This document shows, piece by piece, positions 1 through 64,000 of a DNA stretch of 64,000 bases. Within the stretch, counting starts at the first letter, position 1, and every line of letters begins with the position of its first letter. The stretch spans positions 1 to 64,000 of the forward strand of contig JACMPC010000204.1 of the NCBI GenBank assembly GCA_014377705.1. The letters are read 5' to 3'. Made by a program: the position numbers and the translations under genes. Source of the DNA: Dermatophilaceae bacterium. Its GTDB lineage: Bacteria > Actinomycetota > Actinomycetes > Actinomycetales > Dermatophilaceae. The notes under the pieces are model-generated. The model was not told the origin of the DNA. It saw nothing but the letters and a program-made list of their open reading frames with translations, and ran no database searches.

Positions 1-207
1 GAGAACCGGCTGCACTGGGTACGTGACGTGGTCTACGACGAAGACAGGAGCCAAGTTCGAACCGGCGCCGGGCCACACGTCATGGCCAGCCTGCGCAACC
101 TCGCCATCAGCGCCCTACGCCTGAACGGTCACACCAACATCGCCGCAGGCATCCGCTGGACCGCCCGCGAACCATCACGATCATTGGGAATCCTCGGCAT
201 CACCTGA
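1..207 (+). CDS. ISAs1-family transposase, C-terminal fragment (cut by the window edge)
   Basis: The frame is open from base 1 and gives 68 residues up to a TGA. It opens ENRLHWVRDV and continues with DEDRSQVRTG and a MASLRNLAI segment, the typical C-terminus of ISAs1-type DDE transposases; the leading E fits the last acidic residue of the catalytic triad. The function is transposition of the element. Whether the full gene is intact cannot be judged because its 5' part is outside the window. Confidence 0.85.
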   Translation, partial: ENRLHWVRDVVYDEDRSQVRTGAGPHVMASLRNLAISALRLNGHTNIAAGIRWTAREPSRSLGILGIT

Positions 208-223
208 CTTTGCCGGGGCCCTG
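207..223. repeat. putative right terminal inverted repeat of the ISAs1-type element
   Basis: Read from outside inward on the minus strand the sequence is CAGGGCCCCGGCAAAGT. It starts with CAGGG, lies just after the transposase stop and coincides with the point where the neighbouring monooxygenase reading breaks off. The partner repeat is outside the window. Confidence 0.5.
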
Positions 224-417
224 CCTCCGTATGATCCACCAACCGATCCCACTCGACCGGCAGCAGACAGGTGTTCGGGCGCTCCAGACACGTGAAAGCG
301 TGAGACGTAGGAAGCCCCTGGCATGCCGGCGATGATGGCCTTGACTTGGGCGGAGGCCGACTCGAAGGCGGCCTCCTCGCCGGGCTTGACTGGCACCAGA
401 GCGTGTTCAAGGATCAC
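224..417 (-). pseudogene. antibiotic biosynthesis monooxygenase (ABM)-like gene, frameshifted and cut by the insertion sequence
   Basis: Starting at a GTG, the translation gives VILEHALVPVKPGEEAAFE, the usual N-terminus of small ABM-domain proteins, up to a GMPG motif. Similarity then moves to a second frame (FLRLTLSR) and a third (CLERPNTC, VEWDRLVDHTE), so at least two frameshifts lie within about 30 bp near 300-330. The expected continuation after DHTE is missing because the ISAs1 end begins there. ABM proteins are about 100-residue dimeric, cofactor-free monooxygenases or heme-degrading enzymes; this copy cannot be functional. The match is from recognised family motifs, not from a search. 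Confidence 0.65.
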
Positions 418-875
418 GGGACAGCATGCCGGAGAATCAACCACATTCCACACGCCGACGCGATGACCCGCGGCCGCAAACAGATCGGGCTGCGGACATA
501 AACACGCGTCGGCCGTCCACCTGGCAGCCGACGCCCACCGTGACCACCGTGGTTAGCCGAGCTTCCTATCACCGGGCCGGCGGGTGATGGCGTGCTTTGT
601 CGACCTGTCCTCGGTCAGCCGCAACCGCCAGAGTCTGCCCACGCCTCAGGTTGGTGCTTCTGCGGGCGTCAGCAATGCTCGATGGTCAGGTCCTCCTGCC
701 AAGCCCCTGGTATACCCGCCTGCCCGTCGCATCCAACAGGAGAACCGGTGGAAGCTCACCCTTGGCCGCAGAACAAGATGGTCACCCAAGGAACACGGGC
801 GGCTGTTCGGCATACAATCGTGGTGCGGGTCTCTAGCTTTTTCCAGGGTGGCCATGGACAGTTCTGAGGGGAACG
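418..875. other. no gene recognised
   Basis: All frames here contain only short, GC-driven readings with no recognisable motif or ribosome-binding site. The region separates the decayed monooxygenase from the PAS gene and may hold the promoter of the latter. Nothing else was seen. Confidence 0.5.
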
Positions 876-1970
876 ATGTCTTCGACTGCGATGAGGTTCG
901 AGAAGCTGCTTGAGGCTGTGCCGGATGCTTTGGTGGGGATGGACCAGAAGGGCGTCATACGGTTCGTCAACCGCCAGACCGAAATGCTGTTTGGCTACCA
1001 GCGCGACCAGCTGATAGGGGAGCGCATCGACAACCTTGTGCCCCAGACCCTCTGGCAGATCTATGCCCAGCACCAGCAGGAGTACTTCGCCGACCCACGG
1101 ACTCGCTCCAGCGGACTGGACGTGGAGCTGAGCGGACGGCACCACAGTGGTGCTGAGTTCCTGATCAACGTCAGCATGTCCCACATCGACACCGGGGACG
1201 TCCTGCTGGTGATCACGGCGGTTGACGACGTGACCCGGCGGGAGGACGCAGTAAGGAACGCCGGGCTCTTGGAGGCGATCGTGAAAAACTCGGACGACGC
1301 CATCATCTCCTGCACGCTCAAAGGCACGATCACCAGCTGGAACCCGACAGCCGAGAGGATGTACGGCTACACGAGCGAGGAGATTATCGGCAGGGCCGCC
1401 AGCCTCCTGACCCCCGAGGAAAGAGCAGACGAGACCAAGGATGCCTTCGCCAAGATCGGTGCCGGACAGCACGTCGAGCACCTGGAGACCAGCCGGCTGA
1501 GAAAGGATGGGACGGCTGTCCCGGTCTCGATCACCATGGCGCCCATCCGGGGCGAAGGCGGCGCGGTCGTCGGGGTCTCCGAGACCGCCCGCGACGTGAC
1601 CGAGCAGAGGAAGGCATTTGTGGCAGCCCAGCGCATGGCCGCGATCGTGGAGAACTGCCAAGATGCCATCGTCGGCAGGGATCTGGACGGCATCATCACG
1701 AGCTGGAACCCGGCCGCTGAACACATGTACGGCTACACCAGCAAGGAGATCGTCGGCAAGCGCATCGACCTCTTCGTCCCAGAAGACCAGGCAGGCGAGG
1801 CAGCCACCATCCTCGACAGGATCAAGGCCGGCAAACGCGTCGACAGTCTCGAGACCCAGCGTGTCCGGAAGGACGGGACGGTGGTCCTGGTCTCGCTCAC
1901 CGTCTCACCGATTCGCGATGCTCGCGGCGAGCTCGTAGGCTCCTCGGTCATCCACCGTGACGTGACCTGA
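876..1970 (+). CDS. triple PAS-domain sensor protein with no output domain
   Basis: The protein of 364 residues is built of three consecutive PAS/PAC units (about residues 5-120, 131-247 and 252-364). The second and third are near-duplicates, each with SWNP.AE.MYGYTS and RKDGT motifs and a closing RDVT. The reading stops exactly at the end of the third PAC motif (HRDVT), where most relatives continue into a histidine kinase or GGDEF-EAL module. No membrane segment or signal peptide is seen, so it is a cytoplasmic sensor of unknown ligand. The ATG start has a GAGGGG ribosome-binding site 5 nt upstream. It could be a truncated kinase or cyclase, or a stand-alone sensor acting through a partner; the sequence does not decide. 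Confidence 0.8.
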   Translation: MSSTAMRFEKLLEAVPDALVGMDQKGVIRFVNRQTEMLFGYQRDQLIGERIDNLVPQTLWQIYAQHQQEYFADPRTRSSGLDVELSGRHHSGAEFLINVSMSHIDTGDVLLVITAVDDVTRREDAVRNAGLLEAIVKNSDDAIISCTLKGTITSWNPTAERMYGYTSEEIIGRAASLLTPEERADETKDAFAKIGAGQHVEHLETSRLRKDGTAVPVSITMAPIRGEGGAVVGVSETARDVTEQRKAFVAAQRMAAIVENCQDAIVGRDLDGIITSWNPAAEHMYGYTSKEIVGKRIDLFVPEDQAGEAATILDRIKAGKRVDSLETQRVRKDGTVVLVSLTVSPIRDARGELVGSSVIHRDVT

Positions 1971-2153
1971 CCGCGTCCAGACTCGGGGAGGGGGTCCCCG
2001 CGACCTGTGGGCGATGAGCGGGCGGGAGCTGATCGGACCGCCTGCCCTGCAGGTCTTCGTTGCGAATGGACCGAGGGTGCTTGACAGCTGGCCAGCTGCC
2101 ACTTGGTGTTGGGGTCGAGGGCGCCGGCACCGGTGCGCCCCGGCCGGGCAGGC

Positions 2154-3056
2154 TCAGGTGGAGGTATGGGGGCTCAGGGGCCACACCACGCCCGTCAGCT
2201 GCTCGGACAGCTCCCACAGGCGTCGGGCCGCCTTGGTGTCGAGGGCCTGCGAGGCAGGGGTGTCGACGGCCGGGTGGCCCCGCAGATGCCCGAACGCGTC
2301 CGGGCCGATGTAGGTGCCGCCGGGGATGTCCGCCGTAGCGGCGTACAGGGTCGGGAGCGCCCCCATGGTGTCGCTCTGTGCGACGAGCCGGTTGGCGACG
2401 GCCATGAAGAAGTTGGAGATCGGGCTGGCCGTGCGTCCCGCCAGGTTCGTGGCAGCGAAGCCGGGATGGGCGGCGACAGCCCGGACCGTCGATCCCGCTT
2501 CGGTGAGGCGCCGCTGGAGTTCGAGAACGAAGAGCAGGTTGGCCAGCTTGGACTGCGAGTAGGCGTCCCATGCCTTGTAGGGACGGTGCTGCCAGTTGAG
2601 GTCCTCGAGGTCGATCCGCCCGTTGCGGTGCGCAACCGACCACACCACCACCACCCGGTCGGTGATCCGCGGAAGGAGCAGGTTCGTCAGAGCGAAATGG
2701 CCTAGATGGTTGGTCCCGATCTGCATCTCGAACCCGTCGACGGTGCGTTGCTCGGGGGTCGCCATGACGCCGGCGTTGTCCACCAGGAGGTTGATCGGGC
2801 CTTCGATGGCGCCGGCGAAGGACCGCACCGAAGCCAGGTCGGCGAGGTCGAGATGCCGGACGGTCACGTCGCCCGACATACCGGCGGCGGCGGTCTTCCC
2901 CTTGGTCGTGCCGCGCACGGCGAGGGTGACCGTGGCGCCCGCACGCGCTAGCGCGAGGGCCGCCATGCGCCCGATACCGCTGTTGGCCCCCGTGACCATG
3001 GCGGTGTGCCCGCGCAGGTCGGGCAGGTCGAAGGCGGACCAGCGGGAGAGGCTCAT
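2154..3056 (-). CDS. short-chain dehydrogenase/reductase (protochlorophyllide reductase-like subgroup)
   Basis: This 300-residue NAD(P)-dependent oxidoreductase has the SDR cofactor motif TGANSGIG near residue 22, NAGVM, and the catalytic YSQSK. The catalytic serine region reads VVWSVAHRNGRI; relatives have SS, so the first serine is replaced by tryptophan while the one expected to be catalytic remains. The chosen ATG (MSLSRWSAF) is supported by a TACATT box 6 nt upstream, suggesting a leaderless mRNA; a longer reading upstream has no such support. The substrate cannot be predicted. It stands alone between unrelated genes. Confidence 0.85.
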   Translation of the reverse strand: MSLSRWSAFDLPDLRGHTAMVTGANSGIGRMAALALARAGATVTLAVRGTTKGKTAAAGMSGDVTVRHLDLADLASVRSFAGAIEGPINLLVDNAGVMATPEQRTVDGFEMQIGTNHLGHFALTNLLLPRITDRVVVVWSVAHRNGRIDLEDLNWQHRPYKAWDAYSQSKLANLLFVLELQRRLTEAGSTVRAVAAHPGFAATNLAGRTASPISNFFMAVANRLVAQSDTMGALPTLYAATADIPGGTYIGPDAFGHLRGHPAVDTPASQALDTKAARRLWELSEQLTGVVWPLSPHTST

Positions 3057-3062
3057 GGATGA

Positions 3063-3068
3063 AATGTA
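3063..3068 (-). promoter_or_regulatory. -10 box (TACATT) of a likely leaderless promoter
   Basis: TACATT lies 6 nt before the ATG of the short-chain dehydrogenase, the spacing expected if transcription starts at the start codon. No ribosome-binding site is present. Confidence 0.5.
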
Positions 3069-3313
3069 GACGCTGCCAATACAGATGTCGCCCCTGGTGG
3101 CGGGTACTGCTCGCTCGTCACACCCATCGCGAAGGCACCTGCGCAAGGCCACAATGAGGGGTTGCCCGTGCGGCGATACGTCTGCCAACAACGACAAGAC
3201 GCGCCTCCGGAACATTCACTCTGACGTCGAGTGAAACGCCACAGCGGTATGCCGTCGTGACGGCTCCCGGCACTGTGCGCACCCAGGTGTCCGGTCGCCA
3301 AGAGATGGCATCC

Positions 3314-3874
3314 TCATTCGTTCACGAGGACCGGGACGGCGATCGTGACCGAGACGGCCCGATGCGCGAGAGCGGCGGGCAACGGAATCCTGAACTGCTC
3401 GCGTTCCTCGGGTGGACCGGTGTGAGCGTGGCTCTCCCCGAGGTGGTGGACGAAACGACCAGTGCCGATCAGGTGTCCCTGCTCGTCGAAGAACCCCGCC
3501 AGAACCTGCAGCTCGAGCACGTCTGAGACGTCACTGGTCACCCGCACGGCACCCGCAACGGCCGAACCGTCGAAGGTGGTGCCCTCGAGCACGAAGCGGT
3601 CATCGAAGGGCCCTTTGGCCTGAAGGATCTGCCCCCTGCGCGGGTGGCTCGCCCCGATGCTGGTCAGTTCGGGCTCCCCTCTGGCTGCGGCGAGTCCGGG
3701 GAACGACGTCCGGGCTGCCTGAGCGGGGAGAGCCTTTCCCACGGGCTCGACCCCAGCGGTACCGACGAGGGTGAAAGTGGCTACTGCCGCTACTGCCGTC
3801 ATCGCTGCCACCGCCGCCACTGCTCCAACGGCGAGCCAACCCCTGCTGAGGCTGGTGCGGGATCTGAGCTTCAT
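3314..3874 (-). CDS. secreted or membrane-anchored protein of unknown function
   Basis: The protein of 186 residues has a positively charged N-terminus (MKLRSRTSLSR) and one hydrophobic stretch (about 13-40) that could be a signal peptide or anchor. The remainder (about 65-186) looks like a small beta-rich extracellular domain (VTSDVSDVLELQVLAGFFDEQG) resembling FxLYD-type folds only in general character. The start is well supported by GGAGG 6 nt upstream of the ATG. It is cotranscribed-oriented with, and downstream of, the alkaline phosphatase gene (about 80 nt apart). Function not recognised. Confidence 0.65.
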   Translation of the reverse strand: MKLRSRTSLSRGWLAVGAVAAVAAMTAVAAVATFTLVGTAGVEPVGKALPAQAARTSFPGLAAARGEPELTSIGASHPRRGQILQAKGPFDDRFVLEGTTFDGSAVAGAVRVTSDVSDVLELQVLAGFFDEQGHLIGTGRFVHHLGESHAHTGPPEEREQFRIPLPAALAHRAVSVTIAVPVLVNE

Positions 3875-3954
3875 GACACACCTCCTGACGTGGATCGGGT
3901 CGGGAGCGGTTGGCTCCCGGACCCGACCCGGCTGCTTGACTGCATGACTTCGCG

Positions 3955-5454
3955 TCAGCGGACCACGCGCAGGGCGCGCCCGACGATGGTGAACAGGGCA
4001 GTGTTGTCAACGCTGCCCTGCAGCTGCCCAGAGCCCGGGCCGTAGGCGTAGATCGGCACGTCCGCGCCGGTGTGGTTACCCGAAAGGTAGCTCAGCCAGA
4101 GGCTGGCCTCGGGCGAGCCGTCAGTGACGTCGGAGGCGTCGTCGGGGGTACGGAAGGTGGCAGGGGCGAAGTTCCCAGCGTCGGCGGACCCTGAGCCGTT
4201 GATGATGCCGGAAGACCTGGTGGCGTCACGTGCGTTTCGGGGCCGGGTCGGCGAGGAGCTGTTGGCTGTGTTGCCGCCGTCGACGTTGCCCGGCGGAGTG
4301 GCGGCTTCGGCGTTGGTGAAGGTGCCCTTCTCAACGATGTTGAACCCCGCACACTCATGGTCAGCTGTGACGACGACCAGGGTGTTGCCGTCGCGCTTGG
4401 CGAAGGCGAGGGCAACGGCAACGGAGTCGTCGAACGCCTTGATCTCTGCAAGGGTCTGGGCCGCGTCGTTCGCGTGGGAGCGCTTGTCGATGAGAGCCCC
4501 CTCGACCTGGAGGTAGAACCCCTTGCCCTTCGTGCTGTTGTGGCCGAGCAGGCTGATGGCCTTTCGGGTCATCTCGGGCAGCGAGGGTTCCTGCGCCTGC
4601 GGGGCCGCGGGGTTGTCCTGCTTCGTCTTCTCGACGGTGAGGTTTCCCTTGTTGAAGAGGCCAAAGACCTTCTCTCCGCGGGCTGCCGCGAGGTCGGCCT
4701 TGGTGGCCGGTCTCTGGTCGGCGACCGAACCGAGTACCGAGTACCCCTGCTGCTTCAAAGCGGTCTCATCGGAGGTATCGAAGCGGCTGAGCCCCCCGCC
4801 GAGGATGACATCTGCTGTGCCGTTGCGGGCGATCTGGTCGGCGATCGGGGTGACCCGGACGTCGTTGGTCGGCAGTTTCTCGCCGGTGATCTCCAGGTCC
4901 TGGCAGGCGCTCTCGGAATAGAGCGGCCCCTGACAGCCGCGGGCCAGGGCGTGGCTCATCTGGCCCGCCGGGGTGGCGTCGGTGATCTCCGCGGTGGAGA
5001 CGTTGCCGGTTCGGAAGCCGTCTTGCCTGGCCAGTTCCATCAGGGTCGGCACGACTGTCCCCTTGGCGTCGACGCCGAGGGCCGCGTTGTAGGTCTTGAC
5101 GCCGGAGGACCAGGCCGTCGCGGCCGAGGCGGAGTCTGTGACGAGGTTGGGGCGGAAGCCAGCTTTGCCAGGCTGTCCGGAGTTCCTCTCCACCGCATAG
5201 GTGCTCACGTGGCCCTGTGCGGGCAAGGTCTCCATGACCATCTTTGCGCCGGCTCCGTAGAAGCGCTGACGGCCGGCTGTGACGTGGGTACGACCCATGC
5301 CGTCACCGAGCAGATAGATGACGTTCTTGGCAGCGTCCTTGTTGGCCGTCGACGGGGCGGCGGAGGCCGCGCCGGCCAGGCCGGTAACTGCGGCGGTGGC
5401 CACGAGGGCCGCGACCAGGGTCGTTGACGTGAAGACCGGGGAACTGCGTCGCAT
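3955..5454 (-). CDS. phoA: secreted alkaline phosphatase
   Basis: PhoA-family phosphomonoesterase of 499 residues, releasing phosphate from organic esters outside the cell. It has a signal peptide (MRRSSPVF..., likely cleaved near GAASAAPST), a first metal site LLGDGMGRTHV, the phosphoseryl nucleophile in VTDSASAATAW near residue 109, a metal-binding IDKRSHANDAA segment and DHECAGF. The order and spacing match bacterial alkaline phosphatases. The ATG has GGGAGA upstream. Seven 10-bp repeats begin 26 bp upstream of the start and may be a regulatory site. A divergent secreted phosphoesterase follows, consistent with joint phosphate scavenging. A longer reading through the repeats (MPFIAIHCHS) lacks a ribosome-binding site. 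Confidence 0.93.
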   Translation of the reverse strand: MRRSSPVFTSTTLVAALVATAAVTGLAGAASAAPSTANKDAAKNVIYLLGDGMGRTHVTAGRQRFYGAGAKMVMETLPAQGHVSTYAVERNSGQPGKAGFRPNLVTDSASAATAWSSGVKTYNAALGVDAKGTVVPTLMELARQDGFRTGNVSTAEITDATPAGQMSHALARGCQGPLYSESACQDLEITGEKLPTNDVRVTPIADQIARNGTADVILGGGLSRFDTSDETALKQQGYSVLGSVADQRPATKADLAAARGEKVFGLFNKGNLTVEKTKQDNPAAPQAQEPSLPEMTRKAISLLGHNSTKGKGFYLQVEGALIDKRSHANDAAQTLAEIKAFDDSVAVALAFAKRDGNTLVVVTADHECAGFNIVEKGTFTNAEAATPPGNVDGGNTANSSSPTRPRNARDATRSSGIINGSGSADAGNFAPATFRTPDDASDVTDGSPEASLWLSYLSGNHTGADVPIYAYGPGSGQLQGSVDNTALFTIVGRALRVVR

Positions 5455-5480
5455 CTGAAGTCTCCCAAGGGATGGTGAAG

Positions 5481-5550
5481 CCAATGAATGGCAATGAATG
5501 GCAATGAATGGCACTGAATGGCACTAGAGAGCAGTAGATGGCACTGGAGG
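5481..5550. repeat. array of seven 10-bp direct repeats upstream of phoA
   Basis: Units are ccaatgaatg, gcaatgaatg (twice), gcactgaatg, gcactagaga, gcagtagatg and gcactggagg, all in register. The four units nearest phoA are almost identical; the distal three are degenerate. One helical turn per unit would put binding sites on one DNA face, as in PHO-box-like operators, but no known consensus is matched. Confidence 0.8.
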
Positions 5551-5768
5551 GGGACAGCTGCTGACGCTAGAGGCGCCTCGCACCCGGTGCACAACAACTG
5601 GATGGCCGCCACATGGACGTTGGCAGACAACTGGGCGTCGCGAGCGCTGCAAGATGCCAGTGGAGAGGTTCTTCAGCCCTGGTCCGCCGCCATGATTCAT
5701 GACCAGTTTGTGCTGTTCTGTTCACCACTGGTTGTCTCTGCCTTGGCGGCGGGTTTGTGATGCGAACC

Positions 5769-5774
5769 TAGGTT
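5769..5774 (+). promoter_or_regulatory. -10 box (TAGGTT) of a likely leaderless promoter
   Basis: TAGGTT ends 7 nt before the GTG start of the beta-propeller phosphoesterase; no ribosome-binding site is present. Confidence 0.5.
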
Positions 5775-5781
5775 CGGGCTC

Positions 5782-8250
5782 GTGAACAAACACAGAGCCC
5801 TTATGTCAGGCGGTCTCGCTCTCCTGCTCGTCGGGGGCGGCGGCGGCGCCTTCGCCGCCCTCAGCAACAGGACCGCTGGTCCGAAAGCCGGCGGCACCGC
5901 CATCACGCCCATCGGACACAGAGTCACCCCCGCCGGTGACCAGACCCGTCTGGGGGGCCTGCCCCTCAACGCAGTGCTCCACCCGGATGGTCGGCACCTT
6001 CTGGTCACCAACAACGGCCAGGGGGTGCAGAGCCTTCAGCTGGTCGACACCGACACGAACAAGGTTGTCCAGACACTGCCCTTCGCGTCACCGGAGTCCT
6101 TGTACATCGGCCTGGCGTGGAGCCCTGACGGCAAGACGGCCTATGCGAGCGCAGCAGCCAACTCCAAGATCCGGGTGCTGTCCTTCGCCAACGGCAAGCT
6201 CGGCGAGGCCGAGCCCATCATGTTGCCCACGAAGACGCCCGAGGGCGTGAAGGTGACGCTCTTTCCGGCCGGCCTGGACGTCACCCCCGACGGTAAGAAG
6301 CTTGTTGTTGCCGACCAGCTCGGCAATGCCGTCACCGTCGCGGACACGGCCACCGGCCTGAGCCGGACAGTCGCGGCCGGACACCGGCCGGTATGGGTCA
6401 CGCTCAGCAAGGACGGGCGGACGGCATACGTCTCCAACCAGGGGGGTGACAGCGTGGATGTGGTCGACGTCAGCGCACCCGCACCCGTGGTGACCGGACA
6501 GATCAAGGTGGGCCTGCATCCCAACAAGTCGGTGCTCTCACCGGACGGAAAGACGCTGTATGTCGCCAACGGTGACGCGGACTCGGTCAGCCAGATCGAC
6601 CTGGCCGCCGCGAAGGTGGCCCGAACCCTCTCCTTACGCCCCTACAGGAACGCCCCGGTCGGCAGCAACCCCACCGGCCTCGCCCTGGATGGGGAAGGCA
6701 AACACCTGTTCGTGACGAACTCCGGCAACAACGACGTCTCGGTGATCGACCTCGAGAAGGGCAAGACCGACGGCCTCATCCCGACCGCGTGGTATCCCAG
6801 CGCGGTGGTCTGGGACGAAGGGCGTCTCCACGTCCTCAATGCCAAGGGTCTGGGAGCTGGCCCGAACAACGGGCCGGGACACCCCAACCCCGAAGGAACC
6901 ACTCCGAGATCTCCCGACCAGTACAGCGGCTCGATGATCGTCGGCACCCTGAGCAGCCTCGACGTCCCTGCGAAAGGTGACCTTGAGAAGTACACCCAGC
7001 AGGTCGGGTTCAACAACGACCCGGTCAAGGCCCGCGGCACGATCGTGCCACGTCATCCCGGCGACAAGACCCCGATCAAGCACGTGATCTACGTGGTCAA
7101 GGAGAACCGCACCTACGACCAGGTCCTCGGCAGCGTGGGCAAGGGCAACGGTGATCCTAGCCTCAACCTCTTCGGGGACGAGTCAGCGCCCAACACCCGC
7201 GAGCTGGCGAGGCGCTTCACCACCATCGACAACTTCTATGCCGACGCCGAGGTCAGCGCCAACGGCTGGAACTGGGTTGCCCAGGCCAACTCCAACCCCT
7301 TCGCCGAGCAGATGTGGCCGGCCAACTACTCCGGCCGCAAAGCGCCTTACCCCAGCGAGAACAACGACCCCGAGAACGCCGCCCAGGATCCGAAGAACTC
7401 CTACCTGTGGCAGCACCTCGACAAGGCTGGCGTGAGCTTCGCGAACTTCGGCTTCTACGTGTCACGTACCGGGGACAAGTACGGCGCCGCTGACCCGGTC
7501 CTCGATGCCCAGACCGACCGCGACTTCCAGGGCTATGACCTGGCCTGCCCCGACTCGACGGGCACTTTCGCACCGAAGAAGACCACGTGCCTGACCCCGC
7601 GCACCGACCAGTGGCTGAAGAGCTTCCGCTCGTACGAGGCCAAGGGTGAGATGCCGACCGTTCAGTTCCTGCGCCTGCCCAACGACCACACCTCGGGCAC
7701 CAAGGTCGGACAGCCGACACCCAAGGCGATGGTGGCTGACAACGACTACGCCCTCGGACGAGTCGTGGACGCGGTGTCGACCTCGAAGTACTGGAAGGAC
7801 ACCGTCATCCTCGTCACCGAGGACGACGCGCAGAACGGGCCCGACCACGTCGACGCCCACCGTACGCTCGCACTGGCCATCAGCCCCTACACCCAGACCG
7901 GCAAGGTCGACTCGACCTTCTACAGCACCGCCTCCATGGTCCGGACGATCGGTCTGTTCGCCGGGATCGGCCCGCTCACCCAGTTCGACGACTACTCCAC
8001 CCCGATGAGTGCCTCGTTCACCGAAAAGCCCAACCTTGCGCCCTACTCGGTGATCCGACCGACCTATCCGATGGAAACAGTCAACCAGGCGAGTGCACCG
8101 ATGGCCAAGATCTCGGCCAAACAGGACCTCACCAAGGAAGACCAGATCGACGAGGAGACCTTCAACAAGGCGATCTGGAAGTCGATCCGCGGCGCGGCCT
8201 CGGTCATGCCCACCCCCAAGCACGATCTTATGGGTGGCCCCTCGAAGTAG
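5782..8250 (+). CDS. secreted YncE-like beta-propeller / phosphoesterase-family protein
   Basis: The protein of 822 residues has an N-terminal signal or anchor segment (MNKHRALMSGGLALLLVG). Residues about 55-345 contain YVTN/YncE-type beta-propeller repeats (LSPDGKTLYVANGDADSVS, LFVTNSGNNDVSVIDLEKG). From about 430 onward is a phosphoesterase domain of the phospholipase C/acid phosphatase type, with VIYVVKENRTYDQVLG and a metal-site region VTEDDAQNGPDHVDAHR. It probably cleaves phosphate esters or phospholipids outside the membrane. The GTG start is supported by a -10 box 7 nt upstream. It is divergent from phoA and shares the repeat-bearing intergenic region, suggesting coordinated phosphate-starvation expression (inference). 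Confidence 0.88.
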   Translation: MNKHRALMSGGLALLLVGGGGGAFAALSNRTAGPKAGGTAITPIGHRVTPAGDQTRLGGLPLNAVLHPDGRHLLVTNNGQGVQSLQLVDTDTNKVVQTLPFASPESLYIGLAWSPDGKTAYASAAANSKIRVLSFANGKLGEAEPIMLPTKTPEGVKVTLFPAGLDVTPDGKKLVVADQLGNAVTVADTATGLSRTVAAGHRPVWVTLSKDGRTAYVSNQGGDSVDVVDVSAPAPVVTGQIKVGLHPNKSVLSPDGKTLYVANGDADSVSQIDLAAAKVARTLSLRPYRNAPVGSNPTGLALDGEGKHLFVTNSGNNDVSVIDLEKGKTDGLIPTAWYPSAVVWDEGRLHVLNAKGLGAGPNNGPGHPNPEGTTPRSPDQYSGSMIVGTLSSLDVPAKGDLEKYTQQVGFNNDPVKARGTIVPRHPGDKTPIKHVIYVVKENRTYDQVLGSVGKGNGDPSLNLFGDESAPNTRELARRFTTIDNFYADAEVSANGWNWVAQANSNPFAEQMWPANYSGRKAPYPSENNDPENAAQDPKNSYLWQHLDKAGVSFANFGFYVSRTGDKYGAADPVLDAQTDRDFQGYDLACPDSTGTFAPKKTTCLTPRTDQWLKSFRSYEAKGEMPTVQFLRLPNDHTSGTKVGQPTPKAMVADNDYALGRVVDAVSTSKYWKDTVILVTEDDAQNGPDHVDAHRTLALAISPYTQTGKVDSTFYSTASMVRTIGLFAGIGPLTQFDDYSTPMSASFTEKPNLAPYSVIRPTYPMETVNQASAPMAKISAKQDLTKEDQIDEETFNKAIWKSIRGAASVMPTPKHDLMGGPSK

Positions 8251-8809
8251 GACCGGCCCTGTCGGGTCAACGGCAACTCGGACTCGCCTCCCGTCGGCGG
8301 CATAGTGAGCAGTGGCAAAGCCCGGACCTGCTCGGGCGCCAGTCAGAGTGTGCCCAACACCCAGCGGCCCATGAAGGCCCACACGTCAGGCCGGCCACTA
8401 TCCCGGCCTGGCGTGGTGGCCTGTGCGGTCTTGCTGGGGACCGTTGATGGCTGGTCAGCCCGTCGCCCCCCGTCGGGCCGAAGTCCCGCTCGGCGTCTCG
8501 GATCCAGCTGTCCCGACCTGGCTGCCGGCATCCGTGCCCAGCGGTATGGCGGGCCGAAAGCCTGCGGGGCATGCGGAACGGGATCAGCCCGACGTAGCTT
8601 CGGCGCTCGGCGGTGTCGGGGTGTGCCCCCGGCGGCATGAAGGTGGACGAGACCGATGGCGTGGACCTCTCGCCCGGTCCTAGTCCTCCAGCAGCCCGAG
8701 GTCGTGGGCTCGGCGCCCGCCTCATGCGTCTGGTGGGAAGGTGGGCCGGGTGGTCCGTGTCACCGTAGGGTTGAGACCGCTTGCTCAGGTCCTGCAACAG
8801 AGAGACGAC
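8251..8809. other. 559-bp gap holding only a gene remnant
   Basis: No intact gene was recognised between the phosphoesterase and the transporter. The middle contains a decayed DUF2071-like remnant on the minus strand (listed separately). The last 60 bp carry the ribosome-binding site, and probably the promoter, of the transporter gene. A c-di-AMP riboswitch was looked for because of the transporter type, but none was convincing. Confidence 0.5.
8480..8638 (-). pseudogene. decayed DUF2071 (YqjF-like) gene remnant
   Basis: One frame reads MPPGAHPDTAERRSYVGLIPFRM, close to the conserved N-terminal motif of DUF2071 proteins (LPPG...YVGLIPFRM). Immediately after, another frame gives PPYRWARM, matching the family motif LPYRWARM that normally lies over 50 residues further on, so the intervening part is deleted with a frame change. 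Nothing beyond is recognisable. The function of the family is unknown. Confidence 0.4.
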
Positions 8810-10786
8810 ATGGACGCTTCTGACCGCTTGGTGATGCCCGCCCGGGTGCCGAGTCCTGCCACCCCGATTGAGCCGAGCAGGCCATTGACGCGGTGGCTGA
8901 CGGAGCATCGGGTGCAGCCGGTAGGCCCGGAGTCGGAGGAGGAGCACGCGACGCGGCAGGCATGGTGGAAGGTGATGTGCCTGACCGGGGTCGACTACTT
9001 CTCCACCTTGGCCTACCTGCCAGGTATCGCCGCTCTCGCCGCCGGCGTGCTGTCCCCGCTAGCGACCCTGCTCATCGTCGCCCTGACCCTGCTGGGCGTG
9101 CTGCCCATGTACAGTCGCGTCGCGCGGGAGAGCCCACACGGGCAGGGGTCCGTGGCCATGCTGGAGGACCTGCTGCCGTTCTGGCGAGGCAAGGTCTTCG
9201 TCCTGGTGCTGCTCGGCTTCGTGGCCACCTCGTGGATCATCACCATCACCTTGTCCGCTGCGGACGCCTCCGTGCACATCCTGGAAAGCCCGTTCTTTCC
9301 TGATGGGCTGCAGGGCCACGCGGTCGTCATCACCATTGCCCTGCTGCTCGTGCTTGGGGGCGTGTTCCTGCTCGGCTTCCGGGAGGCCGTGGTCGTTGCC
9401 ATCCCCCTCGTAGCGGCCTTCCTCGTCCTGAACGCGGTCGTCGTGGTGAAGGGCCTGGTCGAGGTTTTTACCACGGACGGTGCCTTGTCCACATGGACGT
9501 CAGGGCTGTCCGACATCGGCGGTCTGGGCGGGGCAATCGGTCCGGCTGTGATCGCCTTCCCTCTACTCGTGCTCGGCCTGTCCGGGTTCGAGACCGGCGT
9601 GAGCATGATGCCGCTGGTTGAGGCGAAGGGCAAGACCGCCAACGACACCCTTCGCGCTCGCATCCGGAACACCCGCAAGCTGCTTGCAGGCGCGGCAATC
9701 ATCATGTCCGTCTACCTGCTGAGCACGAGCTTCGTGACCACTGTCCTCATCCCCGCGGAGGAGTTCAGGGCCGGTGGTGAGGCGAACGGTCGCGCGCTGG
9801 CGTACCTGGCGCACGAGCAGTTCGGCGACGTCTTCGGCACCGTGTACGACATCAGCACCATCCTCATCCTGTGGTTCGCCGGTGCCTCAGCCATGGCCGG
9901 GCTTATCAACATCGTGCCCCGCTACCTCCCCTCGTACGGGATGGCGCCGGACTGGGGCCGCGCGGTGCGCCCTGTCGTGCTCGTGTACACGCTGATCAGC
10001 ATCGTCATCACGGTCGCCTTCGGCGCTGACGTCAACGCCCAGGCCGGGGCGTACGCGACCGGCATCCTGGCCATGATGGTCTCCGGCGCGGTCGCGGTGA
10101 CCATCTCCGCGTATCGGTACCGGCAGAAGCGCGCCGCCGTGGGGTTCGCGGTCCTGACCCTCATCTTGGTGTATGCGCTGGCGGAGAACATCAGGCAGAA
10201 ACCAGACGGCATCGCCATTTCGGGCCTGTTCATCCTCGGCATCATCGTGGTTTCTCTGGTCTCGCGCATCTCGCGTAGCACCGAGCTGCGGGTGGAGCAC
10301 ATCGAGTTCGACCACGCCGCGCGCAGGTTCATCGAGACGTCTGTTACCAACGACGGCGCTCTGAACATCATCGCCAACAAGCGCCAGGCCGGGGACGAGC
10401 AGGAGTACGCCGCGAAGGAAGCGCAGCAGCGGTCAATGAACCCGGTTCCCGGGCGTGCAGACGTGCTCTTCTTCGAGGTCGACATTCACGACCCGTCCGA
10501 CTTCAGCGAAGTGCTGCGCGTGCGCGGCATGACCATCGGCGACCACCGCATCCTGCGCGTGACCAGCCCGGCAGCGCCGAACGCCATCGCTGCCGTCCTG
10601 CTCGCGCTGCGCGACGCGACCGGGGTGCGCCCCCACTGCTTCTTCGAATGGTCCGAAGGTTCGCCGGTGGCACACCTGGCGCGCTACCTGCTCCTCGGCC
10701 GCGGTGACACGCCGCCGGTAGTCCGGGAGATCATCCGCAAGGTTGAACCTGACCCGCAACGCCGGCCGGGCATCCACGTCAGCTGA
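8810..10786 (+). CDS. APC-superfamily amino acid/cation permease with cytoplasmic C-terminal domain
   Basis: The protein of 658 residues begins with a hydrophilic N-terminus and the conserved [19 protein letters not shown] segment. About twelve membrane helices follow up to about residue 495, then a soluble C-terminal domain of roughly 160 residues. This architecture is shared with actinobacterial APC permeases and with potassium importers of the KimA type; which substrate applies here is not decided. The start chosen ([10 protein letters not shown]) has AGAGAG upstream; an upstream in-frame methionine is possible. It is monocistronic and convergent with the BrxD-like operon, from which a strong hairpin separates it. 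Confidence 0.82.
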
Positions 10787-10874
10787 AGCGCTCTTGTTCA
10801 GTGCGGGATCGGTGACCGGTGATCGTCCACACCTCGCCGAACGCCGCCGATCATCGAGCTGCCGAGTCAATGGA

Positions 10875-10906
10875 TCATCCCGCAGGACGATCGCCCTGCG
10901 GGATGA
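10875..10906. terminator. 12-bp perfect inverted repeat between convergent genes (bidirectional terminator)
   Basis: TCATCCCGCAGG, an 8-nt loop, then CCTGCGGGATGA form a perfect 12-bp stem. It is placed between the ends of the permease gene and of the BrxD-like operon. There is no strong U-tract, common in high-GC actinobacteria, so the role is inferred from placement and symmetry. Confidence 0.65.
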
Positions 10907-11031
10907 ATAGGTGGTCGTTCGTCTGCCGGGACTGCCTCTCAGCGAACTGACAACATTCAGAATCCCGCGGCTCGGCGGCACCCTACCAATCTGCCCGGGT
11001 GGGTAGTCCTGCTGCTTGGTCGACCACAGGC

Positions 11032-12321
11032 TCACTTATCCGTGCTGTCGTCGTCCAGCCCGTCGAGCTCTTGGTAGTTGCCGGGTAGCTCGACCACGTC
11101 CGTGAGGGGTCGGTAGCCGGGGTCAAGACGGACGAGATCCCATTCATTGATCCACGCCCGCACGTATTGGCGCATCCTCGTCGCGCCGAGCTGCTCGAGA
11201 CCCGGGACGTCCGGCGGCTCCCACCCATAGGCGCCCCCGTGCAGCTGGCGCAGGGTGAGGTAGGCGCGGTCCAACTCCGCCTGGTCGGGTGGCACCAGCC
11301 GCAGGAGGTCGCGTTCGATGTGCCGCATCCCCACGTCTGCCAGGGCGGCCATCTCGGCATACTCCTCGGTCTGCTTGTCCCGTAGCCGCCCGGGCAGGCT
11401 CTCGCGGTCGTTCTTGCCGGACAGGACAGCAGTCTCGAAGTCGTCAGTGATCGCCGCGACGGCGATGAGGGGCTCCCCTTCGTCGCCGTCGGTCCCGTCA
11501 AGCCAGCGCGCCAGCTCGGCGTACGACCGGCCCCGTTGCAGCAGCGAGTAGCGGCCGATCAGCTCGACCTCGTCGAAGAGCACAACCCAGCCGATGTGCC
11601 CTCCGGCGCGCAGCAACCGCGGCAGGAACCGAAGCCGCTGTCGAGCCAGGTCCCGGGCCTTGACCGGGGAGAAGGTGAACGACCTGGCCTCGCCGACGGC
11701 CTTGAGCTGGCGGCGCAGGTCGGGCATCCGCAGCGGGTCGCCGGACCAGAAACGGACGATGGAGTCGAGGAACTCCTCGTCGGCGCCGGGAGCGTCGCCG
11801 CTGAGTCTCTGGTGGAGCAGGAGGGTCGCGTCGAACCGTTCGTTCATGTCCCGGCCTGGTCCCCGCAGCCACCGCAGCAGCTCGGCGTAGCCGGGGCTGT
11901 CTGGGTCCAGAGCCGCCGCTGCCTCGGCGACGACGTCGCGGGCGCCGTCGGGGGCGACCGCCGACTCCATCGCAGCCCGCAGCACCTTCGCGGGGTCGTG
12001 CAGGGGGGTCTCCTTGCTGATCACCACGGTGCTGACCACGAAGCCGGCGGATGTCGCGAGCTGGCCCAGGTGGGTGAGCAGGTGGCTCTTGCCCTCCCCG
12101 AACCCGGCTCCGAGCAGCATCGAGGCGCGACCGGGCCGGGCGCCGGAAGCGTTGCGGGGCCCGCCGAGGTCCCCGAGCAGCCGGGTGAACCGGTCCTCGA
12201 TGTCGCCCTGGCCTGAGCCGAGCGCGACGACGGCGTCGGCGTTGGGCACTCCGCTGCGCAGCGCCTCGACCGCGCGCCGCCGGGCCAGGCGTTCCTCGTC
12301 CCACTGGTGCTCTCGGCTCAT
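11032..12321 (-). CDS. BrxD-like P-loop ATPase (DUF2791 family)
   Basis: The 429-residue protein has a Walker A motif GAGFGEGKSHLL near residue 75, the signature VVISKETPLHDPAKV typical of DUF2791/BrxD ATPases, and a Walker B WVVLFDEVELIG near 250. A sensor-like AAITDDFETAV follows. In BREX phage defence, BrxD-type ATPases act with other BREX proteins; no PglX methylase, PglZ or helicase is encoded nearby. It is the last gene of a three-gene operon, with its ATG overlapping the upstream stop (ATGA). It is an ATPase by motif; the role in defence or DNA metabolism is inference. Confidence 0.8.
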   Translation of the reverse strand: MSREHQWDEERLARRRAVEALRSGVPNADAVVALGSGQGDIEDRFTRLLGDLGGPRNASGARPGRASMLLGAGFGEGKSHLLTHLGQLATSAGFVVSTVVISKETPLHDPAKVLRAAMESAVAPDGARDVVAEAAAALDPDSPGYAELLRWLRGPGRDMNERFDATLLLHQRLSGDAPGADEEFLDSIVRFWSGDPLRMPDLRRQLKAVGEARSFTFSPVKARDLARQRLRFLPRLLRAGGHIGWVVLFDEVELIGRYSLLQRGRSYAELARWLDGTDGDEGEPLIAVAAITDDFETAVLSGKNDRESLPGRLRDKQTEEYAEMAALADVGMRHIERDLLRLVPPDQAELDRAYLTLRQLHGGAYGWEPPDVPGLEQLGATRMRQYVRAWINEWDLVRLDPGYRPLTDVVELPGNYQELDGLDDDSTDK

Positions 12322-13328
12322 CGCACGGCCTCCAGCCGGACGTCGAGGCGCACCAGGGAGGCGTACGGGTTGGCGCGTCGCCGATCCCGCACCTCGTCGG
12401 CAACTCTGAGCTGGAGTGCGGCATACGCGGGCAGCCCACGCTTCTCGTCGCTGACCAGCTCTGGCGGCACGACGGCGAGGACCAGCATCCCGGTCAGGTC
12501 GTCTGTCGCGTCGATCAGCTGGCGCAGCAGCTCGTACGCGTCGAGCACCGCGGCTTTGCTGTAGTAGATGCCGGTGCGCTCGGGAACCGGCGGACGTCGG
12601 GCCTCGGCCAGCCGGGTCAGGTCGCAGTGCAGCACCAGTCCTCCATATCCGGCCCGCAGCAGGAGCCGCCCCACTGAGGTGAGCATTGTCCTGGCGTTGT
12701 GCCGGCCGATCCGCGCGTAGATCATCGCGTCCCGGAGCTCACGCAGCCCGACTCGTTCGCCGGTGAGCCAGCCGTGGATCACGAGGGCCTCGGCGGTGTT
12801 GACGTCGCCGCTGCCCAGGTGCGCCTGAGCCAGCCGCAACAGGGCCCGGCGCAGCTCCCGGGGAAAGCTGGTATCGGTGAGCAAAAGATGTTCGAGGGCT
12901 CGCCGCACGCTGCGGTAGAGCTCGCGCGGGTCGAGGTCGTGGTCGGCAGCCACCTCGGCCACGGTGAGGCGGCCGGGGGCGGCGGGGACCGCGATGTTGT
13001 CGTAGGCGGTGTTCACGATGGCCACCGCGACCTGGTCCCAGTCGATCTGCCTGGCTACGGCGAAGAACACCTGGTCGATCATGTGCACCTTGGTCGTCTC
13101 CGCGGACAGCGACACCATCAGGGCGTGCTCGCGGACCGCCACGGCGTGCAGAGATCGCTCAAACCGGTCGGCGACATCGGCGTCGCCGGTCACCACGAGC
13201 TTCACCGACCCTCCGCCGGCCGGCAGGTACGAGGCCAGGTACTCCTGCCCGAGAAAGTCTGCGTAAGAGCCGGCGCTCATCGACCCGCCTCCAAGCACCG
13301 CCGCCCGCGGTCCGGCAGCTGCCGTCAT
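12318..13328 (-). CDS. BREX ATP-binding-domain-like protein without a recognisable P-loop
   Basis: The 336-residue protein resembles the DUF2791/BREX ATP-binding family in its body (YSKAAVLDAYELLRQLIDATD, PPELVSDEKRGLPAYAALQLR, ANPYASLVRLDVR). The expected Walker A position reads VKLVVTGDADVADRFE, with no GKS/T. It may be a catalytically inactive partner of the downstream BrxD-like ATPase. The chosen ATG (MTAAAGPRA) overlaps the stop of the preceding gene as ATGA, and its stop overlaps the next start the same way, so the three products are probably made in fixed ratio. A later internal methionine (MSAGSYADF) is a possible alternative start. Confidence 0.7.
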   Translation of the reverse strand: MTAAAGPRAAVLGGGSMSAGSYADFLGQEYLASYLPAGGGSVKLVVTGDADVADRFERSLHAVAVREHALMVSLSAETTKVHMIDQVFFAVARQIDWDQVAVAIVNTAYDNIAVPAAPGRLTVAEVAADHDLDPRELYRSVRRALEHLLLTDTSFPRELRRALLRLAQAHLGSGDVNTAEALVIHGWLTGERVGLRELRDAMIYARIGRHNARTMLTSVGRLLLRAGYGGLVLHCDLTRLAEARRPPVPERTGIYYSKAAVLDAYELLRQLIDATDDLTGMLVLAVVPPELVSDEKRGLPAYAALQLRVADEVRDRRRANPYASLVRLDVRLEAVR

Positions 13329-14140
13329 GAGCGTTCGGTGAAGGAGATTCCCCAGTACAGCTGGTGCTGCCCCGTCTGTGCCACCGTCGCCAGGGTGCCT
13401 GAGCCTCGGGTTCCCGAGCTGGCATGCCAACGCAGGACGCGACCGGACTTCGCTGTCGCGACTCCACTGGAGTCCAGCAGATACAGGTCGCGGGCGAACT
13501 CCGCGCGGGTGTAGTCGCGCTGCTGACCGGGCAGCAACGTCAACACGCCCCACACGTCGACCAGGCGCACCACCGCAGCATCTCGCTGCCTCCCCTGAGA
13601 TCTCACCAGGTCGTAGCCCGACTCGAGGCTCTCCAGGAACGGCTTGGGCCGGAACCGCGGTGGCTTCGCCTGCGAGCTAGCCAGCAGGCCGACCAGTACC
13701 GACGGGCGCAGCCGCCTCTCCCGGCGTCTGTCGATCTCGACGGCGGCCTCCCCGGGCAGCACCTTGATCAGCGATGGATAGCACAGGAGCCGCTCGTCTG
13801 CCTCGAACATCGCCACGTCCTGCGCGGTTGCCGTGTCCAACAGCTCCTGGGCATAGGAACCGGACTCGAGGTGCTCCTGCTCGTCAAAGCCGAAGGACCC
13901 CCCGGCGTCCGATGCGGCCCGGGCTGCGTCCCCGGCCAGAGTCGTCGCCGCGCTCAGAGCGCGCCGCAGGTCACGCAACTGTCCGCGTCCGGCGCCGGCC
14001 TTGGCCTTCTTCAGCTCCCGTGTCACAGCCGCATTGGCCTTGAGCGCGGCGTCAACCCGCTCTCCCGTCGCCGCAAGTGCCGCTTCGAGCCCGCCCATCT
14101 CAGCTACCACCAATCCTTCGTCCATCGCCTGATTGCGCAC
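13325..14140 (-). CDS. unrecognised coiled-coil protein, first gene of the BrxD-like operon
   Basis: The protein of 271 residues has an N-terminal alpha-helical region, likely coiled coil (about 12-75: ALKANAAVTRELKKAKAG), and a mixed central part containing RRRERRLRPSVLVGLLASS. The C-terminal third ends in WGISFTERS. No catalytic motif was recognised. It has no signal peptide. The start is uncertain: GTG at 14140 has a TAGCCT box 9 nt upstream, while an ATG 15 nt later is also possible; neither has a good ribosome-binding site. Its position and ATGA coupling suggest it is a structural or specificity subunit for the two BREX-related proteins. Confidence 0.6.
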   Translation of the reverse strand: MRNQAMDEGLVVAEMGGLEAALAATGERVDAALKANAAVTRELKKAKAGAGRGQLRDLRRALSAATTLAGDAARAASDAGGSFGFDEQEHLESGSYAQELLDTATAQDVAMFEADERLLCYPSLIKVLPGEAAVEIDRRRERRLRPSVLVGLLASSQAKPPRFRPKPFLESLESGYDLVRSQGRQRDAAVVRLVDVWGVLTLLPGQQRDYTRAEFARDLYLLDSSGVATAKSGRVLRWHASSGTRGSGTLATVAQTGQHQLYWGISFTERS

Positions 14141-14358
14141 TGGTGAAGGAGGCTACCTGAAGCTGGGTCGAAGGCCGATGGTGCTCGTCTTCGTGTTGGA
14201 CGCAACACGGTTCATCTTCCGCGCCGGGGTGCGTTGAGGTTCCGCACGGCACGTCGTACGCTCACAGAGAAACGACTACTGACGAGCCCGGTTCATGCAA
14301 GACCGCGACTGGTGGGCCATCAAGCGCGGCGATCACCACAGCCGAAGAGGAGAGCTCA

Positions 14359-15360
14359 ATGAAGAAGCTCATCAACAAGACCGAGAACGTGGTTTCTGAG
14401 GCGCTGCTGGGTATGGACGCGGCGCACCCCGACCTCAGGGTCGACCACGAGCACAAGATCATCTACCGCGGCGATGACCGTCGGCCGGGCAAGGTCGGCC
14501 TGATCTCCGGCGGAGGGTCCGGGCACGATCCGCTGCACGGGGGGTTCGTCGGGCTCGGCATGCTGGATGCCGCGTGCGCCGGTGAGGTCTTCACCTCTCC
14601 GGTGCCGGGCCAGATCATGGAAGCCACCAAGACCGTCGACGACGGAGCCGGCGTCCTGCACATCGTGAAGAACTACACCGGCGACGTGATGAACTTCGAG
14701 ATGGCTGCCGAGATGGCCGCCGAGGAGACCGGCGTGAACGTCTTGTCTGTCATCACCAACGACGACGTCGCCGTCCAGGACAGCCTCTACACGGCGGGTA
14801 GACGTGGCGTCGGAGTCACGGTCCTGCTGGAGAAGATCGCCGGCGCTGCAGCCGAAGAGGGCCGCAGCCTGGCGCAGGTGGCTGAGATCGCACACCGGGT
14901 CAACGCCAACGGCCGCAGCATGGGCGTCGCGCTCACCTCGTGCACCGTCCCCGCGGCGGGCAAGCCGACGTTCGACCTGCCCGGGGGGGAGATCGAGATG
15001 GGCGTCGGGATCCATGGTGAGCCCGGCCGCAAGAGGCTCCCCATCGCCTCTGCGAAGGAGATCGCCGCGCTGCTCGTCGAGCCCATCGTCGGGGATCTTG
15101 ACTTCACCGGCGGGGACGGTGTCATCGCCTTCGTCAACGGCCTGGGCGGAACCCCCTTGATGGAGCTCTACCTGATGTACAACGAGGTTGCCCAGATCCT
15201 GAAGAAGTCCGGGATCCACGTGGCCAGGTCTTTGGTGGGCCCCTACATCACGGCCCTTGACATGGCCGGGTGCTCGGTCACCCTCCTCAAGATCGGCCCC
15301 GAGATGCTCAGCTTGTGGGACGCGCCGGTTCGGACGCCAGGTCTTCGGTGGGGAGTCTGA
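14359..15360 (+). CDS. dhaK: dihydroxyacetone kinase subunit DhaK
   Basis: The substrate-binding subunit of PTS-type dihydroxyacetone kinase, 333 residues. It has SGGGSGHDPLHGGFVG near residue 50 and MGVGIHGEPG near 220, whose histidine binds dihydroxyacetone covalently as a hemiaminal. DhaL transfers phosphate from ADP-bound ATP to this substrate, yielding dihydroxyacetone phosphate for glycolysis. The ATG has GAGGAGAG upstream. It is the first gene of dhaKLM, with DhaL starting 2 nt after its stop. Confidence 0.95.
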   Translation: MKKLINKTENVVSEALLGMDAAHPDLRVDHEHKIIYRGDDRRPGKVGLISGGGSGHDPLHGGFVGLGMLDAACAGEVFTSPVPGQIMEATKTVDDGAGVLHIVKNYTGDVMNFEMAAEMAAEETGVNVLSVITNDDVAVQDSLYTAGRRGVGVTVLLEKIAGAAAEEGRSLAQVAEIAHRVNANGRSMGVALTSCTVPAAGKPTFDLPGGEIEMGVGIHGEPGRKRLPIASAKEIAALLVEPIVGDLDFTGGDGVIAFVNGLGGTPLMELYLMYNEVAQILKKSGIHVARSLVGPYITALDMAGCSVTLLKIGPEMLSLWDAPVRTPGLRWGV

Positions 15361-15362
15361 GC

Positions 15363-16025
15363 ATGACGGACACGTCCGTCGACGTTGAGGCGCTCGATCG
15401 CTGGATCCGAAGGTTTGCCGAGGAGGTGAGCAAGAACAAGGATCTGCTCACCGATCTCGACTCGGCCATCGGCGATGCCGACCATGGCTCAAACATGGAC
15501 CGGGGTATGTCGGCCACGGTCGCTGCGCTCGACGAGGCAAGCTCGCAGGGGCGCCCCCTCACGACGGCCGGCGCGCTGCTGAAGACCGTTGGTATGACTG
15601 TTGTCAGCTCTATCGGCGGCGCCAGCGGTCCCCTGTACGGGACCCTCTTCCTTCGGATGGGGACCTCAGCCGGGGATGTCGAGGCTCTCGACGACGCTGG
15701 TTTCTCCGCGGCGCTCACAGCGGGTTTGGCGGGTGTGGTCGCCCGGGGCAAGGCCGAGCTGGGTGACAAGACGATGTGCGATGCTCTCGCCCCCGCGTGC
15801 GCCGCTCTTGACGCCTCGCTCGCTGGGGGGGCCGGCCTCAGCGAGGCATTGGCGGTTGCCGCGACCTCCGCCGACACGGGCCGGGACGCCACCATCCCGA
15901 TGCTCGCACGCAAGGGCCGGGCAAGCTACCTCGGTGAACGCAGCATCGGGCACCAGGACCCAGGGGCGACGTCTGTCGCCTTGCTGGTGAACGCGGCCGC
16001 AGCCACCCTGGGCAGCCGCCCGTGA
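15363..16025 (+). CDS. dhaL: dihydroxyacetone kinase ADP-binding subunit DhaL
   Basis: The 220-residue subunit holds a tightly bound ADP that is rephosphorylated by DhaM. The Mg-nucleotide motif DSAIGDADHGSNM (about residues 34-46) is intact, as are GGASGPLYGT and LGERSIGHQDPGA. The ATG lies 2 nt after the dhaK stop, and the stop overlaps the GTG of dhaM (GTGA), so the three subunits are translationally coupled. Confidence 0.95.
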   Translation: MTDTSVDVEALDRWIRRFAEEVSKNKDLLTDLDSAIGDADHGSNMDRGMSATVAALDEASSQGRPLTTAGALLKTVGMTVVSSIGGASGPLYGTLFLRMGTSAGDVEALDDAGFSAALTAGLAGVVARGKAELGDKTMCDALAPACAALDASLAGGAGLSEALAVAATSADTGRDATIPMLARKGRASYLGERSIGHQDPGATSVALLVNAAAATLGSRP

Positions 16026-18655
16026 GCGAAGCGCGGCCCGTGAGCGCAGCGCCACTGGTCGGGATCGTTCTCGTCTCCCACAGTGCAGCGCTGGCGAAAG
16101 CCGCTCTCGCGCTGGCGGGGGAGATGCTCCACAGCAAGCCGGTCCGGATCGAGCTTGCTGCCGGGCTCGACGAGCGGACATTCGGAACCGATGCCGTTCA
16201 GATTCTGGAGGCCATCCAGGCGGCTGACGACGGTGCTGGGGTCGTGGTGCTGATGGACCTCGGGAGCGCGGTCCTCTCCGCCGAGCTCGCCCTCGAGCTT
16301 CTGGACGACGAGGCGGCCCGCGAACGCGTGCTCCTGTGCCCGGCACCCATGGTCGAGGGTCTGGTCGTGGCGGCGGTCGCGGCGGCGGGGGGAGCCACCC
16401 GAAACGAGGTCTGCGCAGGGGCGGTGGGCGCCCTGGAGGGCAAACGGTCGCAGCTGGGTGTCGCCGAGATTGAACCCCTGCGGGAGTCCGGGCAGCTTGT
16501 TGCCGCTGAGCCCGGACCCTCGCGAGAGTCCGGGCAGTCCGTTGCCGCTGAGCCCGGACCCTCGCTGGAGGGCACCTTCGTCGTGTCCAACGAGCACGGG
16601 CTGCACGCGCGCCCGGCCGCCAAGCTCGTCCAGGAGGTCAGGTCACTGGACGCGGTCGTCATGCTGCGCAATCTCAGTACGGGGGCGGGTCCGGTCCCGG
16701 CGTCGAGCCTTTCGCGGGTGGCGACGCTCGGCGCCCTGCGCGATCACGAGATCCAGGTGTCTGTGACGGGAAGCCATGCGCGTGAAGCCCTGGATCACGT
16801 CCTGGCACTGGCTGGCCGCGCGTTCGACGAGGATGCCGACAGCCCTGGAACGCCTGCTCGGGGCGGACGCATGGCTGCCGGAGGTCACGAGCCCGAGGCG
16901 GACGACAGTGACAGGACCGAGGCGGACGACAGCGAAGGGACGACGCCACCGGACGGCCCTGACTGGGGCACCAAGCCCACTTCAGCGCGACCGGCCGCCC
17001 CGGGAATCGGGATAGGTCCCGTCTGGAAGGCCGGGCCACTGGCGGCTCTGGCCGTGCCCGATGCAACCACCGAGAACGCCGCCGCGGACTGGCGTCGGGT
17101 CCGCCGGGCGATCGCCGATGTCCGGCGCGAGATCCGGCGTTCCCAGGCACTCGCCGTACGGGATGTAGGAGAGGGGGACGCAGCGATCTTCGACGCGCAC
17201 CTGCTCCTGCTCGACGATGGCGACGTGCTGGACGATGTGCACAGCCGGATCGACTCCGGTCAGGCAGCCGCCCCGGCGTGGGCCACCACCATCGCGCGGG
17301 TTGAAGGGGACTTCTCAGCACTGAGCGATCCCTATCTGCGGGCACGCGCAGGCGACGTCAGAGCCGTGGGGGACCAGGTCCTTCGGGTTCTGCTCGGCAT
17401 CCCCGATGTGACCGCCGCGGTCAGCGGGGTCTTTGTGGCATCGGACCTCACCCCGGCGCAGGTGGCAGGGTTCGACGCAGAGAAGGTCAAAGCGGTGATC
17501 CTTGCCCACGGCACCCCGACGTCGCACGGCGCGATCCTCGCCCGGGGCAAAGGGATTCCCGTCGTGGTCGGAGCGGGCACGAGCGTCCTGGACATTCCCG
17601 ACGGTACCCTCGTGGCCGTCGACGGGGCCAGCGGCGAGGTGGCAGTAGCGCCGGATGATGAGCTGCTGGAGCGCTTCCGGGCTCGAGGGCGGGAGCTGGC
17701 GCTCGCCCGGATCACCGCCCTGGCACGTTCCTCGACGCCGGCCGTGACAAAAGACGGCACACACGTGGTCGTCGGAGCCAACCTGGGCTCCCAGGAGGAC
17801 GCGACACTCGCCGCGAAGTCCGGTGCCGACCTCGCCGGACTGGTACGCACCGAGTTTCTTTTCCTCGGCCGTTCGCAGGCGCCGGATGTGGACGAACAGG
17901 AGGCGGTCTATCTCGCCCTGGCCGAGACCCTCGGGGGTCGTCGACTGACCTTGCGCACCTTGGACGTCGGGGGAGACAAACCACTGGACTACCTGCCCAT
18001 GCCTCTCGAGGCCAACCCGTTCCTCGGGCTTCGTGGCTTACGTCTCTCCCTTGCCAACCCCGGCCTGCTGGCCGACCAGCTGCTCGCCTGTGTCAGGACT
18101 GCCCATGCGACCCCGGTGAGCCTCATGTTCCCGATGGTCAGCACCGTTGCCGAGCTCGCCGAGGCACGCCGGCTCCTGGCCGATGCCGTTGTCCTCGAGG
18201 GGCGCGGCACACCCCCGGGGCTGCTCGTGGGGATCATGGTCGAAGTACCCGCAACGGCGTTGAAGACGGAAGCCTTCGCGCGCCATGTCGACTTCTTCTC
18301 GATCGGCACCAACGACCTGACGCAGTACACGCTGGCCGCCGAGCGAGGCAACGACGCTGTCGCGGAGGTGGCGGATCCATACGACCCGGGGGTCCTGCGT
18401 CTCATCCAGACCGTGTGTGATGGCGCGGGGACGGCTTTGGTCGCCGTCTGCGGGGAGCTGGCCGCCGACACCCGGGCCACGTCGCTCCTGGTCGGGCTGG
18501 GTGTTCGGGAGCTCTCGATGACTTCCTCGGCGATACCCGAGGTCAAGGAAGCCATCCGGACGACCGACCTCAGCGAGGCTCGCCACCTTGCCGCCCAGGC
18601 CGTCACGGCTGTCGGGCCGGAGGCCGTCAAGGCTCTGCTCACGGGCCACTCCTGA
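16022..18655 (+). CDS. dhaM: DhaM fused to HPr and a complete PTS enzyme I
   Basis: The protein of 877 residues carries the whole phosphorelay from PEP to DhaL. Domains in order: EIIA of the DhaM type (about 10-145, histidine in VLVSHSAALA near 20), HPr (about 182-268, NEHGLHARPAAKL), enzyme I N-terminal and swivel domain (about 320-560, histidine in GTPTSHGAILARG) and the enzyme I C-terminal PEP-binding domain (about 590-870, FFSIGTNDLTQYTLA and VCGELAAD). Escherichia coli DhaM stops within the enzyme I N-terminal part at about 470 residues, so this version should not need separate PtsI and HPr. The linker before HPr contains a 14-residue tandem duplication, and the linker before enzyme I is acidic and repetitive (EADDSDRT/EADDSEGT). 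Confidence 0.92.
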   Translation: MSEARPVSAAPLVGIVLVSHSAALAKAALALAGEMLHSKPVRIELAAGLDERTFGTDAVQILEAIQAADDGAGVVVLMDLGSAVLSAELALELLDDEAARERVLLCPAPMVEGLVVAAVAAAGGATRNEVCAGAVGALEGKRSQLGVAEIEPLRESGQLVAAEPGPSRESGQSVAAEPGPSLEGTFVVSNEHGLHARPAAKLVQEVRSLDAVVMLRNLSTGAGPVPASSLSRVATLGALRDHEIQVSVTGSHAREALDHVLALAGRAFDEDADSPGTPARGGRMAAGGHEPEADDSDRTEADDSEGTTPPDGPDWGTKPTSARPAAPGIGIGPVWKAGPLAALAVPDATTENAAADWRRVRRAIADVRREIRRSQALAVRDVGEGDAAIFDAHLLLLDDGDVLDDVHSRIDSGQAAAPAWATTIARVEGDFSALSDPYLRARAGDVRAVGDQVLRVLLGIPDVTAAVSGVFVASDLTPAQVAGFDAEKVKAVILAHGTPTSHGAILARGKGIPVVVGAGTSVLDIPDGTLVAVDGASGEVAVAPDDELLERFRARGRELALARITALARSSTPAVTKDGTHVVVGANLGSQEDATLAAKSGADLAGLVRTEFLFLGRSQAPDVDEQEAVYLALAETLGGRRLTLRTLDVGGDKPLDYLPMPLEANPFLGLRGLRLSLANPGLLADQLLACVRTAHATPVSLMFPMVSTVAELAEARRLLADAVVLEGRGTPPGLLVGIMVEVPATALKTEAFARHVDFFSIGTNDLTQYTLAAERGNDAVAEVADPYDPGVLRLIQTVCDGAGTALVAVCGELAADTRATSLLVGLGVRELSMTSSAIPEVKEAIRTTDLSEARHLAAQAVTAVGPEAVKALLTGHS
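16484..16567 (+). repeat. 42-bp tandem duplication inside dhaM linker
   Basis: Two 42-bp units encode ESGQ(L/S)VAAEPGPSR/L in the linker between the EIIA and HPr domains. They differ at only a few bases, which indicates a recent in-frame duplication lengthening the flexible linker. Confidence 0.85.
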
Positions 18656-18938
18656 CAGGCAAAGCAGGGGAAGGCGTCAGGAGATCGTGGGTTAGGAGTG
18701 TGATGGATCCCGCGCCGTGCCCGCCCGGCCCGGTGGAAACCCTCGCTGCGACGTCCTGGGTGGCGGGTCTGGCCGATCTGGTGTGCGTGGCCAGGCACGA
18801 CCTGCGGGAGTCCCCTTGCCCTGGCTAGCTCTGTCCCGTCCCAGCCCGCGCCAGCCCCGCGCCAGTCCGCGTGGGCGAAGCCGTGCAAGCCGCTCACATT
18901 CAGAGATTCGCATCCGTCGCCACCCAGATCACGACAGC

Positions 18939-20774
18939 ATGTATCCCATGTCCTGGAAGGTTGAAGATCCTGAGATGGCCGAGCGGCCGCTCGCTGTCGT
19001 GGTCGGCAACATCGAGGTGGCCCGTCGGACGTGCTCCGAGCTGGTCTCGCACGGGTTTGAGGTCACCCACCTGTTGCATCCGACGGACTCAGAGATGCAT
19101 GCGGCGCTGACCCCGGGGGTCAGCGCGGTGGCCATCCTGGTACGCGGCGACGTCACCGCCCTGCGGTACGCGCTCCTGGTCGAGCATCTGCTGCCCGAGG
19201 TGCGCCTGGTGGTGACGTTGTTCGACCAGACCGTTGCCGAGCAGCTGGTGCGGGTGGTCCCGCACTGCCAGGTCACCTCGCCGGCCAACGTCGCGGTGCC
19301 CTCGATCATCGGCGCCTGCGTCGGCCCCGACGTCCTGGCCGTCGCCGCACTGGACGGAGAGCCGACGCTGGTCCACGCAGCGGGCGAGGGTATCGAGATG
19401 CGGCGATGGGTGCGACGCGGATGGCTGCAGAGGCTGCCCGGCGCGTTGTCGGGCCGGCTGCGTCCCCACGACGAAGCCACCCGCATCCTCTTCATCGGGC
19501 TCTCGGGGCTGGCGGGCATCCTGGTAGCGGACTGGCTCCTGGCCGTGACTGCCCTGCATGAGAGCGGAGTTCGGGCGTTGTACATCGCAACCCGCGTGGT
19601 CGCCACCGTCGGCCCCGGCGATGTCGACCTGCATGCGCCGGGGTGGTATCAGGCGTTCGCCTCCATCTCCATGCTGCTGACGATCGGCTTCACCGCCGTC
19701 TTCACCGCCGGGATCATCAACCGTCTGCTGTCCAGCAGCAGCATCGGCATCATCGGATCCCGGACCGTCCCCACCCGTGATCACGTGGTGGTCATCGGAC
19801 TGGGACAGGTGGGGCTGACCCTCTGCATCGAGCTGCGAAAGCTGGGGGTCAGCGTGGTGGCCGTTGAGCGCGACCCGAGAGCAGTCAACCTGCGTCTGGC
19901 CAAGGCCGCCAAGGTCCCCGTCCTGATCGCGCACGCCGAGGACATCGCGGTCCTGAAGAAGCTCTCCCTGCACCGTGCCCGGGCGCTTGCTGCCATGGGG
20001 GCCAAGGACCTCGACAACGTCGCGGTGGCCATCGCCGCTCTCGCTGTGGCTCCCGGCCTTCGGGTGGCCCTGAGGTCCGGCGATGACGACATGATCACCG
20101 AGACACGGTCGTTGATGAGGATCGGTGAGGTGTGCAACGTCTCTGCCCTGACGGCCTACGCGGTGACCCTGGGCCTGATCGGACAGCCGCCCAGCGTGGT
20201 CTATGCCCGAGGTATTCAGCTGGGCGCGGTTCCCTTTGCCGCTCCCGGTGCGGACACCACTGCCTTGGCCGGGCTGCACACCCCAAGACCCCTTGCGACT
20301 GTGGTGCGACGCCCGGCAGATGAGGCCGGCGCGACCCCAATCCTTCGCAGCGACGCGTTTGAACCGAAGCTCGCCCGTCCGTCGTCGGAACAATGGGAGG
20401 ATCGAGCGATGAGACCCCGCCTCGCCGCGATTGCGCTGGCCGCCGCCCTTCCGCTCTCGCTCGGAGCCTGCAGTCAGATACAGGACACCGCGACCTCTGC
20501 CGCGAGCAGCGCCGCCTCGCAGGCCCAGTCCAAGGTGACAAGTGCGGCCAAGGACGTACTGCGCAGGCAGATCTGCCAGCGGGTCGCCGACGGACAGGTC
20601 AGCGCTCAGGACAAGCAGGTGCTCTCGGGCCTCGTCTCCGGTGCCGAGAGCGCGGGGATGCCCGCCGAGATCACGACACCGCTGCGCCAGATCGCCGACT
20701 CTGGCGACCAGGTGCCCGTCAAGGCCGCCGGCCAGCTCAAGAAGGCCTGCAGCGAGGCCATCCCGCCCGGCTGA
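18939..20774 (+). CDS. 2TM potassium-channel-like protein with TrkA-N/RCK domains, open in frame into a lipoprotein sequence
   Basis: The N-terminal 150 residues form a Rossmann/RCK-like domain. TM1 (about 180-205), a pore loop with TRVVATVGPGD (about 218-227, replacing the usual TVGYGD filter) and TM2 (about 236-264) follow. A canonical NAD-binding TrkA-N domain begins HVVVIGLGQVG near 282. The channel part seems to end near residue 488, but no stop occurs: the frame continues through SEQWEDRA into a complete lipoprotein precursor with its own ribosome-binding site. The product may be a 611-residue fusion or a channel whose stop was lost. The start is uncertain: MYPMSWK was chosen, while MAERPL 36 nt later is also possible. 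Likely role: ligand-gated ion conductance. Confidence 0.72.
   Translation: MYPMSWKVEDPEMAERPLAVVVGNIEVARRTCSELVSHGFEVTHLLHPTDSEMHAALTPGVSAVAILVRGDVTALRYALLVEHLLPEVRLVVTLFDQTVAEQLVRVVPHCQVTSPANVAVPSIIGACVGPDVLAVAALDGEPTLVHAAGEGIEMRRWVRRGWLQRLPGALSGRLRPHDEATRILFIGLSGLAGILVADWLLAVTALHESGVRALYIATRVVATVGPGDVDLHAPGWYQAFASISMLLTIGFTAVFTAGIINRLLSSSSIGIIGSRTVPTRDHVVVIGLGQVGLTLCIELRKLGVSVVAVERDPRAVNLRLAKAAKVPVLIAHAEDIAVLKKLSLHRARALAAMGAKDLDNVAVAIAALAVAPGLRVALRSGDDDMITETRSLMRIGEVCNVSALTAYAVTLGLIGQPPSVVYARGIQLGAVPFAAPGADTTALAGLHTPRPLATVVRRPADEAGATPILRSDAFEPKLARPSSEQWEDRAMRPRLAAIALAAALPLSLGACSQIQDTATSAASSAASQAQSKVTSAAKDVLRRQICQRVADGQVSAQDKQVLSGLVSGAESAGMPAEITTPLRQIADSGDQVPVKAAGQLKKACSEAIPPG
20409..20774 (+). 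CDS. small predicted lipoprotein, in frame with the channel gene
   Basis: Translation from this ATG gives 121 residues with a classic lipoprotein signal: MRPRLAAIALAAALPL then the lipobox LGAC with cysteine near residue 21. The rest is an Ala/Ser/Gln-rich helical region and a C-terminal part (RRQICQRVADGQVSAQDK) without recognised function. GGGAGG lies 8 nt before the ATG, so independent translation is likely. Because it shares the frame of the upstream channel with no stop between, annotation pipelines may hide it inside the longer product. Confidence 0.65.
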   Translation: MRPRLAAIALAAALPLSLGACSQIQDTATSAASSAASQAQSKVTSAAKDVLRRQICQRVADGQVSAQDKQVLSGLVSGAESAGMPAEITTPLRQIADSGDQVPVKAAGQLKKACSEAIPPG

Positions 20775-20876
20775 GTCAGCACGTCGGCTGGTTTGAGTTG
20801 ACCTGGCGGACCCGTGATGTCGACCTGCCGGACTGTCGGTGAAAGCTTCTCCCGCCGGATGCTGGCATCCCACGCC

Positions 20877-21881
20877 TCAGCTCAAAATGTCCTTTTCCTG
20901 GAAGCGCCACCAGGCGAGGGCGAAGAACACTGCCGAGTAGACCAGGATCAGTCCGGTTCCGCGCATCATGTCGTCCCAGATGATGTTCTGCCCGAGGGCG
21001 TCCAGCCAGGAGTACTGGAAGTGGGTGGGCAGGAATCGCCGGTAGGGGTCCAGCGCGGTGATCGAGTCCAGGATGTTGGACACGACGACCAGCATCGTCG
21101 CGCCGCCCACCGCCCCCAGCGGGGCATCGGTCAGGACGCTGAGCAGGAAGGCGAGTGCGGCCACCAGGAGGGACTGGACGCAGGTGTAGGCGACGACGAT
21201 GAGCAGCCTCTGCAGCGCGGCGCCCGTGGTGAACGTCCCGCCCAGCGGGGACTGACCAGGTGCCCAGCCGAAGAACGCGCCACCGACGAGATAGGCCCAC
21301 GCGGGCAGCAGCAGGTTCGCACCGAAGCTGAGGCTGAGCGCCACGATGAGCTTCTGGCGCAGGAGCCGGGCGCGGGGGACCGGTATCGCGAGCAGGTATC
21401 GCAGGGAGGCCCAGCTGGCCTCGCTGGCCACGGTGTCGCCGCAGAACAGGGCGACGATGACCACCAGCAGGAATCCGACGGCGGCGAACTCGGTGAAGAG
21501 CGCGAAGTTGGTAGCACCCGTCGTCGCCAGGTTGACCAGCGCCGGGCCGCCCGGGCGCCCGGGGCCACCACCTCCGCCGCCGGAGGAGTCGGTCTCCGAG
21601 CTGACCTTGAACGCCAGCGCGATGATCACCGGCAGGACGAGCAGCACGAGCGCGGCCAGCTGGGTGCGTCGCCGCCGAAGCTGCCGGACGAACTCGACCC
21701 GCACGCGCAGGGTCCGCTCGGGCCGGAAGCGGTTGTCCTGCACCTCGGCCAGCTGCATCAGCCTGCCGTGGACACCCCGATGGGTCGGTGCCGGGTGGTC
21801 CCTCGCGGGGTGTTCGGGTGCGGGGTGTTCGGGTGCGGGGTGTTCGGGTGCGGGGTGTTCCGAAGCGGGTTGTTCAGTCAT
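20877..21881 (-). CDS. ABC transporter permease (ABC-2 type)
   Basis: Integral membrane subunit of 334 residues. The N-terminus carries a repetitive EHPAP segment and a cytoplasmic helix, then about six membrane helices: LAALVLLVLPVIIALAF, a FAAVGFLLVVIVALFCGD segment and others toward the C-terminus. It closes with FALAWWRFQEKDILS, typical of two-component ABC-2 permeases. Its start overlaps the end of the upstream hydrolase-ATPase fusion gene by 8 bp, so the two form one transporter. A glycine-rich loop (SSGGGGGGPGRPGG) lies after the first helix. The substrate is unknown. Confidence 0.85.
   Translation of the reverse strand: MTEQPASEHPAPEHPAPEHPAPEHPARDHPAPTHRGVHGRLMQLAEVQDNRFRPERTLRVRVEFVRQLRRRRTQLAALVLLVLPVIIALAFKVSSETDSSGGGGGGPGRPGGPALVNLATTGATNFALFTEFAAVGFLLVVIVALFCGDTVASEASWASLRYLLAIPVPRARLLRQKLIVALSLSFGANLLLPAWAYLVGGAFFGWAPGQSPLGGTFTTGAALQRLLIVVAYTCVQSLLVAALAFLLSVLTDAPLGAVGGATMLVVVSNILDSITALDPYRRFLPTHFQYSWLDALGQNIIWDDMMRGTGLILVYSAVFFALAWWRFQEKDILS
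21796..21870. repeat. 15-bp tandem repeats in the permease N-terminus
   Basis: Five 15-bp units, three of them identical (tgttcgggtgcgggg on the plus strand), encode repeated EHPAP pentapeptides at the permease N-terminus. The copy number is probably variable between strains. Confidence 0.85.
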
Positions 21882-24447
21882 GGTCTGCCCCCACCATCTC
21901 GATGAAGATGTCCTCCAGGGAACGACGGGCCGGAACTGTCTGCGAGTCCACGCCCGCGGCGGCCAGGATCTCCTGTGCCTGCCGTGGATCCTTCACCACC
22001 AGCTGTATTCCGCCCGCGCCGGCGATGTCGGCCACCGACCCGACTGCGACGAGCCTGCCGTTGTGCATCACGACGACGTGGCTGCAGGTCTGCTCGACCT
22101 CGGCCAGCAGGTGGCTGGAGATCACCACGGTGCGCCCCGTGGCGGCATACCGGCGCAGCACCTCACGCATCTCGGCGATCTGCAGCGGGTCCAGGCCGTT
22201 GGTGGGCTCGTCCAGCACCAGCAGCTCGGGCAGCCCGAGCATCGCCTGGGCGATGGCCAGGCGCTGGCGCATGCCCTGGCTGAAGGTCTTGACCTTGCGG
22301 TCGACCGACTCGCCCAGGCCGGAGATCTCCAGGGCGGTGTCGAACTGCGCGTCGCGGGCCGGGCGGCCGGTCGCGGCCCAGAAGAGTCGCAGGTTGTCCC
22401 GTCCGGTCAGGTGAGGGAGCAGGCCCGGCCCCTCGATGAACGACCCGATCCGCGACAGCACCGGGGCGCCTGCCTCGATCAGCTCACCGAACACGTGCAC
22501 CGTTCCGGAGGTCGGGCGGATCAGCCCCATCAGCACCCGCAGCGTGGTGGTCTTGCCGGCGCCGTTCGGGCCGAGCAGCCCGACGACCTGTCCGCGCTCG
22601 ACGCGGAAGGTGACGTCGTCCACGGCCCGGTAGCCGTCGCCGTACTCCTTGACGAGGTTCTCGACGGCCACGGGGACCTGCGACAGCTCGGGGTGCACGG
22701 TCCGGCGGCGGCGCCGGCGGTGCCGCATCCCCGCCACCAGGGCACCGAGGATCAGGAGGCCGATCGCGGCCAGTCCCGCCACCAGCCAGAGCCACGGCGC
22801 CCCGGTGCGCACGATGCGTCCGTCGACGGTGGCGACCGCCACGGTGGGTGCGGCCAGAGCGACCGTGTAGCTGTTCGGCGCATTCTGAAGCCGGTACGCC
22901 AGGTCGGTGGTGGAGACCTGGAGCACCAGCCGATCCCCGGCGGGCACGTTCCGCACCACGGCGGGCAAGCTGACCGTCACGGTCCGGGGGACGCCCGGCG
23001 TGAGCCCGGTGAGCCGGATAGGAGCCACCAGCCCGGCAGGCAGGGTGTCGGTCCCGTCAGCGGCGAGGTGATGCACCGAGGCGAACAGCGTTGCGTCGGT
23101 GGCCGCACGCGCCGTCACGCTGAGTCTGACCGTGGAGGTTCCCGCGACCAGCAGCCTGCCCGGAAGGGGTTGGCTGGCGAACCTCGCCACCTGTCCGGGG
23201 ATCGCGGCCAGGCCCGGGGAACCAGTGAGGGAGGCGGCCGTGTTGAGCAGGCTGCCCAGGCCCGGGACGGAGGTGACCGCGGCCGGGCTCCCGCCAGCCG
23301 GGGCGTAGATGGTCTGGGCAGGACCGCCGACGGCCACGGGCCGGGTTCGGCCCTGGGTGTATCCGCGATCGACTCGCAGGGTCTGCGAGACGGCTCGCCC
23401 GGTGGCGGACGAGATGCCGGAGCCGGGCACCGTGACGTCGAAGGCGAGGTCTGCCCGTCCCTGTTTGAGCAGCACCGGGTCGAACCAGTCCTGCAGGTAC
23501 TGGACCACCTCGGAGGTTGACGTCCCGCCGTCATGGCCTCCGGAGCGCCAGATCACCTTGACCGGCGTGCCGTTGGCGGCGATTCCCGTGGCGTTCGCAG
23601 CCACCTGGTCCAGCGGGAAGAGCGAGTCCTGCTCCCCCTGGCTCAGCAGGGTCGGCGCGGTGATCCTGTTCAGCACCCCGGCCGGGCTGGAGGCCATCAG
23701 CAGCGCGAGAAGCGCAGTGTTGGGCTCGCCCGTGCTGGCAGCCCGCTGATAGGCGGCGCAGACGTTCGGCGCGAACCGCCCGCAGGCCCCGCCCTGGTCG
23801 GAGGCTCGAGGCTGTCCCGCAGCCGAGGCGAACAGCTGACCTGCCCAGAGCTTCTTGAACACCCCGGGCTGGCCACCGGCGGCGTTGGGGAACAGGGCCT
23901 GGGTCAGGTCGTTCCAGGTGATGTCCGCGCCCACCGCGTCAACGCGCTGGTCATAGGCGCTCAGCAGCAGCGAAAGCCCGCCGCCATAAGAGGAACCGGC
24001 CACCCCGACGCGTGGGTTGCCGGGGGAGTCCTGTCGAACCTGGGGCATCGTCGCCAGATAGCTGACCAGCCTGCTGGCATCCGCCACCTCGTATGACGGA
24101 GCGTCCAGGTGGATGAGCCCGCCTGACCGGCCGAAACCCCTTGCCGTGTAGGCCAGCACGACGTATCCATGCCGGGCCAGCGAGCGCGCCTGCGAGTCAA
24201 GATCGGCCTTCGACCCGCCGAACCCGTGAGCCAGCAGGACCGCCGGCGCTGGTGTCTTCGCCGGAAGGTAGACGGTGGTGTCCAGGCGGACCGGCGCGCC
24301 AGCCTCAGGGGTGCCCGCAACGAACTGCGCCCGGGTGACAGCCGCGGGGCGCGAACCCCGCACCGACGCGGCGAAGACGCCCGCGGTGACCACCAGAACC
24401 GCCGCGGCGCCCATCCAGCGAGCTGCCTTCCGGCCAGGACGCCTCAC
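21874..24447 (-). CDS. extracytoplasmic alpha/beta hydrolase fused to an ABC transporter ATPase
   Basis: The protein of 857 residues joins two activities. An N-terminal helix (about 11-28) anchors an external alpha/beta hydrolase of the X-prolyl dipeptidyl-peptidase/CocE (S15) type (about 35-390, VLLAHGFGGSKADL, nucleophile in GVAGSSYGGG near 151). A beta-rich region typical of the CocE C-terminal domain follows (about 390-570). A second helix (WLWLVAGLAAIGLLIL) leads to an internal ABC ATPase (about 620-857: GPNGAGKTTT, FSQGMRQRL, LLVLDEPTNGLD). The permease gene overlaps its end. The GTG start follows a 9-codon leaderless upstream reading frame. It probably couples external substrate processing to transport; the substrate is unknown. 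Confidence 0.88.
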   Translation of the reverse strand: MRRPGRKAARWMGAAAVLVVTAGVFAASVRGSRPAAVTRAQFVAGTPEAGAPVRLDTTVYLPAKTPAPAVLLAHGFGGSKADLDSQARSLARHGYVVLAYTARGFGRSGGLIHLDAPSYEVADASRLVSYLATMPQVRQDSPGNPRVGVAGSSYGGGLSLLLSAYDQRVDAVGADITWNDLTQALFPNAAGGQPGVFKKLWAGQLFASAAGQPRASDQGGACGRFAPNVCAAYQRAASTGEPNTALLALLMASSPAGVLNRITAPTLLSQGEQDSLFPLDQVAANATGIAANGTPVKVIWRSGGHDGGTSTSEVVQYLQDWFDPVLLKQGRADLAFDVTVPGSGISSATGRAVSQTLRVDRGYTQGRTRPVAVGGPAQTIYAPAGGSPAAVTSVPGLGSLLNTAASLTGSPGLAAIPGQVARFASQPLPGRLLVAGTSTVRLSVTARAATDATLFASVHHLAADGTDTLPAGLVAPIRLTGLTPGVPRTVTVSLPAVVRNVPAGDRLVLQVSTTDLAYRLQNAPNSYTVALAAPTVAVATVDGRIVRTGAPWLWLVAGLAAIGLLILGALVAGMRHRRRRRRTVHPELSQVPVAVENLVKEYGDGYRAVDDVTFRVERGQVVGLLGPNGAGKTTTLRVLMGLIRPTSGTVHVFGELIEAGAPVLSRIGSFIEGPGLLPHLTGRDNLRLFWAATGRPARDAQFDTALEISGLGESVDRKVKTFSQGMRQRLAIAQAMLGLPELLVLDEPTNGLDPLQIAEMREVLRRYAATGRTVVISSHLLAEVEQTCSHVVVMHNGRLVAVGSVADIAGAGGIQLVVKDPRQAQEILAAAGVDSQTVPARRSLEDIFIEMVGADHD

Positions 24448-24473
24448 GTCGACGTGATCGGCGACGATCTCAT
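24444..24473 (-). CDS. putative 9-codon leaderless upstream ORF overlapping the hydrolase-ATPase start
   Basis: MRSSPITST* starts 6 nt after a perfect TATAGT box, and its TGA overlaps the GTG of the hydrolase-ATPase gene (GTGA). As the latter has no ribosome-binding site, reinitiation from this short frame may be how it is translated. This is inference from spacing and overlap. Confidence 0.4.
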   Translation of the reverse strand: MRSSPITST

Positions 24474-24479
24474 GCCGTG

Positions 24480-24485
24480 ACTATA
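24480..24485 (-). promoter_or_regulatory. -10 box (TATAGT) upstream of the hydrolase-ATPase operon
   Basis: The best -10 match in the window. It is followed after 6 nt by the ATG of the 9-codon upstream ORF, implying a leaderless transcript. Confidence 0.6.
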
Positions 24486-24502
24486 TCGATCGGAACGGGA
24501 AC

Positions 24503-24895
24503 TCAGCTGATATCGCTCGACTCCGGCGTTGCGCAGGCAGGGGACAGGGTGACGAAATGAAGGTTGTCACCAGCGGCAAGGGAGAAGTCCTCGGGCTCGC
24601 CCTCGGCGACATCCAGCAGGAAGACGTCCTGGTGCCACGCCTCGTCCAGACGCTTGTCGATGTAGAACGGGCTGCCGTCGATGTCGCCCAGCAGCACGTC
24701 GACGTCGCCGAGGATGAACTCCCCCATGGGGAAGCACATCGGTGTGCTGCCGGCGCAGCAGCCGCCGGACTGCACGAACATCACCGGGCCGCCCCGGGCG
24801 GCGTGCAGGGCAGTGATCGCCCTGCGCGCCGCCGGGGTGGCCGTGATGCGTGCCGGAATGACCGGCTCGGACATCAGATTGCCTTGAGGGGACAT
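24503..24895 (-). CDS. DUF779 protein, partner of the aldehyde dehydrogenase
   Basis: The protein of 130 residues contains the DUF779 signature with clustered cysteines (FVQSGGCCAGSTPMC near residue 50) and ends ACATPESSDIS. DUF779 genes are commonly found next to acetaldehyde/aldehyde dehydrogenases in bacteria, although their biochemical role is not established. The start is 6 nt after the dehydrogenase stop, with GAAGG overlapping that stop. A second methionine (MSEPVIPA) 21 nt later is equally plausible. It is cotranscribed with the dehydrogenase. Confidence 0.8.
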   Translation of the reverse strand: MSPQGNLMSEPVIPARITATPAARRAITALHAARGGPVMFVQSGGCCAGSTPMCFPMGEFILGDVDVLLGDIDGSPFYIDKRLDEAWHQDVFLLDVAEGEPEDFSLAAGDNLHFVTLSPACATPESSDIS

Positions 24896-24900
24896 GGCCT

Positions 24901-26421
24901 TCAGAAGAAGCCGAGCGGCTTGGTGCTGTAGCTGACCAGCAGGTTCTTCGTCTGGCTGTAGTGGTCGAGCATCATCGCGTGGTTCTCCCGCCCGACGCCG
25001 GAGATCTTGTAGCCACCGAAGGCAGCACCGGCCGGATAGGCGTGGTAGCAGTTCGTCCACACCCTGCCCGCCTTGATCTTGCGGCCCATCTTGTAGGCCC
25101 GGTTCCCGTCGCGGGTCCACACGCCCGCGCCCAGGCCGTAGAGGGTGTCGTTGGCGATGGCCAGCGCCTCCTCGTCGTCCTTGAACGTGGTGACCGCCAG
25201 CACCGGGCCGAAGATCTCCTCCTGGAACACCCGCATCTTGTTGTCGCCCTTGAGGACTGTCGGCTGGTAGAAGTAGCCGGTGGCGAACTCGCCCTCCATG
25301 GTGGAGCGGTTGCCCCCGATGAGGACCTCGGCGCCCTCGGCGCGGCCGATGTCGACATACGAGGAGATCTTGTCGATCTGCTGCTTGGAGACCTGCGGCC
25401 CGATCATGGTCTCGGTGTCCAGCGGGTCGCCCTGGATGATGGCGGCGATCCGGACCAGGCAGCGGGCCATGAACTCGTCGTAGATGTCCTCATGGATCAG
25501 CGCCCGGGAGGGGGCGGTGCAGACCTCGCCCTTGTTGAAGGCGTAGAGCACCAGACCCTCGATGGCCTTGTCCAGGAACTCGTCGTCGTGGTCCATCACG
25601 TCGGCGAAGAAGATGTTCGGCGACTTGCCGCCCAGCTCGGTGGTCGACGGGATCAGGTTCTGCGCGGCGTACTGCATGATCAGCCGGCCGGTCACCGTCT
25701 CACCGGTGAACGCGATCTTGGCGATCCGCGGGTTCGCGGCCAGCGCCTTGCCGATCTCGGCGCCGGGACCGGTCACCACGTTGATCACCCCTGGCGGGCA
25801 GACGTCCTCGATGACCTCCATCAGCTTCAGGATCGACCACGGGGTCGGCGACGCCGGCTTGAGCACGACGCAGTTGCCCGCGGCAAGTGCCGGGGCCAGT
25901 TTCCAGGCGGCCATCAGCAACGGGAAGTTGAACGGGATGATCTGCCCGACAACACCGAGCGGCTCACGGAAGTGGTAGGCGACGGTGTCCTTGTCGATCT
26001 CGGTGCAGGAGCCCTCCTCCGAACGGGCCGCCGCCGCGAAGTACCGGAAGTGGTCGACCACCAGGGGGATGTCGGCGCCCAGGGTCTCCCGGACCGGTTT
26101 GCCGTTCTCCCAGCTTTCGGCGACCGCCAGCATCTCCTGGTTGGCCTCGATCGCGTCGGCGATGGCGTTGAGCACCGCGGCGCGAGCTGTCGCTGTTGCC
26201 TCGCCCCAGGCGTCCTTGGCCGCATGGGCCGCATCCAGCGCGAGCTCCACGTCCTCTGGCGTGGACTCGGCCACCTCGGCAATGGGTTTGGCTGTCGCCG
26301 GGGTCAGGTCAGCTCGGTACTTGCCGTGCGTCGGAGCCAGCCACTTGCCCCCGATGAAGTTCTCATACCTTGGCGCCACCGAAACGATGCTCCCGGCCTG
26401 ACCGGGGTGGACGTACTTCAT
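24901..26421 (-). CDS. NAD-dependent aldehyde dehydrogenase (acetaldehyde type)
   Basis: ALDH-family enzyme of 506 residues oxidising an aldehyde to the acid. Visible are the substrate/cofactor segment [20 protein letters not shown] (relatives usually have PWNFP), the general base in [11 protein letters not shown] and the catalytic cysteine in [11 protein letters not shown]. The ATG ([10 protein letters not shown]) has GAAGGAG upstream. The enzyme sits in an operon with DUF779, a pairing typical of ExaC/AldB-like acetaldehyde dehydrogenases of alcohol catabolism. It is divergent from arcA, with about 230 bp between the starts. Confidence 0.92.
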
Positions 26422-26652
26422 GTCGTGTGCTCCTTCAGGGGGGTCGAGAATTGCGGCAGTGAGGGCTGAGAATTCAGGTTGCCGGCACCGTGTGTCTGCC
26501 ATCACAGGAACTAGCGTCGACTGAACACCCACTGGTGCCATACGTCAATGGGGGGTCTGACGATAAAGACCTCTCGCCGGTGCCCCGGTCCGGTGGAAAA
26601 CCACTTCGGCAATACTGGGGCGGCGAGCGCGCACATCATTATTGGAGGTTCG

Positions 26653-27906
26653 GTGGCACACGAGGGGCAGACGGCTCAACCTGGAACCCTGCATGTCGAC
26701 TCAGAGGTCGGCAGGCTGCGGCGGGTGATCGTTCACCGGCCCGACTTCGAGCTCAAGCGGCTGACTCCGAGCAACAAGGACGAGCTGCTCTTCGACGAGG
26801 TTCTGTGGGTCGAGCGGGCGAAGCAGGAGCACGACAGGTTCACCCAGACGTTGCGCGACCTGGACGTCGACGTCATCCACTTCGACGACCTGCTGCGCGA
26901 GACGGTCGAGGTGCCCGAGGCGCGCGACTACGTTCTCGACCACATCTTCGACAAACGGGTCTACGGACCGATCGCGCTCGACCCGGTCCGGGCGGCACTC
27001 GCCTCGCTGGACTCGCGCACCCTGACCGAGACTCTCGTCGGGGGGCTGACCAAGCGTGAGGTGCTTGAGTGGATCGACGAGCCGCCATCGCTGTACTTCC
27101 ACGCGATGACGGACGACAGCTTCCTGCTCCAGCCGCTGACCAACCACCTGTTCACCCGCGATACGTCCTGCTGGGTCTATGACGGCGTGGCGATCAACGC
27201 GATGCGCAAGGACGCCCGGATGCTCGAGTCGCTGCACTACGAGGCGATCTACAAGTGGCACCCGATGTTCGCCGGCGCCGGCTACCGCACCTGGTCAGAG
27301 GGAACCGCAGGTGGCAAGGCCACCATGGAGGGGGGCGACGTCCTGGTCATCGGCAATGGCGCCGTGCTGGTCGGGATGAGCGAGCGCACCACCCCGCAGG
27401 CGGTGGAGCGGCTCGCGATCCGGCTCTTCGCGGAAGGCTCCGCCCGCTGCATCGTGGCCGTGACGCTGCCCAAGCATCGGGCGTTCATGCACCTGGACAC
27501 GGTCATGACGATGGTCGACGCTGAGACCTTCACCAAGTACGAGGGCCTGAGCATGCTGGCCTCGTTCACGGTCGAGCCGGGGGACACCGAGCTGGAGCTG
27601 CGGGTCACCGCGCACCCGCCCGAGGACATGCACAAGGTCATCGCCACGGCGCTGGGCCTGGACTCCATCCGGGTGCTCACCCCGGTCCAGGACGTCCACT
27701 CCGCGGAGCGCGAGCAGTGGGATGACGGCTGCAACGTGCTCGCGATCAGCCCCGGGCTGGTCATTGCCTACGAGCGCAACGTCACCAGCAACACGCACCT
27801 GCGCAAGAACGGGGTCGAGGTGGTCACCGTGTCCGGCAGCGAGCTCGGCCGGGGCCGCGGCGGCCCGCGCTGTATGAGCTGTCCAATCGAGCGGGAGGCT
27901 GTCTAG
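26653..27906 (+). CDS. arcA: arginine deiminase
   Basis: The 417-residue enzyme converts arginine to citrulline and ammonia, the first step of the ATP-yielding arginine deiminase pathway. Family motifs include [35 protein letters not shown] and the C-terminal active-site cysteine in [13 protein letters not shown]. The GTG start was chosen because GGAGG lies directly upstream (4-nt spacing); a longer reading from an ATG 105 bp upstream adds residues with no family similarity. It is the first gene of arcABC. Confidence 0.93.
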
Positions 27907-27907
27907 C

Positions 27908-28909
27908 ATGAAGTACAACCTGAGTGGTCGGAACTTCCTCAAGGAGCTCGACTTCACGCCCGACGAGTGGCGCCATCTGCTGACCCTCTCGGCGTCGCTG
28001 AAGGCGGACAAGGCCGCCGGGCGCGAGCTGAAGCACCTGACCGGCAAGAACATCGCCCTTATCTTCGAGAAGACGTCGACCCGGACCCGCTGCGCGTTCG
28101 AGGTCGCTGCGTTCGACCAAGGAGCCCATGTCACCTACCTGGACCCCAGCGGCAGCCAGATCGGACACAAGGAGTCGATGAAGGACACCGCGCGGGTGCT
28201 GGGCCGGATGTACGACGGCATCCAGTATCGCGGGTCGCGCCAGGAGCTGGTGGAGACCCTCGGAGAGTTCGCCGGGGTTCCGGTGTGGAACGGTCTGACC
28301 GATCAATGGCACCCGACCCAGTCGTTGTGCGACATTCTCACCATGCGCGAGGCCTGTCCCAAACCGGATGCCGAGATCGCCCTCGCGTTCTGCGGCGACG
28401 CGCACAGCAACGTGGGCAACTCGCTGCTGCTGGGCGCCGCTCTGCTGGGGATGGACGTCCGGATGGTGGCGCCCCGCTCGCTGTGGAACCCCGACGAGGT
28501 GATCGCCGCAGCCACGGCCATCGCCGAGACCACGGGTGCACGGATCACCCACACCGAGGACGTCGACGAGGGTGTGGACGGGGTCGACTTCGTGCACACC
28601 GACGTGTGGGTCTCGATGGGCGAGCCCCAGGAGAAATGGGCTGAACGGATCGAGCTGCTGCGGCCATACCAGGTCAATGCAGACCTGATGAGGCGCACAG
28701 GCAACCCTCGAGTCCGCTTCATGCACTGCCTGCCCGCCTTCCACGACCGGAACACCACGGTGGGCGAGCAGCTATTCCAGGCGACCGGTCTTGACGCCCT
28801 CGAGGTCACCGACGAGGTCTTCGAGTCCGGCGCGTCCATCGTGTTCGACCAGGCGGAGAACCGGATGCATAGCATCAAGGCCATTCTCGTCGCGACCCTC
28901 GGCGGCTGA
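27908..28909 (+). CDS. arcB: ornithine carbamoyltransferase (catabolic context)
   Basis: This 333-residue enzyme interconverts citrulline plus phosphate with ornithine plus carbamoyl phosphate. It has the carbamoyl-phosphate site STRTRCAFE, the HPTQ-containing [11 protein letters not shown] and the ornithine loop [10 protein letters not shown]. The segment [13 protein letters not shown] differs from the more usual VGDARNN form. It begins 1 nt after the arcA stop. Between deiminase and carbamate kinase its direction is expected to be catabolic. Confidence 0.94.
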
Positions 28910-28913
28910 GGTC

Positions 28914-28979
28914 ATGCGCCGCAGCACCGCGGGCTGCCTGGCCATCACCATCACCCTCACCATCTGCGTCGGGACCTGA
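28914..28979 (+). CDS. possible 21-residue small ORF between arcB and arcC
   Basis: ATG to TGA gives MRRSTAGCLAITITLTICVGT, with a basic start and a hydrophobic body. Its TGA ends directly before the arcC GTG. It fills the only gap of the operon exactly and could couple arcC translation or encode a micro-membrane peptide. No family is recognised and chance is possible. Confidence 0.25.
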   Translation: MRRSTAGCLAITITLTICVGT

Positions 28980-28980
28980 C

Positions 28981-29922
28981 GTGCGCATCGTCGTCGCTCT
29001 GGGAGGCAACGCACTCCTCAAGCGTGGAGAGAAGCCGGACGCGGCCAACCAGATTGCCAATGTGACCACGGCGGTCGAGGCGCTGGCCCCCCTGGCTCGC
29101 GAGCACGAGCTGGTGGTCACCCACGGCAACGGCCCCCAGATCGGCGTGCTGGCGGTGCAGAGCGCGTCGGACCCGAGGCTGTCGGAGCCTTATCCGCTGG
29201 ACGTGCTCGGGGCGCAGACGCAGGGGATGATCGGCTACTGGCTGCTTCAGGCCTTCCAGAACGCGCTTCCGGGGCGTCAGGTCGCGAGCATGCTGAACCA
29301 GACCCTCGTGCTCGCCCACGATCCGGCCCTGGAGAACCCGACGAAGTTCGTCGGCGAGGTCTACGAGGAGGAAGAGGCCCACCGGCTGGCCGGGGAGCGG
29401 GGCTGGACCGTCCATCAGGACGGGAACGGCTGGCGCCGGGTCGTCGGGTCGCCCAGGCCTCAGCGCGTCGTCGAGACCAGGATGATCCGGTTGCTGCTTC
29501 GCAGCGGCGCGGTGGTCGTCTGCGCGGGCGGTGGGGGTGTGCCGGTCGTCCGGAACGAGCGTGGCAAGCTGCGCGGCCTTGAGGCTGTCATCGACAAGGA
29601 CCTCACTGCAGCCGTGCTGGCCGAGGCCCTGGACGCGGACGTGCTGATGGTGCTGACGGACGTGCCGAACGTGGTGCGCAACTACGGGACGCCGCAGGCG
29701 GAGGCCATCTCGCGGATCACACCGGGGGCCCTGCGCCGGGAGCAGTTCCCGGCCGGCTCGATGGGCCCCAAGGTCGACGCTGTGTGCCGGTTCGTCGAGC
29801 TGACCGGTGACATGGCCGCCATCGGCCGGCTGCAGGACGCGCAGGCCATCATGGCCGGGGATGCCGGGACCATCATCACCCCGGGCGGCAACTACGGCGG
29901 GCCCGACGACCTGGTGAACTGA
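28981..29922 (+). CDS. arcC: carbamate kinase
   Basis: The 313-residue enzyme transfers the carbamoyl phosphate phosphate group to ADP, the ATP-yielding step of the arginine deiminase pathway. Motifs: VVALGGNALLKRGE, VVTHGNGPQIG, VVCAGGGGVPV, EAVIDKDLTAA and AGTIITPG at the C-terminus. The start is GTG. It follows arcB by 71 nt, a gap occupied by a 21-codon frame. Confidence 0.95.
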   Translation: MRIVVALGGNALLKRGEKPDAANQIANVTTAVEALAPLAREHELVVTHGNGPQIGVLAVQSASDPRLSEPYPLDVLGAQTQGMIGYWLLQAFQNALPGRQVASMLNQTLVLAHDPALENPTKFVGEVYEEEEAHRLAGERGWTVHQDGNGWRRVVGSPRPQRVVETRMIRLLLRSGAVVVCAGGGGVPVVRNERGKLRGLEAVIDKDLTAAVLAEALDADVLMVLTDVPNVVRNYGTPQAEAISRITPGALRREQFPAGSMGPKVDAVCRFVELTGDMAAIGRLQDAQAIMAGDAGTIITPGGNYGGPDDLVN

Positions 29923-29923
29923 G

Positions 29924-30694
29924 ATGATGGCGCAGCGGCCGGCGGGTGGGGCGGGATCGGGCGGATCTGGGTCGGCCCGACGCATCGAGGTCGACCCAGA
30001 ACGAATCGGCAGGTGGGTCAACGGTTTCGCCGAGCGTCATGGGGAGGTCCACGCTTCACCCGGTTCCTTGGCATGGTCGGCGGCGCAGAGATCGGTGACC
30101 TTGACGGCCGCAGACGGTGCCACGGCTGTTCTGGAGCCCTGTGTGCCGGCGGATGCCAGTGTGCCGGCGGACGGCAGCGACGCAGGTGGGCCACGCGAGC
30201 TCGCCGGACTCGAGGGGCTGGCGGACTGGGTGGCGCCGCCGACCGTTTTGGCGCTGATACTGATCCGGCGCGGTGGTTATGCGGTCGGCCTGGGGCGGGG
30301 TGCCGAGCTCATCTCCCACAAGGTCGGGACCCGCTACGTCCAGTCGCGGACGGCCGCCGGCGGCTGGTCGCAGCATCGTTTCGCGCGACGCCGCGACAAC
30401 CAGGCGGACGCGCTGGTGGTCTCCGTCATCGACCACGCCCGCCGAGTCGTGCTCGCCTCTCGCGACGGCGAGGATGTGCGCACCCCCGCAGGCGCCCTGG
30501 TGGTCGGGGGCGACAGGTCCCTTGTCCGGGACGTCCTGGCTGACCCGCGTCTGGCCAGACTCGCGAAGCTCCCGCGCAGGGAGCTCTTCGACCTGCCTGA
30601 CCCGAAGTTCGTGGTCCTGAAGCAGGCCCTGCGTCGGGGCAGGGCCGTGCGCATCACGCTCTCAGAGCCGGAGGCTACGCCAGGAGCGGTTTGA
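29924..30694 (+). CDS. acVLRF1-type peptidyl-tRNA hydrolase (Vms1-like release factor)
   Basis: The 256-residue protein belongs to the actinobacterial VLRF1 group, related to eukaryotic Vms1/ANKZF1 and eRF1. These factors cleave peptidyl-tRNA on split 50S subunits during ribosome rescue. The catalytic-loop region is GTRYVQSRTAAGGWSQHRF, with the GGWSQ glutamine characteristic of the family, followed by ARRRDNQAD. The C-terminal segment RRELFDLPDPKFVVL is also typical. It starts 1 nt after arcC and ends overlapping the convergent cDPG synthetase-like gene by 20 bp. The link with arginine catabolism is probably only positional. Confidence 0.85.
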   Translation: MMAQRPAGGAGSGGSGSARRIEVDPERIGRWVNGFAERHGEVHASPGSLAWSAAQRSVTLTAADGATAVLEPCVPADASVPADGSDAGGPRELAGLEGLADWVAPPTVLALILIRRGGYAVGLGRGAELISHKVGTRYVQSRTAAGGWSQHRFARRRDNQADALVVSVIDHARRVVLASRDGEDVRTPAGALVVGGDRSLVRDVLADPRLARLAKLPRRELFDLPDPKFVVLKQALRRGRAVRITLSEPEATPGAV

Positions 30695-31988
30695 GCGCGT
30701 CGAGCAGGCTCGGCGAGTCCGGCAGGACCTCCAGGTCGTAACGGACGCGGACTGCGGGCTTGCGGATATCTATGACGGCGCGGAGGTCGATGGGGGTGCC
30801 GATGATTACGACGTCGACGTCCGCCGTGTCGATGATCTGCTCCATCTCGGCGAGCTGGCCCTCCGAGTAGCCCATGGCCGGAAGCACCGGCCCGACGTCA
30901 TACTTCAGGAACGTCGCCGCGATCGTGCCGATCGCCCAGGGCCTCGGGTCGACGATCTCGCTCGCTCCATGTGCCCTGGCCGCGACGACCCCGGCGCCGA
31001 ACTTCATCTCGCCATGGGTCAGGGTCGGACCGTCCTCGACCACCAGGACGCGTTTGCCCCTGATCGCATCGGGATCGTCAACGCTCACCTGGCTGTTCGC
31101 CCTGATGACCGTCGCCCCCTGGTTCGTCTGGTGGATCGTGTCCATCAGTGCGCTGACCTGTTCGGCGGAGGCCGAGTCCATCTTGTTGATCACGATCACG
31201 TCGGCCATCCGGAGGTTGACCTCCCCCGGGTAGTAGCTCGTCTCGTGACCGGCGCGAAGCGGGTCGGCGACCACGATGTTGAGGTCCGGCTTGTAGAAGG
31301 GCAGGTCGTTGTTCCCGCCGTCCCACAGCAGCACGTCGCACTCCGCCTGCGCCTGCTCGAGGATGTCTCCGTAGTCGACTCCCGCATAGATGATCGTGCC
31401 CGAGGTGATGTGGGGCTCGTACTCCTCGCGCTCCTCGATCGTGGTGTCGTACCGGTCCAGGTCAGCCAGGGTCGCGTAGCGCTGCACCCGCTGAGCCTCG
31501 AGATTCCCGTACGGCATCGGGTGTCGCACCGCCACGACGCGCTTACCGGCTTCCTTCAGCAGGCCGGCGATCGCCCGGGTCGTCTGGCTCTTGCCCGAGC
31601 CCGTGCGGACGGCGCAGACGGAGACCACCGGGACGGTCGAGGTCAACATCGTCGCGCGCGCCCCGAGCAGAACGAAGCTGGCTCCATCGGCCAGCACCTG
31701 GCTGGCCTTGTGCATCACGTTCGCGTGGCTGATGTCCGAGTAGCTGAAGACGACGTCGTCGATCTCCTGCTCCGTGATCAGCTGGCTGAGCATGCTTTCG
31801 TCGTGGATCGGGATGCCCTCCGGATAGTGCTGGCCGGCCAGGCTCGCCGGGTACGTCCGGTCGTCGATGAACGGGATCTGAGTCGCGGTGAAGGCGACGA
31901 CCTCGACCTTGGGATCGTTCCGGTAGGTGACGTTGAAGTTGTGGAAGTCGCGCCCTGCGGCGCCCATGATGAGAAGTCGACGCCGCAT
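30675..31988 (-). CDS. cyclic 2,3-diphosphoglycerate synthetase-like GTPase-fold protein
   Basis: The 437-residue protein resembles the cyclic 2,3-diphosphoglycerate synthetase family, known from thermophilic archaea and widespread in bacteria of unproven role. It begins RRLLIMGAAGRDFHNFN, has a P-loop VCAVRTGSGKSQTTRAI near residue 130, a Walker-B-like LLWDGGNNDLPF and an NKMD guanine-specificity-like VIVINKMDSA. The start (MRRRLLIMG) has GAGGA upstream. Such genes are often neighbours of carbamate kinase or arginine deiminase genes, as here, where it converges on that operon with a 20-bp overlap of 3' ends. Its substrate in bacteria is unsettled. Confidence 0.8.
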   Translation of the reverse strand: MRRRLLIMGAAGRDFHNFNVTYRNDPKVEVVAFTATQIPFIDDRTYPASLAGQHYPEGIPIHDESMLSQLITEQEIDDVVFSYSDISHANVMHKASQVLADGASFVLLGARATMLTSTVPVVSVCAVRTGSGKSQTTRAIAGLLKEAGKRVVAVRHPMPYGNLEAQRVQRYATLADLDRYDTTIEEREEYEPHITSGTIIYAGVDYGDILEQAQAECDVLLWDGGNNDLPFYKPDLNIVVADPLRAGHETSYYPGEVNLRMADVIVINKMDSASAEQVSALMDTIHQTNQGATVIRANSQVSVDDPDAIRGKRVLVVEDGPTLTHGEMKFGAGVVAARAHGASEIVDPRPWAIGTIAATFLKYDVGPVLPAMGYSEGQLAEMEQIIDTADVDVVIIGTPIDLRAVIDIRKPAVRVRYDLEVLPDSPSLLDALKPLLA

Positions 31989-32029
31989 TTCTGGTTCCTC
32001 TCCGAGGTTCGATGTGAGGCACACAGCTA

Positions 32030-32344
32030 GCGATGCCGCTAGAGCCGAACCTACTCAGTGCCTGCTCGCAAGGGAACCCCACGGGATTCCGTGGCCGCCT
32101 ATGGGATCCTGTGGATGTGGCGGAATCTCGTGGACCGGGTGGCGTCTTGTTGCTTGAGACCTTCGAGGAGATGCCCGGCGCGGAGTACGTCTACCGGGTG
32201 CTCATGGGGATGGAGGAGCGCGGCCTGCTCGAGCAGCTCGCCGCCGTCGCGGTGACAATGGCGGGTTGATGACGGTGACGGCATCAGCCGCACCGTCACG
32301 GTGACCTACCGAGGGCATCGACTACGTGAGGCGAGGGCAGATGC
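32030..32344. other. intergenic region holding a decayed gene end
   Basis: The gap between two divergent-outward minus-strand genes contains no intact gene. Its middle encodes a remnant resembling the C-terminus of S66 peptidases (listed separately). The left part probably holds the promoter of the cDPG synthetase-like gene. Confidence 0.45.
32136..32269 (+). pseudogene. S66 peptidase (LD-carboxypeptidase/MccF-like) C-terminal remnant
   Basis: One frame reads GGVLLLETFEEMPGAEYVYR followed by MGMEERGLL, like the C-terminal LFLETSEE...GERGLL segment of MccF-like S66 peptidases. The upstream part of the gene is absent and the frame ends soon after. It is non-functional. Confidence 0.4.
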
Positions 32345-33067
32345 CTATGCAGGCAGACACCGGAAGGCAACGTGTTCCATCTGGCTCGCGGGAGTGAGAC
32401 CGGGGTAGTGCTGGGTTAGAGCGGCAAGCTGTGCCTCGCCGGTGCCTGCCTGGTCGTTGGCGTCGTCCTCGTCCATCAGCTGCCGCATCAGAGCGGGCCG
32501 GATCATGGTCACCTCGCCGTTCAGGGCTCTTGGCCCATCGTCAAACTCAAACACCAAGGTGGCCGGTCCGAGGTGAGCCGGATCGTCGAAGCGGATGGTG
32601 CTGGTCTTGCGGCCTTGCGCGACATCGTCAATGTACCGTGCGGAAAAATAGACGACGCGAGGTCGGGGTCTAGGCTCAGGACGCAGATAGGTGCCGGGCA
32701 ACAGGCTGCTCACGCGGACCCTTGTCGGGCCTTCCTCGTCTGGCCAGGCTGGCATGATGACGCCGATGTCCGGGAAGTAGTCGCTCAGCACCTGTCGACA
32801 GCGCCCGCACGGAGGCAAAATCCCCCTTCCGTCATTTCCCACGGGCACCATGGTGATGAGTGGAGCGGCTGCTGCCGCGGCGGCAACCCCGAGCACCACC
32901 ACCTCGGCGCACGGCCCGCCGGTGAAGTGGTCAACGTTGACCCCGATGAAGATGGGTTCCCTGGCGTCCATGGCTGCCGCTGCGACTGTGTGCTCATCGG
33001 TGTCAGGCAGGGAGGCAACCAGTTTCAGTGCGGCGTCCAAGACCCTGGATTCCACTGTGAATAGCAT
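32345..33067 (-). CDS. cytidine deaminase-like / ASCH (YqfB-like) fusion protein
   Basis: The 240-residue protein joins two nucleoside enzymes. Residues about 1-125 are a cytidine-deaminase fold with zinc motifs GPCAEVVVLG (CAE) and ILPPCGRCRQVL (PCxxCRQ). Residues about 137-240 are an ASCH domain that can be aligned by eye with Escherichia coli YqfB, an N4-acetylcytidine amidohydrolase: VAQGRKTSTIR preserves the K-x-x-T arrangement of its active site, and the ends (HYPG..., FRCLPA) also match. The fusion suggests sequential N4-acetylcytidine to cytidine to uridine salvage (inference). The ATG has AGGAGAG upstream. It lies 17 bp downstream of recQ in the same operon. Confidence 0.8.
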   Translation of the reverse strand: MLFTVESRVLDAALKLVASLPDTDEHTVAAAAMDAREPIFIGVNVDHFTGGPCAEVVVLGVAAAAAAAPLITMVPVGNDGRGILPPCGRCRQVLSDYFPDIGVIMPAWPDEEGPTRVRVSSLLPGTYLRPEPRPRPRVVYFSARYIDDVAQGRKTSTIRFDDPAHLGPATLVFEFDDGPRALNGEVTMIRPALMRQLMDEDDANDQAGTGEAQLAALTQHYPGLTPASQMEHVAFRCLPA

Positions 33068-33084
33068 CTCTCCTGCTTTCAGTG

Positions 33085-35090
<2,006 letters not shown>

Positions 35091-35094
<4 letters not shown>

Positions 35095-35756
35095 GCCCAG
35101 AGCCTAAGGGCCGGGCCTGACATCCCGACGTGGGCGGGCAGCCAGGCGGTGAACGCGTCGAGGTCGGCCACGGTCAGGTCGGCTCCGGCCGCGAGCAGCG
35201 CGGCCTCGTCGTTGGCCCCGGTGGTGACGCCCACGGCATAGGCGCCTGCTGCGTGGGCGGCCGCCATGTCGCCCGGGTGGTCCCCGACGTAGATGGTGGT
35301 GCCCTCGGAGAGCAGGGCGGTGGCCTTGTCCCGGGCGAACAGCTCGCCGTAGGCGGCATCCACCAGGTCGGTCAGGCCTGCCTCGGCCAGGGCCTTGTGC
35401 ACCGCCGGGGTGAACTTCGCCGATACCACCACGGTGCGACCGCCGGCTGCCCGCACGCAGCGCAGCGCCTCCAGCGCGCCGGGCATCTCGAGGGTCCTAG
35501 GCGCATCCGGCTCGTCGTAGTAGTGGCGGTATCGCAGCACCAGCGCATCCGCGTCGACTGCCGCGCCGACGGCAACGGCGGTGTCCGACAAGGGCATCCC
35601 CAGATGCGGTGTGAGCTCCTCTGCGCTGACCTGCACGCCAAGATCGCCGAGGGCGCGGATGTAGGCGCTGATGATGCGCTCGTGCGAGTCGACCAGGGTC
35701 AGGTCGAGGTCGAAGCCGACGACGAGAGGGACAGTCACGTTCAGGGGGGCGGTCAC
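35091..35756 (-). CDS. HAD-family phosphatase (phosphoglycolate phosphatase-like)
   Basis: The 221-residue protein has HAD motif [13 protein letters not shown], motif II region VVVSAKFTP, and motif [16 protein letters not shown], with a helical cap between I and II. It probably dephosphorylates a small phosphometabolite; substrate not predictable. The GTG start is supported by a TAGGGT box 7 nt upstream. It is the first gene of a HAD-recQ-deaminase operon, coupled to recQ by GTGA. Confidence 0.85.
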
Positions 35757-35763
35757 TCAGACG

Positions 35764-35769
35764 ACCCTA
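35764..35769 (-). promoter_or_regulatory. -10 box (TAGGGT) of a likely leaderless promoter
   Basis: It lies 7 nt before the GTG of the HAD phosphatase gene and should drive the HAD-recQ-deaminase operon. No ribosome-binding site is seen. Confidence 0.5.
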
Positions 35770-35974
35770 ACGATGACCCTGACAACGGGCCAGATCCCGG
35801 CCGTCGGACAGTCCGGCGGCCGGAGGGCGTCGTCTGCCGTCACCGCCCGTCGTCACCGCCTTTGGTCTTCTCCACGTAGACTGAGGCGAAACCCCGTCGT
35901 GCACGTCCGCCATCCGGCGTGAGTTCGCGTGCCGTTTTCCCGTCCCCGTCCGCAACTCAGAACAGGAGCCTGTC

Positions 35975-37573
35975 GTGCTCGCAGCCACCGGTATCGAGAT
36001 CCGTGGAGGGTCACGCCTGTTGCTCGAGGGTGCGACCTTCCGGATCGCCCCCGGCGACCGGATCGGCCTGGTCGGGCGCAACGGCTCAGGGAAGACCACC
36101 CTGGCCAAGGTCCTGGCGGGTGTGGGCACCGCCAGCGCAGGTCAGGTGACCTCCTCCGGCGACATCGGCTACCTGCCCCAGGATCCGCGAACGGGTGATC
36201 TCGAGATGGTCGGCCGCGACCGCATCCTGTCTGCGCGCGGCCTGGACACCATCATCCGTGAGATGCGTGACACCGAGGGGGCGATGGCCAGCGCGGACGA
36301 GAAGACCCGTGACAAGGCGATGCGCCGATACACCCGGCTCGAGGAGACGTTCACCGACCGGGGTGGCTATGCGGCCGAGTCCGAGGCCGCCGCGATCGCC
36401 TCGGCGCTGGGCCTGGACGACCACATTCTGATGCAGTCCATCGCGACCCTGTCCGGTGGGCAGCGCCGCCGGGTCGAGCTCTCCCGGATCCTGTTCTCCG
36501 GTGCCACGACCCTGCTCCTGGACGAGCCGACCAACCACCTGGACGCCGACTCGGTCGTCTGGCTGCGCGACTACCTGCGGGCGTACAAGGGCGGGCTGCT
36601 GATCATCAGCCACGACGTCGAGATGCTCGACACCGTTGTCAACCGGGTGTTTCACCTCGACGCCAACCGGGCCGAGATGGACATGTACAACATCGGCTGG
36701 AAGCCCTACCTGCTGCAGCGTGAGACCGACGAGCGTCGGCGCAAGCGGGAGCGGCTCAACGCCGAGAAGAAGGCCACCACGCTGATGATCCAGGCCAACA
36801 AGATGCGGGCCAAGGCCACCAAGGCGGTGGCCGCCCAGAACATGGCCAAGCGCGCCGAGCGACTCCTGGCCGGCATCGAGGGCGAGCGGGTCAACGACAA
36901 GGTCGCCAAGCTGCGCTTCCCGGACCCGGCACACTGCGGCAAGACGCCACTGAGCGCCTCCGGCCTGTCCCGGTCGTACGGCTCGCTGGAGATCTTCACC
37001 GACGTCGACCTGGCCATCGGCCGGGGCTCGCGGGTCGTCGTCCTGGGCCTCAACGGTGCCGGCAAGACCACGCTGCTGCGGATCCTGGCCGGCGTGGACC
37101 AGCCCGACACCGGTCAGGTCGAGCCGGGTGTGGGGCTCAAGATGGGCTACTACGCCCAGGAGCACGAGAACCTCGATGTCACCCGGAGCGTCCTTCAGAA
37201 CATGAAGTCGGCGGCGCCCGATCTCGGCGACGCCGACACCCGCAAGACCCTGGGCTCCTTCCTGTTCAGCGGGGATGACGTGCACAAGTCCGCCAATGTG
37301 CTTTCCGGTGGCGAGAAGACCCGGCTGTCCCTGGCAATGCTGGTGGTCTCGGCGGCGAACGTGCTGCTGCTCGACGAGCCGACGAACAACCTCGACCCTG
37401 CTTCTCGCGAGGAGATCCTTGGTGCCCTGCGTACCTACAAGGGCGCCGTGGTTCTGGTCAGCCACGACGAGGGCGCGGTCGAGGCCCTGGAGCCCGAGCG
37501 GGTCCTGGTGCTGCCCGATGGTGTCGAGGACCACTGGGGTCCGGACTATCTGGATCTCGTCACGCTCGCCTAG
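35975..37573 (+). CDS. ABC-F family ATPase
   Basis: The 532-residue cytoplasmic protein has two ABC ATPase domains and no membrane part: Walker A motifs GRNGSGKTT (about 34) and GLNGAGKTT (about 355), signatures LSGGQRRR and LSGGEKTR, and both DEPTNHLD and DEPTNNLD. The basic interdomain linker (RRRKRERLNAEKK...) is of the kind that contacts tRNA in the ribosomal E site. ABC-F proteins regulate translation or protect ribosomes. The group here is the actinobacterial housekeeping type rather than an evident resistance factor. The GTG start has AGGAG 6 nt upstream. Confidence 0.93.
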   Translation: MLAATGIEIRGGSRLLLEGATFRIAPGDRIGLVGRNGSGKTTLAKVLAGVGTASAGQVTSSGDIGYLPQDPRTGDLEMVGRDRILSARGLDTIIREMRDTEGAMASADEKTRDKAMRRYTRLEETFTDRGGYAAESEAAAIASALGLDDHILMQSIATLSGGQRRRVELSRILFSGATTLLLDEPTNHLDADSVVWLRDYLRAYKGGLLIISHDVEMLDTVVNRVFHLDANRAEMDMYNIGWKPYLLQRETDERRRKRERLNAEKKATTLMIQANKMRAKATKAVAAQNMAKRAERLLAGIEGERVNDKVAKLRFPDPAHCGKTPLSASGLSRSYGSLEIFTDVDLAIGRGSRVVVLGLNGAGKTTLLRILAGVDQPDTGQVEPGVGLKMGYYAQEHENLDVTRSVLQNMKSAAPDLGDADTRKTLGSFLFSGDDVHKSANVLSGGEKTRLSLAMLVVSAANVLLLDEPTNNLDPASREEILGALRTYKGAVVLVSHDEGAVEALEPERVLVLPDGVEDHWGPDYLDLVTLA

Positions 37574-37583
37574 AATTCCGCGC

Positions 37584-38483
37584 GTGGCGAATCCTGAGCT
37601 GTCGAGCCCTGAGCAGTCGAACCCCGAGCAGTCGAACCCCGAGCAGCCGGACACCAGGCAGTCGGGCGCGGACCAGCCGGATACCGATTCGTCGAAGGTC
37701 CAGCATTCGCAACCCCACCCGATGCTCGGCGTGCAGCGGTCGGGTCCGGTGGTGGTGATCACCCTGGATGCCCCGCAGCGCCGCAACTGCCAGGTTCCGA
37801 GCCTGTGGGCCGCGCTCGCCGAGGTCGGGGAGGCCCTGGACCCGTCCGTGCGGGTGGTCCTCGTCCGGGCTGAGGGCCCGTCCTTCTCGGCAGGGCTGGA
37901 CCGGGCCATGCTGACCCCTCAGGGCGCGTCGGGCGAGCCGTCGATCCTGGCCCTGGCCGCAGGGGCTGCGGGCGGGCTGGAGGATGCCATCGAGCAGTTC
38001 CAGCGGGGCTTCTCCATCTGGGCGCAGGTGCCCGCGATCACGATCGCCGTCGTGCAGGGTCACGCCATCGGCGCCGGGTTCCAGCTGGCTCTGGCCTGTG
38101 ACCTGCGGGTCGTCGCCGACGACGTCGCGTTCGCCATGCGGGAGACCAGCCTTGGCCTGGTCCCCGACCTCGCCGGGACCTCACCGCTGGTGCGGGCCGT
38201 CGGGTATGCGCGGGCGCTCGAGATCTGTGCGACCGGCCGGTTCGTCGGTGCCCAGGAGGCAGTGGCGATCGGCCTCGCGACCGTGACCGTTCCGGGGGAA
38301 CAGCTGGACGCCACCGCGCGCGAGCTGGCGGACGCCATACTGAATGCGCCGCAGGCGGCGGTGCGCGAGCTGAAGCCGCTGCTGCGCAGCGCTTTCGGCG
38401 CTTCTGTGGCCGACCAGCTCAGGGCCGAGCGAGAGGCGCAGGCACGACTGCTCACCGCGATGGTGGCGGGTCCGGGGAAGTAA
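37584..38483 (+). CDS. enoyl-CoA hydratase/isomerase family protein
   Basis: The 299-residue crotonase-fold protein carries VVITLDAPQRRN, the oxyanion-hole segment GPSFSAGLD and the second one VVQGHAIGAGFQLALACD, with a catalytic-type FAMRETSLGLVPDLAGT. It probably acts on an acyl-CoA thioester in beta-oxidation or a related pathway. The first 45 residues are a disordered tail of repeated SNPEQ units, so the functional start could also be the methionine at MLGVQRSG. The GTG start lies 10 nt after the ABC-F stop. No other fatty-acid degradation gene is adjacent. Confidence 0.88.
   Translation: MANPELSSPEQSNPEQSNPEQPDTRQSGADQPDTDSSKVQHSQPHPMLGVQRSGPVVVITLDAPQRRNCQVPSLWAALAEVGEALDPSVRVVLVRAEGPSFSAGLDRAMLTPQGASGEPSILALAAGAAGGLEDAIEQFQRGFSIWAQVPAITIAVVQGHAIGAGFQLALACDLRVVADDVAFAMRETSLGLVPDLAGTSPLVRAVGYARALEICATGRFVGAQEAVAIGLATVTVPGEQLDATARELADAILNAPQAAVRELKPLLRSAFGASVADQLRAEREAQARLLTAMVAGPGK
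37601..37675 (+). repeat. 15-bp tandem repeats in the enoyl-CoA hydratase N-terminus
   Basis: Five 15-bp units, the central pair identical (gtcgaaccccgagca), encode repeated S-N-P-E-Q pentapeptides. The last two units are degenerate. The array is similar in size and location to the EHPAP repeats of the ABC permease. Confidence 0.85.
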
Positions 38484-38595
38484 GAAGCCCCCTGGCGCGT
38501 TGTGCAGACGGACGACTACCAGGGTCGACGGTGAGATGATGAAGGGCGCACCTGCGCGCGTGACGCGGGGGGCTGGGTCCTAGAGCGGAGGCCGC

Positions 38596-40509
38596 ATGTC
38601 GATGAACGCAGGTTGGGGCATGATGCGTTCCCTCACCCGTGACTCGTCGGTGGCGCAGCGCAAGCTGGCCCCGGGCACTGCCAAACGGGTGATCTCCTAC
38701 GCCGGCCCGTACAAGTCCCAGATCATCGTCTTCCTCATCCTGGTGATCCTCGACTCCGCCCTGGTGGTGGCCACTCCGCTCCTGCTCGGACGGATCATCG
38801 ACAAGGGCGTCATCCCCAAACAAGCCGATGTGGTCGTCGAGCTCTCCCTGATCATTGCCGTGATCGCCATGCTCGACGGCATTCTGACGCTGGTTCAGCG
38901 CTGGTACTCCTCGCGCATCGGCGAGGGGCTCATCTTCGACCTGCGCACCCAGGTGTTCAGTCACGTCCTCAAGCAGCCGATCGCCTTCTTCACCAGGGCA
39001 CAGACCGGGGCCCTGGTGAGCCGGCTGAACAACGACGTCATCGGCGCTCAGCAGGCCTTCACCTCAACGCTCTCCGGTGTGGTCAGCAATGTCGTCTCGC
39101 TGTTGTTCATCCTCACGGCAATGGCCGCGATCTCCTGGGAGCTGACTCTCGCTGCACTGCTGCTGCTGCCCGTCTTCCTGATCCCGGCGCGATACATGGG
39201 TCGCCGCCTCGCCGGGCTCAGCCACGAGGCGATGGGGCTGAACGCGGAGCTCGGCACCCGGATGACGGAGCGGTTCAACGTCGCCGGGGCCCTGCTGGTC
39301 AAGCTGTTCGGCCAGCCCCGGATCGAGGACGACCAGTACGGCGAGCGAGCCGGCCGGGTCCGAGACATCGGCATCAAGATCGCCCTGACCCGTTCTCTCT
39401 TCCTGATCTCGCTGACCCTGGTCGCCTCGCTGGCCACGGCTCTGGTGTACGGCGCGGGCGGCGTGATGACTGTCAACAACACCCTTGAGCTGGGCCAGCT
39501 GGTGGCGCTGGCCGCCCTGCTGGGCCGGCTCTACGGACCGCTGACGGCGCTGTCCAACGTGCGCGTCGACGTGATGACCGCCCTGGTCTCCTTCGAGCGG
39601 GTCTTTGAGGTGCTGGATCTTCAGCCGCTGGTCAGGGAAGCCGTCAATCCTGCTGTCCTGCAACAGCGTTCGGTCTCCGTGGAGTTTGAGGGCGTCGGGT
39701 TCGGATATCCCTCCGCAGATGAGGTATCACTGGTCTCGCTGGAGACGGTGGCCTCGGGTGACCGCCGTGGTGGTGGTGCGGTGCTGCACGACGTGACCTT
39801 CTCGGTCAAGCCCGGTGAGATGGTTGCCCTGGTGGGTCCGAGCGGCGCCGGCAAGACCACCATCACCAGTCTGGTCGCCAGGCTGTACGACCCCACGCAG
39901 GGCCGGATCCTGCTGGGCGGCACCGATCTGCGCGACGCCTCGATGGAGTCATTGCACGACGTGGTCGGCGTGGTGACCCAGGATGCGCACCTGTTCCACG
40001 ACACCATCGGGGCCAACCTGGCCTATGCCAAGCCCGGGGCGACCCGGAAGGAGATGATCTCCGCCCTGAAGTCGGCGCAGGTGTGGGATCTGGTCTCGAG
40101 CCTGCCCGAGGGCCTGGACACCGTGGTCGGCGATCGCGGGCACCGGCTCTCCGGCGGAGAGAAACAGCGCTTCGCCATCGCCAGGCTGCTGCTCAAGGGG
40201 CCGGGCCTGGTGGTTCTTGACGAGGCCACAGCCCACCTCGACAGCGAGTCCGAGCTTGCCGTCCAGCGGGCCCTGGACACCGCGCTGACCGGCCGCACCG
40301 CCCTGGTGATCGCACACCGGTTGTCAACGATTCGTGGCGCCGACCAGATCCTGGTGGTCGTCGACGGCCGGATCGTGCAACGGGGCAAGCACCACGAGCT
40401 GTTGGCCGAGGGGGGCGTCTACGCGGACCTGTACAACACCCAGTTCCGCTCAGCAGGGCATGCAGATGAGACGGTCGACGTACAGGATGTACCCGCCGGT
40501 CGGCTGTAG
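38596..40509 (+). CDS. ABC exporter, fused membrane and ATPase domains
   Basis: An MsbA/LmrA-type half transporter of 637 residues, working as a homodimer or with a partner. Six membrane helices lie at about 42-330 (IIVFLILVILDSALVV and others) and an ATPase domain at about 390-620 with GPSGAGKTT, Q-loop VVTQDAHLF, LSGGEKQRF and VLDEATAHLD. The start (MSMNAGWG) has GGAGG upstream. The stretch between the domains includes a short GDRRGGG insertion. No partner is adjacent, and the exported substrate (lipid or drug) is unknown. Confidence 0.93.
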   Translation: MSMNAGWGMMRSLTRDSSVAQRKLAPGTAKRVISYAGPYKSQIIVFLILVILDSALVVATPLLLGRIIDKGVIPKQADVVVELSLIIAVIAMLDGILTLVQRWYSSRIGEGLIFDLRTQVFSHVLKQPIAFFTRAQTGALVSRLNNDVIGAQQAFTSTLSGVVSNVVSLLFILTAMAAISWELTLAALLLLPVFLIPARYMGRRLAGLSHEAMGLNAELGTRMTERFNVAGALLVKLFGQPRIEDDQYGERAGRVRDIGIKIALTRSLFLISLTLVASLATALVYGAGGVMTVNNTLELGQLVALAALLGRLYGPLTALSNVRVDVMTALVSFERVFEVLDLQPLVREAVNPAVLQQRSVSVEFEGVGFGYPSADEVSLVSLETVASGDRRGGGAVLHDVTFSVKPGEMVALVGPSGAGKTTITSLVARLYDPTQGRILLGGTDLRDASMESLHDVVGVVTQDAHLFHDTIGANLAYAKPGATRKEMISALKSAQVWDLVSSLPEGLDTVVGDRGHRLSGGEKQRFAIARLLLKGPGLVVLDEATAHLDSESELAVQRALDTALTGRTALVIAHRLSTIRGADQILVVVDGRIVQRGKHHELLAEGGVYADLYNTQFRSAGHADETVDVQDVPAGRL

Positions 40510-40596
40510 CATCCGGAGTCCGCGTCGACGGCCAGGCGTGTTCTTGAACTTGCTCCGAGGCTGCGTCCGCCTGAGACTGTCCGTGAGGTGAAGATC

Positions 40597-40779
40597 ATGG
40601 TTGAGGCAACCAGTACCGCGAACCAGAAGGAGGCGGCGTCGTCCGCCCGCTTCCGGAAGCTGCCCGAGCGCATCCGACCAGAAGACATGATCGCCACCCA
40701 GGAGACGGAACCGCCCCCGGACCCGACGATGGGACGCGACAGCGAGCGCGACTTCATGTTACGGAACGCAGGCTTCTGA
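40597..40779 (+). CDS. small conserved-looking hypothetical protein
   Basis: The 60-residue protein MVEATSTANQKEAASSARF... is charged, ending RDFMLRNAGF, with no membrane segment. The composition and the compact motif LPERIRPEDMIATQET suggest a genuine small actinobacterial protein rather than a chance frame, but no function is recognised. The ATG has GAGGTGAAG upstream; a GTG three codons earlier is possible. Confidence 0.5.
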   Translation: MVEATSTANQKEAASSARFRKLPERIRPEDMIATQETEPPPDPTMGRDSERDFMLRNAGF

Positions 40780-40850
40780 CAATTGACGTCATCGGCGGCC
40801 CGAGGGCACCACATGCGGAGGTGCGGTTCGAATTGCCGAGGCGCCGGGGG

Positions 40851-41285
40851 TCAGTCGAGGCAGAACTCGTTGCCCTCGATGTCCTGCATCACCAGGCACG
40901 ACTCGTTCTCGCCATCGGCAGCCAGTAGTCGCACGCGTGCCGCGCCGAGCGGGACCAGTCGTGCGCATTCGGCCTCAAGCGCGGCCAGACGCTCTTCACC
41001 CACGAGCCCGGTGCCGACCCGCACGTCAAGATGCAGCCGATTCTTGACGACTTTGCCTTCGGGAACGCGGTGAAAGAACAGTCGCGCGCCCACACCGAAG
41101 GGGTCGATGCATGCGAACGTTGAACCCTGATGCTCAGGCGGCTGCGCGCGATCGAAATCGTCCCACGTAGCAAACCCCTCCGGCGGCGGCGGTACGACGT
41201 AACCCAACACCTTGCACCAGAAACGAGCTACGCGCTCAGGTTCTGCACAGTCGAAGGTGACTTGGATCTGCTTGACCGATGGCAT
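40851..41285 (-). CDS. VOC (glyoxalase-like) family protein
   Basis: The 144-residue protein has the paired beta-alpha-beta-beta-beta units of the VOC superfamily: IQVTFDCAEPERVARFWCKVLGY at the start, NRLHLDVRVG in the middle and MQDIEGNEFCLD at the end. Members include glyoxalases, dioxygenases and resistance proteins; this subgroup has no assigned substrate. The ATG (MPSVKQ) is supported by TATGGT 6 nt upstream. A longer reading upstream lacks support. Confidence 0.82.
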   Translation of the reverse strand: MPSVKQIQVTFDCAEPERVARFWCKVLGYVVPPPPEGFATWDDFDRAQPPEHQGSTFACIDPFGVGARLFFHRVPEGKVVKNRLHLDVRVGTGLVGEERLAALEAECARLVPLGAARVRLLAADGENESCLVMQDIEGNEFCLD

Positions 41286-41291
41286 CGGTCC

Positions 41292-41297
41292 ACCATA
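41292..41297 (-). promoter_or_regulatory. -10 box (TATGGT) of a likely leaderless promoter
   Basis: It is located 6 nt before the ATG of the VOC-family gene. Confidence 0.5.
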
Positions 41298-41380
41298 AAG
41301 GAGCAACCCAGCCAGCGCCGCTCGGGTCGCGGTATCGCGCGACATGGGTTGGTGACCCGCTCGGGGCGGTGCGGGTTTGG

Positions 41381-41680
41381 TCAGTCGAGGTCGAACGCGG
41401 CCCGGATCGCCTTCATGAGAGCGGCTTCCTGTTCTGTCAGCAAGAAACCCAGCTGACGCCTGAGCGCGCTGACGGGCACGGTGACGATGTTGTCGCAGCT
41501 CACAACGTTGGCGCGATCGAGTCCGTTGGCCGGGCCGACCGGCATCTCCGTCGACAGGCCACGGCTGGTGCTGGTGATCGGCGCTACGGTCACCCGGCTG
41601 AGGTGGGGGCGCACGACCTCACGCGTGAGGATCAGCACCGGACGTGTCTTGTCCAGGCGCGCGGCATAGATCGGTCGCAT
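41381..41680 (-). CDS. MazF/PemK-type endoribonuclease toxin
   Basis: The 99-residue toxin of the MazF fold has DKTRPVLILTREVV near the start, VTVAPITSTSRGLSTEMPV in the middle and VSCDNIVTV later, all characteristic of the family. MazF toxins cleave mRNA at short sequence motifs. Its ATG shares one base with the stop of the upstream antitoxin (TGATG), the usual coupling of such modules. The very short N-terminus (MRPIYAARLD) is normal for some actinobacterial MazF proteins. Confidence 0.9.
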   Translation of the reverse strand: MRPIYAARLDKTRPVLILTREVVRPHLSRVTVAPITSTSRGLSTEMPVGPANGLDRANVVSCDNIVTVPVSALRRQLGFLLTEQEAALMKAIRAAFDLD

Positions 41681-41916
41681 CAGTCGAGGTCGTCCATCGA
41701 CGTGGCGGCTGCGAACTCGGCGAGCGTGTCCAGATCCCAGTCCGTGCCCGCGCCGGCGAGGATAACGGCGTCTCGCTCCGCGACCTTGCGACGACGCTCC
41801 CGTTCGAGGGCTTGAGACACCACGGCCGCACGGCTCGCGGCATCGCCATGACTGACGAGGTCGTCAACGAAGGCGACCAGGTCATCGGGGAGGCGGACGG
41901 CGATCTGTCTGCTCAT
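41680..41916 (-). CDS. ribbon-helix-helix antitoxin of the MazF-type module
   Basis: The 78-residue protein begins MSRQIAVRLPDDLVAFVDDL, a ribbon-helix-helix DNA-binding domain. It continues with a helical RRRKVAERDAVI segment and an acidic C-terminus (DLDTLAEFAAATSMDDLD) suited to wrapping and neutralising the toxin. It precedes and overlaps the toxin gene. It is expected to repress its own operon. The ATG was chosen to start directly at the RHH domain; an upstream reading has no support. Confidence 0.88.
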   Translation of the reverse strand: MSRQIAVRLPDDLVAFVDDLVSHGDAASRAAVVSQALERERRRKVAERDAVILAGAGTDWDLDTLAEFAAATSMDDLD

Positions 41917-42100
41917 ACCAAAACGGTCCAATATGGGATGCACCCGAACGCGGCAGCACGAGCGGCCATGAGCCGAAGCGCGGCTACGAGCCAACATTTC
42001 CGCGAGGGGTTGCCTTGGTGACCGGGGGTGCGCTGAGACAGACTGGGAACAACGCCGGCTGGCTGCGGCGCCCCCGAGCGGAACCGACAGTGAGGACGCT

Positions 42101-43030
42101 ATGAGCTCGCACGTTCACATCGAGCACCTCCCGTTCGACGTCGAGGACAACCTGCGGGAGTACGTCGACCGCCTGATCGCCGAGGGATACTCGGTGGCTG
42201 GCGGCCAGGGCGCTGATCCGTTGCTCATCGACCCGGGCGGCAAGGCGGTGGAGACCTGGCGGGAGGACTACCCGTACGACGAGCCGCTTGATCGGGACGT
42301 CTACGAGGAGCAGAAGTACCTCCTGCAGATCGAGCTGCTGAAGCTCCAGTACTGGGCGGAGGACCTCGGCGAACGCCATATCCTCCTGTTTGAGGGGCGC
42401 GACGCCGCCGGCAAGGGCGGCACGATCAAGCGGTTCATGGAGCACCTCAACCCCCGGGCCGCGCGCGTGGTCGCGCTGACCAAGCCGACCACGACCGAGG
42501 CCGGTCAGTGGTACTTCCAGCGATACGTGCAGAACTTCCCCACCTCCGGGGAGGTCGTGCTGTTCGACCGGTCCTGGTACAACCGGGCCGGGGTGGAGCG
42601 CGTGATGGGCTTCTGCACCGACCAGGAGTACGAGGTCTTCATGAAGCAGGCGCCGGAGTTCGAGCGGATGATCGTCGACGCCGGCATCCACCTGACGAAG
42701 TTCTGGTTCTCCGTCACTGGCCGTGAGCAGCGCACCCGGTTCGCCATCCGCCAGATCGACCCCGTGCGCCGCTGGAAGCTGTCCCCGATGGATCTGGAGT
42801 CGCTGGGCCGGTGGGACGCCTACACCGACGCGAAGACGGCGATGATCGCCGGCACCGACACCGATTACGCCCCGTGGATCACGATCCGCAGCAACGACAA
42901 GAAACGGGCGCGGCTCGAGGCGATGCGCTACTTCCTCAGCCAGTTCGACTACGAGGGCAAGGACCACGCGACCGTCGCCGTGCCGGACCCGCTGATCGTG
43001 ATGCGCGCCCGCGACGCCGTCGGCGACTGA
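42101..43030 (+). CDS. ppk2: polyphosphate kinase 2 (PPK2 family)
   Basis: The 309-residue PPK2 protein transfers phosphate between polyphosphate and nucleotides. It has Walker A FEGRDAAGKGGTIKRF (near residue 96), lid region LTKPTTTEAGQWYFQRYVQ and Walker B VLFDRSWYNRAG. A single PPK2 domain plus a roughly 70-residue N-terminal extension is usual for class I enzymes. Depending on subclass it makes GTP/ATP from polyphosphate or the reverse; the sequence by eye does not decide. The ATG has GAGGA upstream. It is monocistronic. Confidence 0.93.
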   Translation: MSSHVHIEHLPFDVEDNLREYVDRLIAEGYSVAGGQGADPLLIDPGGKAVETWREDYPYDEPLDRDVYEEQKYLLQIELLKLQYWAEDLGERHILLFEGRDAAGKGGTIKRFMEHLNPRAARVVALTKPTTTEAGQWYFQRYVQNFPTSGEVVLFDRSWYNRAGVERVMGFCTDQEYEVFMKQAPEFERMIVDAGIHLTKFWFSVTGREQRTRFAIRQIDPVRRWKLSPMDLESLGRWDAYTDAKTAMIAGTDTDYAPWITIRSNDKKRARLEAMRYFLSQFDYEGKDHATVAVPDPLIVMRARDAVGD

Positions 43031-43147
43031 CCGCCACCTGGACTCCCGTCCGGCGCGACCGGAGGCCAGGTCCTATGGGCCCTGCCACGGATCCGAACGC
43101 CCACTGGTCGGCAGGATCGAGCGCCCCACCAGCGGCAGATGAGTGCG

Positions 43148-43583
43148 CTAGACCACAGGGGTCTCGACGATGCTGAAAGACTTGGGGCGCGCGTCGAAGT
43201 AGCGCAACCACGTCGGAACCATCTTGACCAGCGTGAAGTTCTCGCGCAACGCGCGGGACTTCGCGACCTGTTCCTGGTGGATGCGGCCATACTTCTCCCG
43301 CTCGGCACCCGAGAGCACCTCGGCGTCGCCCCTTGGCCTGCACCGACACCTTCTCGTCCCATCCGACGACGAGTGCGACCCGCTGGTTGCCGCCGATGTC
43401 GATGACCTTGCGTGCGGCGGCCATGGTGTCGAAGAGCACCTCGCCGTGGTCGGTCACCGCGAGGTCGACCAGCGCGGCCTCGGGGTGCCCCTCGGCGTCG
43501 ACGGTGGCCAGGATCAGGTCTTCGTCAATCTCGAACTGGTCGAGATCGTTCCGAATCGTGAGCAGGGGCGCGGGTCGGTCTGA
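43148..43583 (-). pseudogene. pyridoxamine 5'-phosphate oxidase-like gene, frameshifted and without a standard start codon
   Basis: The N-terminal part reads LILATVDAEGHPEAALVDLAVTDHGEVLFDT through RVALVVGWDEKVSVQ in one frame. The C-terminal part, GDAEVLSGAEREKYGR through WLRYFDARPKSFSIVETPVV, is in another, joined by one extra G in a run at 43329-43332. This split matches PNPOx-like flavin/F420-binding split-barrel proteins. No ATG, GTG or TTG precedes the N-terminal strand before the GTG of VTDHGEV, and the reading follows the methyltransferase stop in the same frame. It may be a recent pseudogene; a sequencing error in the G-run cannot be excluded. Confidence 0.7.
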
Positions 43584-43586
43584 GGC

Positions 43587-44384
43587 TCAGCGTCTCGCCA
43601 GGGCAAGGAGATGGGCGCTGGTGGCGATCATGGCGCGGTCGCGTTCCAGTGCTCGCGCGCACGCAAGCGCGCTGGGCAGAAGGTCATCCAGATGCTCCAC
43701 TCCCAGCGCGTCCAGGGCAATCCACATCGGTCCCTCTACGCCGTACACCTCGACGTCGGAGAAGCCGGCGGAACGGAACTCGTCGCCGAGCTCCTCGGGG
43801 TGGTGGAAGTACGCCGTGGTGAACCCCAGGCGCGGGTCATGCAGTCCGGTGTCCAGAACGTCCTGCAGCAGGGGGATCGTGGGGTCATCGAGCTGACCGC
43901 GCGTTGCGGTGTCGAGCATTCCGAGGTAGCGGCACACTCCGGCGGCGGCAACCAGCCCACCGGGCCGCGCCACCCGGTGAGCCTCCCGCAGTGCGGTGAG
44001 CCGGTCCTCGCCGTCGATCAGGTGATAGAGCGGCCCGAGCAGGAGAACGACGTCCGCCGTGGCGTCCGGCTCCTCAAGGCTTCGTGCGTCTCCGACCGCA
44101 GCGGTGATGCCTCCACCGAGGGTCGCGGCCTGCTGCACATGCTCGGGCACGAGGTCCACGACATGCACTGTGTAGCCGTCTTCGGCGAGCCAGCTGGCGT
44201 GCACCCCTGTCGCACCGCCCACGTCGAGAACCCGCGCGGGAGGCTCGGGCAGATAACGGCGCAGCAGTTCCTGGGTACGCAGGAACTCCAGCCGTCCGTG
44301 CGGGCTCACCCGAAGCCGGTCGTCCTCGAGGTAACGGGTCTGGTAGAAGGTGACGATGTCGGGTTCGGTGAAGAGTTCGTCCAC
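43587..44384 (-). CDS. class I SAM-dependent methyltransferase
   Basis: The 265-residue protein has the SAM-binding motif VLDVGGATGVHASWLAEDG, an acidic ribose-binding residue in VHVVDLVPEHV, motif II VGDARSLEE and VVLLLGPLYHLI. The methyl acceptor is unknown. The GTG start at VDELFTEPD follows GGAAG and was preferred to an upstream reading with a basic, low-complexity extension. It lies directly upstream of the broken PNPOx-like gene. Confidence 0.85.
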   Translation of the reverse strand: MDELFTEPDIVTFYQTRYLEDDRLRVSPHGRLEFLRTQELLRRYLPEPPARVLDVGGATGVHASWLAEDGYTVHVVDLVPEHVQQAATLGGGITAAVGDARSLEEPDATADVVLLLGPLYHLIDGEDRLTALREAHRVARPGGLVAAAGVCRYLGMLDTATRGQLDDPTIPLLQDVLDTGLHDPRLGFTTAYFHHPEELGDEFRSAGFSDVEVYGVEGPMWIALDALGVEHLDDLLPSALACARALERDRAMIATSAHLLALARR

Positions 44385-44654
44385 GTCGCCATCTTCCCAG
44401 GCCCTCGCCCGACGACCGGTGGGGCCCACAGCAACGCGTCCAGAAGGACGTGGCTGGATCGCCACTCACCAGTGCGTCCCGCTCCTCGGTCTTCACGGTC
44501 AGTACTCCGGACATCGTTCTCTGTGTCCTACTGGATAGCCGGCGCATCGAAGCACGGCAAGCAGGCCGGGCTTGTTGAGCTCGCAACCACCCTCGGGCGG
44601 GTCCTGGTCTGGCTGAGCTGCCGGCGGCCTTCCGGGATCGCGGGCGCGGCCTGC

Positions 44655-45497
44655 CTACTCGTCTTCCTCGTCCCAGATCCGGGCCTTCTTCACCTTGACC
44701 GGCCTGGCGGGTTGGGAGGGTCTGAGTGGTGGTGCTGAACCGCCTCGCGCTGGTGCGGCTTCGAGCTCATCGAGATGCTCACGGCGGGCGCCGACCAGGA
44801 CCAGCACGATGCCGACGGGTGCGGCCAGCCACCACTGCAGCGCGTAGGCCAGATGCGGTCCCTTGCCGGTGTCGGGCCTAGCCAGAGCCTGCGGGTGCTC
44901 GATCCGCTCACCCGACGGCCCGACCTCGGCCCGCCGGATCAGGTAGGCGCCATACAGCGGGCTGCTCGTCTGCGCCCCGGCCTCGGCGAGGTTGATCGAG
45001 GCCAGCTGACCGTTCGACATCGTGCGTCCCAGACTCGGCTCGCCCGGTCGCAGCCAGCCGGTGACCGTGATCTCTCCGGCGGGGGTGGCTGGCGTTTTGG
45101 ATGGCCCGGCTGCCGTACGCCCGTTGGGGATCCAGCCGCGGTCGACCAGCAGGGACCTGCCGTCTGCCAGTTGCAGCGGAACCACGACCTCGTAGCCGTA
45201 GACCCCGTTGTTCGGGCGGTTGCGGACCAGCATGAGCTGCCCGGCGACATACCGTCCCGTCGCGGTGACCGGCGTCCACTCCAGCGGAAGGGGCAGCCTG
45301 GCGGCGGGCCTGGGCATCGCCGCGGACAGCGGGACCGGCCTGGCCAGGTAGTGGTTGTCGATCCGCTCCGCCCGGGCAGTCTTGGCCTCATGGCGATGCC
45401 ACTGCCACCGGCCGAGGAACAGGCAGGCGACGGCGAAGACCAGGGCGATCGTCAGCATGGTGAGCCAACGCCGCGAGATCAGCACCCTGAGCACCAT
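44655..45497 (-). CDS. SURF1-family cytochrome oxidase biogenesis protein
   Basis: The 280-residue protein is anchored by two helices, one at each end: MLTIALVFAVACLFLGRWQWHRH (about 14-32) and WWLAAPVGIVLVLVGARR (about 223-240). The large external loop carries PVTATGRY, GYEVVVPL and VDRGWIP, the SURF1 signature. SURF1 proteins help assemble heme a or copper centres of aa3-type cytochrome c oxidase. A long basic and acidic tail (VKVKKARIWDEEDE) follows. It is the last gene of a group with DUF3099 and a small cysteine-containing protein. Confidence 0.9.
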   Translation of the reverse strand: MVLRVLISRRWLTMLTIALVFAVACLFLGRWQWHRHEAKTARAERIDNHYLARPVPLSAAMPRPAARLPLPLEWTPVTATGRYVAGQLMLVRNRPNNGVYGYEVVVPLQLADGRSLLVDRGWIPNGRTAAGPSKTPATPAGEITVTGWLRPGEPSLGRTMSNGQLASINLAEAGAQTSSPLYGAYLIRRAEVGPSGERIEHPQALARPDTGKGPHLAYALQWWLAAPVGIVLVLVGARREHLDELEAAPARGGSAPPLRPSQPARPVKVKKARIWDEEDE

Positions 45498-45587
45498 ACG
45501 ACCGTACAGCCCGGCGCCCCTCTCGTGCCCTGCGGCCTGAGGGTCCCGCGATTGCCGGGGATGGCACGTGCCGGTGAAAGCCGGGGG

Positions 45588-45824
45588 TCAGCCCATCTCG
45601 TCGGTGAGCTCGGACACGGGCAAGGCGTCCTTCAGGAAGCCCCTCTTCGACAGGAAGTCCGAGAGCGGGTCGGCGTGACCCTCGCACGCCAGCCAGACCT
45701 TGCGGCGCTCGGGCTTGTGCAGCTTCGGGTTGTTCCACAGCAGTCCGTATGCCGCCCCGACCCGGCAGCCCTTGGCGCTGCAGATCACTGCGTGGTTCTG
45801 CCTGCGGGACGTGTCCGTGCTCAT
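45588..45824 (-). CDS. small cysteine/histidine-containing protein of unknown function
   Basis: The 78-residue protein reads ICSAKGCRVGAAYGLLWNNP, then RKVWLACEGHADPLSDFL and KDALPVSELTDEMG. The CxxxxC and CxxH arrangement suggests a small zinc site. Similar actinobacterial proteins next to SURF1 are sometimes labelled acetone carboxylase, a label without clear basis. The start overlaps the stop of the DUF3099 gene (ATGA). Confidence 0.75.
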   Translation of the reverse strand: MSTDTSRRQNHAVICSAKGCRVGAAYGLLWNNPKLHKPERRKVWLACEGHADPLSDFLSKRGFLKDALPVSELTDEMG

Positions 45825-46162
45825 CGGGGTGGCTCCTCATCGGGACGACGAGGGGCAATCTGTCGAGCCGCGGCGTCGGGCGGTGTCACCGGTCCGAGGT
45901 CCGTGCCCCCTCGTGGTCTGGTGGCATTGGCGACCACGACGGCGACATACGGGAGGATCACTGCGGCGATGACAAGGGCCCAACCTACCACCGTCCAGTG
46001 GAGCACCCCGAGGGCGATGACCGCCAGGACGAAGCATGCGGTGCGGATACCCATGGACAGCAGATAGCGGCGCATCCGCCCATGCCTGTCGTCATGGAGG
46101 GACTCCGGCAGGCCGGTTACTGCGTACACCTGCTCGTGGTCACGGGAAACGCGTTTCCTCAC
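45821..46162 (-). CDS. DUF3099 membrane protein
   Basis: The 113-residue protein has two adjacent membrane helices (about 38-58 and 60-80: TACFVLAVIALGVLHW, VVGWALVIAAVILPYVAVVV). Before them is the DUF3099 segment VYAVTGLPESLHDDRHGRMRRYL. The family is actinobacterial with no known function. The GTG start has TACTGT 6 nt upstream. It is coupled with the next gene by ATGA. Confidence 0.85.
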   Translation of the reverse strand: MRKRVSRDHEQVYAVTGLPESLHDDRHGRMRRYLLSMGIRTACFVLAVIALGVLHWTVVGWALVIAAVILPYVAVVVANATRPRGGTDLGPVTPPDAAARQIAPRRPDEEPPR

Positions 46163-46168
46163 ACCATG

Positions 46169-46174
46169 ACAGTA
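46169..46174 (-). promoter_or_regulatory. -10 box (TACTGT) of a likely leaderless promoter
   Basis: It lies 6 nt before the GTG of the DUF3099 gene, without a ribosome-binding site. Confidence 0.5.
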
Positions 46175-46293
46175 TGCCGGGGGGCGCGTGAAGTCACCCC
46201 GGGCGGTCGGCTAGCGTCTTGCACTTCCCGCCCGATGGAGCGCGCCCATTCATCGAGCATGTGCTCGGTTTCGGACCCTTACTGGAGGAAATG

Positions 46294-47007
46294 ATGGCTG
46301 ACCCTCGCAACGTGCTTATCACCGGAGGCTACCGTGGCATCGGTCTTTCGGTCGCTCAGGCTTTCGTGCGGGCTGGAGACAACGTCATCGTGGTCGACCG
46401 TGCGGGTGAGCCTCCGGCGGGAATGCTGGGCGTGAGCTGCGACGTGACTGACACTGCGTCGGTGGATGCCGCGTTCAGCGAAGCGGAGGAGAAGCTTGGC
46501 GGGCCGATCGAGGTGCTCGTGGCCAACGCCGGCATCACCCGCGACGCACTGATGATGCGGATGAGCGACGAGGACTTCGACACCGTGATCGACGTCAACC
46601 TCGGTGGAGCCTTCCGGTGCGCGCGTCGGGCCAGCAAGGGGATGATCAAGCTTCGCAAAGGAAGGATCGTGTTCATCTCCAGCGTGGTCGGGCTCTATGG
46701 CTCGGCAGGACAGACGAACTACGCAGCCAGCAAGTCCGCACTGGTCGGGCTGGCCCGGTCGATCTCGCGCGAGCTTGGTGGCCGGGGGATCACCGCCAAC
46801 CTCGTCGCCCCGGGCTTCATCGAGACTGCCATGACCGCTGAGCTGCCCGCCGATGTCAAGAAGACCTACCTCGCGGGCATCCCCGCGGGCCGCTTCGCCT
46901 CCCCGGATGAGGTGGCTGCGGTCGTAAGGTGGATCGCGTCCCCTGAGGCGTCGTACATCACCGGCGCTGTCTTCCCCGTAGACGGCGGCCTCGGAATGGG
47001 GCACTGA
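46294..47007 (+). CDS. fabG: 3-oxoacyl-ACP reductase FabG (MabA-like)
   Basis: The 237-residue NADPH-dependent SDR reduces 3-oxoacyl-ACP in fatty-acid elongation. Motifs: LITGGYRGIGLSVA, NAGITRDALMMRM (the conserved FabG/MabA substrate-proximal segment), catalytic serine in VFISSVVG, YAASKSALVG, and C-terminal FPVDGGLGMGH. GGAGG at 46284 is correctly spaced for this ATG (5 nt) and too close to the one 3 nt before, which decides the start. It forms an operon with fabI, the same order as mabA-inhA of mycobacteria. Confidence 0.93.
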   Translation: MADPRNVLITGGYRGIGLSVAQAFVRAGDNVIVVDRAGEPPAGMLGVSCDVTDTASVDAAFSEAEEKLGGPIEVLVANAGITRDALMMRMSDEDFDTVIDVNLGGAFRCARRASKGMIKLRKGRIVFISSVVGLYGSAGQTNYAASKSALVGLARSISRELGGRGITANLVAPGFIETAMTAELPADVKKTYLAGIPAGRFASPDEVAAVVRWIASPEASYITGAVFPVDGGLGMGH

Positions 47008-47034
47008 GCTCTTATGACCCAGAAGGGACCACGT

Positions 47035-47811
47035 ATGTTGTTGCACGGCAAAAGACTGCTGCACGGCAAGAAGCTGCTGATCACGGGTGTCCTGACGAAC
47101 TCTTCAATCGCCTTTCACGTGGCCAAGCTGGCCCAGGAGGAGGGCGCCGAGGTCGTGCTGACGTCGTTCGGTCGCGCGATGAAGATCACCAAGACGATCG
47201 CCAAGCGACTGCCGTCGACACCGCCGGTCATCGAGCTGGACGTGACCAACAAGGAGCATGTCGAGTCCCTCGCGGAGCGGCTGGGCGAGCATGTCGACCA
47301 CATCGACGGCGTGCTGCACTCGATCGGTTTCGCACCTCAAGGCGCGTTCAACTTCCTTGAGGGCAGCTGGGAGGACGTCGCAACCGCGGTGCACACCTCT
47401 GCCTACTCTTTGAAGGCACTGTCGGTTGCCGCGCTTCCGTTGATGTCGCCCGGTGGCAGTGTGGTCGGACTGACCTTTGACGCCCAGTACGCGTGGCCGC
47501 TATATGACTGGATGGGCGTGGCCAAGGCGGCGTTCGAGTCCACTAGCCGCTACTGCGCCCGCGACCTGGGTCCCAAGGGTGTACGGGTGAACCTCGTGGC
47601 CGCCGGCCCCATCCGCACGACAGCCGCCAAGTCGATTCCCGGGTTCCTTGAGTTCGAACGGATCTGGAGTGACCGTTCTCCACTGAACTGGGATGTCGAT
47701 GACCCGACTCCGGCGGCGAAGGCCTGCGTGGCGCTGTTCTCCGACTGGTTCCCGGCGACCACCGGCGAGATCATCCACGTCGATGGTGGCTTCCACGCGA
47801 TGGGCCAGTAG
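47035..47811 (+). CDS. fabI: enoyl-ACP reductase (InhA/FabI type)
   Basis: The 258-residue NADH-dependent reductase completes each fatty-acid elongation cycle. It has LLITGVLTNSSIAFHVAKLA, HSIGFAPQGAF, the InhA-type active site FDAQYAWPLYDWMGVAKAA (Tyr and Lys) and VDGGFHAMGQ. Start: this ATG has AAGGGA 7 nt upstream, whereas an ATG 21 nt earlier has none. The N-terminus contains an 18-bp duplication giving LLHGKR-LLHGKK, absent from usual FabI proteins. Isoniazid- or triclosan-type inhibitors would target this enzyme (family knowledge). Confidence 0.94.
   Translation: MLLHGKRLLHGKKLLITGVLTNSSIAFHVAKLAQEEGAEVVLTSFGRAMKITKTIAKRLPSTPPVIELDVTNKEHVESLAERLGEHVDHIDGVLHSIGFAPQGAFNFLEGSWEDVATAVHTSAYSLKALSVAALPLMSPGGSVVGLTFDAQYAWPLYDWMGVAKAAFESTSRYCARDLGPKGVRVNLVAAGPIRTTAAKSIPGFLEFERIWSDRSPLNWDVDDPTPAAKACVALFSDWFPATTGEIIHVDGGFHAMGQ
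47038..47073 (+). repeat. 18-bp tandem duplication at the fabI N-terminus
   Basis: Two 18-bp units (ttgttgcacggcaaaaga, ctgctgcacggcaagaag) encode LLHGKR and LLHGKK. The second unit alone corresponds to the normal FabI start. Confidence 0.75.
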
Positions 47812-47817
47812 CGGGCC

Positions 47818-50016
47818 ATGAGCACCGCACCTCGCGTGACGGTCACTGAGGTCAGAGTGCTGGAGGGGCCCAACCTGTACTTCTCGCGTCCCGCGATCAA
47901 GATCATCGTGGTTTGTCCGGGGTATCTGAGCGTCGACGAGGGCACCCTGCGCGCCATCGGCGAACGGCTGGGGATGCGCGTCCTGCGTCCGGGGGCTCCG
48001 GAGTCGGAGCAGCGTCAGCGAGCCGTCATGCGGCTGGTGGCGCAGGTGGTGCACCGGATCGCCGCCGGGTCTGGCACGACGAGGCTGGGCGTTCGCGTTC
48101 GCACCGGGGCGTCGCGTGATGAGGTGGTCGCGGCGTTTCCATGGCGCTGGCAGGGTCGCGGCCTGGCGCTCGGTAAGTCCCTGGGGCCGGCTCTGACGGA
48201 CCTGCTCGACGCGGACGAATCGGTGCGGGAGGGCGCGCTCGGCGCGGCGGCCACCGCAGTCACCGGCGCCGCACCGGGCGTGCACTACACCATGACGAAG
48301 CCGAAGATCCCCGTCGCGTCAGTGACGGGGACCAACGGCAAGACGACGACGACGCGCCTGCTCGGACACATGGGTATGACGGCCGGCCTGGTCACGGCGT
48401 GGAGCGCCACCGACGGTGTGGTCGTCCAGGCGGAGCTGGTCACGCAGGGTGACTACTCGGGGCCGGCTGGTGGCCGCCGGGTGCTGGCCACGCCGGGGGT
48501 CCAGCTCGGCATTCTCGAGACGGCTCGTGGTGGCCTGCTACGCACGGGCATGGGCATCTCGGTGAACGACGTCAGCGTGGTCACCAACGTCTCCGCAGAC
48601 CACCTCGGGGAACACGGCATCGAGACCGTCGACCAGCTGGCCGAGGTCAAGGCGATAGTCACGAAGATCACCAGGCCGACCGGGTGGGTGGTCCTCAACG
48701 GCGACGACCCCCGCGTGTGGGCCATGCGTCTTGGCATCAAGGCCCGGCCGTGGGTGTTCAGTCTCGACCCTGACTCACCGGCCCTGAGGGAGTCTCTCGG
48801 CCTCGGCGGCCGCGGTGCCACGGTCCTGGACGGTGACGTTGTCGTCCTGGCGCCCCACGCCGAACCCGACCATCTCACGCCGATCCTGGACGTGCCGATG
48901 ACCCTGTCCGGCCTGTCCGAGCACAACATCGCCAACGCCCTCGCCGCGACCGCCGCAGCTCTTGGGCTGGGCCTGCCGAGAGAGGCGGTCGTGCAGGGTC
49001 TGCGCACCTTCGCGCCGGACCCGCGACACAACCCGGGACGGATGAACGCCTACACACTGCCCCTGCCCGGTGGTGGTGGTGGTGCGACGGTGATCATCGA
49101 CTTCGCCCACAACGAGGCCGGTCTGGAGGGTTTGCTGCGGGTCGCCGAGGGTCTGCGGCCGCCGGGGTCCGCTGTGCATCTCGGACTTGGCTCCGGGGGT
49201 GACCGCACCGACGAGATCCTGCACCGTCTCGGCGAGCTCGCCGGCCGCCGCGCAGACCGGGTGTCGGTGGTGCACAAGGCGAGCTATCTGCGCGGTCGTG
49301 AGATGGCGGACCTGGAGGCCCAGCTGGTGATCGGCCTTGCCCGGGTGGGTTTCGCGGAGGTCGACTCCTATCCCACCGAGCTCGAGGGGTTGCAGGCTCT
49401 GGTCGCCCAGGCTGGCGAGGGCGACGTGCTGGCGGTCATGGTGCATGCCGACCGGGTGCTGCTCGACGGGTGGCTCAGGGCCAACGGAGCCAGCGTCGAT
49501 TCCCCGGCGGACATCCGCAGGAAGGTCATCGCGTCCCGTGGTGAGCATGAGGCCGAGGCGGCGATTGCCCGGCTATGGGCTGAGCCCGACGCCCAGGACC
49601 GCGTCGCGGCGGCCCAGCTGCTGCTCGACCTCGGCCCGGATGATCCGCGGCTCATCTTCGAGCTGGCCAGCGCGCACGATGGCGCTGGCGATCAGCAGCA
49701 GGCGATCGCGTTGTACGACAAAGCTCTTGGCGGGGGACTCCGTGAGCCGCACCGTCACCGCGCCCTGCTCCAGCAGGCTGCAGGCTATCGGAAGACCGGC
49801 GATCTCACCTCGGCCCGCGACATCCTGGATGCGCTGGGCGGCGAACGTCCCGGCAGCGCCGCCGTCGCCGCGTTCCGGGCGCTGACCATGCTCGACCAGG
49901 GTGAGGCCCCGGCCGCGGTGGCAGACCTGATCACCGTTCTGCTCTCGCGCTCCGGCGACGCCGATGACGAGGCCTACCGGGCAGTCCTGCACGGCCAGGT
50001 GGCGGAGCTTGGATGA
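47818..50016 (+). CDS. CphA-like Mur ligase without ATP-grasp, fused to a C-terminal TPR domain
   Basis: The 732-residue protein starts with a region resembling the CphA N-terminal domain (VRVLEGPNLYFSRPAIKIIV), then goes directly to a Mur-ligase module (VTGTNGKTTTTRLLGHM near residue 168, SADHLGEHGIETV, GLSEHNIANALAATAAAL, DFAHNEAG). The ATP-grasp domain that extends the cyanophycin backbone is missing. Residues about 590-732 are a tetratricopeptide-like helical domain (ARLWAEPD..., LIFELASAHDGAGDQQQAIALYDKAL). It may ligate an amino acid to an existing polymer or peptide side chain, with the TPR as docking unit. It faces cphA-cphB convergently. The ATG lies 6 nt after fabI. Confidence 0.78.
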   Translation: MSTAPRVTVTEVRVLEGPNLYFSRPAIKIIVVCPGYLSVDEGTLRAIGERLGMRVLRPGAPESEQRQRAVMRLVAQVVHRIAAGSGTTRLGVRVRTGASRDEVVAAFPWRWQGRGLALGKSLGPALTDLLDADESVREGALGAAATAVTGAAPGVHYTMTKPKIPVASVTGTNGKTTTTRLLGHMGMTAGLVTAWSATDGVVVQAELVTQGDYSGPAGGRRVLATPGVQLGILETARGGLLRTGMGISVNDVSVVTNVSADHLGEHGIETVDQLAEVKAIVTKITRPTGWVVLNGDDPRVWAMRLGIKARPWVFSLDPDSPALRESLGLGGRGATVLDGDVVVLAPHAEPDHLTPILDVPMTLSGLSEHNIANALAATAAALGLGLPREAVVQGLRTFAPDPRHNPGRMNAYTLPLPGGGGGATVIIDFAHNEAGLEGLLRVAEGLRPPGSAVHLGLGSGGDRTDEILHRLGELAGRRADRVSVVHKASYLRGREMADLEAQLVIGLARVGFAEVDSYPTELEGLQALVAQAGEGDVLAVMVHADRVLLDGWLRANGASVDSPADIRRKVIASRGEHEAEAAIARLWAEPDAQDRVAAAQLLLDLGPDDPRLIFELASAHDGAGDQQQAIALYDKALGGGLREPHRHRALLQQAAGYRKTGDLTSARDILDALGGERPGSAAVAAFRALTMLDQGEAPAAVADLITVLLSRSGDADDEAYRAVLHGQVAELG

Positions 50017-50112
50017 TGGCGCGCTGACTGTTCGCTGGGCCACCCCCGGCGACGCTGCCCGGATGGCCGAGATCTTCCTCACGTCGCGACAGGCTGCCAT
50101 GCCCTGTCCGGG
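50013..50112 (+). pseudogene. GNAT acetyltransferase N-terminal remnant
   Basis: One frame reads LTVRWATPGDAARMAEIFL followed by SRQAAMPCPGL, the usual beginning of a GNAT N-acetyltransferase (RxATPxDAxxMAEIFLxSRxAAMP). It overlaps the Mur-ligase stop and runs into an unrelated remnant after about 33 residues; the acetyl-CoA-binding part is absent. Confidence 0.45.
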
Positions 50113-50440
50113 CCTGCGGACCAGCGACCAGCGTCGGGCCGACGCGCTGGCTGAGATCTACCGGCGAGCAGTGGCCGCCGGCCCCGGGGTTGTCCCACTC
50201 CCGGCTGCACAGCGCCTCCCTTCTAGGCCGACGCGGAACTCATCATCCACTGGGTCGACGGCGGCCAGACGAGCGTGCTCAACGCGGCGCTGCTCTGCGG
50301 CCGCCACCAGATGATCGCCCACCAGCGAGGCTGGGCCGCAACCGCCACCGGACGATCGCCCACCAGACAAGGCTGGACCGCAACCGCCACCACCGGCGAA
50401 GTCACCTCTCACCTGCGACCGCCCAGCCCCACAAGCCCAC
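50113..50440 (+). pseudogene. DUF222/HNH endonuclease (13E12-repeat-like) remnants
   Basis: The segment SDQRRADALAEIYRRAVAAG matches the conserved QRRADAL region of actinobacterial DUF222-HNH proteins. Further on, after a stop and frame change, ADAELIIHWVDGGQTSVLNAALLCGRH and QRGW match the HNH nuclease end (TS..NAALLCGRHHQ). The centre is deleted and the nuclease part carries a 41-bp out-of-frame duplication, so it is non-functional. Such genes are repetitive and mobile in actinobacterial genomes. Confidence 0.55.
50313..50394 (+). repeat. 41-bp tandem duplication in the HNH remnant
   Basis: Two copies starting gatcgcccaccag, 41 bp apart, both contain the ccgcaaccgccacc stretch. The length is not a multiple of three, so the duplication itself disrupts the frame. 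Confidence 0.75.
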
Positions 50441-50490
50441 CGCGCCCGGCGGGCACCAAGACATGCAGCGGCCGGATCACAACTGGCCAA

Positions 50491-50532
50491 GCCGTCAGTC
50501 ATCGGCAGTCGGTCATCGGCAGTCAGTAATCG
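50491..50532. repeat. three 14-bp direct repeats downstream of cphA
   Basis: Units gccgtcagtcatcg, gcagtcggtcatcg and gcagtcagtaatcg follow one another and end just before the cphA stop codon on the opposite strand. A fourth, partial unit starts gcggtcagc. Function is unknown. Confidence 0.75.
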
Positions 50533-50540
50533 GCGGTCAG

Positions 50541-53500
50541 CTAAACGACGGGGACAATATCACCCGCGGGCTCATGTGGCAGTTCTGGATCATGAGGAAG
50601 CTCGGTCTTGTGAACAAGCTCGGTCGTGTGAGGAAGCCCAGGCGTGTGGAAAGGCTCGGTCTTGTGAGGGGGCTGAGTCTTATGAGGAGGCTGAGTCTTG
50701 TGAGGAGGCTCAGCCGACGCTGCCGCCACGTCGCCGGAGACGGCGGTGGCCTCATCGCCAGAGACCTGCGCGGCGTCCTGCATCTGCTGGGGGTGCATGT
50801 CCGGATCACCTGCCGCATCACCGCTGTGGGCGCCGGCCTGGGCCTGGTTGGCGATGATCTCGAGCTCACCGATAACGGTCGGGTGTCTGTCGACGCACAG
50901 CACGACGAGATCGCCGGGGTTGGCCCGGGCCATGCAGTGGCGCACCGCGGTCAGCTCCTCCAGGACGATCTCCACCTGCCGGCAACGGGCAGTGCCATCG
51001 GCCATCCGGGCTCGCGCCCCCTGCGCCACGAGCTCGGCGGTGGCGCCCGGCGTACGCCCGCGAAGCCGGTCGTCCTCGCGAACAACCAGGACGTCGAAGT
51101 GCTCTGCCGCGATCGCTCCCAGCTCGCGGATATCCTCGTCGCGCCGATCACCCGCGGCGCCGATCATCCCAATCCTCGAGGCCTTCCCCAGGTCGGACTG
51201 GCCGGCACGCTGCGCGGAGTACGACTCGACGAAGTCGCCGAGCATGCGCATGCCGGGTGGGTTGTGGCAGTAGTCGACCACGACCTCGATGTGATTGATG
51301 TCGAGCAGGTTCATCCGGCCGGGGGAGAGGTAGTAGGAGGTCGTGAAGGTCCGCAGACCCTGACGGATGTCGTGCAGGGGCGCGCCGGCGGCGAAAGCGG
51401 CACCCGCCGCAGCCATGGCGTTGGCGACGTTCATCTTGGCCGCGCCGCCGAAGGTCGAGGGCAGCAGGTGGGTCCAGGCAAGCTGCATGCTGCGCCGGCC
51501 GTGCCGGATCACGATCATGTCGCCCTTGTCGGTGGGTTCGAGCACGACGGCGCGGCCTCCCCGGCGGCAGCGCTCGTCGATGAAGTCGCGCACCTTGCTG
51601 CCGGGCGGGAGCATCGAGAACCAGACGACTTCCCCCGAGCAGCGACGGCGCATCGCCCGGACCAGCTCGTCGTCGGCGTTCAGCACCGCGAACCCGTCGC
51701 GAGGAACGGCTTCGACGACAACGGCCTTGACGTCGGCCAGCTGTTCGAGGGTGTGCACCCCGTGCATCCCGAGGTGATCTGGCGACACGTTGGTCACCAC
51801 GGCAACGTCGTTGCGGTCGTATCCCAGGCCCTCACGCAGGATGCCGCCACGGGCAACCTCCATCACCGCGAAGTCGACGCGCGGGTTCTGCAGCACCATC
51901 CGGGCCGACTTGGGACCGGAGGCGTCGGCCTTGATGACGAGGCGCTCGTCGATGACGACCCCGTCGGTGGAGGTCATCCCCACCTTGCGGCCCAGACCCT
52001 TGAAGATGTGGGCGATCATCCGGGCTGTCGTGGTCTTGCCGTTGGTCCCGGTCACCGCGATGATCGGCACCCGTGACGGAGCTCCCGGCGGGAAGAGCAG
52101 GTCGACCACCGGCTTGGCGATGAACTGTGGCTCACCGACCGTCGGGTGGGTGTGCATCCGGAACCCGGGGGCGGCGTTGACCTCGCAGATGGCGCCGCCG
52201 GTCTCACGGACGGGATGAGCGATGTCCGGACAGATGAAGTCGATCCCGGCAACATCCAGGCCGATCATCCGGGCCGCTTCCTCGGCGATCTCCACATTGT
52301 CGGGGTGGGCGTCGAACGTCCGGTCCACCGAGATGCCGCCGGTGGACATGTTGCCGGTCAGGGCCAGCTTGACCATGGTGCCGGCGGCAGGGACGGACTC
52401 AAGCCCGAGCCCATGGGCCGTCAGCAGATCAAGCGCCGCGCCGTCCACGGTGATCTTGGTCAGAACCTTCTCGTGACCAACTCCCCGGCGTGGGTCGGCG
52501 TTGGTCGTCTCCACCAGCTGCGCGACCGTATGTCGTCCGTCCCCGATCACATGAGCGGGCACCCGCTCGGCGATGGCCGCCATCTTGCCTCCGACGATGA
52601 GGCACCGGTAGTCGCGTCCGATCAGCAGCGACTCCACCACGCAGACCCCCCGTCGCGACTCGGGCTCGGCCACCAGCCAGGCGGCACTCACCGCCTCGGC
52701 ATCCGGCAGGTTCAGGCAGACGCCCCTGCCGTGGTTGCCGTCCAGGGGCTTGACCACGCACGGATAGCCGATCCGGTCCGCCGCCGCCACCGCAGCCTCG
52801 ACACTGCGTACCGGCTCGCTACGGGGGACCGGCAGGCCGGCAGAGGCCAGCAACTTGGCGGTCAGGTCCTTGTCGCCGGCGATGTCGACGGCCAGCGCGC
52901 CGGTCCTGGACGTCATGGTGGCGCGGATCCGCTGGGCGTGGACGCCCTGGCCCAGCTGGATCAGCGAGTGCTCGTTGAGGCGAATCCACGGGATGTCACG
53001 CGAGACCGCCTCCTCCAGGATGGCTGAGGTCGACGGGCCGAACGCGATCCTCTGGGCGCTGGTCAGGAAAGCCTCCAGCTCGGTCTGGAAGCCGAACCCC
53101 GGCTCCGGCCGGACCAGGTGGTTGACCAGCCTGACGGCCAGCTGCCCGGCCGCCAGACCCACCCGCTCGTCAACGTAGCCGTAGATGACGTTGTAGACCC
53201 CCGGCTTGCCCCTGACCTGACGGGTCTTGCCCCGGCTCAGCTCATGGCCTGCCTCCTTCTGCACCTGCAGCGCGACATGCTCGGCCACGTGCCCCATCCA
53301 GGTGCCCTCGCGCAGTCGCTGCACGAAGCCGCCGGCGACTCCGCGGGAGCAGGTGTGTTCGGACAGCCCCGGCAGGAGCCTGAGGAGCTCGTCGGTGAAG
53401 CCATCGACGGCGTTCGTCGGGTGGTCCTCGAGGCTGCCCAGGTCGACGACCAGATGGATGGCCGGCTCGTAGGACCAGATGTTCGGCCCGCGATAGACGC

Positions 53501-53576
53501 GGGACCAGACGATGGTCAGGTCCGGCGCGGGGGCGCCTGTGTCGGCATGGTCTGTTTCGGGGCGTTCTGTCGAGAT
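50541..53576 (-). CDS. cphA: cyanophycin synthetase, with a non-standard start codon
   Basis: CphA makes the Asp-Arg storage polymer cyanophycin. N-domain SRVYRGPNIWSYEPAIHLVV; ATP-grasp (about 225-480: VVKPLDGNHGRGV, AICEVNAAPGFRMHTHP); Mur ligase (about 500-890: VTGTNGKTTTARMIAH, NVSPDHLGMHG, YCHNPPG); then a repetitive tail of PPHKTQ-type hexapeptides to residue about 1011. No ATG, GTG or TTG precedes the N-domain in frame. GAGGAG lies 5 nt before an ATC that would give (I/M)STERPETDHAD, exactly where an ATG is expected, so either ATC initiates or the ATG has been mutated. The first standard codon is the GTG at 53324, inside the fold. The gene lies 61 bp downstream of cphB. Confidence 0.88.
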   Translation of the reverse strand: MSTERPETDHADTGAPAPDLTIVWSRVYRGPNIWSYEPAIHLVVDLGSLEDHPTNAVDGFTDELLRLLPGLSEHTCSRGVAGGFVQRLREGTWMGHVAEHVALQVQKEAGHELSRGKTRQVRGKPGVYNVIYGYVDERVGLAAGQLAVRLVNHLVRPEPGFGFQTELEAFLTSAQRIAFGPSTSAILEEAVSRDIPWIRLNEHSLIQLGQGVHAQRIRATMTSRTGALAVDIAGDKDLTAKLLASAGLPVPRSEPVRSVEAAVAAADRIGYPCVVKPLDGNHGRGVCLNLPDAEAVSAAWLVAEPESRRGVCVVESLLIGRDYRCLIVGGKMAAIAERVPAHVIGDGRHTVAQLVETTNADPRRGVGHEKVLTKITVDGAALDLLTAHGLGLESVPAAGTMVKLALTGNMSTGGISVDRTFDAHPDNVEIAEEAARMIGLDVAGIDFICPDIAHPVRETGGAICEVNAAPGFRMHTHPTVGEPQFIAKPVVDLLFPPGAPSRVPIIAVTGTNGKTTTARMIAHIFKGLGRKVGMTSTDGVVIDERLVIKADASGPKSARMVLQNPRVDFAVMEVARGGILREGLGYDRNDVAVVTNVSPDHLGMHGVHTLEQLADVKAVVVEAVPRDGFAVLNADDELVRAMRRRCSGEVVWFSMLPPGSKVRDFIDERCRRGGRAVVLEPTDKGDMIVIRHGRRSMQLAWTHLLPSTFGGAAKMNVANAMAAAGAAFAAGAPLHDIRQGLRTFTTSYYLSPGRMNLLDINHIEVVVDYCHNPPGMRMLGDFVESYSAQRAGQSDLGKASRIGMIGAAGDRRDEDIRELGAIAAEHFDVLVVREDDRLRGRTPGATAELVAQGARARMADGTARCRQVEIVLEELTAVRHCMARANPGDLVVLCVDRHPTVIGELEIIANQAQAGAHSGDAAGDPDMHPQQMQDAAQVSGDEATAVSGDVAAASAEPPHKTQPPHKTQPPHKTEPFHTPGLPHTTELVHKTELPHDPELPHEPAGDIVPVV
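50583..50708. repeat. 18-bp tandem repeats encoding the CphA tail
   Basis: Seven 18-bp units, for example ctcggtcttgtgaggagg on the plus strand, encode hexapeptides of the form P-H-K-T-E/Q-x. They lie outside the catalytic domains and are likely variable in copy number. Confidence 0.85.
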
Positions 53577-53637
53577 GGGAGCTCCTCAGTTCGTACGCCG
53601 TGGTTCGGCAACGGGCTGCCAGCCGGCGCGACCAGAG

Positions 53638-54492
53638 TCAATCTGGGGCTTTGGCGGAGGCCCTGACGGTGACGTCAGGGTGCTTCTCGACGAACCCGAT
53701 CAACTGTGCCGTGTGTAGGTCGAACGTAGCGCCGCCGGGAAGTGAGTGAACCACCGCACCGGAAATCAGCAGGGGAGCGTGCCTGCGGGCCTCGGGAACA
53801 TCGCTGACCGCCGCCCGGGCATCGACGACGAAGACCGCTCCCGAACCCACCACCATGAGCCTGCGCCCGTCGCGGACCTCGGCGGCGGTGTCCTCGTCGA
53901 TGCCCACGCCGAGCAGGTCCGGGGAGCCGGCCACCAATGACATCAGCCGGCCGTACCGGGCCCGCTGGTCAAAGTGCTGGTCGATGATGACCCCCGGAAG
54001 CAGGCCCAGCCCGGAGGTCAGCTGGCTGCTGCGCTGCCGGGGGGTCACCCCGTCCGCACCGAGGGAGATCATGAAGCTGCTCATGATGGAGGCGCCCGCT
54101 GACGTGCCGGCCACGACCGCGCCGCGTTCGTGCGCCCGCGAGATGGCGGCCGCCAGCGGGGTGCCGACGAACAGCTGGCTGAGCTTCAGCTGGTTGCCGC
54201 CGGTCATGAAGACGCCGGTCGCGTTGTCCATCTCGCCCACCAGCGCGCTGTCGGCGGCAGCCTGACGAGAGCGCGGGTTGACGACGACGACCTGCGGCGC
54301 CCCGAGCCGGCCGAAGGCGACGTTGTAGGTCTCGACGGCCTCATCCGGGAAGGCGGACGCGCTGGGGATGACCACGATGCGGGCCTTGCGCCCGCCGGCA
54401 AGACGCACGAAGCGGCGAAGGACCGTCGCCCTGCCCACCTTGTCCTCGGCGCCGCCGATGATGAGCAGGCACGTGTGAGCTGTTCTGACCAT
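53638..54492 (-). CDS. cphB: cyanophycinase
   Basis: The 284-residue serine peptidase (S51 family) cleaves cyanophycin to beta-Asp-Arg dipeptides. It shows LLIIGGAEDKVG near the start, GVFMTGGNQLKLSQLF, the nucleophile in VVAGTSAGASIMS and the downstream IIDQHFDQRARYGR with the histidine region. It has no signal peptide, so it acts on cytoplasmic granules. The ATG has TAGGCT 6 nt upstream; a GTG one codon before is possible. It precedes cphA in the same operon. Together they store and recover arginine and aspartate. Confidence 0.94.
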   Translation of the reverse strand: MVRTAHTCLLIIGGAEDKVGRATVLRRFVRLAGGRKARIVVIPSASAFPDEAVETYNVAFGRLGAPQVVVVNPRSRQAAADSALVGEMDNATGVFMTGGNQLKLSQLFVGTPLAAAISRAHERGAVVAGTSAGASIMSSFMISLGADGVTPRQRSSQLTSGLGLLPGVIIDQHFDQRARYGRLMSLVAGSPDLLGVGIDEDTAAEVRDGRRLMVVGSGAVFVVDARAAVSDVPEARRHAPLLISGAVVHSLPGGATFDLHTAQLIGFVEKHPDVTVRASAKAPD

Positions 54493-54498
54493 CACGAC

Positions 54499-54504
54499 AG
54501 CCTA
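54499..54504 (-). promoter_or_regulatory. -10 box (TAGGCT) of a likely leaderless promoter
   Basis: It lies 6 nt before the cphB ATG and would drive cphB-cphA. Confidence 0.5.
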
Positions 54505-54565
54505 ATTACCGAGGACGGCCTCTTGTCGGACGGTCTGGCGTCAGGCGGGCTCGGTGTCCGCCGGC

Positions 54566-55789
54566 TCAGCGGGGCGGCAGGTGTGGGGCGGGGGTCGGCG
54601 TGCCGTCAGCCTCGTCGGCGTCCTCGATCTCCTCGCGGGTGATCCCGAGCAGATAGAGGACGGCATCCAGGTAGGGGACACTGACGGCCGCATCAGCCTG
54701 CTCACGCACGATCGGCTTGGCGTTGAACGCGATCCCGAGCCCGGCGGCGGCCAGCATGTCCAGGTCGTTGGCCCCGTCGCCGATCGCCACGGTGCGCGAC
54801 ATCGGCACGTGCTCGGCAGCGGCGAACCGGCGCAGCGCCGCGGCCTTGCCCTGGCGGTCGACGATCTCGCCGACCAGGTCCCCGGTGAGGAAGCCATCCC
54901 TGATGTCGAGCCGGTTGGCGTGCGCGTGGTCGATCCCCAGGTCCGCCGCGAGCGGTCCGACGACCTCGATGAAACCGCCGGAGACGACGGCGACAGTGAA
55001 GCCGAGACGCTTCAGGGTGCGGACCAGGGTCCGGGCGCCTGCCGTCAGCCGGATGCCGTCCCGGACCTCGTCAAGGGCGCTCCCGGGAAGCCCGGCGAGC
55101 AGCGCCACCCGGGCCCGCAGGCTCTCCGCGAAGTCGAGGTCGCCGTTCATGGCGGCCGCGGTCACCGCAGCGACCTCGGCCTCCTTGCCGGCGCGGGCGG
55201 CCAGCAGGTCGATCACCTCATCCTGGATCAGCGTGGAGTCCACGTCCATCACGATCAGCCGCTGCCCACGGCGGGCCAGGCCGGCGGGGGACACCGCGAT
55301 GTCGACGCCGCTCGCTGCCGCCTCGAGCGAGAGCTCCAGGCGCAGGGCGGTGATGTCGGCCCCGGAGATGTCGAGCTCCACGGTGGTGACCGGATATCGG
55401 GACAGCCGCCGGATCCGGTCGATGTTGGCTCCGTGCGCCGCGATGCGGGCGCTGATCGCGGCGACGGCGCTGGCCTGCAGCGGCGCCCCGATCACGACCA
55501 CGGCGGCGCGGCCACCGCGGCGGGCCGGGTTGTCGCCCCGGCCGGACTCGACAGTGACGTGCATCCCGAGCGAGGAGCCAACATTCACGACGACCTCGCG
55601 CAGGCGCTCGTCCCTGGTCCCTGCCGAGAGCAGCAGGGCGAGGGTCAGATGCCCGCGCACGACGACCTGCTCGAGGTCCAGGACCTCGGCGCCGACCTCG
55701 GCGATGGCGTCGAAGAGCGAGCTGGTGACGCCGGGGCGGTCGTCGCCCGAGACGGTGACCAGCAGGGTGTGGGTTACGGGATCAGGCAC
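54566..55789 (-). CDS. serB: phosphoserine phosphatase with N-terminal ACT domains
   Basis: The 407-residue enzyme performs the last step of serine synthesis. Two ACT-type regulatory domains (about 8-85 and 95-165: LLVTVSGDDRPGVTSSLFDAI) precede the HAD catalytic domain (about 170-390: nucleophile IVMDVDSTLIQDEVIDLLA, VVSGGFIEVV, IGDGANDLDMLAAAG). Serine is expected to bind the ACT part and inhibit. The GTG start is supported by TAGCCT 6 nt upstream. The C-terminal tail (EDADEADGTPTPAP) is disordered. Confidence 0.95.
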   Translation of the reverse strand: MPDPVTHTLLVTVSGDDRPGVTSSLFDAIAEVGAEVLDLEQVVVRGHLTLALLLSAGTRDERLREVVVNVGSSLGMHVTVESGRGDNPARRGGRAAVVVIGAPLQASAVAAISARIAAHGANIDRIRRLSRYPVTTVELDISGADITALRLELSLEAAASGVDIAVSPAGLARRGQRLIVMDVDSTLIQDEVIDLLAARAGKEAEVAAVTAAAMNGDLDFAESLRARVALLAGLPGSALDEVRDGIRLTAGARTLVRTLKRLGFTVAVVSGGFIEVVGPLAADLGIDHAHANRLDIRDGFLTGDLVGEIVDRQGKAAALRRFAAAEHVPMSRTVAIGDGANDLDMLAAAGLGIAFNAKPIVREQADAAVSVPYLDAVLYLLGITREEIEDADEADGTPTPAPHLPPR

Positions 55790-55795
55790 CGGGCA

Positions 55796-55801
55796 AGGCT
55801 A
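55796..55801 (-). promoter_or_regulatory. -10 box (TAGCCT) of a likely leaderless promoter
   Basis: It lies 6 nt before the GTG of serB. Confidence 0.5.
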
Positions 55802-55809
55802 ACGCCGCG

Positions 55810-56688
55810 TCACCCCCGGCGGTGTTCGTCCCGCCAGGCGAGCAGGTCCCGCAGCGGCGCGAGGTCGTAGGCCGGGCCACCCAGCCCGACCGTGAACAGC
55901 CGGGTGCCCACGGCATACAGGGAATCGGCGTTGCCATCCGGGTCCGTGGGCGACACACCGGCGGAGCGCTCGATCTCCAGCGGGTCCCGGCCTGCCTTGG
56001 CGCACCACTGGTCGAGCACCCGGTGCTTGTGGGCGACCGTCTCGGCATCGCCGAAACCGTGCCAGATGTCGGCGTGCTCGGCCACGATCCGCAGGGTCTT
56101 GCGCTCGCCGCCCCCGCCGATCAGCACGGGGATGGGGCGCGTGGGCGGGGGGATCAGCCGCGCCAGGCGGTTTGTGATCAGGGGCAGGTCGCGGTCGAGG
56201 GCGTCGAGGCGCCCGCCCGGCGTGCCGAACTCGTAGCCATACTCGTCGTAGTCCTTCTCGAACCAGCCAGACCCGATGCCCAGGATCAGCCGGCCCTCGC
56301 TGATGTGGTCGACGGTGCGAGCCATATCGGCGAGCAGCTGCGGGTTGCGGTAGGAGTTGCAGGTGACCAGGGCGCCGATCTCGACCCGCTCGGTCGCCTC
56401 CGCGAAGGCCCCCAGCATCGTCCAGCACTCGAAGTGCAGGCCCTCGGGCTCGCCATACAAGGGATAGAAATGGTCCCAGTTGAACAGGACGTCCGCGCCC
56501 AGCTCCTCGGCCTGCGCGCAGGCGCGCCGGATCTCCCGGTAGCTCGCGTGCTGCTGTTGCAGCTGCACTCCCACTCGGGCCGGGCGGGGGTCGTGCGCGC
56601 TCTGCGGTGCGGCCTGGGCTGCGGTCTGGGCTGCGGTCTGGGCGGTGGTCTCTGCGGTGGTCTGGGTCGCGGCTTCGGACGTGCTCAT
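55810..56688 (-). CDS. LLM-class F420-dependent oxidoreductase
   Basis: The 292-residue protein has the luciferase-like TIM barrel of F420- or flavin-dependent oxidoreductases: [86 protein letters not shown]. The first 30 residues form a TTAQTAAQ-rich repetitive tail encoded by 12-bp repeats. The substrate is unknown. Its ATG overlaps the glgC stop (ATGA), so it is translated with glgC, an association that is conserved in some actinobacteria but unexplained. Confidence 0.85.
56610..56669. repeat. 12-bp tandem repeats in the LLM oxidoreductase N-terminus
   Basis: Five imperfect 12-bp units (gcggtctgggct and variants) encode TAAQ/TTAE-type tetrapeptides in the disordered N-terminal tail. Confidence 0.7.
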
Positions 56689-57935
56689 GGGCGGACCTTC
56701 TGGCCCTTGCCGATCACGGTGATACCGGAGTCGGTCACGGTGAAGCCGCGGTCCAGGTCGTGCTCGCGGTCCATGCCGATACTGACGTTGGGGGGCACCA
56801 CGACGTTCTTGTCGATGATCGCCCGGTGGATCGTGGCGTGGCGGCCGACCTCGACGAAGTCGAGCAGCACGCTGTCGGTGATCGACGCATAGCTGTGCAC
56901 CTGGACACCCGGGGAGAGCACCGAGTGGGCCACGTGACCCCCGCTGATCACGACGCCGGGCGAGACCGCGGAGTCGAGCGCCAGGCCGACCCGGCCCGCC
57001 GAGTCGAAGACGAACTTGGCCGGCGGGTAGTTGCCGTGGTCGGTGTAGATCGGCCATTCGTAGTTGTAGAGGTTGAACACCGGGTGGACGGCGATGAGAT
57101 CCATCTGGGCGTCGTAGTAGGAGTCGATCGTGCCGACGTCACGCCAGTACCCGTGGTCGCGATCGGTGGAGCCGGGGATCGGGTTGTCCTTGACGTCGTA
57201 GACGTTGGCCTCGCCCCGGCGGACGAAGTCGGGGACGATGTCCCCGCCCATGTCCCGTTTGCTCCCCTCGCGTTCCGCATCGCGGGTGACGGCGTCGATG
57301 AGGACATCGGCGGTGAACACGTAGATACCCATCGAGGCAAGGATCTCGCCGGGGGAGTCCGGAAGGCCCTTTGCATCCTTGGGCTTCTCCAGGAAGGCCC
57401 GGATCCGGTTGCTGCTGGCGGCCACCTGGATGATCCCGAACTGGTCGGCCAGCTCGATGGGCTGGCGGATCGCCGCCACCGTCACGCCGGCGCCACTGGC
57501 GATGTGTTCGGCGATCATGTGGCTGAAGTCCATCCGGTAGACGTGGTCCGCGCCGACCACGACGACGATGTCGGGCTTCTCGTCGTACACGAGGTTCAGG
57601 CTCTGGTAGATCGCGTCGGCACTGCCCCGGAACCAGCTCTTGTCGATGCGCTGCTGGGCCGGCACCGGCGTCACGTAGTTACCGAGCATCGTCGACATCC
57701 GCCAGGTCTTGCTGATGTGACGGTCCAGGCTGTGCGACTTGTACTGGGTCAGCACGACGACCTTGGTGCAGCCCGAGTTCACCACGTTGCTTAGCGCGAA
57801 GTCGATCAACCGGTAGATCCCGCCGAAGGGCACCGCGGGTTTGGCCCGGTCGGCCGTCAGCGGCATCAGCCGCTTGCCTTCCCCGCCTGCGAGAACGATT
57901 GCCAGAACCTTCGGGGACCCAGTGCGCATTGCCAT
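56685..57935 (-). CDS. glgC: glucose-1-phosphate adenylyltransferase
   Basis: This 416-residue enzyme makes ADP-glucose, the precursor for glycogen and maltose-1-phosphate. It has [17 protein letters not shown], a [21 protein letters not shown] segment, [12 protein letters not shown], the [13 protein letters not shown] catalytic region and a C-terminal left-handed beta-helix. The ATG (MAMRTGSP) is supported by TAGGGT 7 nt upstream. The gene is divergent from glgM with 64 bp between the starts, as in Mycobacterium. Confidence 0.96.
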
Positions 57936-57942
57936 GAGGCAG

Positions 57943-57948
57943 ACCCTA
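57943..57948 (-). promoter_or_regulatory. -10 box (TAGGGT) of the likely leaderless glgC promoter
   Basis: It lies 7 nt before the glgC ATG; it shares the 64-bp intergenic region with the divergent glgM promoter. Confidence 0.55.
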
Positions 57949-57986
57949 ACCCGGGACACTCTCGCGCGGGACCCCCCCTACGGGAC

Positions 57987-57992
57987 TACCGT
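57987..57992 (+). promoter_or_regulatory. -10 box (TACCGT) of the likely leaderless glgM promoter
   Basis: It lies 7 nt before the glgM ATG; no ribosome-binding site is present. Confidence 0.5.
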
Positions 57993-57999
57993 TCACCAG

Positions 58000-59199
58000 A
58001 TGAGAGTCGACATTCTGAGCAAGGAGTACCCGCCGCTGGTCTACGGTGGCGCCGGGGTCCACGTCGCCGAGCTGGTGCGCGCGTTGCGAGGCAGGGGTGA
58101 CATCGATGCCCGGGTCCGCTGTTTCGGCGGACCGCGCGACGAGGCAGGCACGACAGGGTATGCCGACCTGCCGCAGCTCGCGTGCGCGAACGCGGCCATC
58201 TCGACCCTGGGCGTCGACCTGGCCATGGTCGACGACTGTGTGGGCGCGGACCTGGTTCACTCGCACACCTGGTACGCCAACATGGCCGGTCACCTGGCGT
58301 CCCTGCTGGCCGGCGTGCCCCACGTGGTGTCCGCGCACAGCCTGGAGCCGATGCGCCCCTGGAAGGCCGAGCAGCTCGGTGGCGGCTTCGCGGTGTCCTC
58401 CTGGGCCGAGCGGACGGCCTACCAGGCGGCCGCGGCGGTCATCGCGGTGAGCGCGGGGATGCGTGCGGATGTGCTGAACAGCTATCCGACCATCGACCCG
58501 GCCAACGTCCACGTGGTCCACAACGGCATCGACTCCCAGCTCTGGCAGCCGGATTCGAGCGCCAAGGCGATGGAGGTGCTGCACCGGCACGGGGTGGACC
58601 CGCAGAGGCCCTCCGTCGTCTTCGTGGGCCGGATCACCCGCCAGAAGGGGCTGCCCTACCTGTTGCGCGCGGCTGCCGAGCTGCCGCCAGAGGTCCAGCT
58701 CGTCCTGTGTGCGGGTGCTCCGGACACACCCCAGCTGCTGGCCGAGGTGGAGGCGCTGATCGCCGGCCTGCGCCAGACTCGCGCGGGCCTGGTGTGGATC
58801 ACCGAGATGCTGCCGAGGGACGAGGTGATCGCCCTGCTCAGCGCCGCGACGGTTTTCGCGTGCCCGTCGGTGTACGAGCCGCTCGGCATCGTCAACCTCG
58901 AGGCGATGGCGTGTGAGCTCGCGGTGGTGGCCACGGCGACCGGCGGGATCCCGGAGGTGGTCGTGGACGGTGAGACCGGCTGGCTCGTGCCGATCGAGCA
59001 GGTGACTGACGGGAGCGGGGCACCGGTGGACCCTGATCGTTTCGTCGCCGATCTCGCCGGCGCCCTGAACGAGGCTGTCAGCGACCCGCAGCGAGCGCGT
59101 CGACTCGGTGAGGCAGGGCGCCGGCGCGCGGTGGAGAGCTTCTCATGGTCGTCGATCGGCGACCAGACCCTGGTGGTCTACGAGTCCGTGCTGCGTTGA
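58000..59199 (+). CDS. glgM: GT4 glycosyltransferase, glycogen/maltose-1-phosphate synthase (GlgM/GlgA actinobacterial type)
   Basis: The 399-residue GT-B enzyme begins MRVDILSKEYPPLVYGGAGVH and contains VHSHTWYANMAGHLA, HVVHNGIDSQLW, VFVGRITRQKGL and the nucleotide-sugar site VYEPLGIVNLEAMA. Proteins of this type next to glgC in actinobacteria (Rv1212c) use ADP-glucose to make alpha-maltose-1-phosphate for the GlgE pathway, as well as glycogen. The ATG has a -10 box 7 nt upstream. Confidence 0.93.
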   Translation: MRVDILSKEYPPLVYGGAGVHVAELVRALRGRGDIDARVRCFGGPRDEAGTTGYADLPQLACANAAISTLGVDLAMVDDCVGADLVHSHTWYANMAGHLASLLAGVPHVVSAHSLEPMRPWKAEQLGGGFAVSSWAERTAYQAAAAVIAVSAGMRADVLNSYPTIDPANVHVVHNGIDSQLWQPDSSAKAMEVLHRHGVDPQRPSVVFVGRITRQKGLPYLLRAAAELPPEVQLVLCAGAPDTPQLLAEVEALIAGLRQTRAGLVWITEMLPRDEVIALLSAATVFACPSVYEPLGIVNLEAMACELAVVATATGGIPEVVVDGETGWLVPIEQVTDGSGAPVDPDRFVADLAGALNEAVSDPQRARRLGEAGRRRAVESFSWSSIGDQTLVVYESVLR

Positions 59200-59220
59200 C
59201 CAGCGACCGACCTGCTGTGG

Positions 59221-60259
59221 TCAGCCCGCAGTCGCAACGCCGGGGCGGGGCGATCCCGCCATGGCGCTACTTCCCCACAGTCCGACACCTGCCCGCAGCA
59301 GCTGTTCCATCGCGGGCGCCGGCAGCGGCCGGCTGAAGTAGTAGCCCTGCGTCTGGTCGCGCTTGTGACGTCGCAGGAACGCCAGCTGGGACGCCGTCTC
59401 AACGCCTTCGGCGATGACCTCCAGGTTGAGGCTGTGACCCATTCGGATGATCGCCAGGGCGATGGCGGCGTCATCCGCGCTGCGGGTGATCTCCTGGGTG
59501 AAGCTGTAGTCGATCTTGAGCGCCCTGGGGCATTATCAGGACGACCGCGAACTGGTCTCCCCCGAGTCGTCCGACGGCGTCGCGGACGCGCACGCACCGG
59601 ATCAACCCGTGGCCGGGTCCGCCTTCAGCACTTCCACCACCTGCTGCCCGCTCAGACCGGGCATCATGTCGTCCAGCAGGATCAGGTCCGGCGGGTCGTC
59701 TGCGATAGAGGCCGGCGCTGCGCTGCCGCAGTCGGCAGTGCGGGTGACATAGCCCTTCGGCTCTAGCAGCGCCTCGAGGAGCCGGCGGTTCGGACCGTCG
59801 TCGTCGACGACGAGGACGGTCTCCGGGATTGCGGGAGCGGGCGACCCCCTTCGGTGGCAACGGTGGCTTCGGTGCCCTCGGTGGTGGACGGCGCGGCTCT
59901 TGCAGGAGCTCTTCCATCACCGTGTAGAGCTCGTCGTACCGCAGCGGCTTGACGATATAGGCGTCGCTGCCGGCCTCCTGACCCCGTTCCAGATCGGACT
60001 TCAGCGACAGAGCGCTCAGGGTGATGATGGGCTTGGATGCCGTGGCAGGGTCTTCTTTCAAAATGGCGGTGGCGGCATTGCCGTCGATCCCCGGCAGCTG
60101 AATGTCCATGAGGATCAGGTCAGGGTGCTCGCTCCGCGCGATCTCTAGCCCCGCCTCCGCGTCTACGGCGCGCAGCACGCTGTGACCGGCGCTGCGCAGC
60201 AGCAGCGTTGTCAGCTTCATGTTCGCCGGGTTGTCCTCGACGACAGGTACTTTCGCCAT
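59221..60259 (-). pseudogene. decayed REC-REC-GGDEF-EAL (c-di-GMP signalling) gene
   Basis: The first receiver domain is intact: MAKVPVVEDNPANMK, phosphoacceptor region LILMDIQLPGIDG, and DAYIVKPLRYDEL. A change of frame near 59880 brings a second receiver (ETVLVVDDDGPNRRLLEALL, LILLDDMMPGLSG, VLKADPATG then a stop). Another frame holds only VGRLGGDQFAVVLI of a GGDEF domain, and a last one the C-terminal third of an EAL domain (KIDYSFTQEITRSADDAA, LEVIAEGVETASQL, QGYYFSRPLPA). Several frameshifts and large deletions exclude a working cyclase or phosphodiesterase. The first receiver could still be made from the ATG with its AAGGA site. Confidence 0.75.
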
Positions 60260-60556
60260 CTTCTGTTCCTTCTGGCGTCGGGGCACCTGGGCGGCGCAAG
60301 GACGACTTCGCACCTGTTTGTCCCCTGCTCATCAACTCGACCAGGGTGCGAACGGCACGACACCATTCCGGCCAGGCGTTGGAGCGCACGGCCAGCAGCG
60401 GCTTCGCTGGCCCAGCCTGGAACGCCTACCTAGCCCCTTCGCAGTACGGCGACGCACCCCGCAGTGTGGGTGGTTTGACCCAAGACGGGGGCGGTGTGGT
60501 GCCACGTCGCGGGCTGTCGCTCCCAAAACCGGCGGCGGCGGGGGAGCAAATGTCGG
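60260..60556. other. no gene recognised
   Basis: This stretch precedes the decayed signalling gene. It probably contained the promoter or an upstream partner gene. One frame (NAWPEWCRAVRTLVELMSR) looks protein-like but could not be assigned. Confidence 0.4.
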
Positions 60557-61330
60557 CTAGGGGTCGTGGTGGCCGGGGCGCAGCCCGGCCGGGGACAGGG
60601 CGCCAATGGTCGCGGCGGCCGCCATGGCCGTGTCCGCGCAGCAGTCAAGCGTGGTGAGCGCCACCCGGCGCTTCTCGGCGACCGCGCCGGTCAGGACCTG
60701 TGACTGGGCCTCGTCGCTAAGACCGATCCTGGTGGCCACGCTGACCAGGGCAGCCATCGTGATGATGGTGGTCGCCCGCGACGGCAGTCCGTCCGGGAGG
60801 CCCCACTGGCCGAGGCTGAGTCCGTCGGCCATGGCGCGGAACGGGCTGCCGGACCAGGGCCTGGCGTCGAGCGACTCGATCGCCGAGGTGTGCTCCGCCA
60901 GATCGCGGCGGAACCCCCGTTCGATCTCGCTCAGGGATAGCGCCTCCAGGGCATGTGCCGGGACCGGGTCGCAGTCGTATGCCGTCCAGCTCACGCTGGT
61001 TCCCTGGTCGTCAGCCGGGCCGAAGCGGCCGATCGTCGGAACCAGGGCCCCCCCGATGCCGGGCACGTAGACGCACTCGCCCGCGTCGGTGGCGGCTGCG
61101 ACGAGATCGGCGGACCCGCGCGGCACACCTAAGAGGTTCCCCGGCCGGGGAAGAGCCACCAGGACCGCCCGCTCGCCCAGCCCGAGCCAGAGGGCGAGGT
61201 GGCCGAGATCGCCGGCGACGTGGTCCAGATCGGGGTGCGCAGCGGTGATGGCCTCCTGAACGGTCAGGCGGCCGGAATACGCTGCCGTCGCCCAGAGGCA
61301 GAGCCGGACGCTCACGGGAAGAACGGACAT
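60557..61330 (-). CDS. unrecognised conserved-type actinobacterial protein
   Basis: The 257-residue protein starts MSVLPVSVRLCLWATAAYSG and has a mixed alpha/beta character with motifs GERAVLVALPRPGNLLGVPRG, VPGIGGALVPTIGRFGP and LGQWGLPDGLPSRATTIIT. The last 60 residues are helical. No membrane segment, signal peptide or catalytic motif was recognised. The ATG is supported by a TACGCT box 6 nt upstream. It is divergent from the ABC ATPase gene. Confidence 0.7.
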   Translation of the reverse strand: MSVLPVSVRLCLWATAAYSGRLTVQEAITAAHPDLDHVAGDLGHLALWLGLGERAVLVALPRPGNLLGVPRGSADLVAAATDAGECVYVPGIGGALVPTIGRFGPADDQGTSVSWTAYDCDPVPAHALEALSLSEIERGFRRDLAEHTSAIESLDARPWSGSPFRAMADGLSLGQWGLPDGLPSRATTIITMAALVSVATRIGLSDEAQSQVLTGAVAEKRRVALTTLDCCADTAMAAAATIGALSPAGLRPGHHDP

Positions 61331-61336
61331 CTGCTC

Positions 61337-61342
61337 AGCGTA
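61337..61342 (-). promoter_or_regulatory. -10 box (TACGCT) of a likely leaderless promoter
   Basis: It lies 6 nt before the ATG of the unrecognised protein gene. Confidence 0.45.
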
Positions 61343-61375
61343 GGTGCCGCGAACCACGCTCGTCAGGGTGTGGCC

Positions 61376-61381
61376 TAGGGT
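61376..61381 (+). promoter_or_regulatory. -10 box (TAGGGT) upstream of the ABC ATPase gene
   Basis: It lies 8 nt before the ATG, probably for a leaderless transcript. Confidence 0.45.
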
Positions 61382-61389
61382 CAGGGATC

Positions 61390-62214
61390 ATGAGCGACGT
61401 CCTCGAATTCGCCAGCGTGAGCGTGGTCCGCGGTGACAACACCCTGCTGGATGACATCACCTGGGAGGTGGAGGAGGGCCAGCGCTGGGTCATCCTCGGA
61501 CCGAACGGGGCCGGCAAGACCACCCTGCTGCAGCTTGCGGCCGGCCGGATCCATCCCACCACGGGGGTCGCCGGCATCCTCGGCGAGGTTCTGGGCGCGG
61601 TCGACGTGTTCGAGCTTCGCCCCCGGATCGGCCTGTCCAGTGCTGCGATGGCCGAGCGGCTGCCGCCGGACGAGCTGGTCAGGGATGTCGTGGTCACGGC
61701 GTCCTACGGCATCGTGGGTCGCTGGCGCGAGAGCTACGACGCGCTCGACCATGACCGTGCCGCCGACCTGCTCAAGGCCCTCGGGGTGTCCCACCTAGGC
61801 GACCGGACCTTCGGCACCCTGAGCGAGGGCGAACGCAAACGGGTGCAGATCGCGCGGGCGCTGATGACGGACCCCGAGCTGATGCTGCTCGACGAGCCGG
61901 CCGCAGGCCTCGATCTGGGCGGCCGTGAGGACCTGGTGGCCAGGCTCGCCGCGCTGGCCGCGGATATCGAGGCCCCGGCCCTGGTCCTGGTGACGCATCA
62001 TGTCGAGGAGATCCCCCCGTCTTTCACGGACGTGCTGCTGATGCGCGAGGGTCGTATCGTCGCCGCCGGGCCGGTCGAGCTGGTGCTGACAGCCGCGAAC
62101 CTGTCCGAGACGTTCGGCCTCCCGCTGGTGGTCGAGCGGCACGGGAATCGCTGGTCCGCACGGGCCGCACAAGTGCCTCCGGCGCAGTACGGTATTGGTT
62201 CACCGAGCACCTGA
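61390..62214 (+). CDS. ABC transporter ATP-binding protein (ModF/iron-type, no permease nearby)
   Basis: The 274-residue ATPase has Walker A ILGPNGAGKTTLL, signature TLSEGERKRVQIARAL and Walker B LMLLDEPAAGLDLGG, then H-loop VLVTHHVEEIP. The SEGE signature and the PPSFTDVLLMREGRIV segment are typical of a group annotated as iron-uptake or molybdate-type ATPases. No permease or binding protein is adjacent. It is followed after 10 nt by nfeD. Confidence 0.88.
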   Translation: MSDVLEFASVSVVRGDNTLLDDITWEVEEGQRWVILGPNGAGKTTLLQLAAGRIHPTTGVAGILGEVLGAVDVFELRPRIGLSSAAMAERLPPDELVRDVVVTASYGIVGRWRESYDALDHDRAADLLKALGVSHLGDRTFGTLSEGERKRVQIARALMTDPELMLLDEPAAGLDLGGREDLVARLAALAADIEAPALVLVTHHVEEIPPSFTDVLLMREGRIVAAGPVELVLTAANLSETFGLPLVVERHGNRWSARAAQVPPAQYGIGSPST

Positions 62215-62224
62215 CGGGAGCCGC

Positions 62225-62692
62225 ATGTCCTTCTTCAGCGATAACGCATGGCTGGTGTGGCTGGGCCTGGCCCTGGTGCTGGCCGCGGTCGAGGCGGCCA
62301 GCGTGGACTTCGTCTTCTCGATGCTGGCCGGCGGAGCCGCGGCGGCGGCCATCGCGGCCGCGCTCGGGGCCCCCTTCGCGGTGCAGGTGATTATCGCGTG
62401 CCTGGTGGCCGGCGCGTTGCTGGCGTTGGTCCGTCCCCTTGCCAAGCGCTACTTCGCTGTGCCCGAGGGCACCGGCGGCATCGGTGCGGGCGCTCAGGTC
62501 GGTCGCCTGGCGCAGGTGCTGGAGACAGTCACCGACCATGACGGACGTGTCAAGCTTGGCGGCGAGACCTGGTCGGCCCGCACTGTCCCGGACGCCGACG
62601 TATGCCTGCCCGGACATGAGGTCCGGGTAGTGTCCATCGAGGGGGCCACCGTGATCGTGAGCAACGTCGCGGCTGGCCGGGAATCGGAGTAG
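62225..62692 (+). CDS. NfeD-family membrane protein
   Basis: The 155-residue protein has an N-terminal membrane region (about 8-75: WLVWLGLALVLAAVEAASVDF, VQVIIACLVAGALLALVRPL) and a C-terminal OB-fold domain (about 85-150: GRVKLGGETWSAR, VRVVSIEGATVIV). NfeD proteins work with SPFH/stomatin proteins in membrane microdomain organisation. It is translationally close to the SPFH gene (4-nt gap). Confidence 0.92.
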   Translation: MSFFSDNAWLVWLGLALVLAAVEAASVDFVFSMLAGGAAAAAIAAALGAPFAVQVIIACLVAGALLALVRPLAKRYFAVPEGTGGIGAGAQVGRLAQVLETVTDHDGRVKLGGETWSARTVPDADVCLPGHEVRVVSIEGATVIVSNVAAGRESE

Positions 62693-62695
62693 GTC

Positions 62696-63847
62696 GTGGG
62701 TTCAGTAAACGCAGCGCTTGTCGTACTGCTGCTGCTCGTCATCTTTGCCGTCATCGTCATTGTCCGGACCGTCAAGATCGTGCCTCAGCAGGTCTCGCTC
62801 ATCATCGAGAGGCTCGGTAAGTTCTCGCGGACCCTCGAGGGCGGCCTGCACTTCCTGGTACCTTTCGTCGACAAGGTTCGGGCCAGCGTCGACCTGCGAG
62901 AGCAGGTCGTGTCGTTCACGCCGCAGCCGGTGATCACCTCGGACAACCTCGTGGTCAACATCGACACGGTCATCTACTACTCGGTCATCGACTCCAAGTC
63001 GGCGGTGTACGAGATCGCCAACTTCATCCAGGGCATCGAGCAGCTGACAGTCACCACGTTGCGCAACGTCATCGGCTCTCTCGACCTGGAGCAGACCCTG
63101 ACCAGCCGCGACAACATCAACGCCCAGCTGCGCGGGGTTCTGGACGAGGCCACCGGCAAATGGGGCATACGGGTGAACCGGGTCGAGCTCAAGGCCATCG
63201 ACCCGCCGCGCTCGGTGCAGGACTCGATGGAGAAGCAGATGCGCGCCGAGCGTGACCGTCGCGCGACCATCCTCACCGCGGAAGGTATCAAGCAGTCGGC
63301 CATCCTGACCGCCGAAGGCGACAAGCAGAGCCAGATCCTTCGTGCGGAGGGCTCAGCCCAGGCACGCATCCTCGAAGCCCAGGGTCAGTCCAGGGCGATC
63401 ACCCAGGTGTTCGAGGCCATCCACCGCGGGAAGCCGGATCAGAAGCTCCTCGCCTACCAGTACCTCCAGATCCTGCCGCAGCTCGCCCGCGGGGACTCCA
63501 ACAAGATGTGGATCATCCCCAGCGAGCTCACGGATGCCCTGAAGGGGATCGGCAGTGCCCTCGGTGGCCGGGACCTTGAGGACCCGGGCGACAAGTGGGT
63601 GGACACCGGCGAGGTCATGCCCAATGCCTTTGACGAGACCACCCTGGAGGACCCGGTCAAGGCCCTGGCCGAAGCGCGTGGTCAGGCAGCCGGCGCGACA
63701 GCGGAGGCCGAGAGCCACGCGACCGCGAGCGAGCGCCGGGCCCGGCCGTACGGCCGCCCGGCAGCGGACTCCCTGGAGGACCAGGCAAACGCCCTGCACG
63801 ACTCCGAGCTCGACGAGGAACAGGGCCCGCCGGCGCAGGGTCGCTAG
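62696..63847 (+). CDS. SPFH/stomatin-family membrane protein (QmcA/HflK-like)
   Basis: The 383-residue protein has an N-terminal membrane anchor (ALVVLLLLVIFAVIVIV) and an SPFH/band-7 domain (about 28-185: VSLIIERLGKFSRTLEGGLHF, LEQTLTSRDNINAQLR, WGIRVNRVELKAIDPP). A long Ala/Glu coiled coil (about 190-250: AERDRRATILTAEG and its repeats) follows. The C-terminal 80 residues are disordered and charged. Such proteins oligomerise at membrane domains and regulate proteases or fluidity. The start is GTG, 4 nt after nfeD, its usual partner. Confidence 0.93.
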   Translation: MGSVNAALVVLLLLVIFAVIVIVRTVKIVPQQVSLIIERLGKFSRTLEGGLHFLVPFVDKVRASVDLREQVVSFTPQPVITSDNLVVNIDTVIYYSVIDSKSAVYEIANFIQGIEQLTVTTLRNVIGSLDLEQTLTSRDNINAQLRGVLDEATGKWGIRVNRVELKAIDPPRSVQDSMEKQMRAERDRRATILTAEGIKQSAILTAEGDKQSQILRAEGSAQARILEAQGQSRAITQVFEAIHRGKPDQKLLAYQYLQILPQLARGDSNKMWIIPSELTDALKGIGSALGGRDLEDPGDKWVDTGEVMPNAFDETTLEDPVKALAEARGQAAGATAEAESHATASERRARPYGRPAADSLEDQANALHDSELDEEQGPPAQGR

Positions 63848-63909
63848 CTGTTCGCAGCCCTGCGGTTCCCGAACCTCTGTGGCTCCGGCCATCGGGTACC
63901 CGCACCATC

Positions 63910-63947
63910 GGGCACCCGGTCACCCTCGCTAGGGTGGCCGGGTGCCC
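63910..63947. repeat. 17-bp inverted repeat over the TauE/SafE promoter and start codon
   Basis: GGGCACCCGGTCACCCT, loop CGCT, AGGGTGGCCGGGTGCCC: 17 pairs with one G-T wobble. It contains the TAGGGT -10 box and the GTG start in its right arm. It may end the nfeD-SPFH transcript (63 nt after the stop), act as an operator, or close the start codon. Confidence 0.7.
63930..63935 (+). promoter_or_regulatory. -10 box (TAGGGT) of the TauE/SafE gene
   Basis: It lies 6 nt before the GTG start, within the inverted repeat; a leaderless transcript is implied. Confidence 0.45.
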
Positions 63948-64000
63948 TGGTATGAAGTCCTTGCGTTGCTGGCGGCGGGAATGGCTGCGGGGACCATCAA
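63942..64000 (+). CDS. TauE/SafE-family permease, N-terminus only (cut by the window edge)
   Basis: The visible 19 residues, MPWYEVLALLAAGMAAGTI, match the start of TauE/SafE (sulfite exporter-like) membrane proteins, whose first helix ends in the conserved AGTIN...GSG motif. The GTG start is 6 nt after a -10 box. The rest of the gene is outside the window. Confidence 0.65.
   Translation, partial: MPWYEVLALLAAGMAAGTI

Follow-up and report, generated by a model that had tools for sequence, protein, structure and literature searches.

A blasticidin S deaminase-like domain fused to a YqfB-type ASCH domain in actinobacteria: a candidate two-step enzyme against acylated cytosine antibiotics

The window analysed here, a 64,000-nucleotide stretch of a contig from a Dermatophilaceae bacterium, carries an open reading frame that we confirmed to encode a zinc deaminase joined to a YqfB-type ASCH domain (Table 1). 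The deaminase-type zinc motifs CAE (residues 53–55) and PCGRCRQ (residues 86–92), followed by an ASCH domain, are present as the original prediction had described them. The Pfam ASCH model PF04266 matches residues 140–231 with 26.7 bits against a gathering cut-off of 21.2, and the cytidine/dCMP deaminase zinc model matches residues 7–95 slightly below its cut-off. An AlphaFold2 model of the fusion, built with 58 family members, has a mean pLDDT of 92.5 across both domains.

Table 1. Positions in the window of the fusion gene, its domains and the residues discussed
Feature	Position	Strand	Remarks
Whole fusion gene, BSD-like deaminase and YqfB-type ASCH domain	32345..33067	-	240 aa, ATG start
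N-terminal blasticidin-S-deaminase-like domain	32678..33067	-	Residues 1-130; phmmer against PDB, Foldseek, tree
HFTGGPCAE, motif of the BSD type; includes the first zinc cysteine, Cys53, and the catalytic Glu55	32903..32929	-	Residues 47-55; aligned to BSD C54/E56
PCGRCRQ, zinc ligands Cys87 and Cys90	32792..32812	-	Residues 86-92; aligned to BSD C88/C91
C-terminal YqfB-type ASCH domain	32348..32662	-	Residues 136-240; YqfB 9kyf/9kyh top Foldseek matches
KTSTIR, K154/T157/R159 = YqfB K21/T24/R26 (base, nucleophile, oxyanion hole)	32591..32608	-	Residues 154-159; roles per PMC6972931
D205, opposite YqfB catalytic acid Glu74	32453..32455	-	Family alignment
Y221 = YqfB Y89, substrate contact	32405..32407	-	Alignment
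Segment present in the window, missing from the congener recQ-HAD stretch	32313..33094		blastn, window against L117

The deaminase half resembles blasticidin S deaminase (BSD) more closely than cytidine deaminase. Its best PDB matches by phmmer were the BSDs of A. terreus (E = 7.6e-33) and Coccidioides (E = 8.1e-32), while the top cytidine deaminase reached E = 2.2e-6. Foldseek gave the same ranking, with BSD (E = 5e-13) ahead of the cytidine deaminases, and identities in the fold search were 48–51% to BSD and 21–32% to cytidine deaminases. In a maximum likelihood tree of 134 deaminase domains, the fusions, standalone bacterial relatives and fungal BSDs were split from the canonical cytidine deaminases with a branch support of 100/100. 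The NCBIfam equivalog for tetrameric cytidine deaminase (TIGR01354) scored 48.2 bits, under its cut-off of 113.65; the zinc motifs, which had been read as those of an ordinary cytidine deaminase, mark a BSD-like domain instead. Judged by its sequence, the deaminase half is a member of the BSD clade and is atypical as a cytidine deaminase. It shares the superfamily and zinc chemistry with the tetrameric enzymes, but these form a separate clade, and their NxE ribose-binding Glu is not retained in the fusion family.

Compared with the solved BSDs (A. terreus PDB 1wn5/1wn6/2z3g-j; Coccidioides 3oj6), the deaminase half has about 50% identity over the domain and shares the fold, the zinc ligands, the catalytic Glu and the HFTGGPCAE motif. 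BSD has no ASCH domain, whereas the window protein is bacterial and has one as a C-terminal extra. The zinc ligands Cys54, Cys88 and Cys91 and the catalytic Glu56 of BSD correspond to C53, C87, C90 and E55. The Cys53 and Glu55 positions are invariant in the aligned fusions (87/87), and the Cys90 position holds Cys in 69/87 and Asp in 18/87. The resulting PCGRDRQ motif, with Asp for the second zinc Cys, was also observed in many standalone relatives (the loci include L078, L084, L096, L107, L122 and L140-L146) and is an unusual change at a zinc site for the deaminase superfamily. Differences from BSD lie nearer to the substrate. Where cytidine deaminases have their ribose-binding Glu, BSD-like proteins for the most part carry Tyr, His or Phe; the window protein has Asp46 there, opposite BSD Tyr47. 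Of Tyr126 and Trp128 at the end of the BSD domain, Tyr126 is kept as Tyr127, and the Trp128 position is Arg129 in the window protein and frequently His, Phe or Trp in other fusions. Since near-substrate positions differ (D46 for Tyr47, R129 for Trp128), the window protein may act poorly on blasticidin S itself. Activity of the deaminase half on blasticidin S had been named beforehand as an outcome that would speak against the original prediction, and the sequence comparisons suggest something near to it.

In a single-sequence search, the alignment with E. coli YqfB covers the C-terminal half from one end to the other (E = 1e-4), and a profile of 58 ASCH halves run against the whole PDB found YqfB as its sole solved-protein match (E = 3e-9). 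In a fold search with the modelled ASCH domain (pLDDT 93.8), the YqfB crystal structures came first, including the complex with N4-acetylcytidine (ac4C), at 27% identity as opposed to 11–18% for other ASCH proteins. YqfB (PDB 9kyf/9kyh) is thus the nearest solved structure, sharing the ASCH fold and the Lys-Thr-Arg-Tyr active site; it differs in being a standalone monomer instead of part of a deaminase fusion, and the window protein has Asp for both Glu74 and His70. In YqfB, Lys21, Thr24 and Arg26 are essential, Thr24Ser stays active, Glu74Ala lowers ac4C turnover 1000-fold, and ac4C is the preferred substrate (PMC6972931). Among the 87 aligned fusions, Lys occupies the Lys21 position in 86, and the Thr24 position is divided between Thr (81) and Ser (6); Arg26 is conserved in all 87 and Tyr89 in 83. 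The predicted Lys (K154) and Thr (T157) were recovered by alignment, together with the Arg and Tyr, but the predicted Glu was not: Glu74 aligns with Asp205, an assignment made by sequence alignment. One pairwise alignment offered Gln206 as the Glu74 equivalent, and we set it aside as the family alignment places Asp205 there. This position is Glu in 33/87 fusions and Asp in 26/87, hence acidic in 59/87; the remainder have other residues or a gap, leaving about one third of members without an acidic residue. Because the essential residues of YqfB are retained in the fusions, the ASCH half is likely a catalytic amidohydrolase, with the identity of its acid in some doubt.

Alternatively, the protein could be a blasticidin-type deaminase with a non-catalytic ASCH module for binding or oligomerization, for instance one that holds the nucleoside or RNA. 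The members whose Glu74 position is not acidic would fit such a module, as would the binding of nucleic acid by other ASCH proteins, such as the TRIP4-DNA structures (weak fold matches), and the fact that standalone BSD-like proteins without an ASCH domain are commoner than fusions. We nevertheless hold it unlikely, given that the YqfB active-site Lys, Thr/Ser, Arg and Tyr are near-invariant in 87 sequences and that the sole replacement of Thr is Ser, the single swap known to leave YqfB active (PMC6972931). Related ASCH domains were also seen in other contexts. In another actinobacterium (L148:1501-2421), a YqfB-type ASCH domain with the motif GEKVTTVRW is fused to a SAM-dependent-methyltransferase-like domain, and standalone YqfB-like ASCH proteins (KLQTIRVDDP) occur in relatives from the host's family (L013:1429-1776, L015:1474-1908) and are close to the ASCH half found in the L008 fusion.

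A scan of bacterial and archaeal genomes, looking for the fusion elsewhere as had been proposed, found it at full length in at least 80 further loci, mostly actinobacterial; these are the best loci of one scan, and in each the match spans most of the fusion. Given this recurrence the fusion is not due to chance. The genera among the loci listed include Streptomyces, Arthrobacter, Promicromonospora, Brevibacterium, Curtobacterium, Nesterenkonia and Occultella, among others, and two metagenome bins labelled Acidobacteria and Thermomicrobiales also carry it. Of 395 genomes drawn evenly across the host's class, 5 had the full fusion and about 25 a standalone BSD-like protein. Six plasmid records bear the full-length fusion, annotated as 'ASCH domain-containing protein', and the Rhodococcus gordoniae plasmid copy is flanked by IS3 and IS5 transposases. 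A phage origin was rejected, as no homologue of the fusion was found in 50,697 phage records. On the deaminase tree, three or more changes of the 'fusion' state are needed along branches with good support, so there was more than one gain or loss of the ASCH domain. The standalone actinobacterial BSD-like proteins, called 'cytidine deaminase', share the deaminase clade with the fusion but have no ASCH domain. They are common in actinobacteria (L124-L147), many ending in ..LLPESYVWADHQ, some are plasmid-borne and annotated plainly as cytidine deaminase, and some may be blasticidin resistance genes. No Rosetta-stone pair, with separate BSD-like and YqfB-like genes side by side, was found: none of the 28 loci of standalone BSD-like genes had an ASCH gene within the 1.5 kb flanks. 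Our literature search found no paper on an ASCH domain fused to BSD or cytidine deaminase.

At its present site the fusion gene is a horizontally acquired single gene. From a carbamate-kinase-like gene through recQ, the HAD gene and an ABC protein, a congener (G003) is syntenic with the window at 81–88% identity, and it has 26 bp where the window has 782 bases, so that the fusion gene is missing there. The same congener bears its own fusion on a different contig, 46–48% identical. The GC3 of the fusion gene is 0.739, compared with 0.867 ± 0.038 for the 37 other window genes, and is the lowest of the 38. At the 80 best loci listed, no neighbour recurred broadly besides antisense shadows of the fusion gene; the genes compared came from simple ORF calling, by which weakly conserved ones could escape detection. 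An operon with recQ and a HAD phosphatase had been offered as a hint to function. Because the congener stretch lacks the gene and no neighbour recurs in the 80 listed loci, this arrangement tells little about function, and we rejected it as a functional link; it is specific to the host genome and accidental.

The original prediction had the enzyme channel ac4C from RNA turnover through cytidine to uridine. YqfB prefers ac4C (PMC6972931), its catalytic residues are retained in the fusion family, and Asp46 of the window protein is near the ribose-binding Glu position of cytidine deaminases. Against a salvage enzyme, the deaminase half lies in the BSD clade, outside that of the cytidine deaminases, and a patchy, plasmid-borne, recently acquired gene is unlike housekeeping. 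Besides the fusion, the host genome encodes a cytidine deaminase above the equivalog cut-off, and TmcA and TmcAL domains gave no match in it, in searches that did detect them in control genomes where they are expected. Nine further genomes with the fusion agree: each encodes another cytidine deaminase (104–123 bits), and none has TmcA or TmcAL. Since in all ten fusion genomes checked (10/10) a cytidine deaminase is encoded separately and both known bacterial ac4C writers are lacking, ac4C salvage is an unlikely role for the fusion; an unrecognised writer or environmental ac4C is a possible source. Of the two-step enzyme first proposed, removal of an N4-acyl group followed by deamination still fits both halves, and the ac4C substrate and the role in RNA turnover are unlikely.

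We propose that the fusion acts on acylated cytosine nucleoside antibiotics of the amicetin group and their relatives, first removing the N4-acyl group and then deaminating the base, a reading to which we give a probability of roughly 0.5; the activities, their order and the substrate are all inferred. The YqfB-type domain would act first, hydrolysing the N4-acyl amide with Thr157 as the putative nucleophile, Lys154 as base, Arg159 in the oxyanion hole and Asp205 as acid. Next, the BSD-like domain would deaminate the cytosine thus exposed, with zinc and Glu55, to yield uracil. The targets would be cytosine nucleoside antibiotics from neighbouring streptomycetes: both steps would be required for the N4-(p-aminobenzoyl) compounds (amicetin/plicacetin/bamicetin/cytosaminomycin group), and the deamination step alone for those with a free amino group, of the blasticidin/gougerotin type. 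Re-acylation could not reverse the cytosine-to-uracil change. More tentatively, the family might form a new class of two-step resistance enzyme for N4-acylated cytosine antibiotics, spread over actinobacteria and plasmids, that blocks re-acylation.

Published work on the parts of this scheme bears on both steps. BSDs are resistance enzymes (PMC4664946, PMC9897663) that inactivate blasticidin S by turning it into deaminohydroxyblasticidin S (PMC4664946). YqfB has a broad N4-acylcytidine range and tolerates bulky 5' groups; it takes para-substituted N4-benzoyl cytidines, including 4-benzoylbenzoyl, and refuses ortho-substituted ones (PMC6972931). In the Streptomyces antibiotics amicetin, bamicetin, plicacetin and the cytosaminomycins, the cytosine C4 amino group carries a p-aminobenzoate amide, extended at the para position in amicetin (PMC4278220, PMC12856912), and amicetin and blasticidin S have a ribosomal cytosine-binding pocket in common (PMC12856912). 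We found no report of amicetin having been tried on YqfB. Ordinary cytidine deaminases can strip N4-acyl groups directly (PMC9897663), so that simple acylcytidines do not strictly call for a fused deacylase.

A two-step detoxifier would account for the domain pairing, for a deaminase half descended from BSD rather than cytidine deaminase, for the distribution as an accessory gene and for the occurrence in actinobacteria. It is supported by the kinship of the deaminase half, whose nearest solved relatives are BSD resistance enzymes split 100/100 from cytidine deaminases, by the likeness of the ASCH half to YqfB with its conserved catalytic set, by the para-substituted benzoyl groups that YqfB accepts, by the separate cytidine deaminase and missing ac4C writers of the ten fusion genomes, and by the accessory-gene behaviour (5/395 genomes, six plasmid copies, no conserved neighbour at the 80 listed loci, absence from the syntenic congener stretch, low GC3). 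Against it, there is no recurrent resistance or biosynthetic neighbour at the 80 listed loci, and the position of the presumed acid is Asp in the window and non-acidic in about one third of members. The enzyme might instead act on other modified cytosines, N4-acylated or substituted, from foreign DNA, phage or the environment, in nutrient use or general detoxification. Both halves resemble enzymes of substituted cytosines, and cytidine deaminases are promiscuous at position 4 (PMC9897663), yet the phage records held no homologue and the 80 best loci listed showed no recurrent link to transport or catabolic genes, making this a quite improbable role. A tailoring or self-resistance enzyme inside a nucleoside-antibiotic biosynthetic cluster would agree with the many listed members in Streptomyces; with no recurrent biosynthetic neighbours within 10 kb at those 80 loci, we consider it very improbable.

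If detoxification is correct, a large family that databases label merely 'ASCH domain-containing protein' would gain a function, BSD-type resistance would have a two-step form that copes with acylated cytosine antibiotics, and YqfB-type chemistry would have a physiological role besides ac4C. The amicetin and blasticidin scaffolds are under redevelopment as drug leads (PMC12856912), and the fusion family would point to a natural reservoir of resistance to them.

Elsewhere in the window, ornithine-carbamoyltransferase-like and carbamate-kinase-like genes adjoin a CobW/CbiA-type nucleotide-binding protein (30675-32024); this stretch (27908-32024) is syntenic in congener G003 (L117). A cyanophycin-synthetase-like gene (50541-53324) lies near a cyanophycinase-like gene on the minus strand (53638-54495), as judged by eye.
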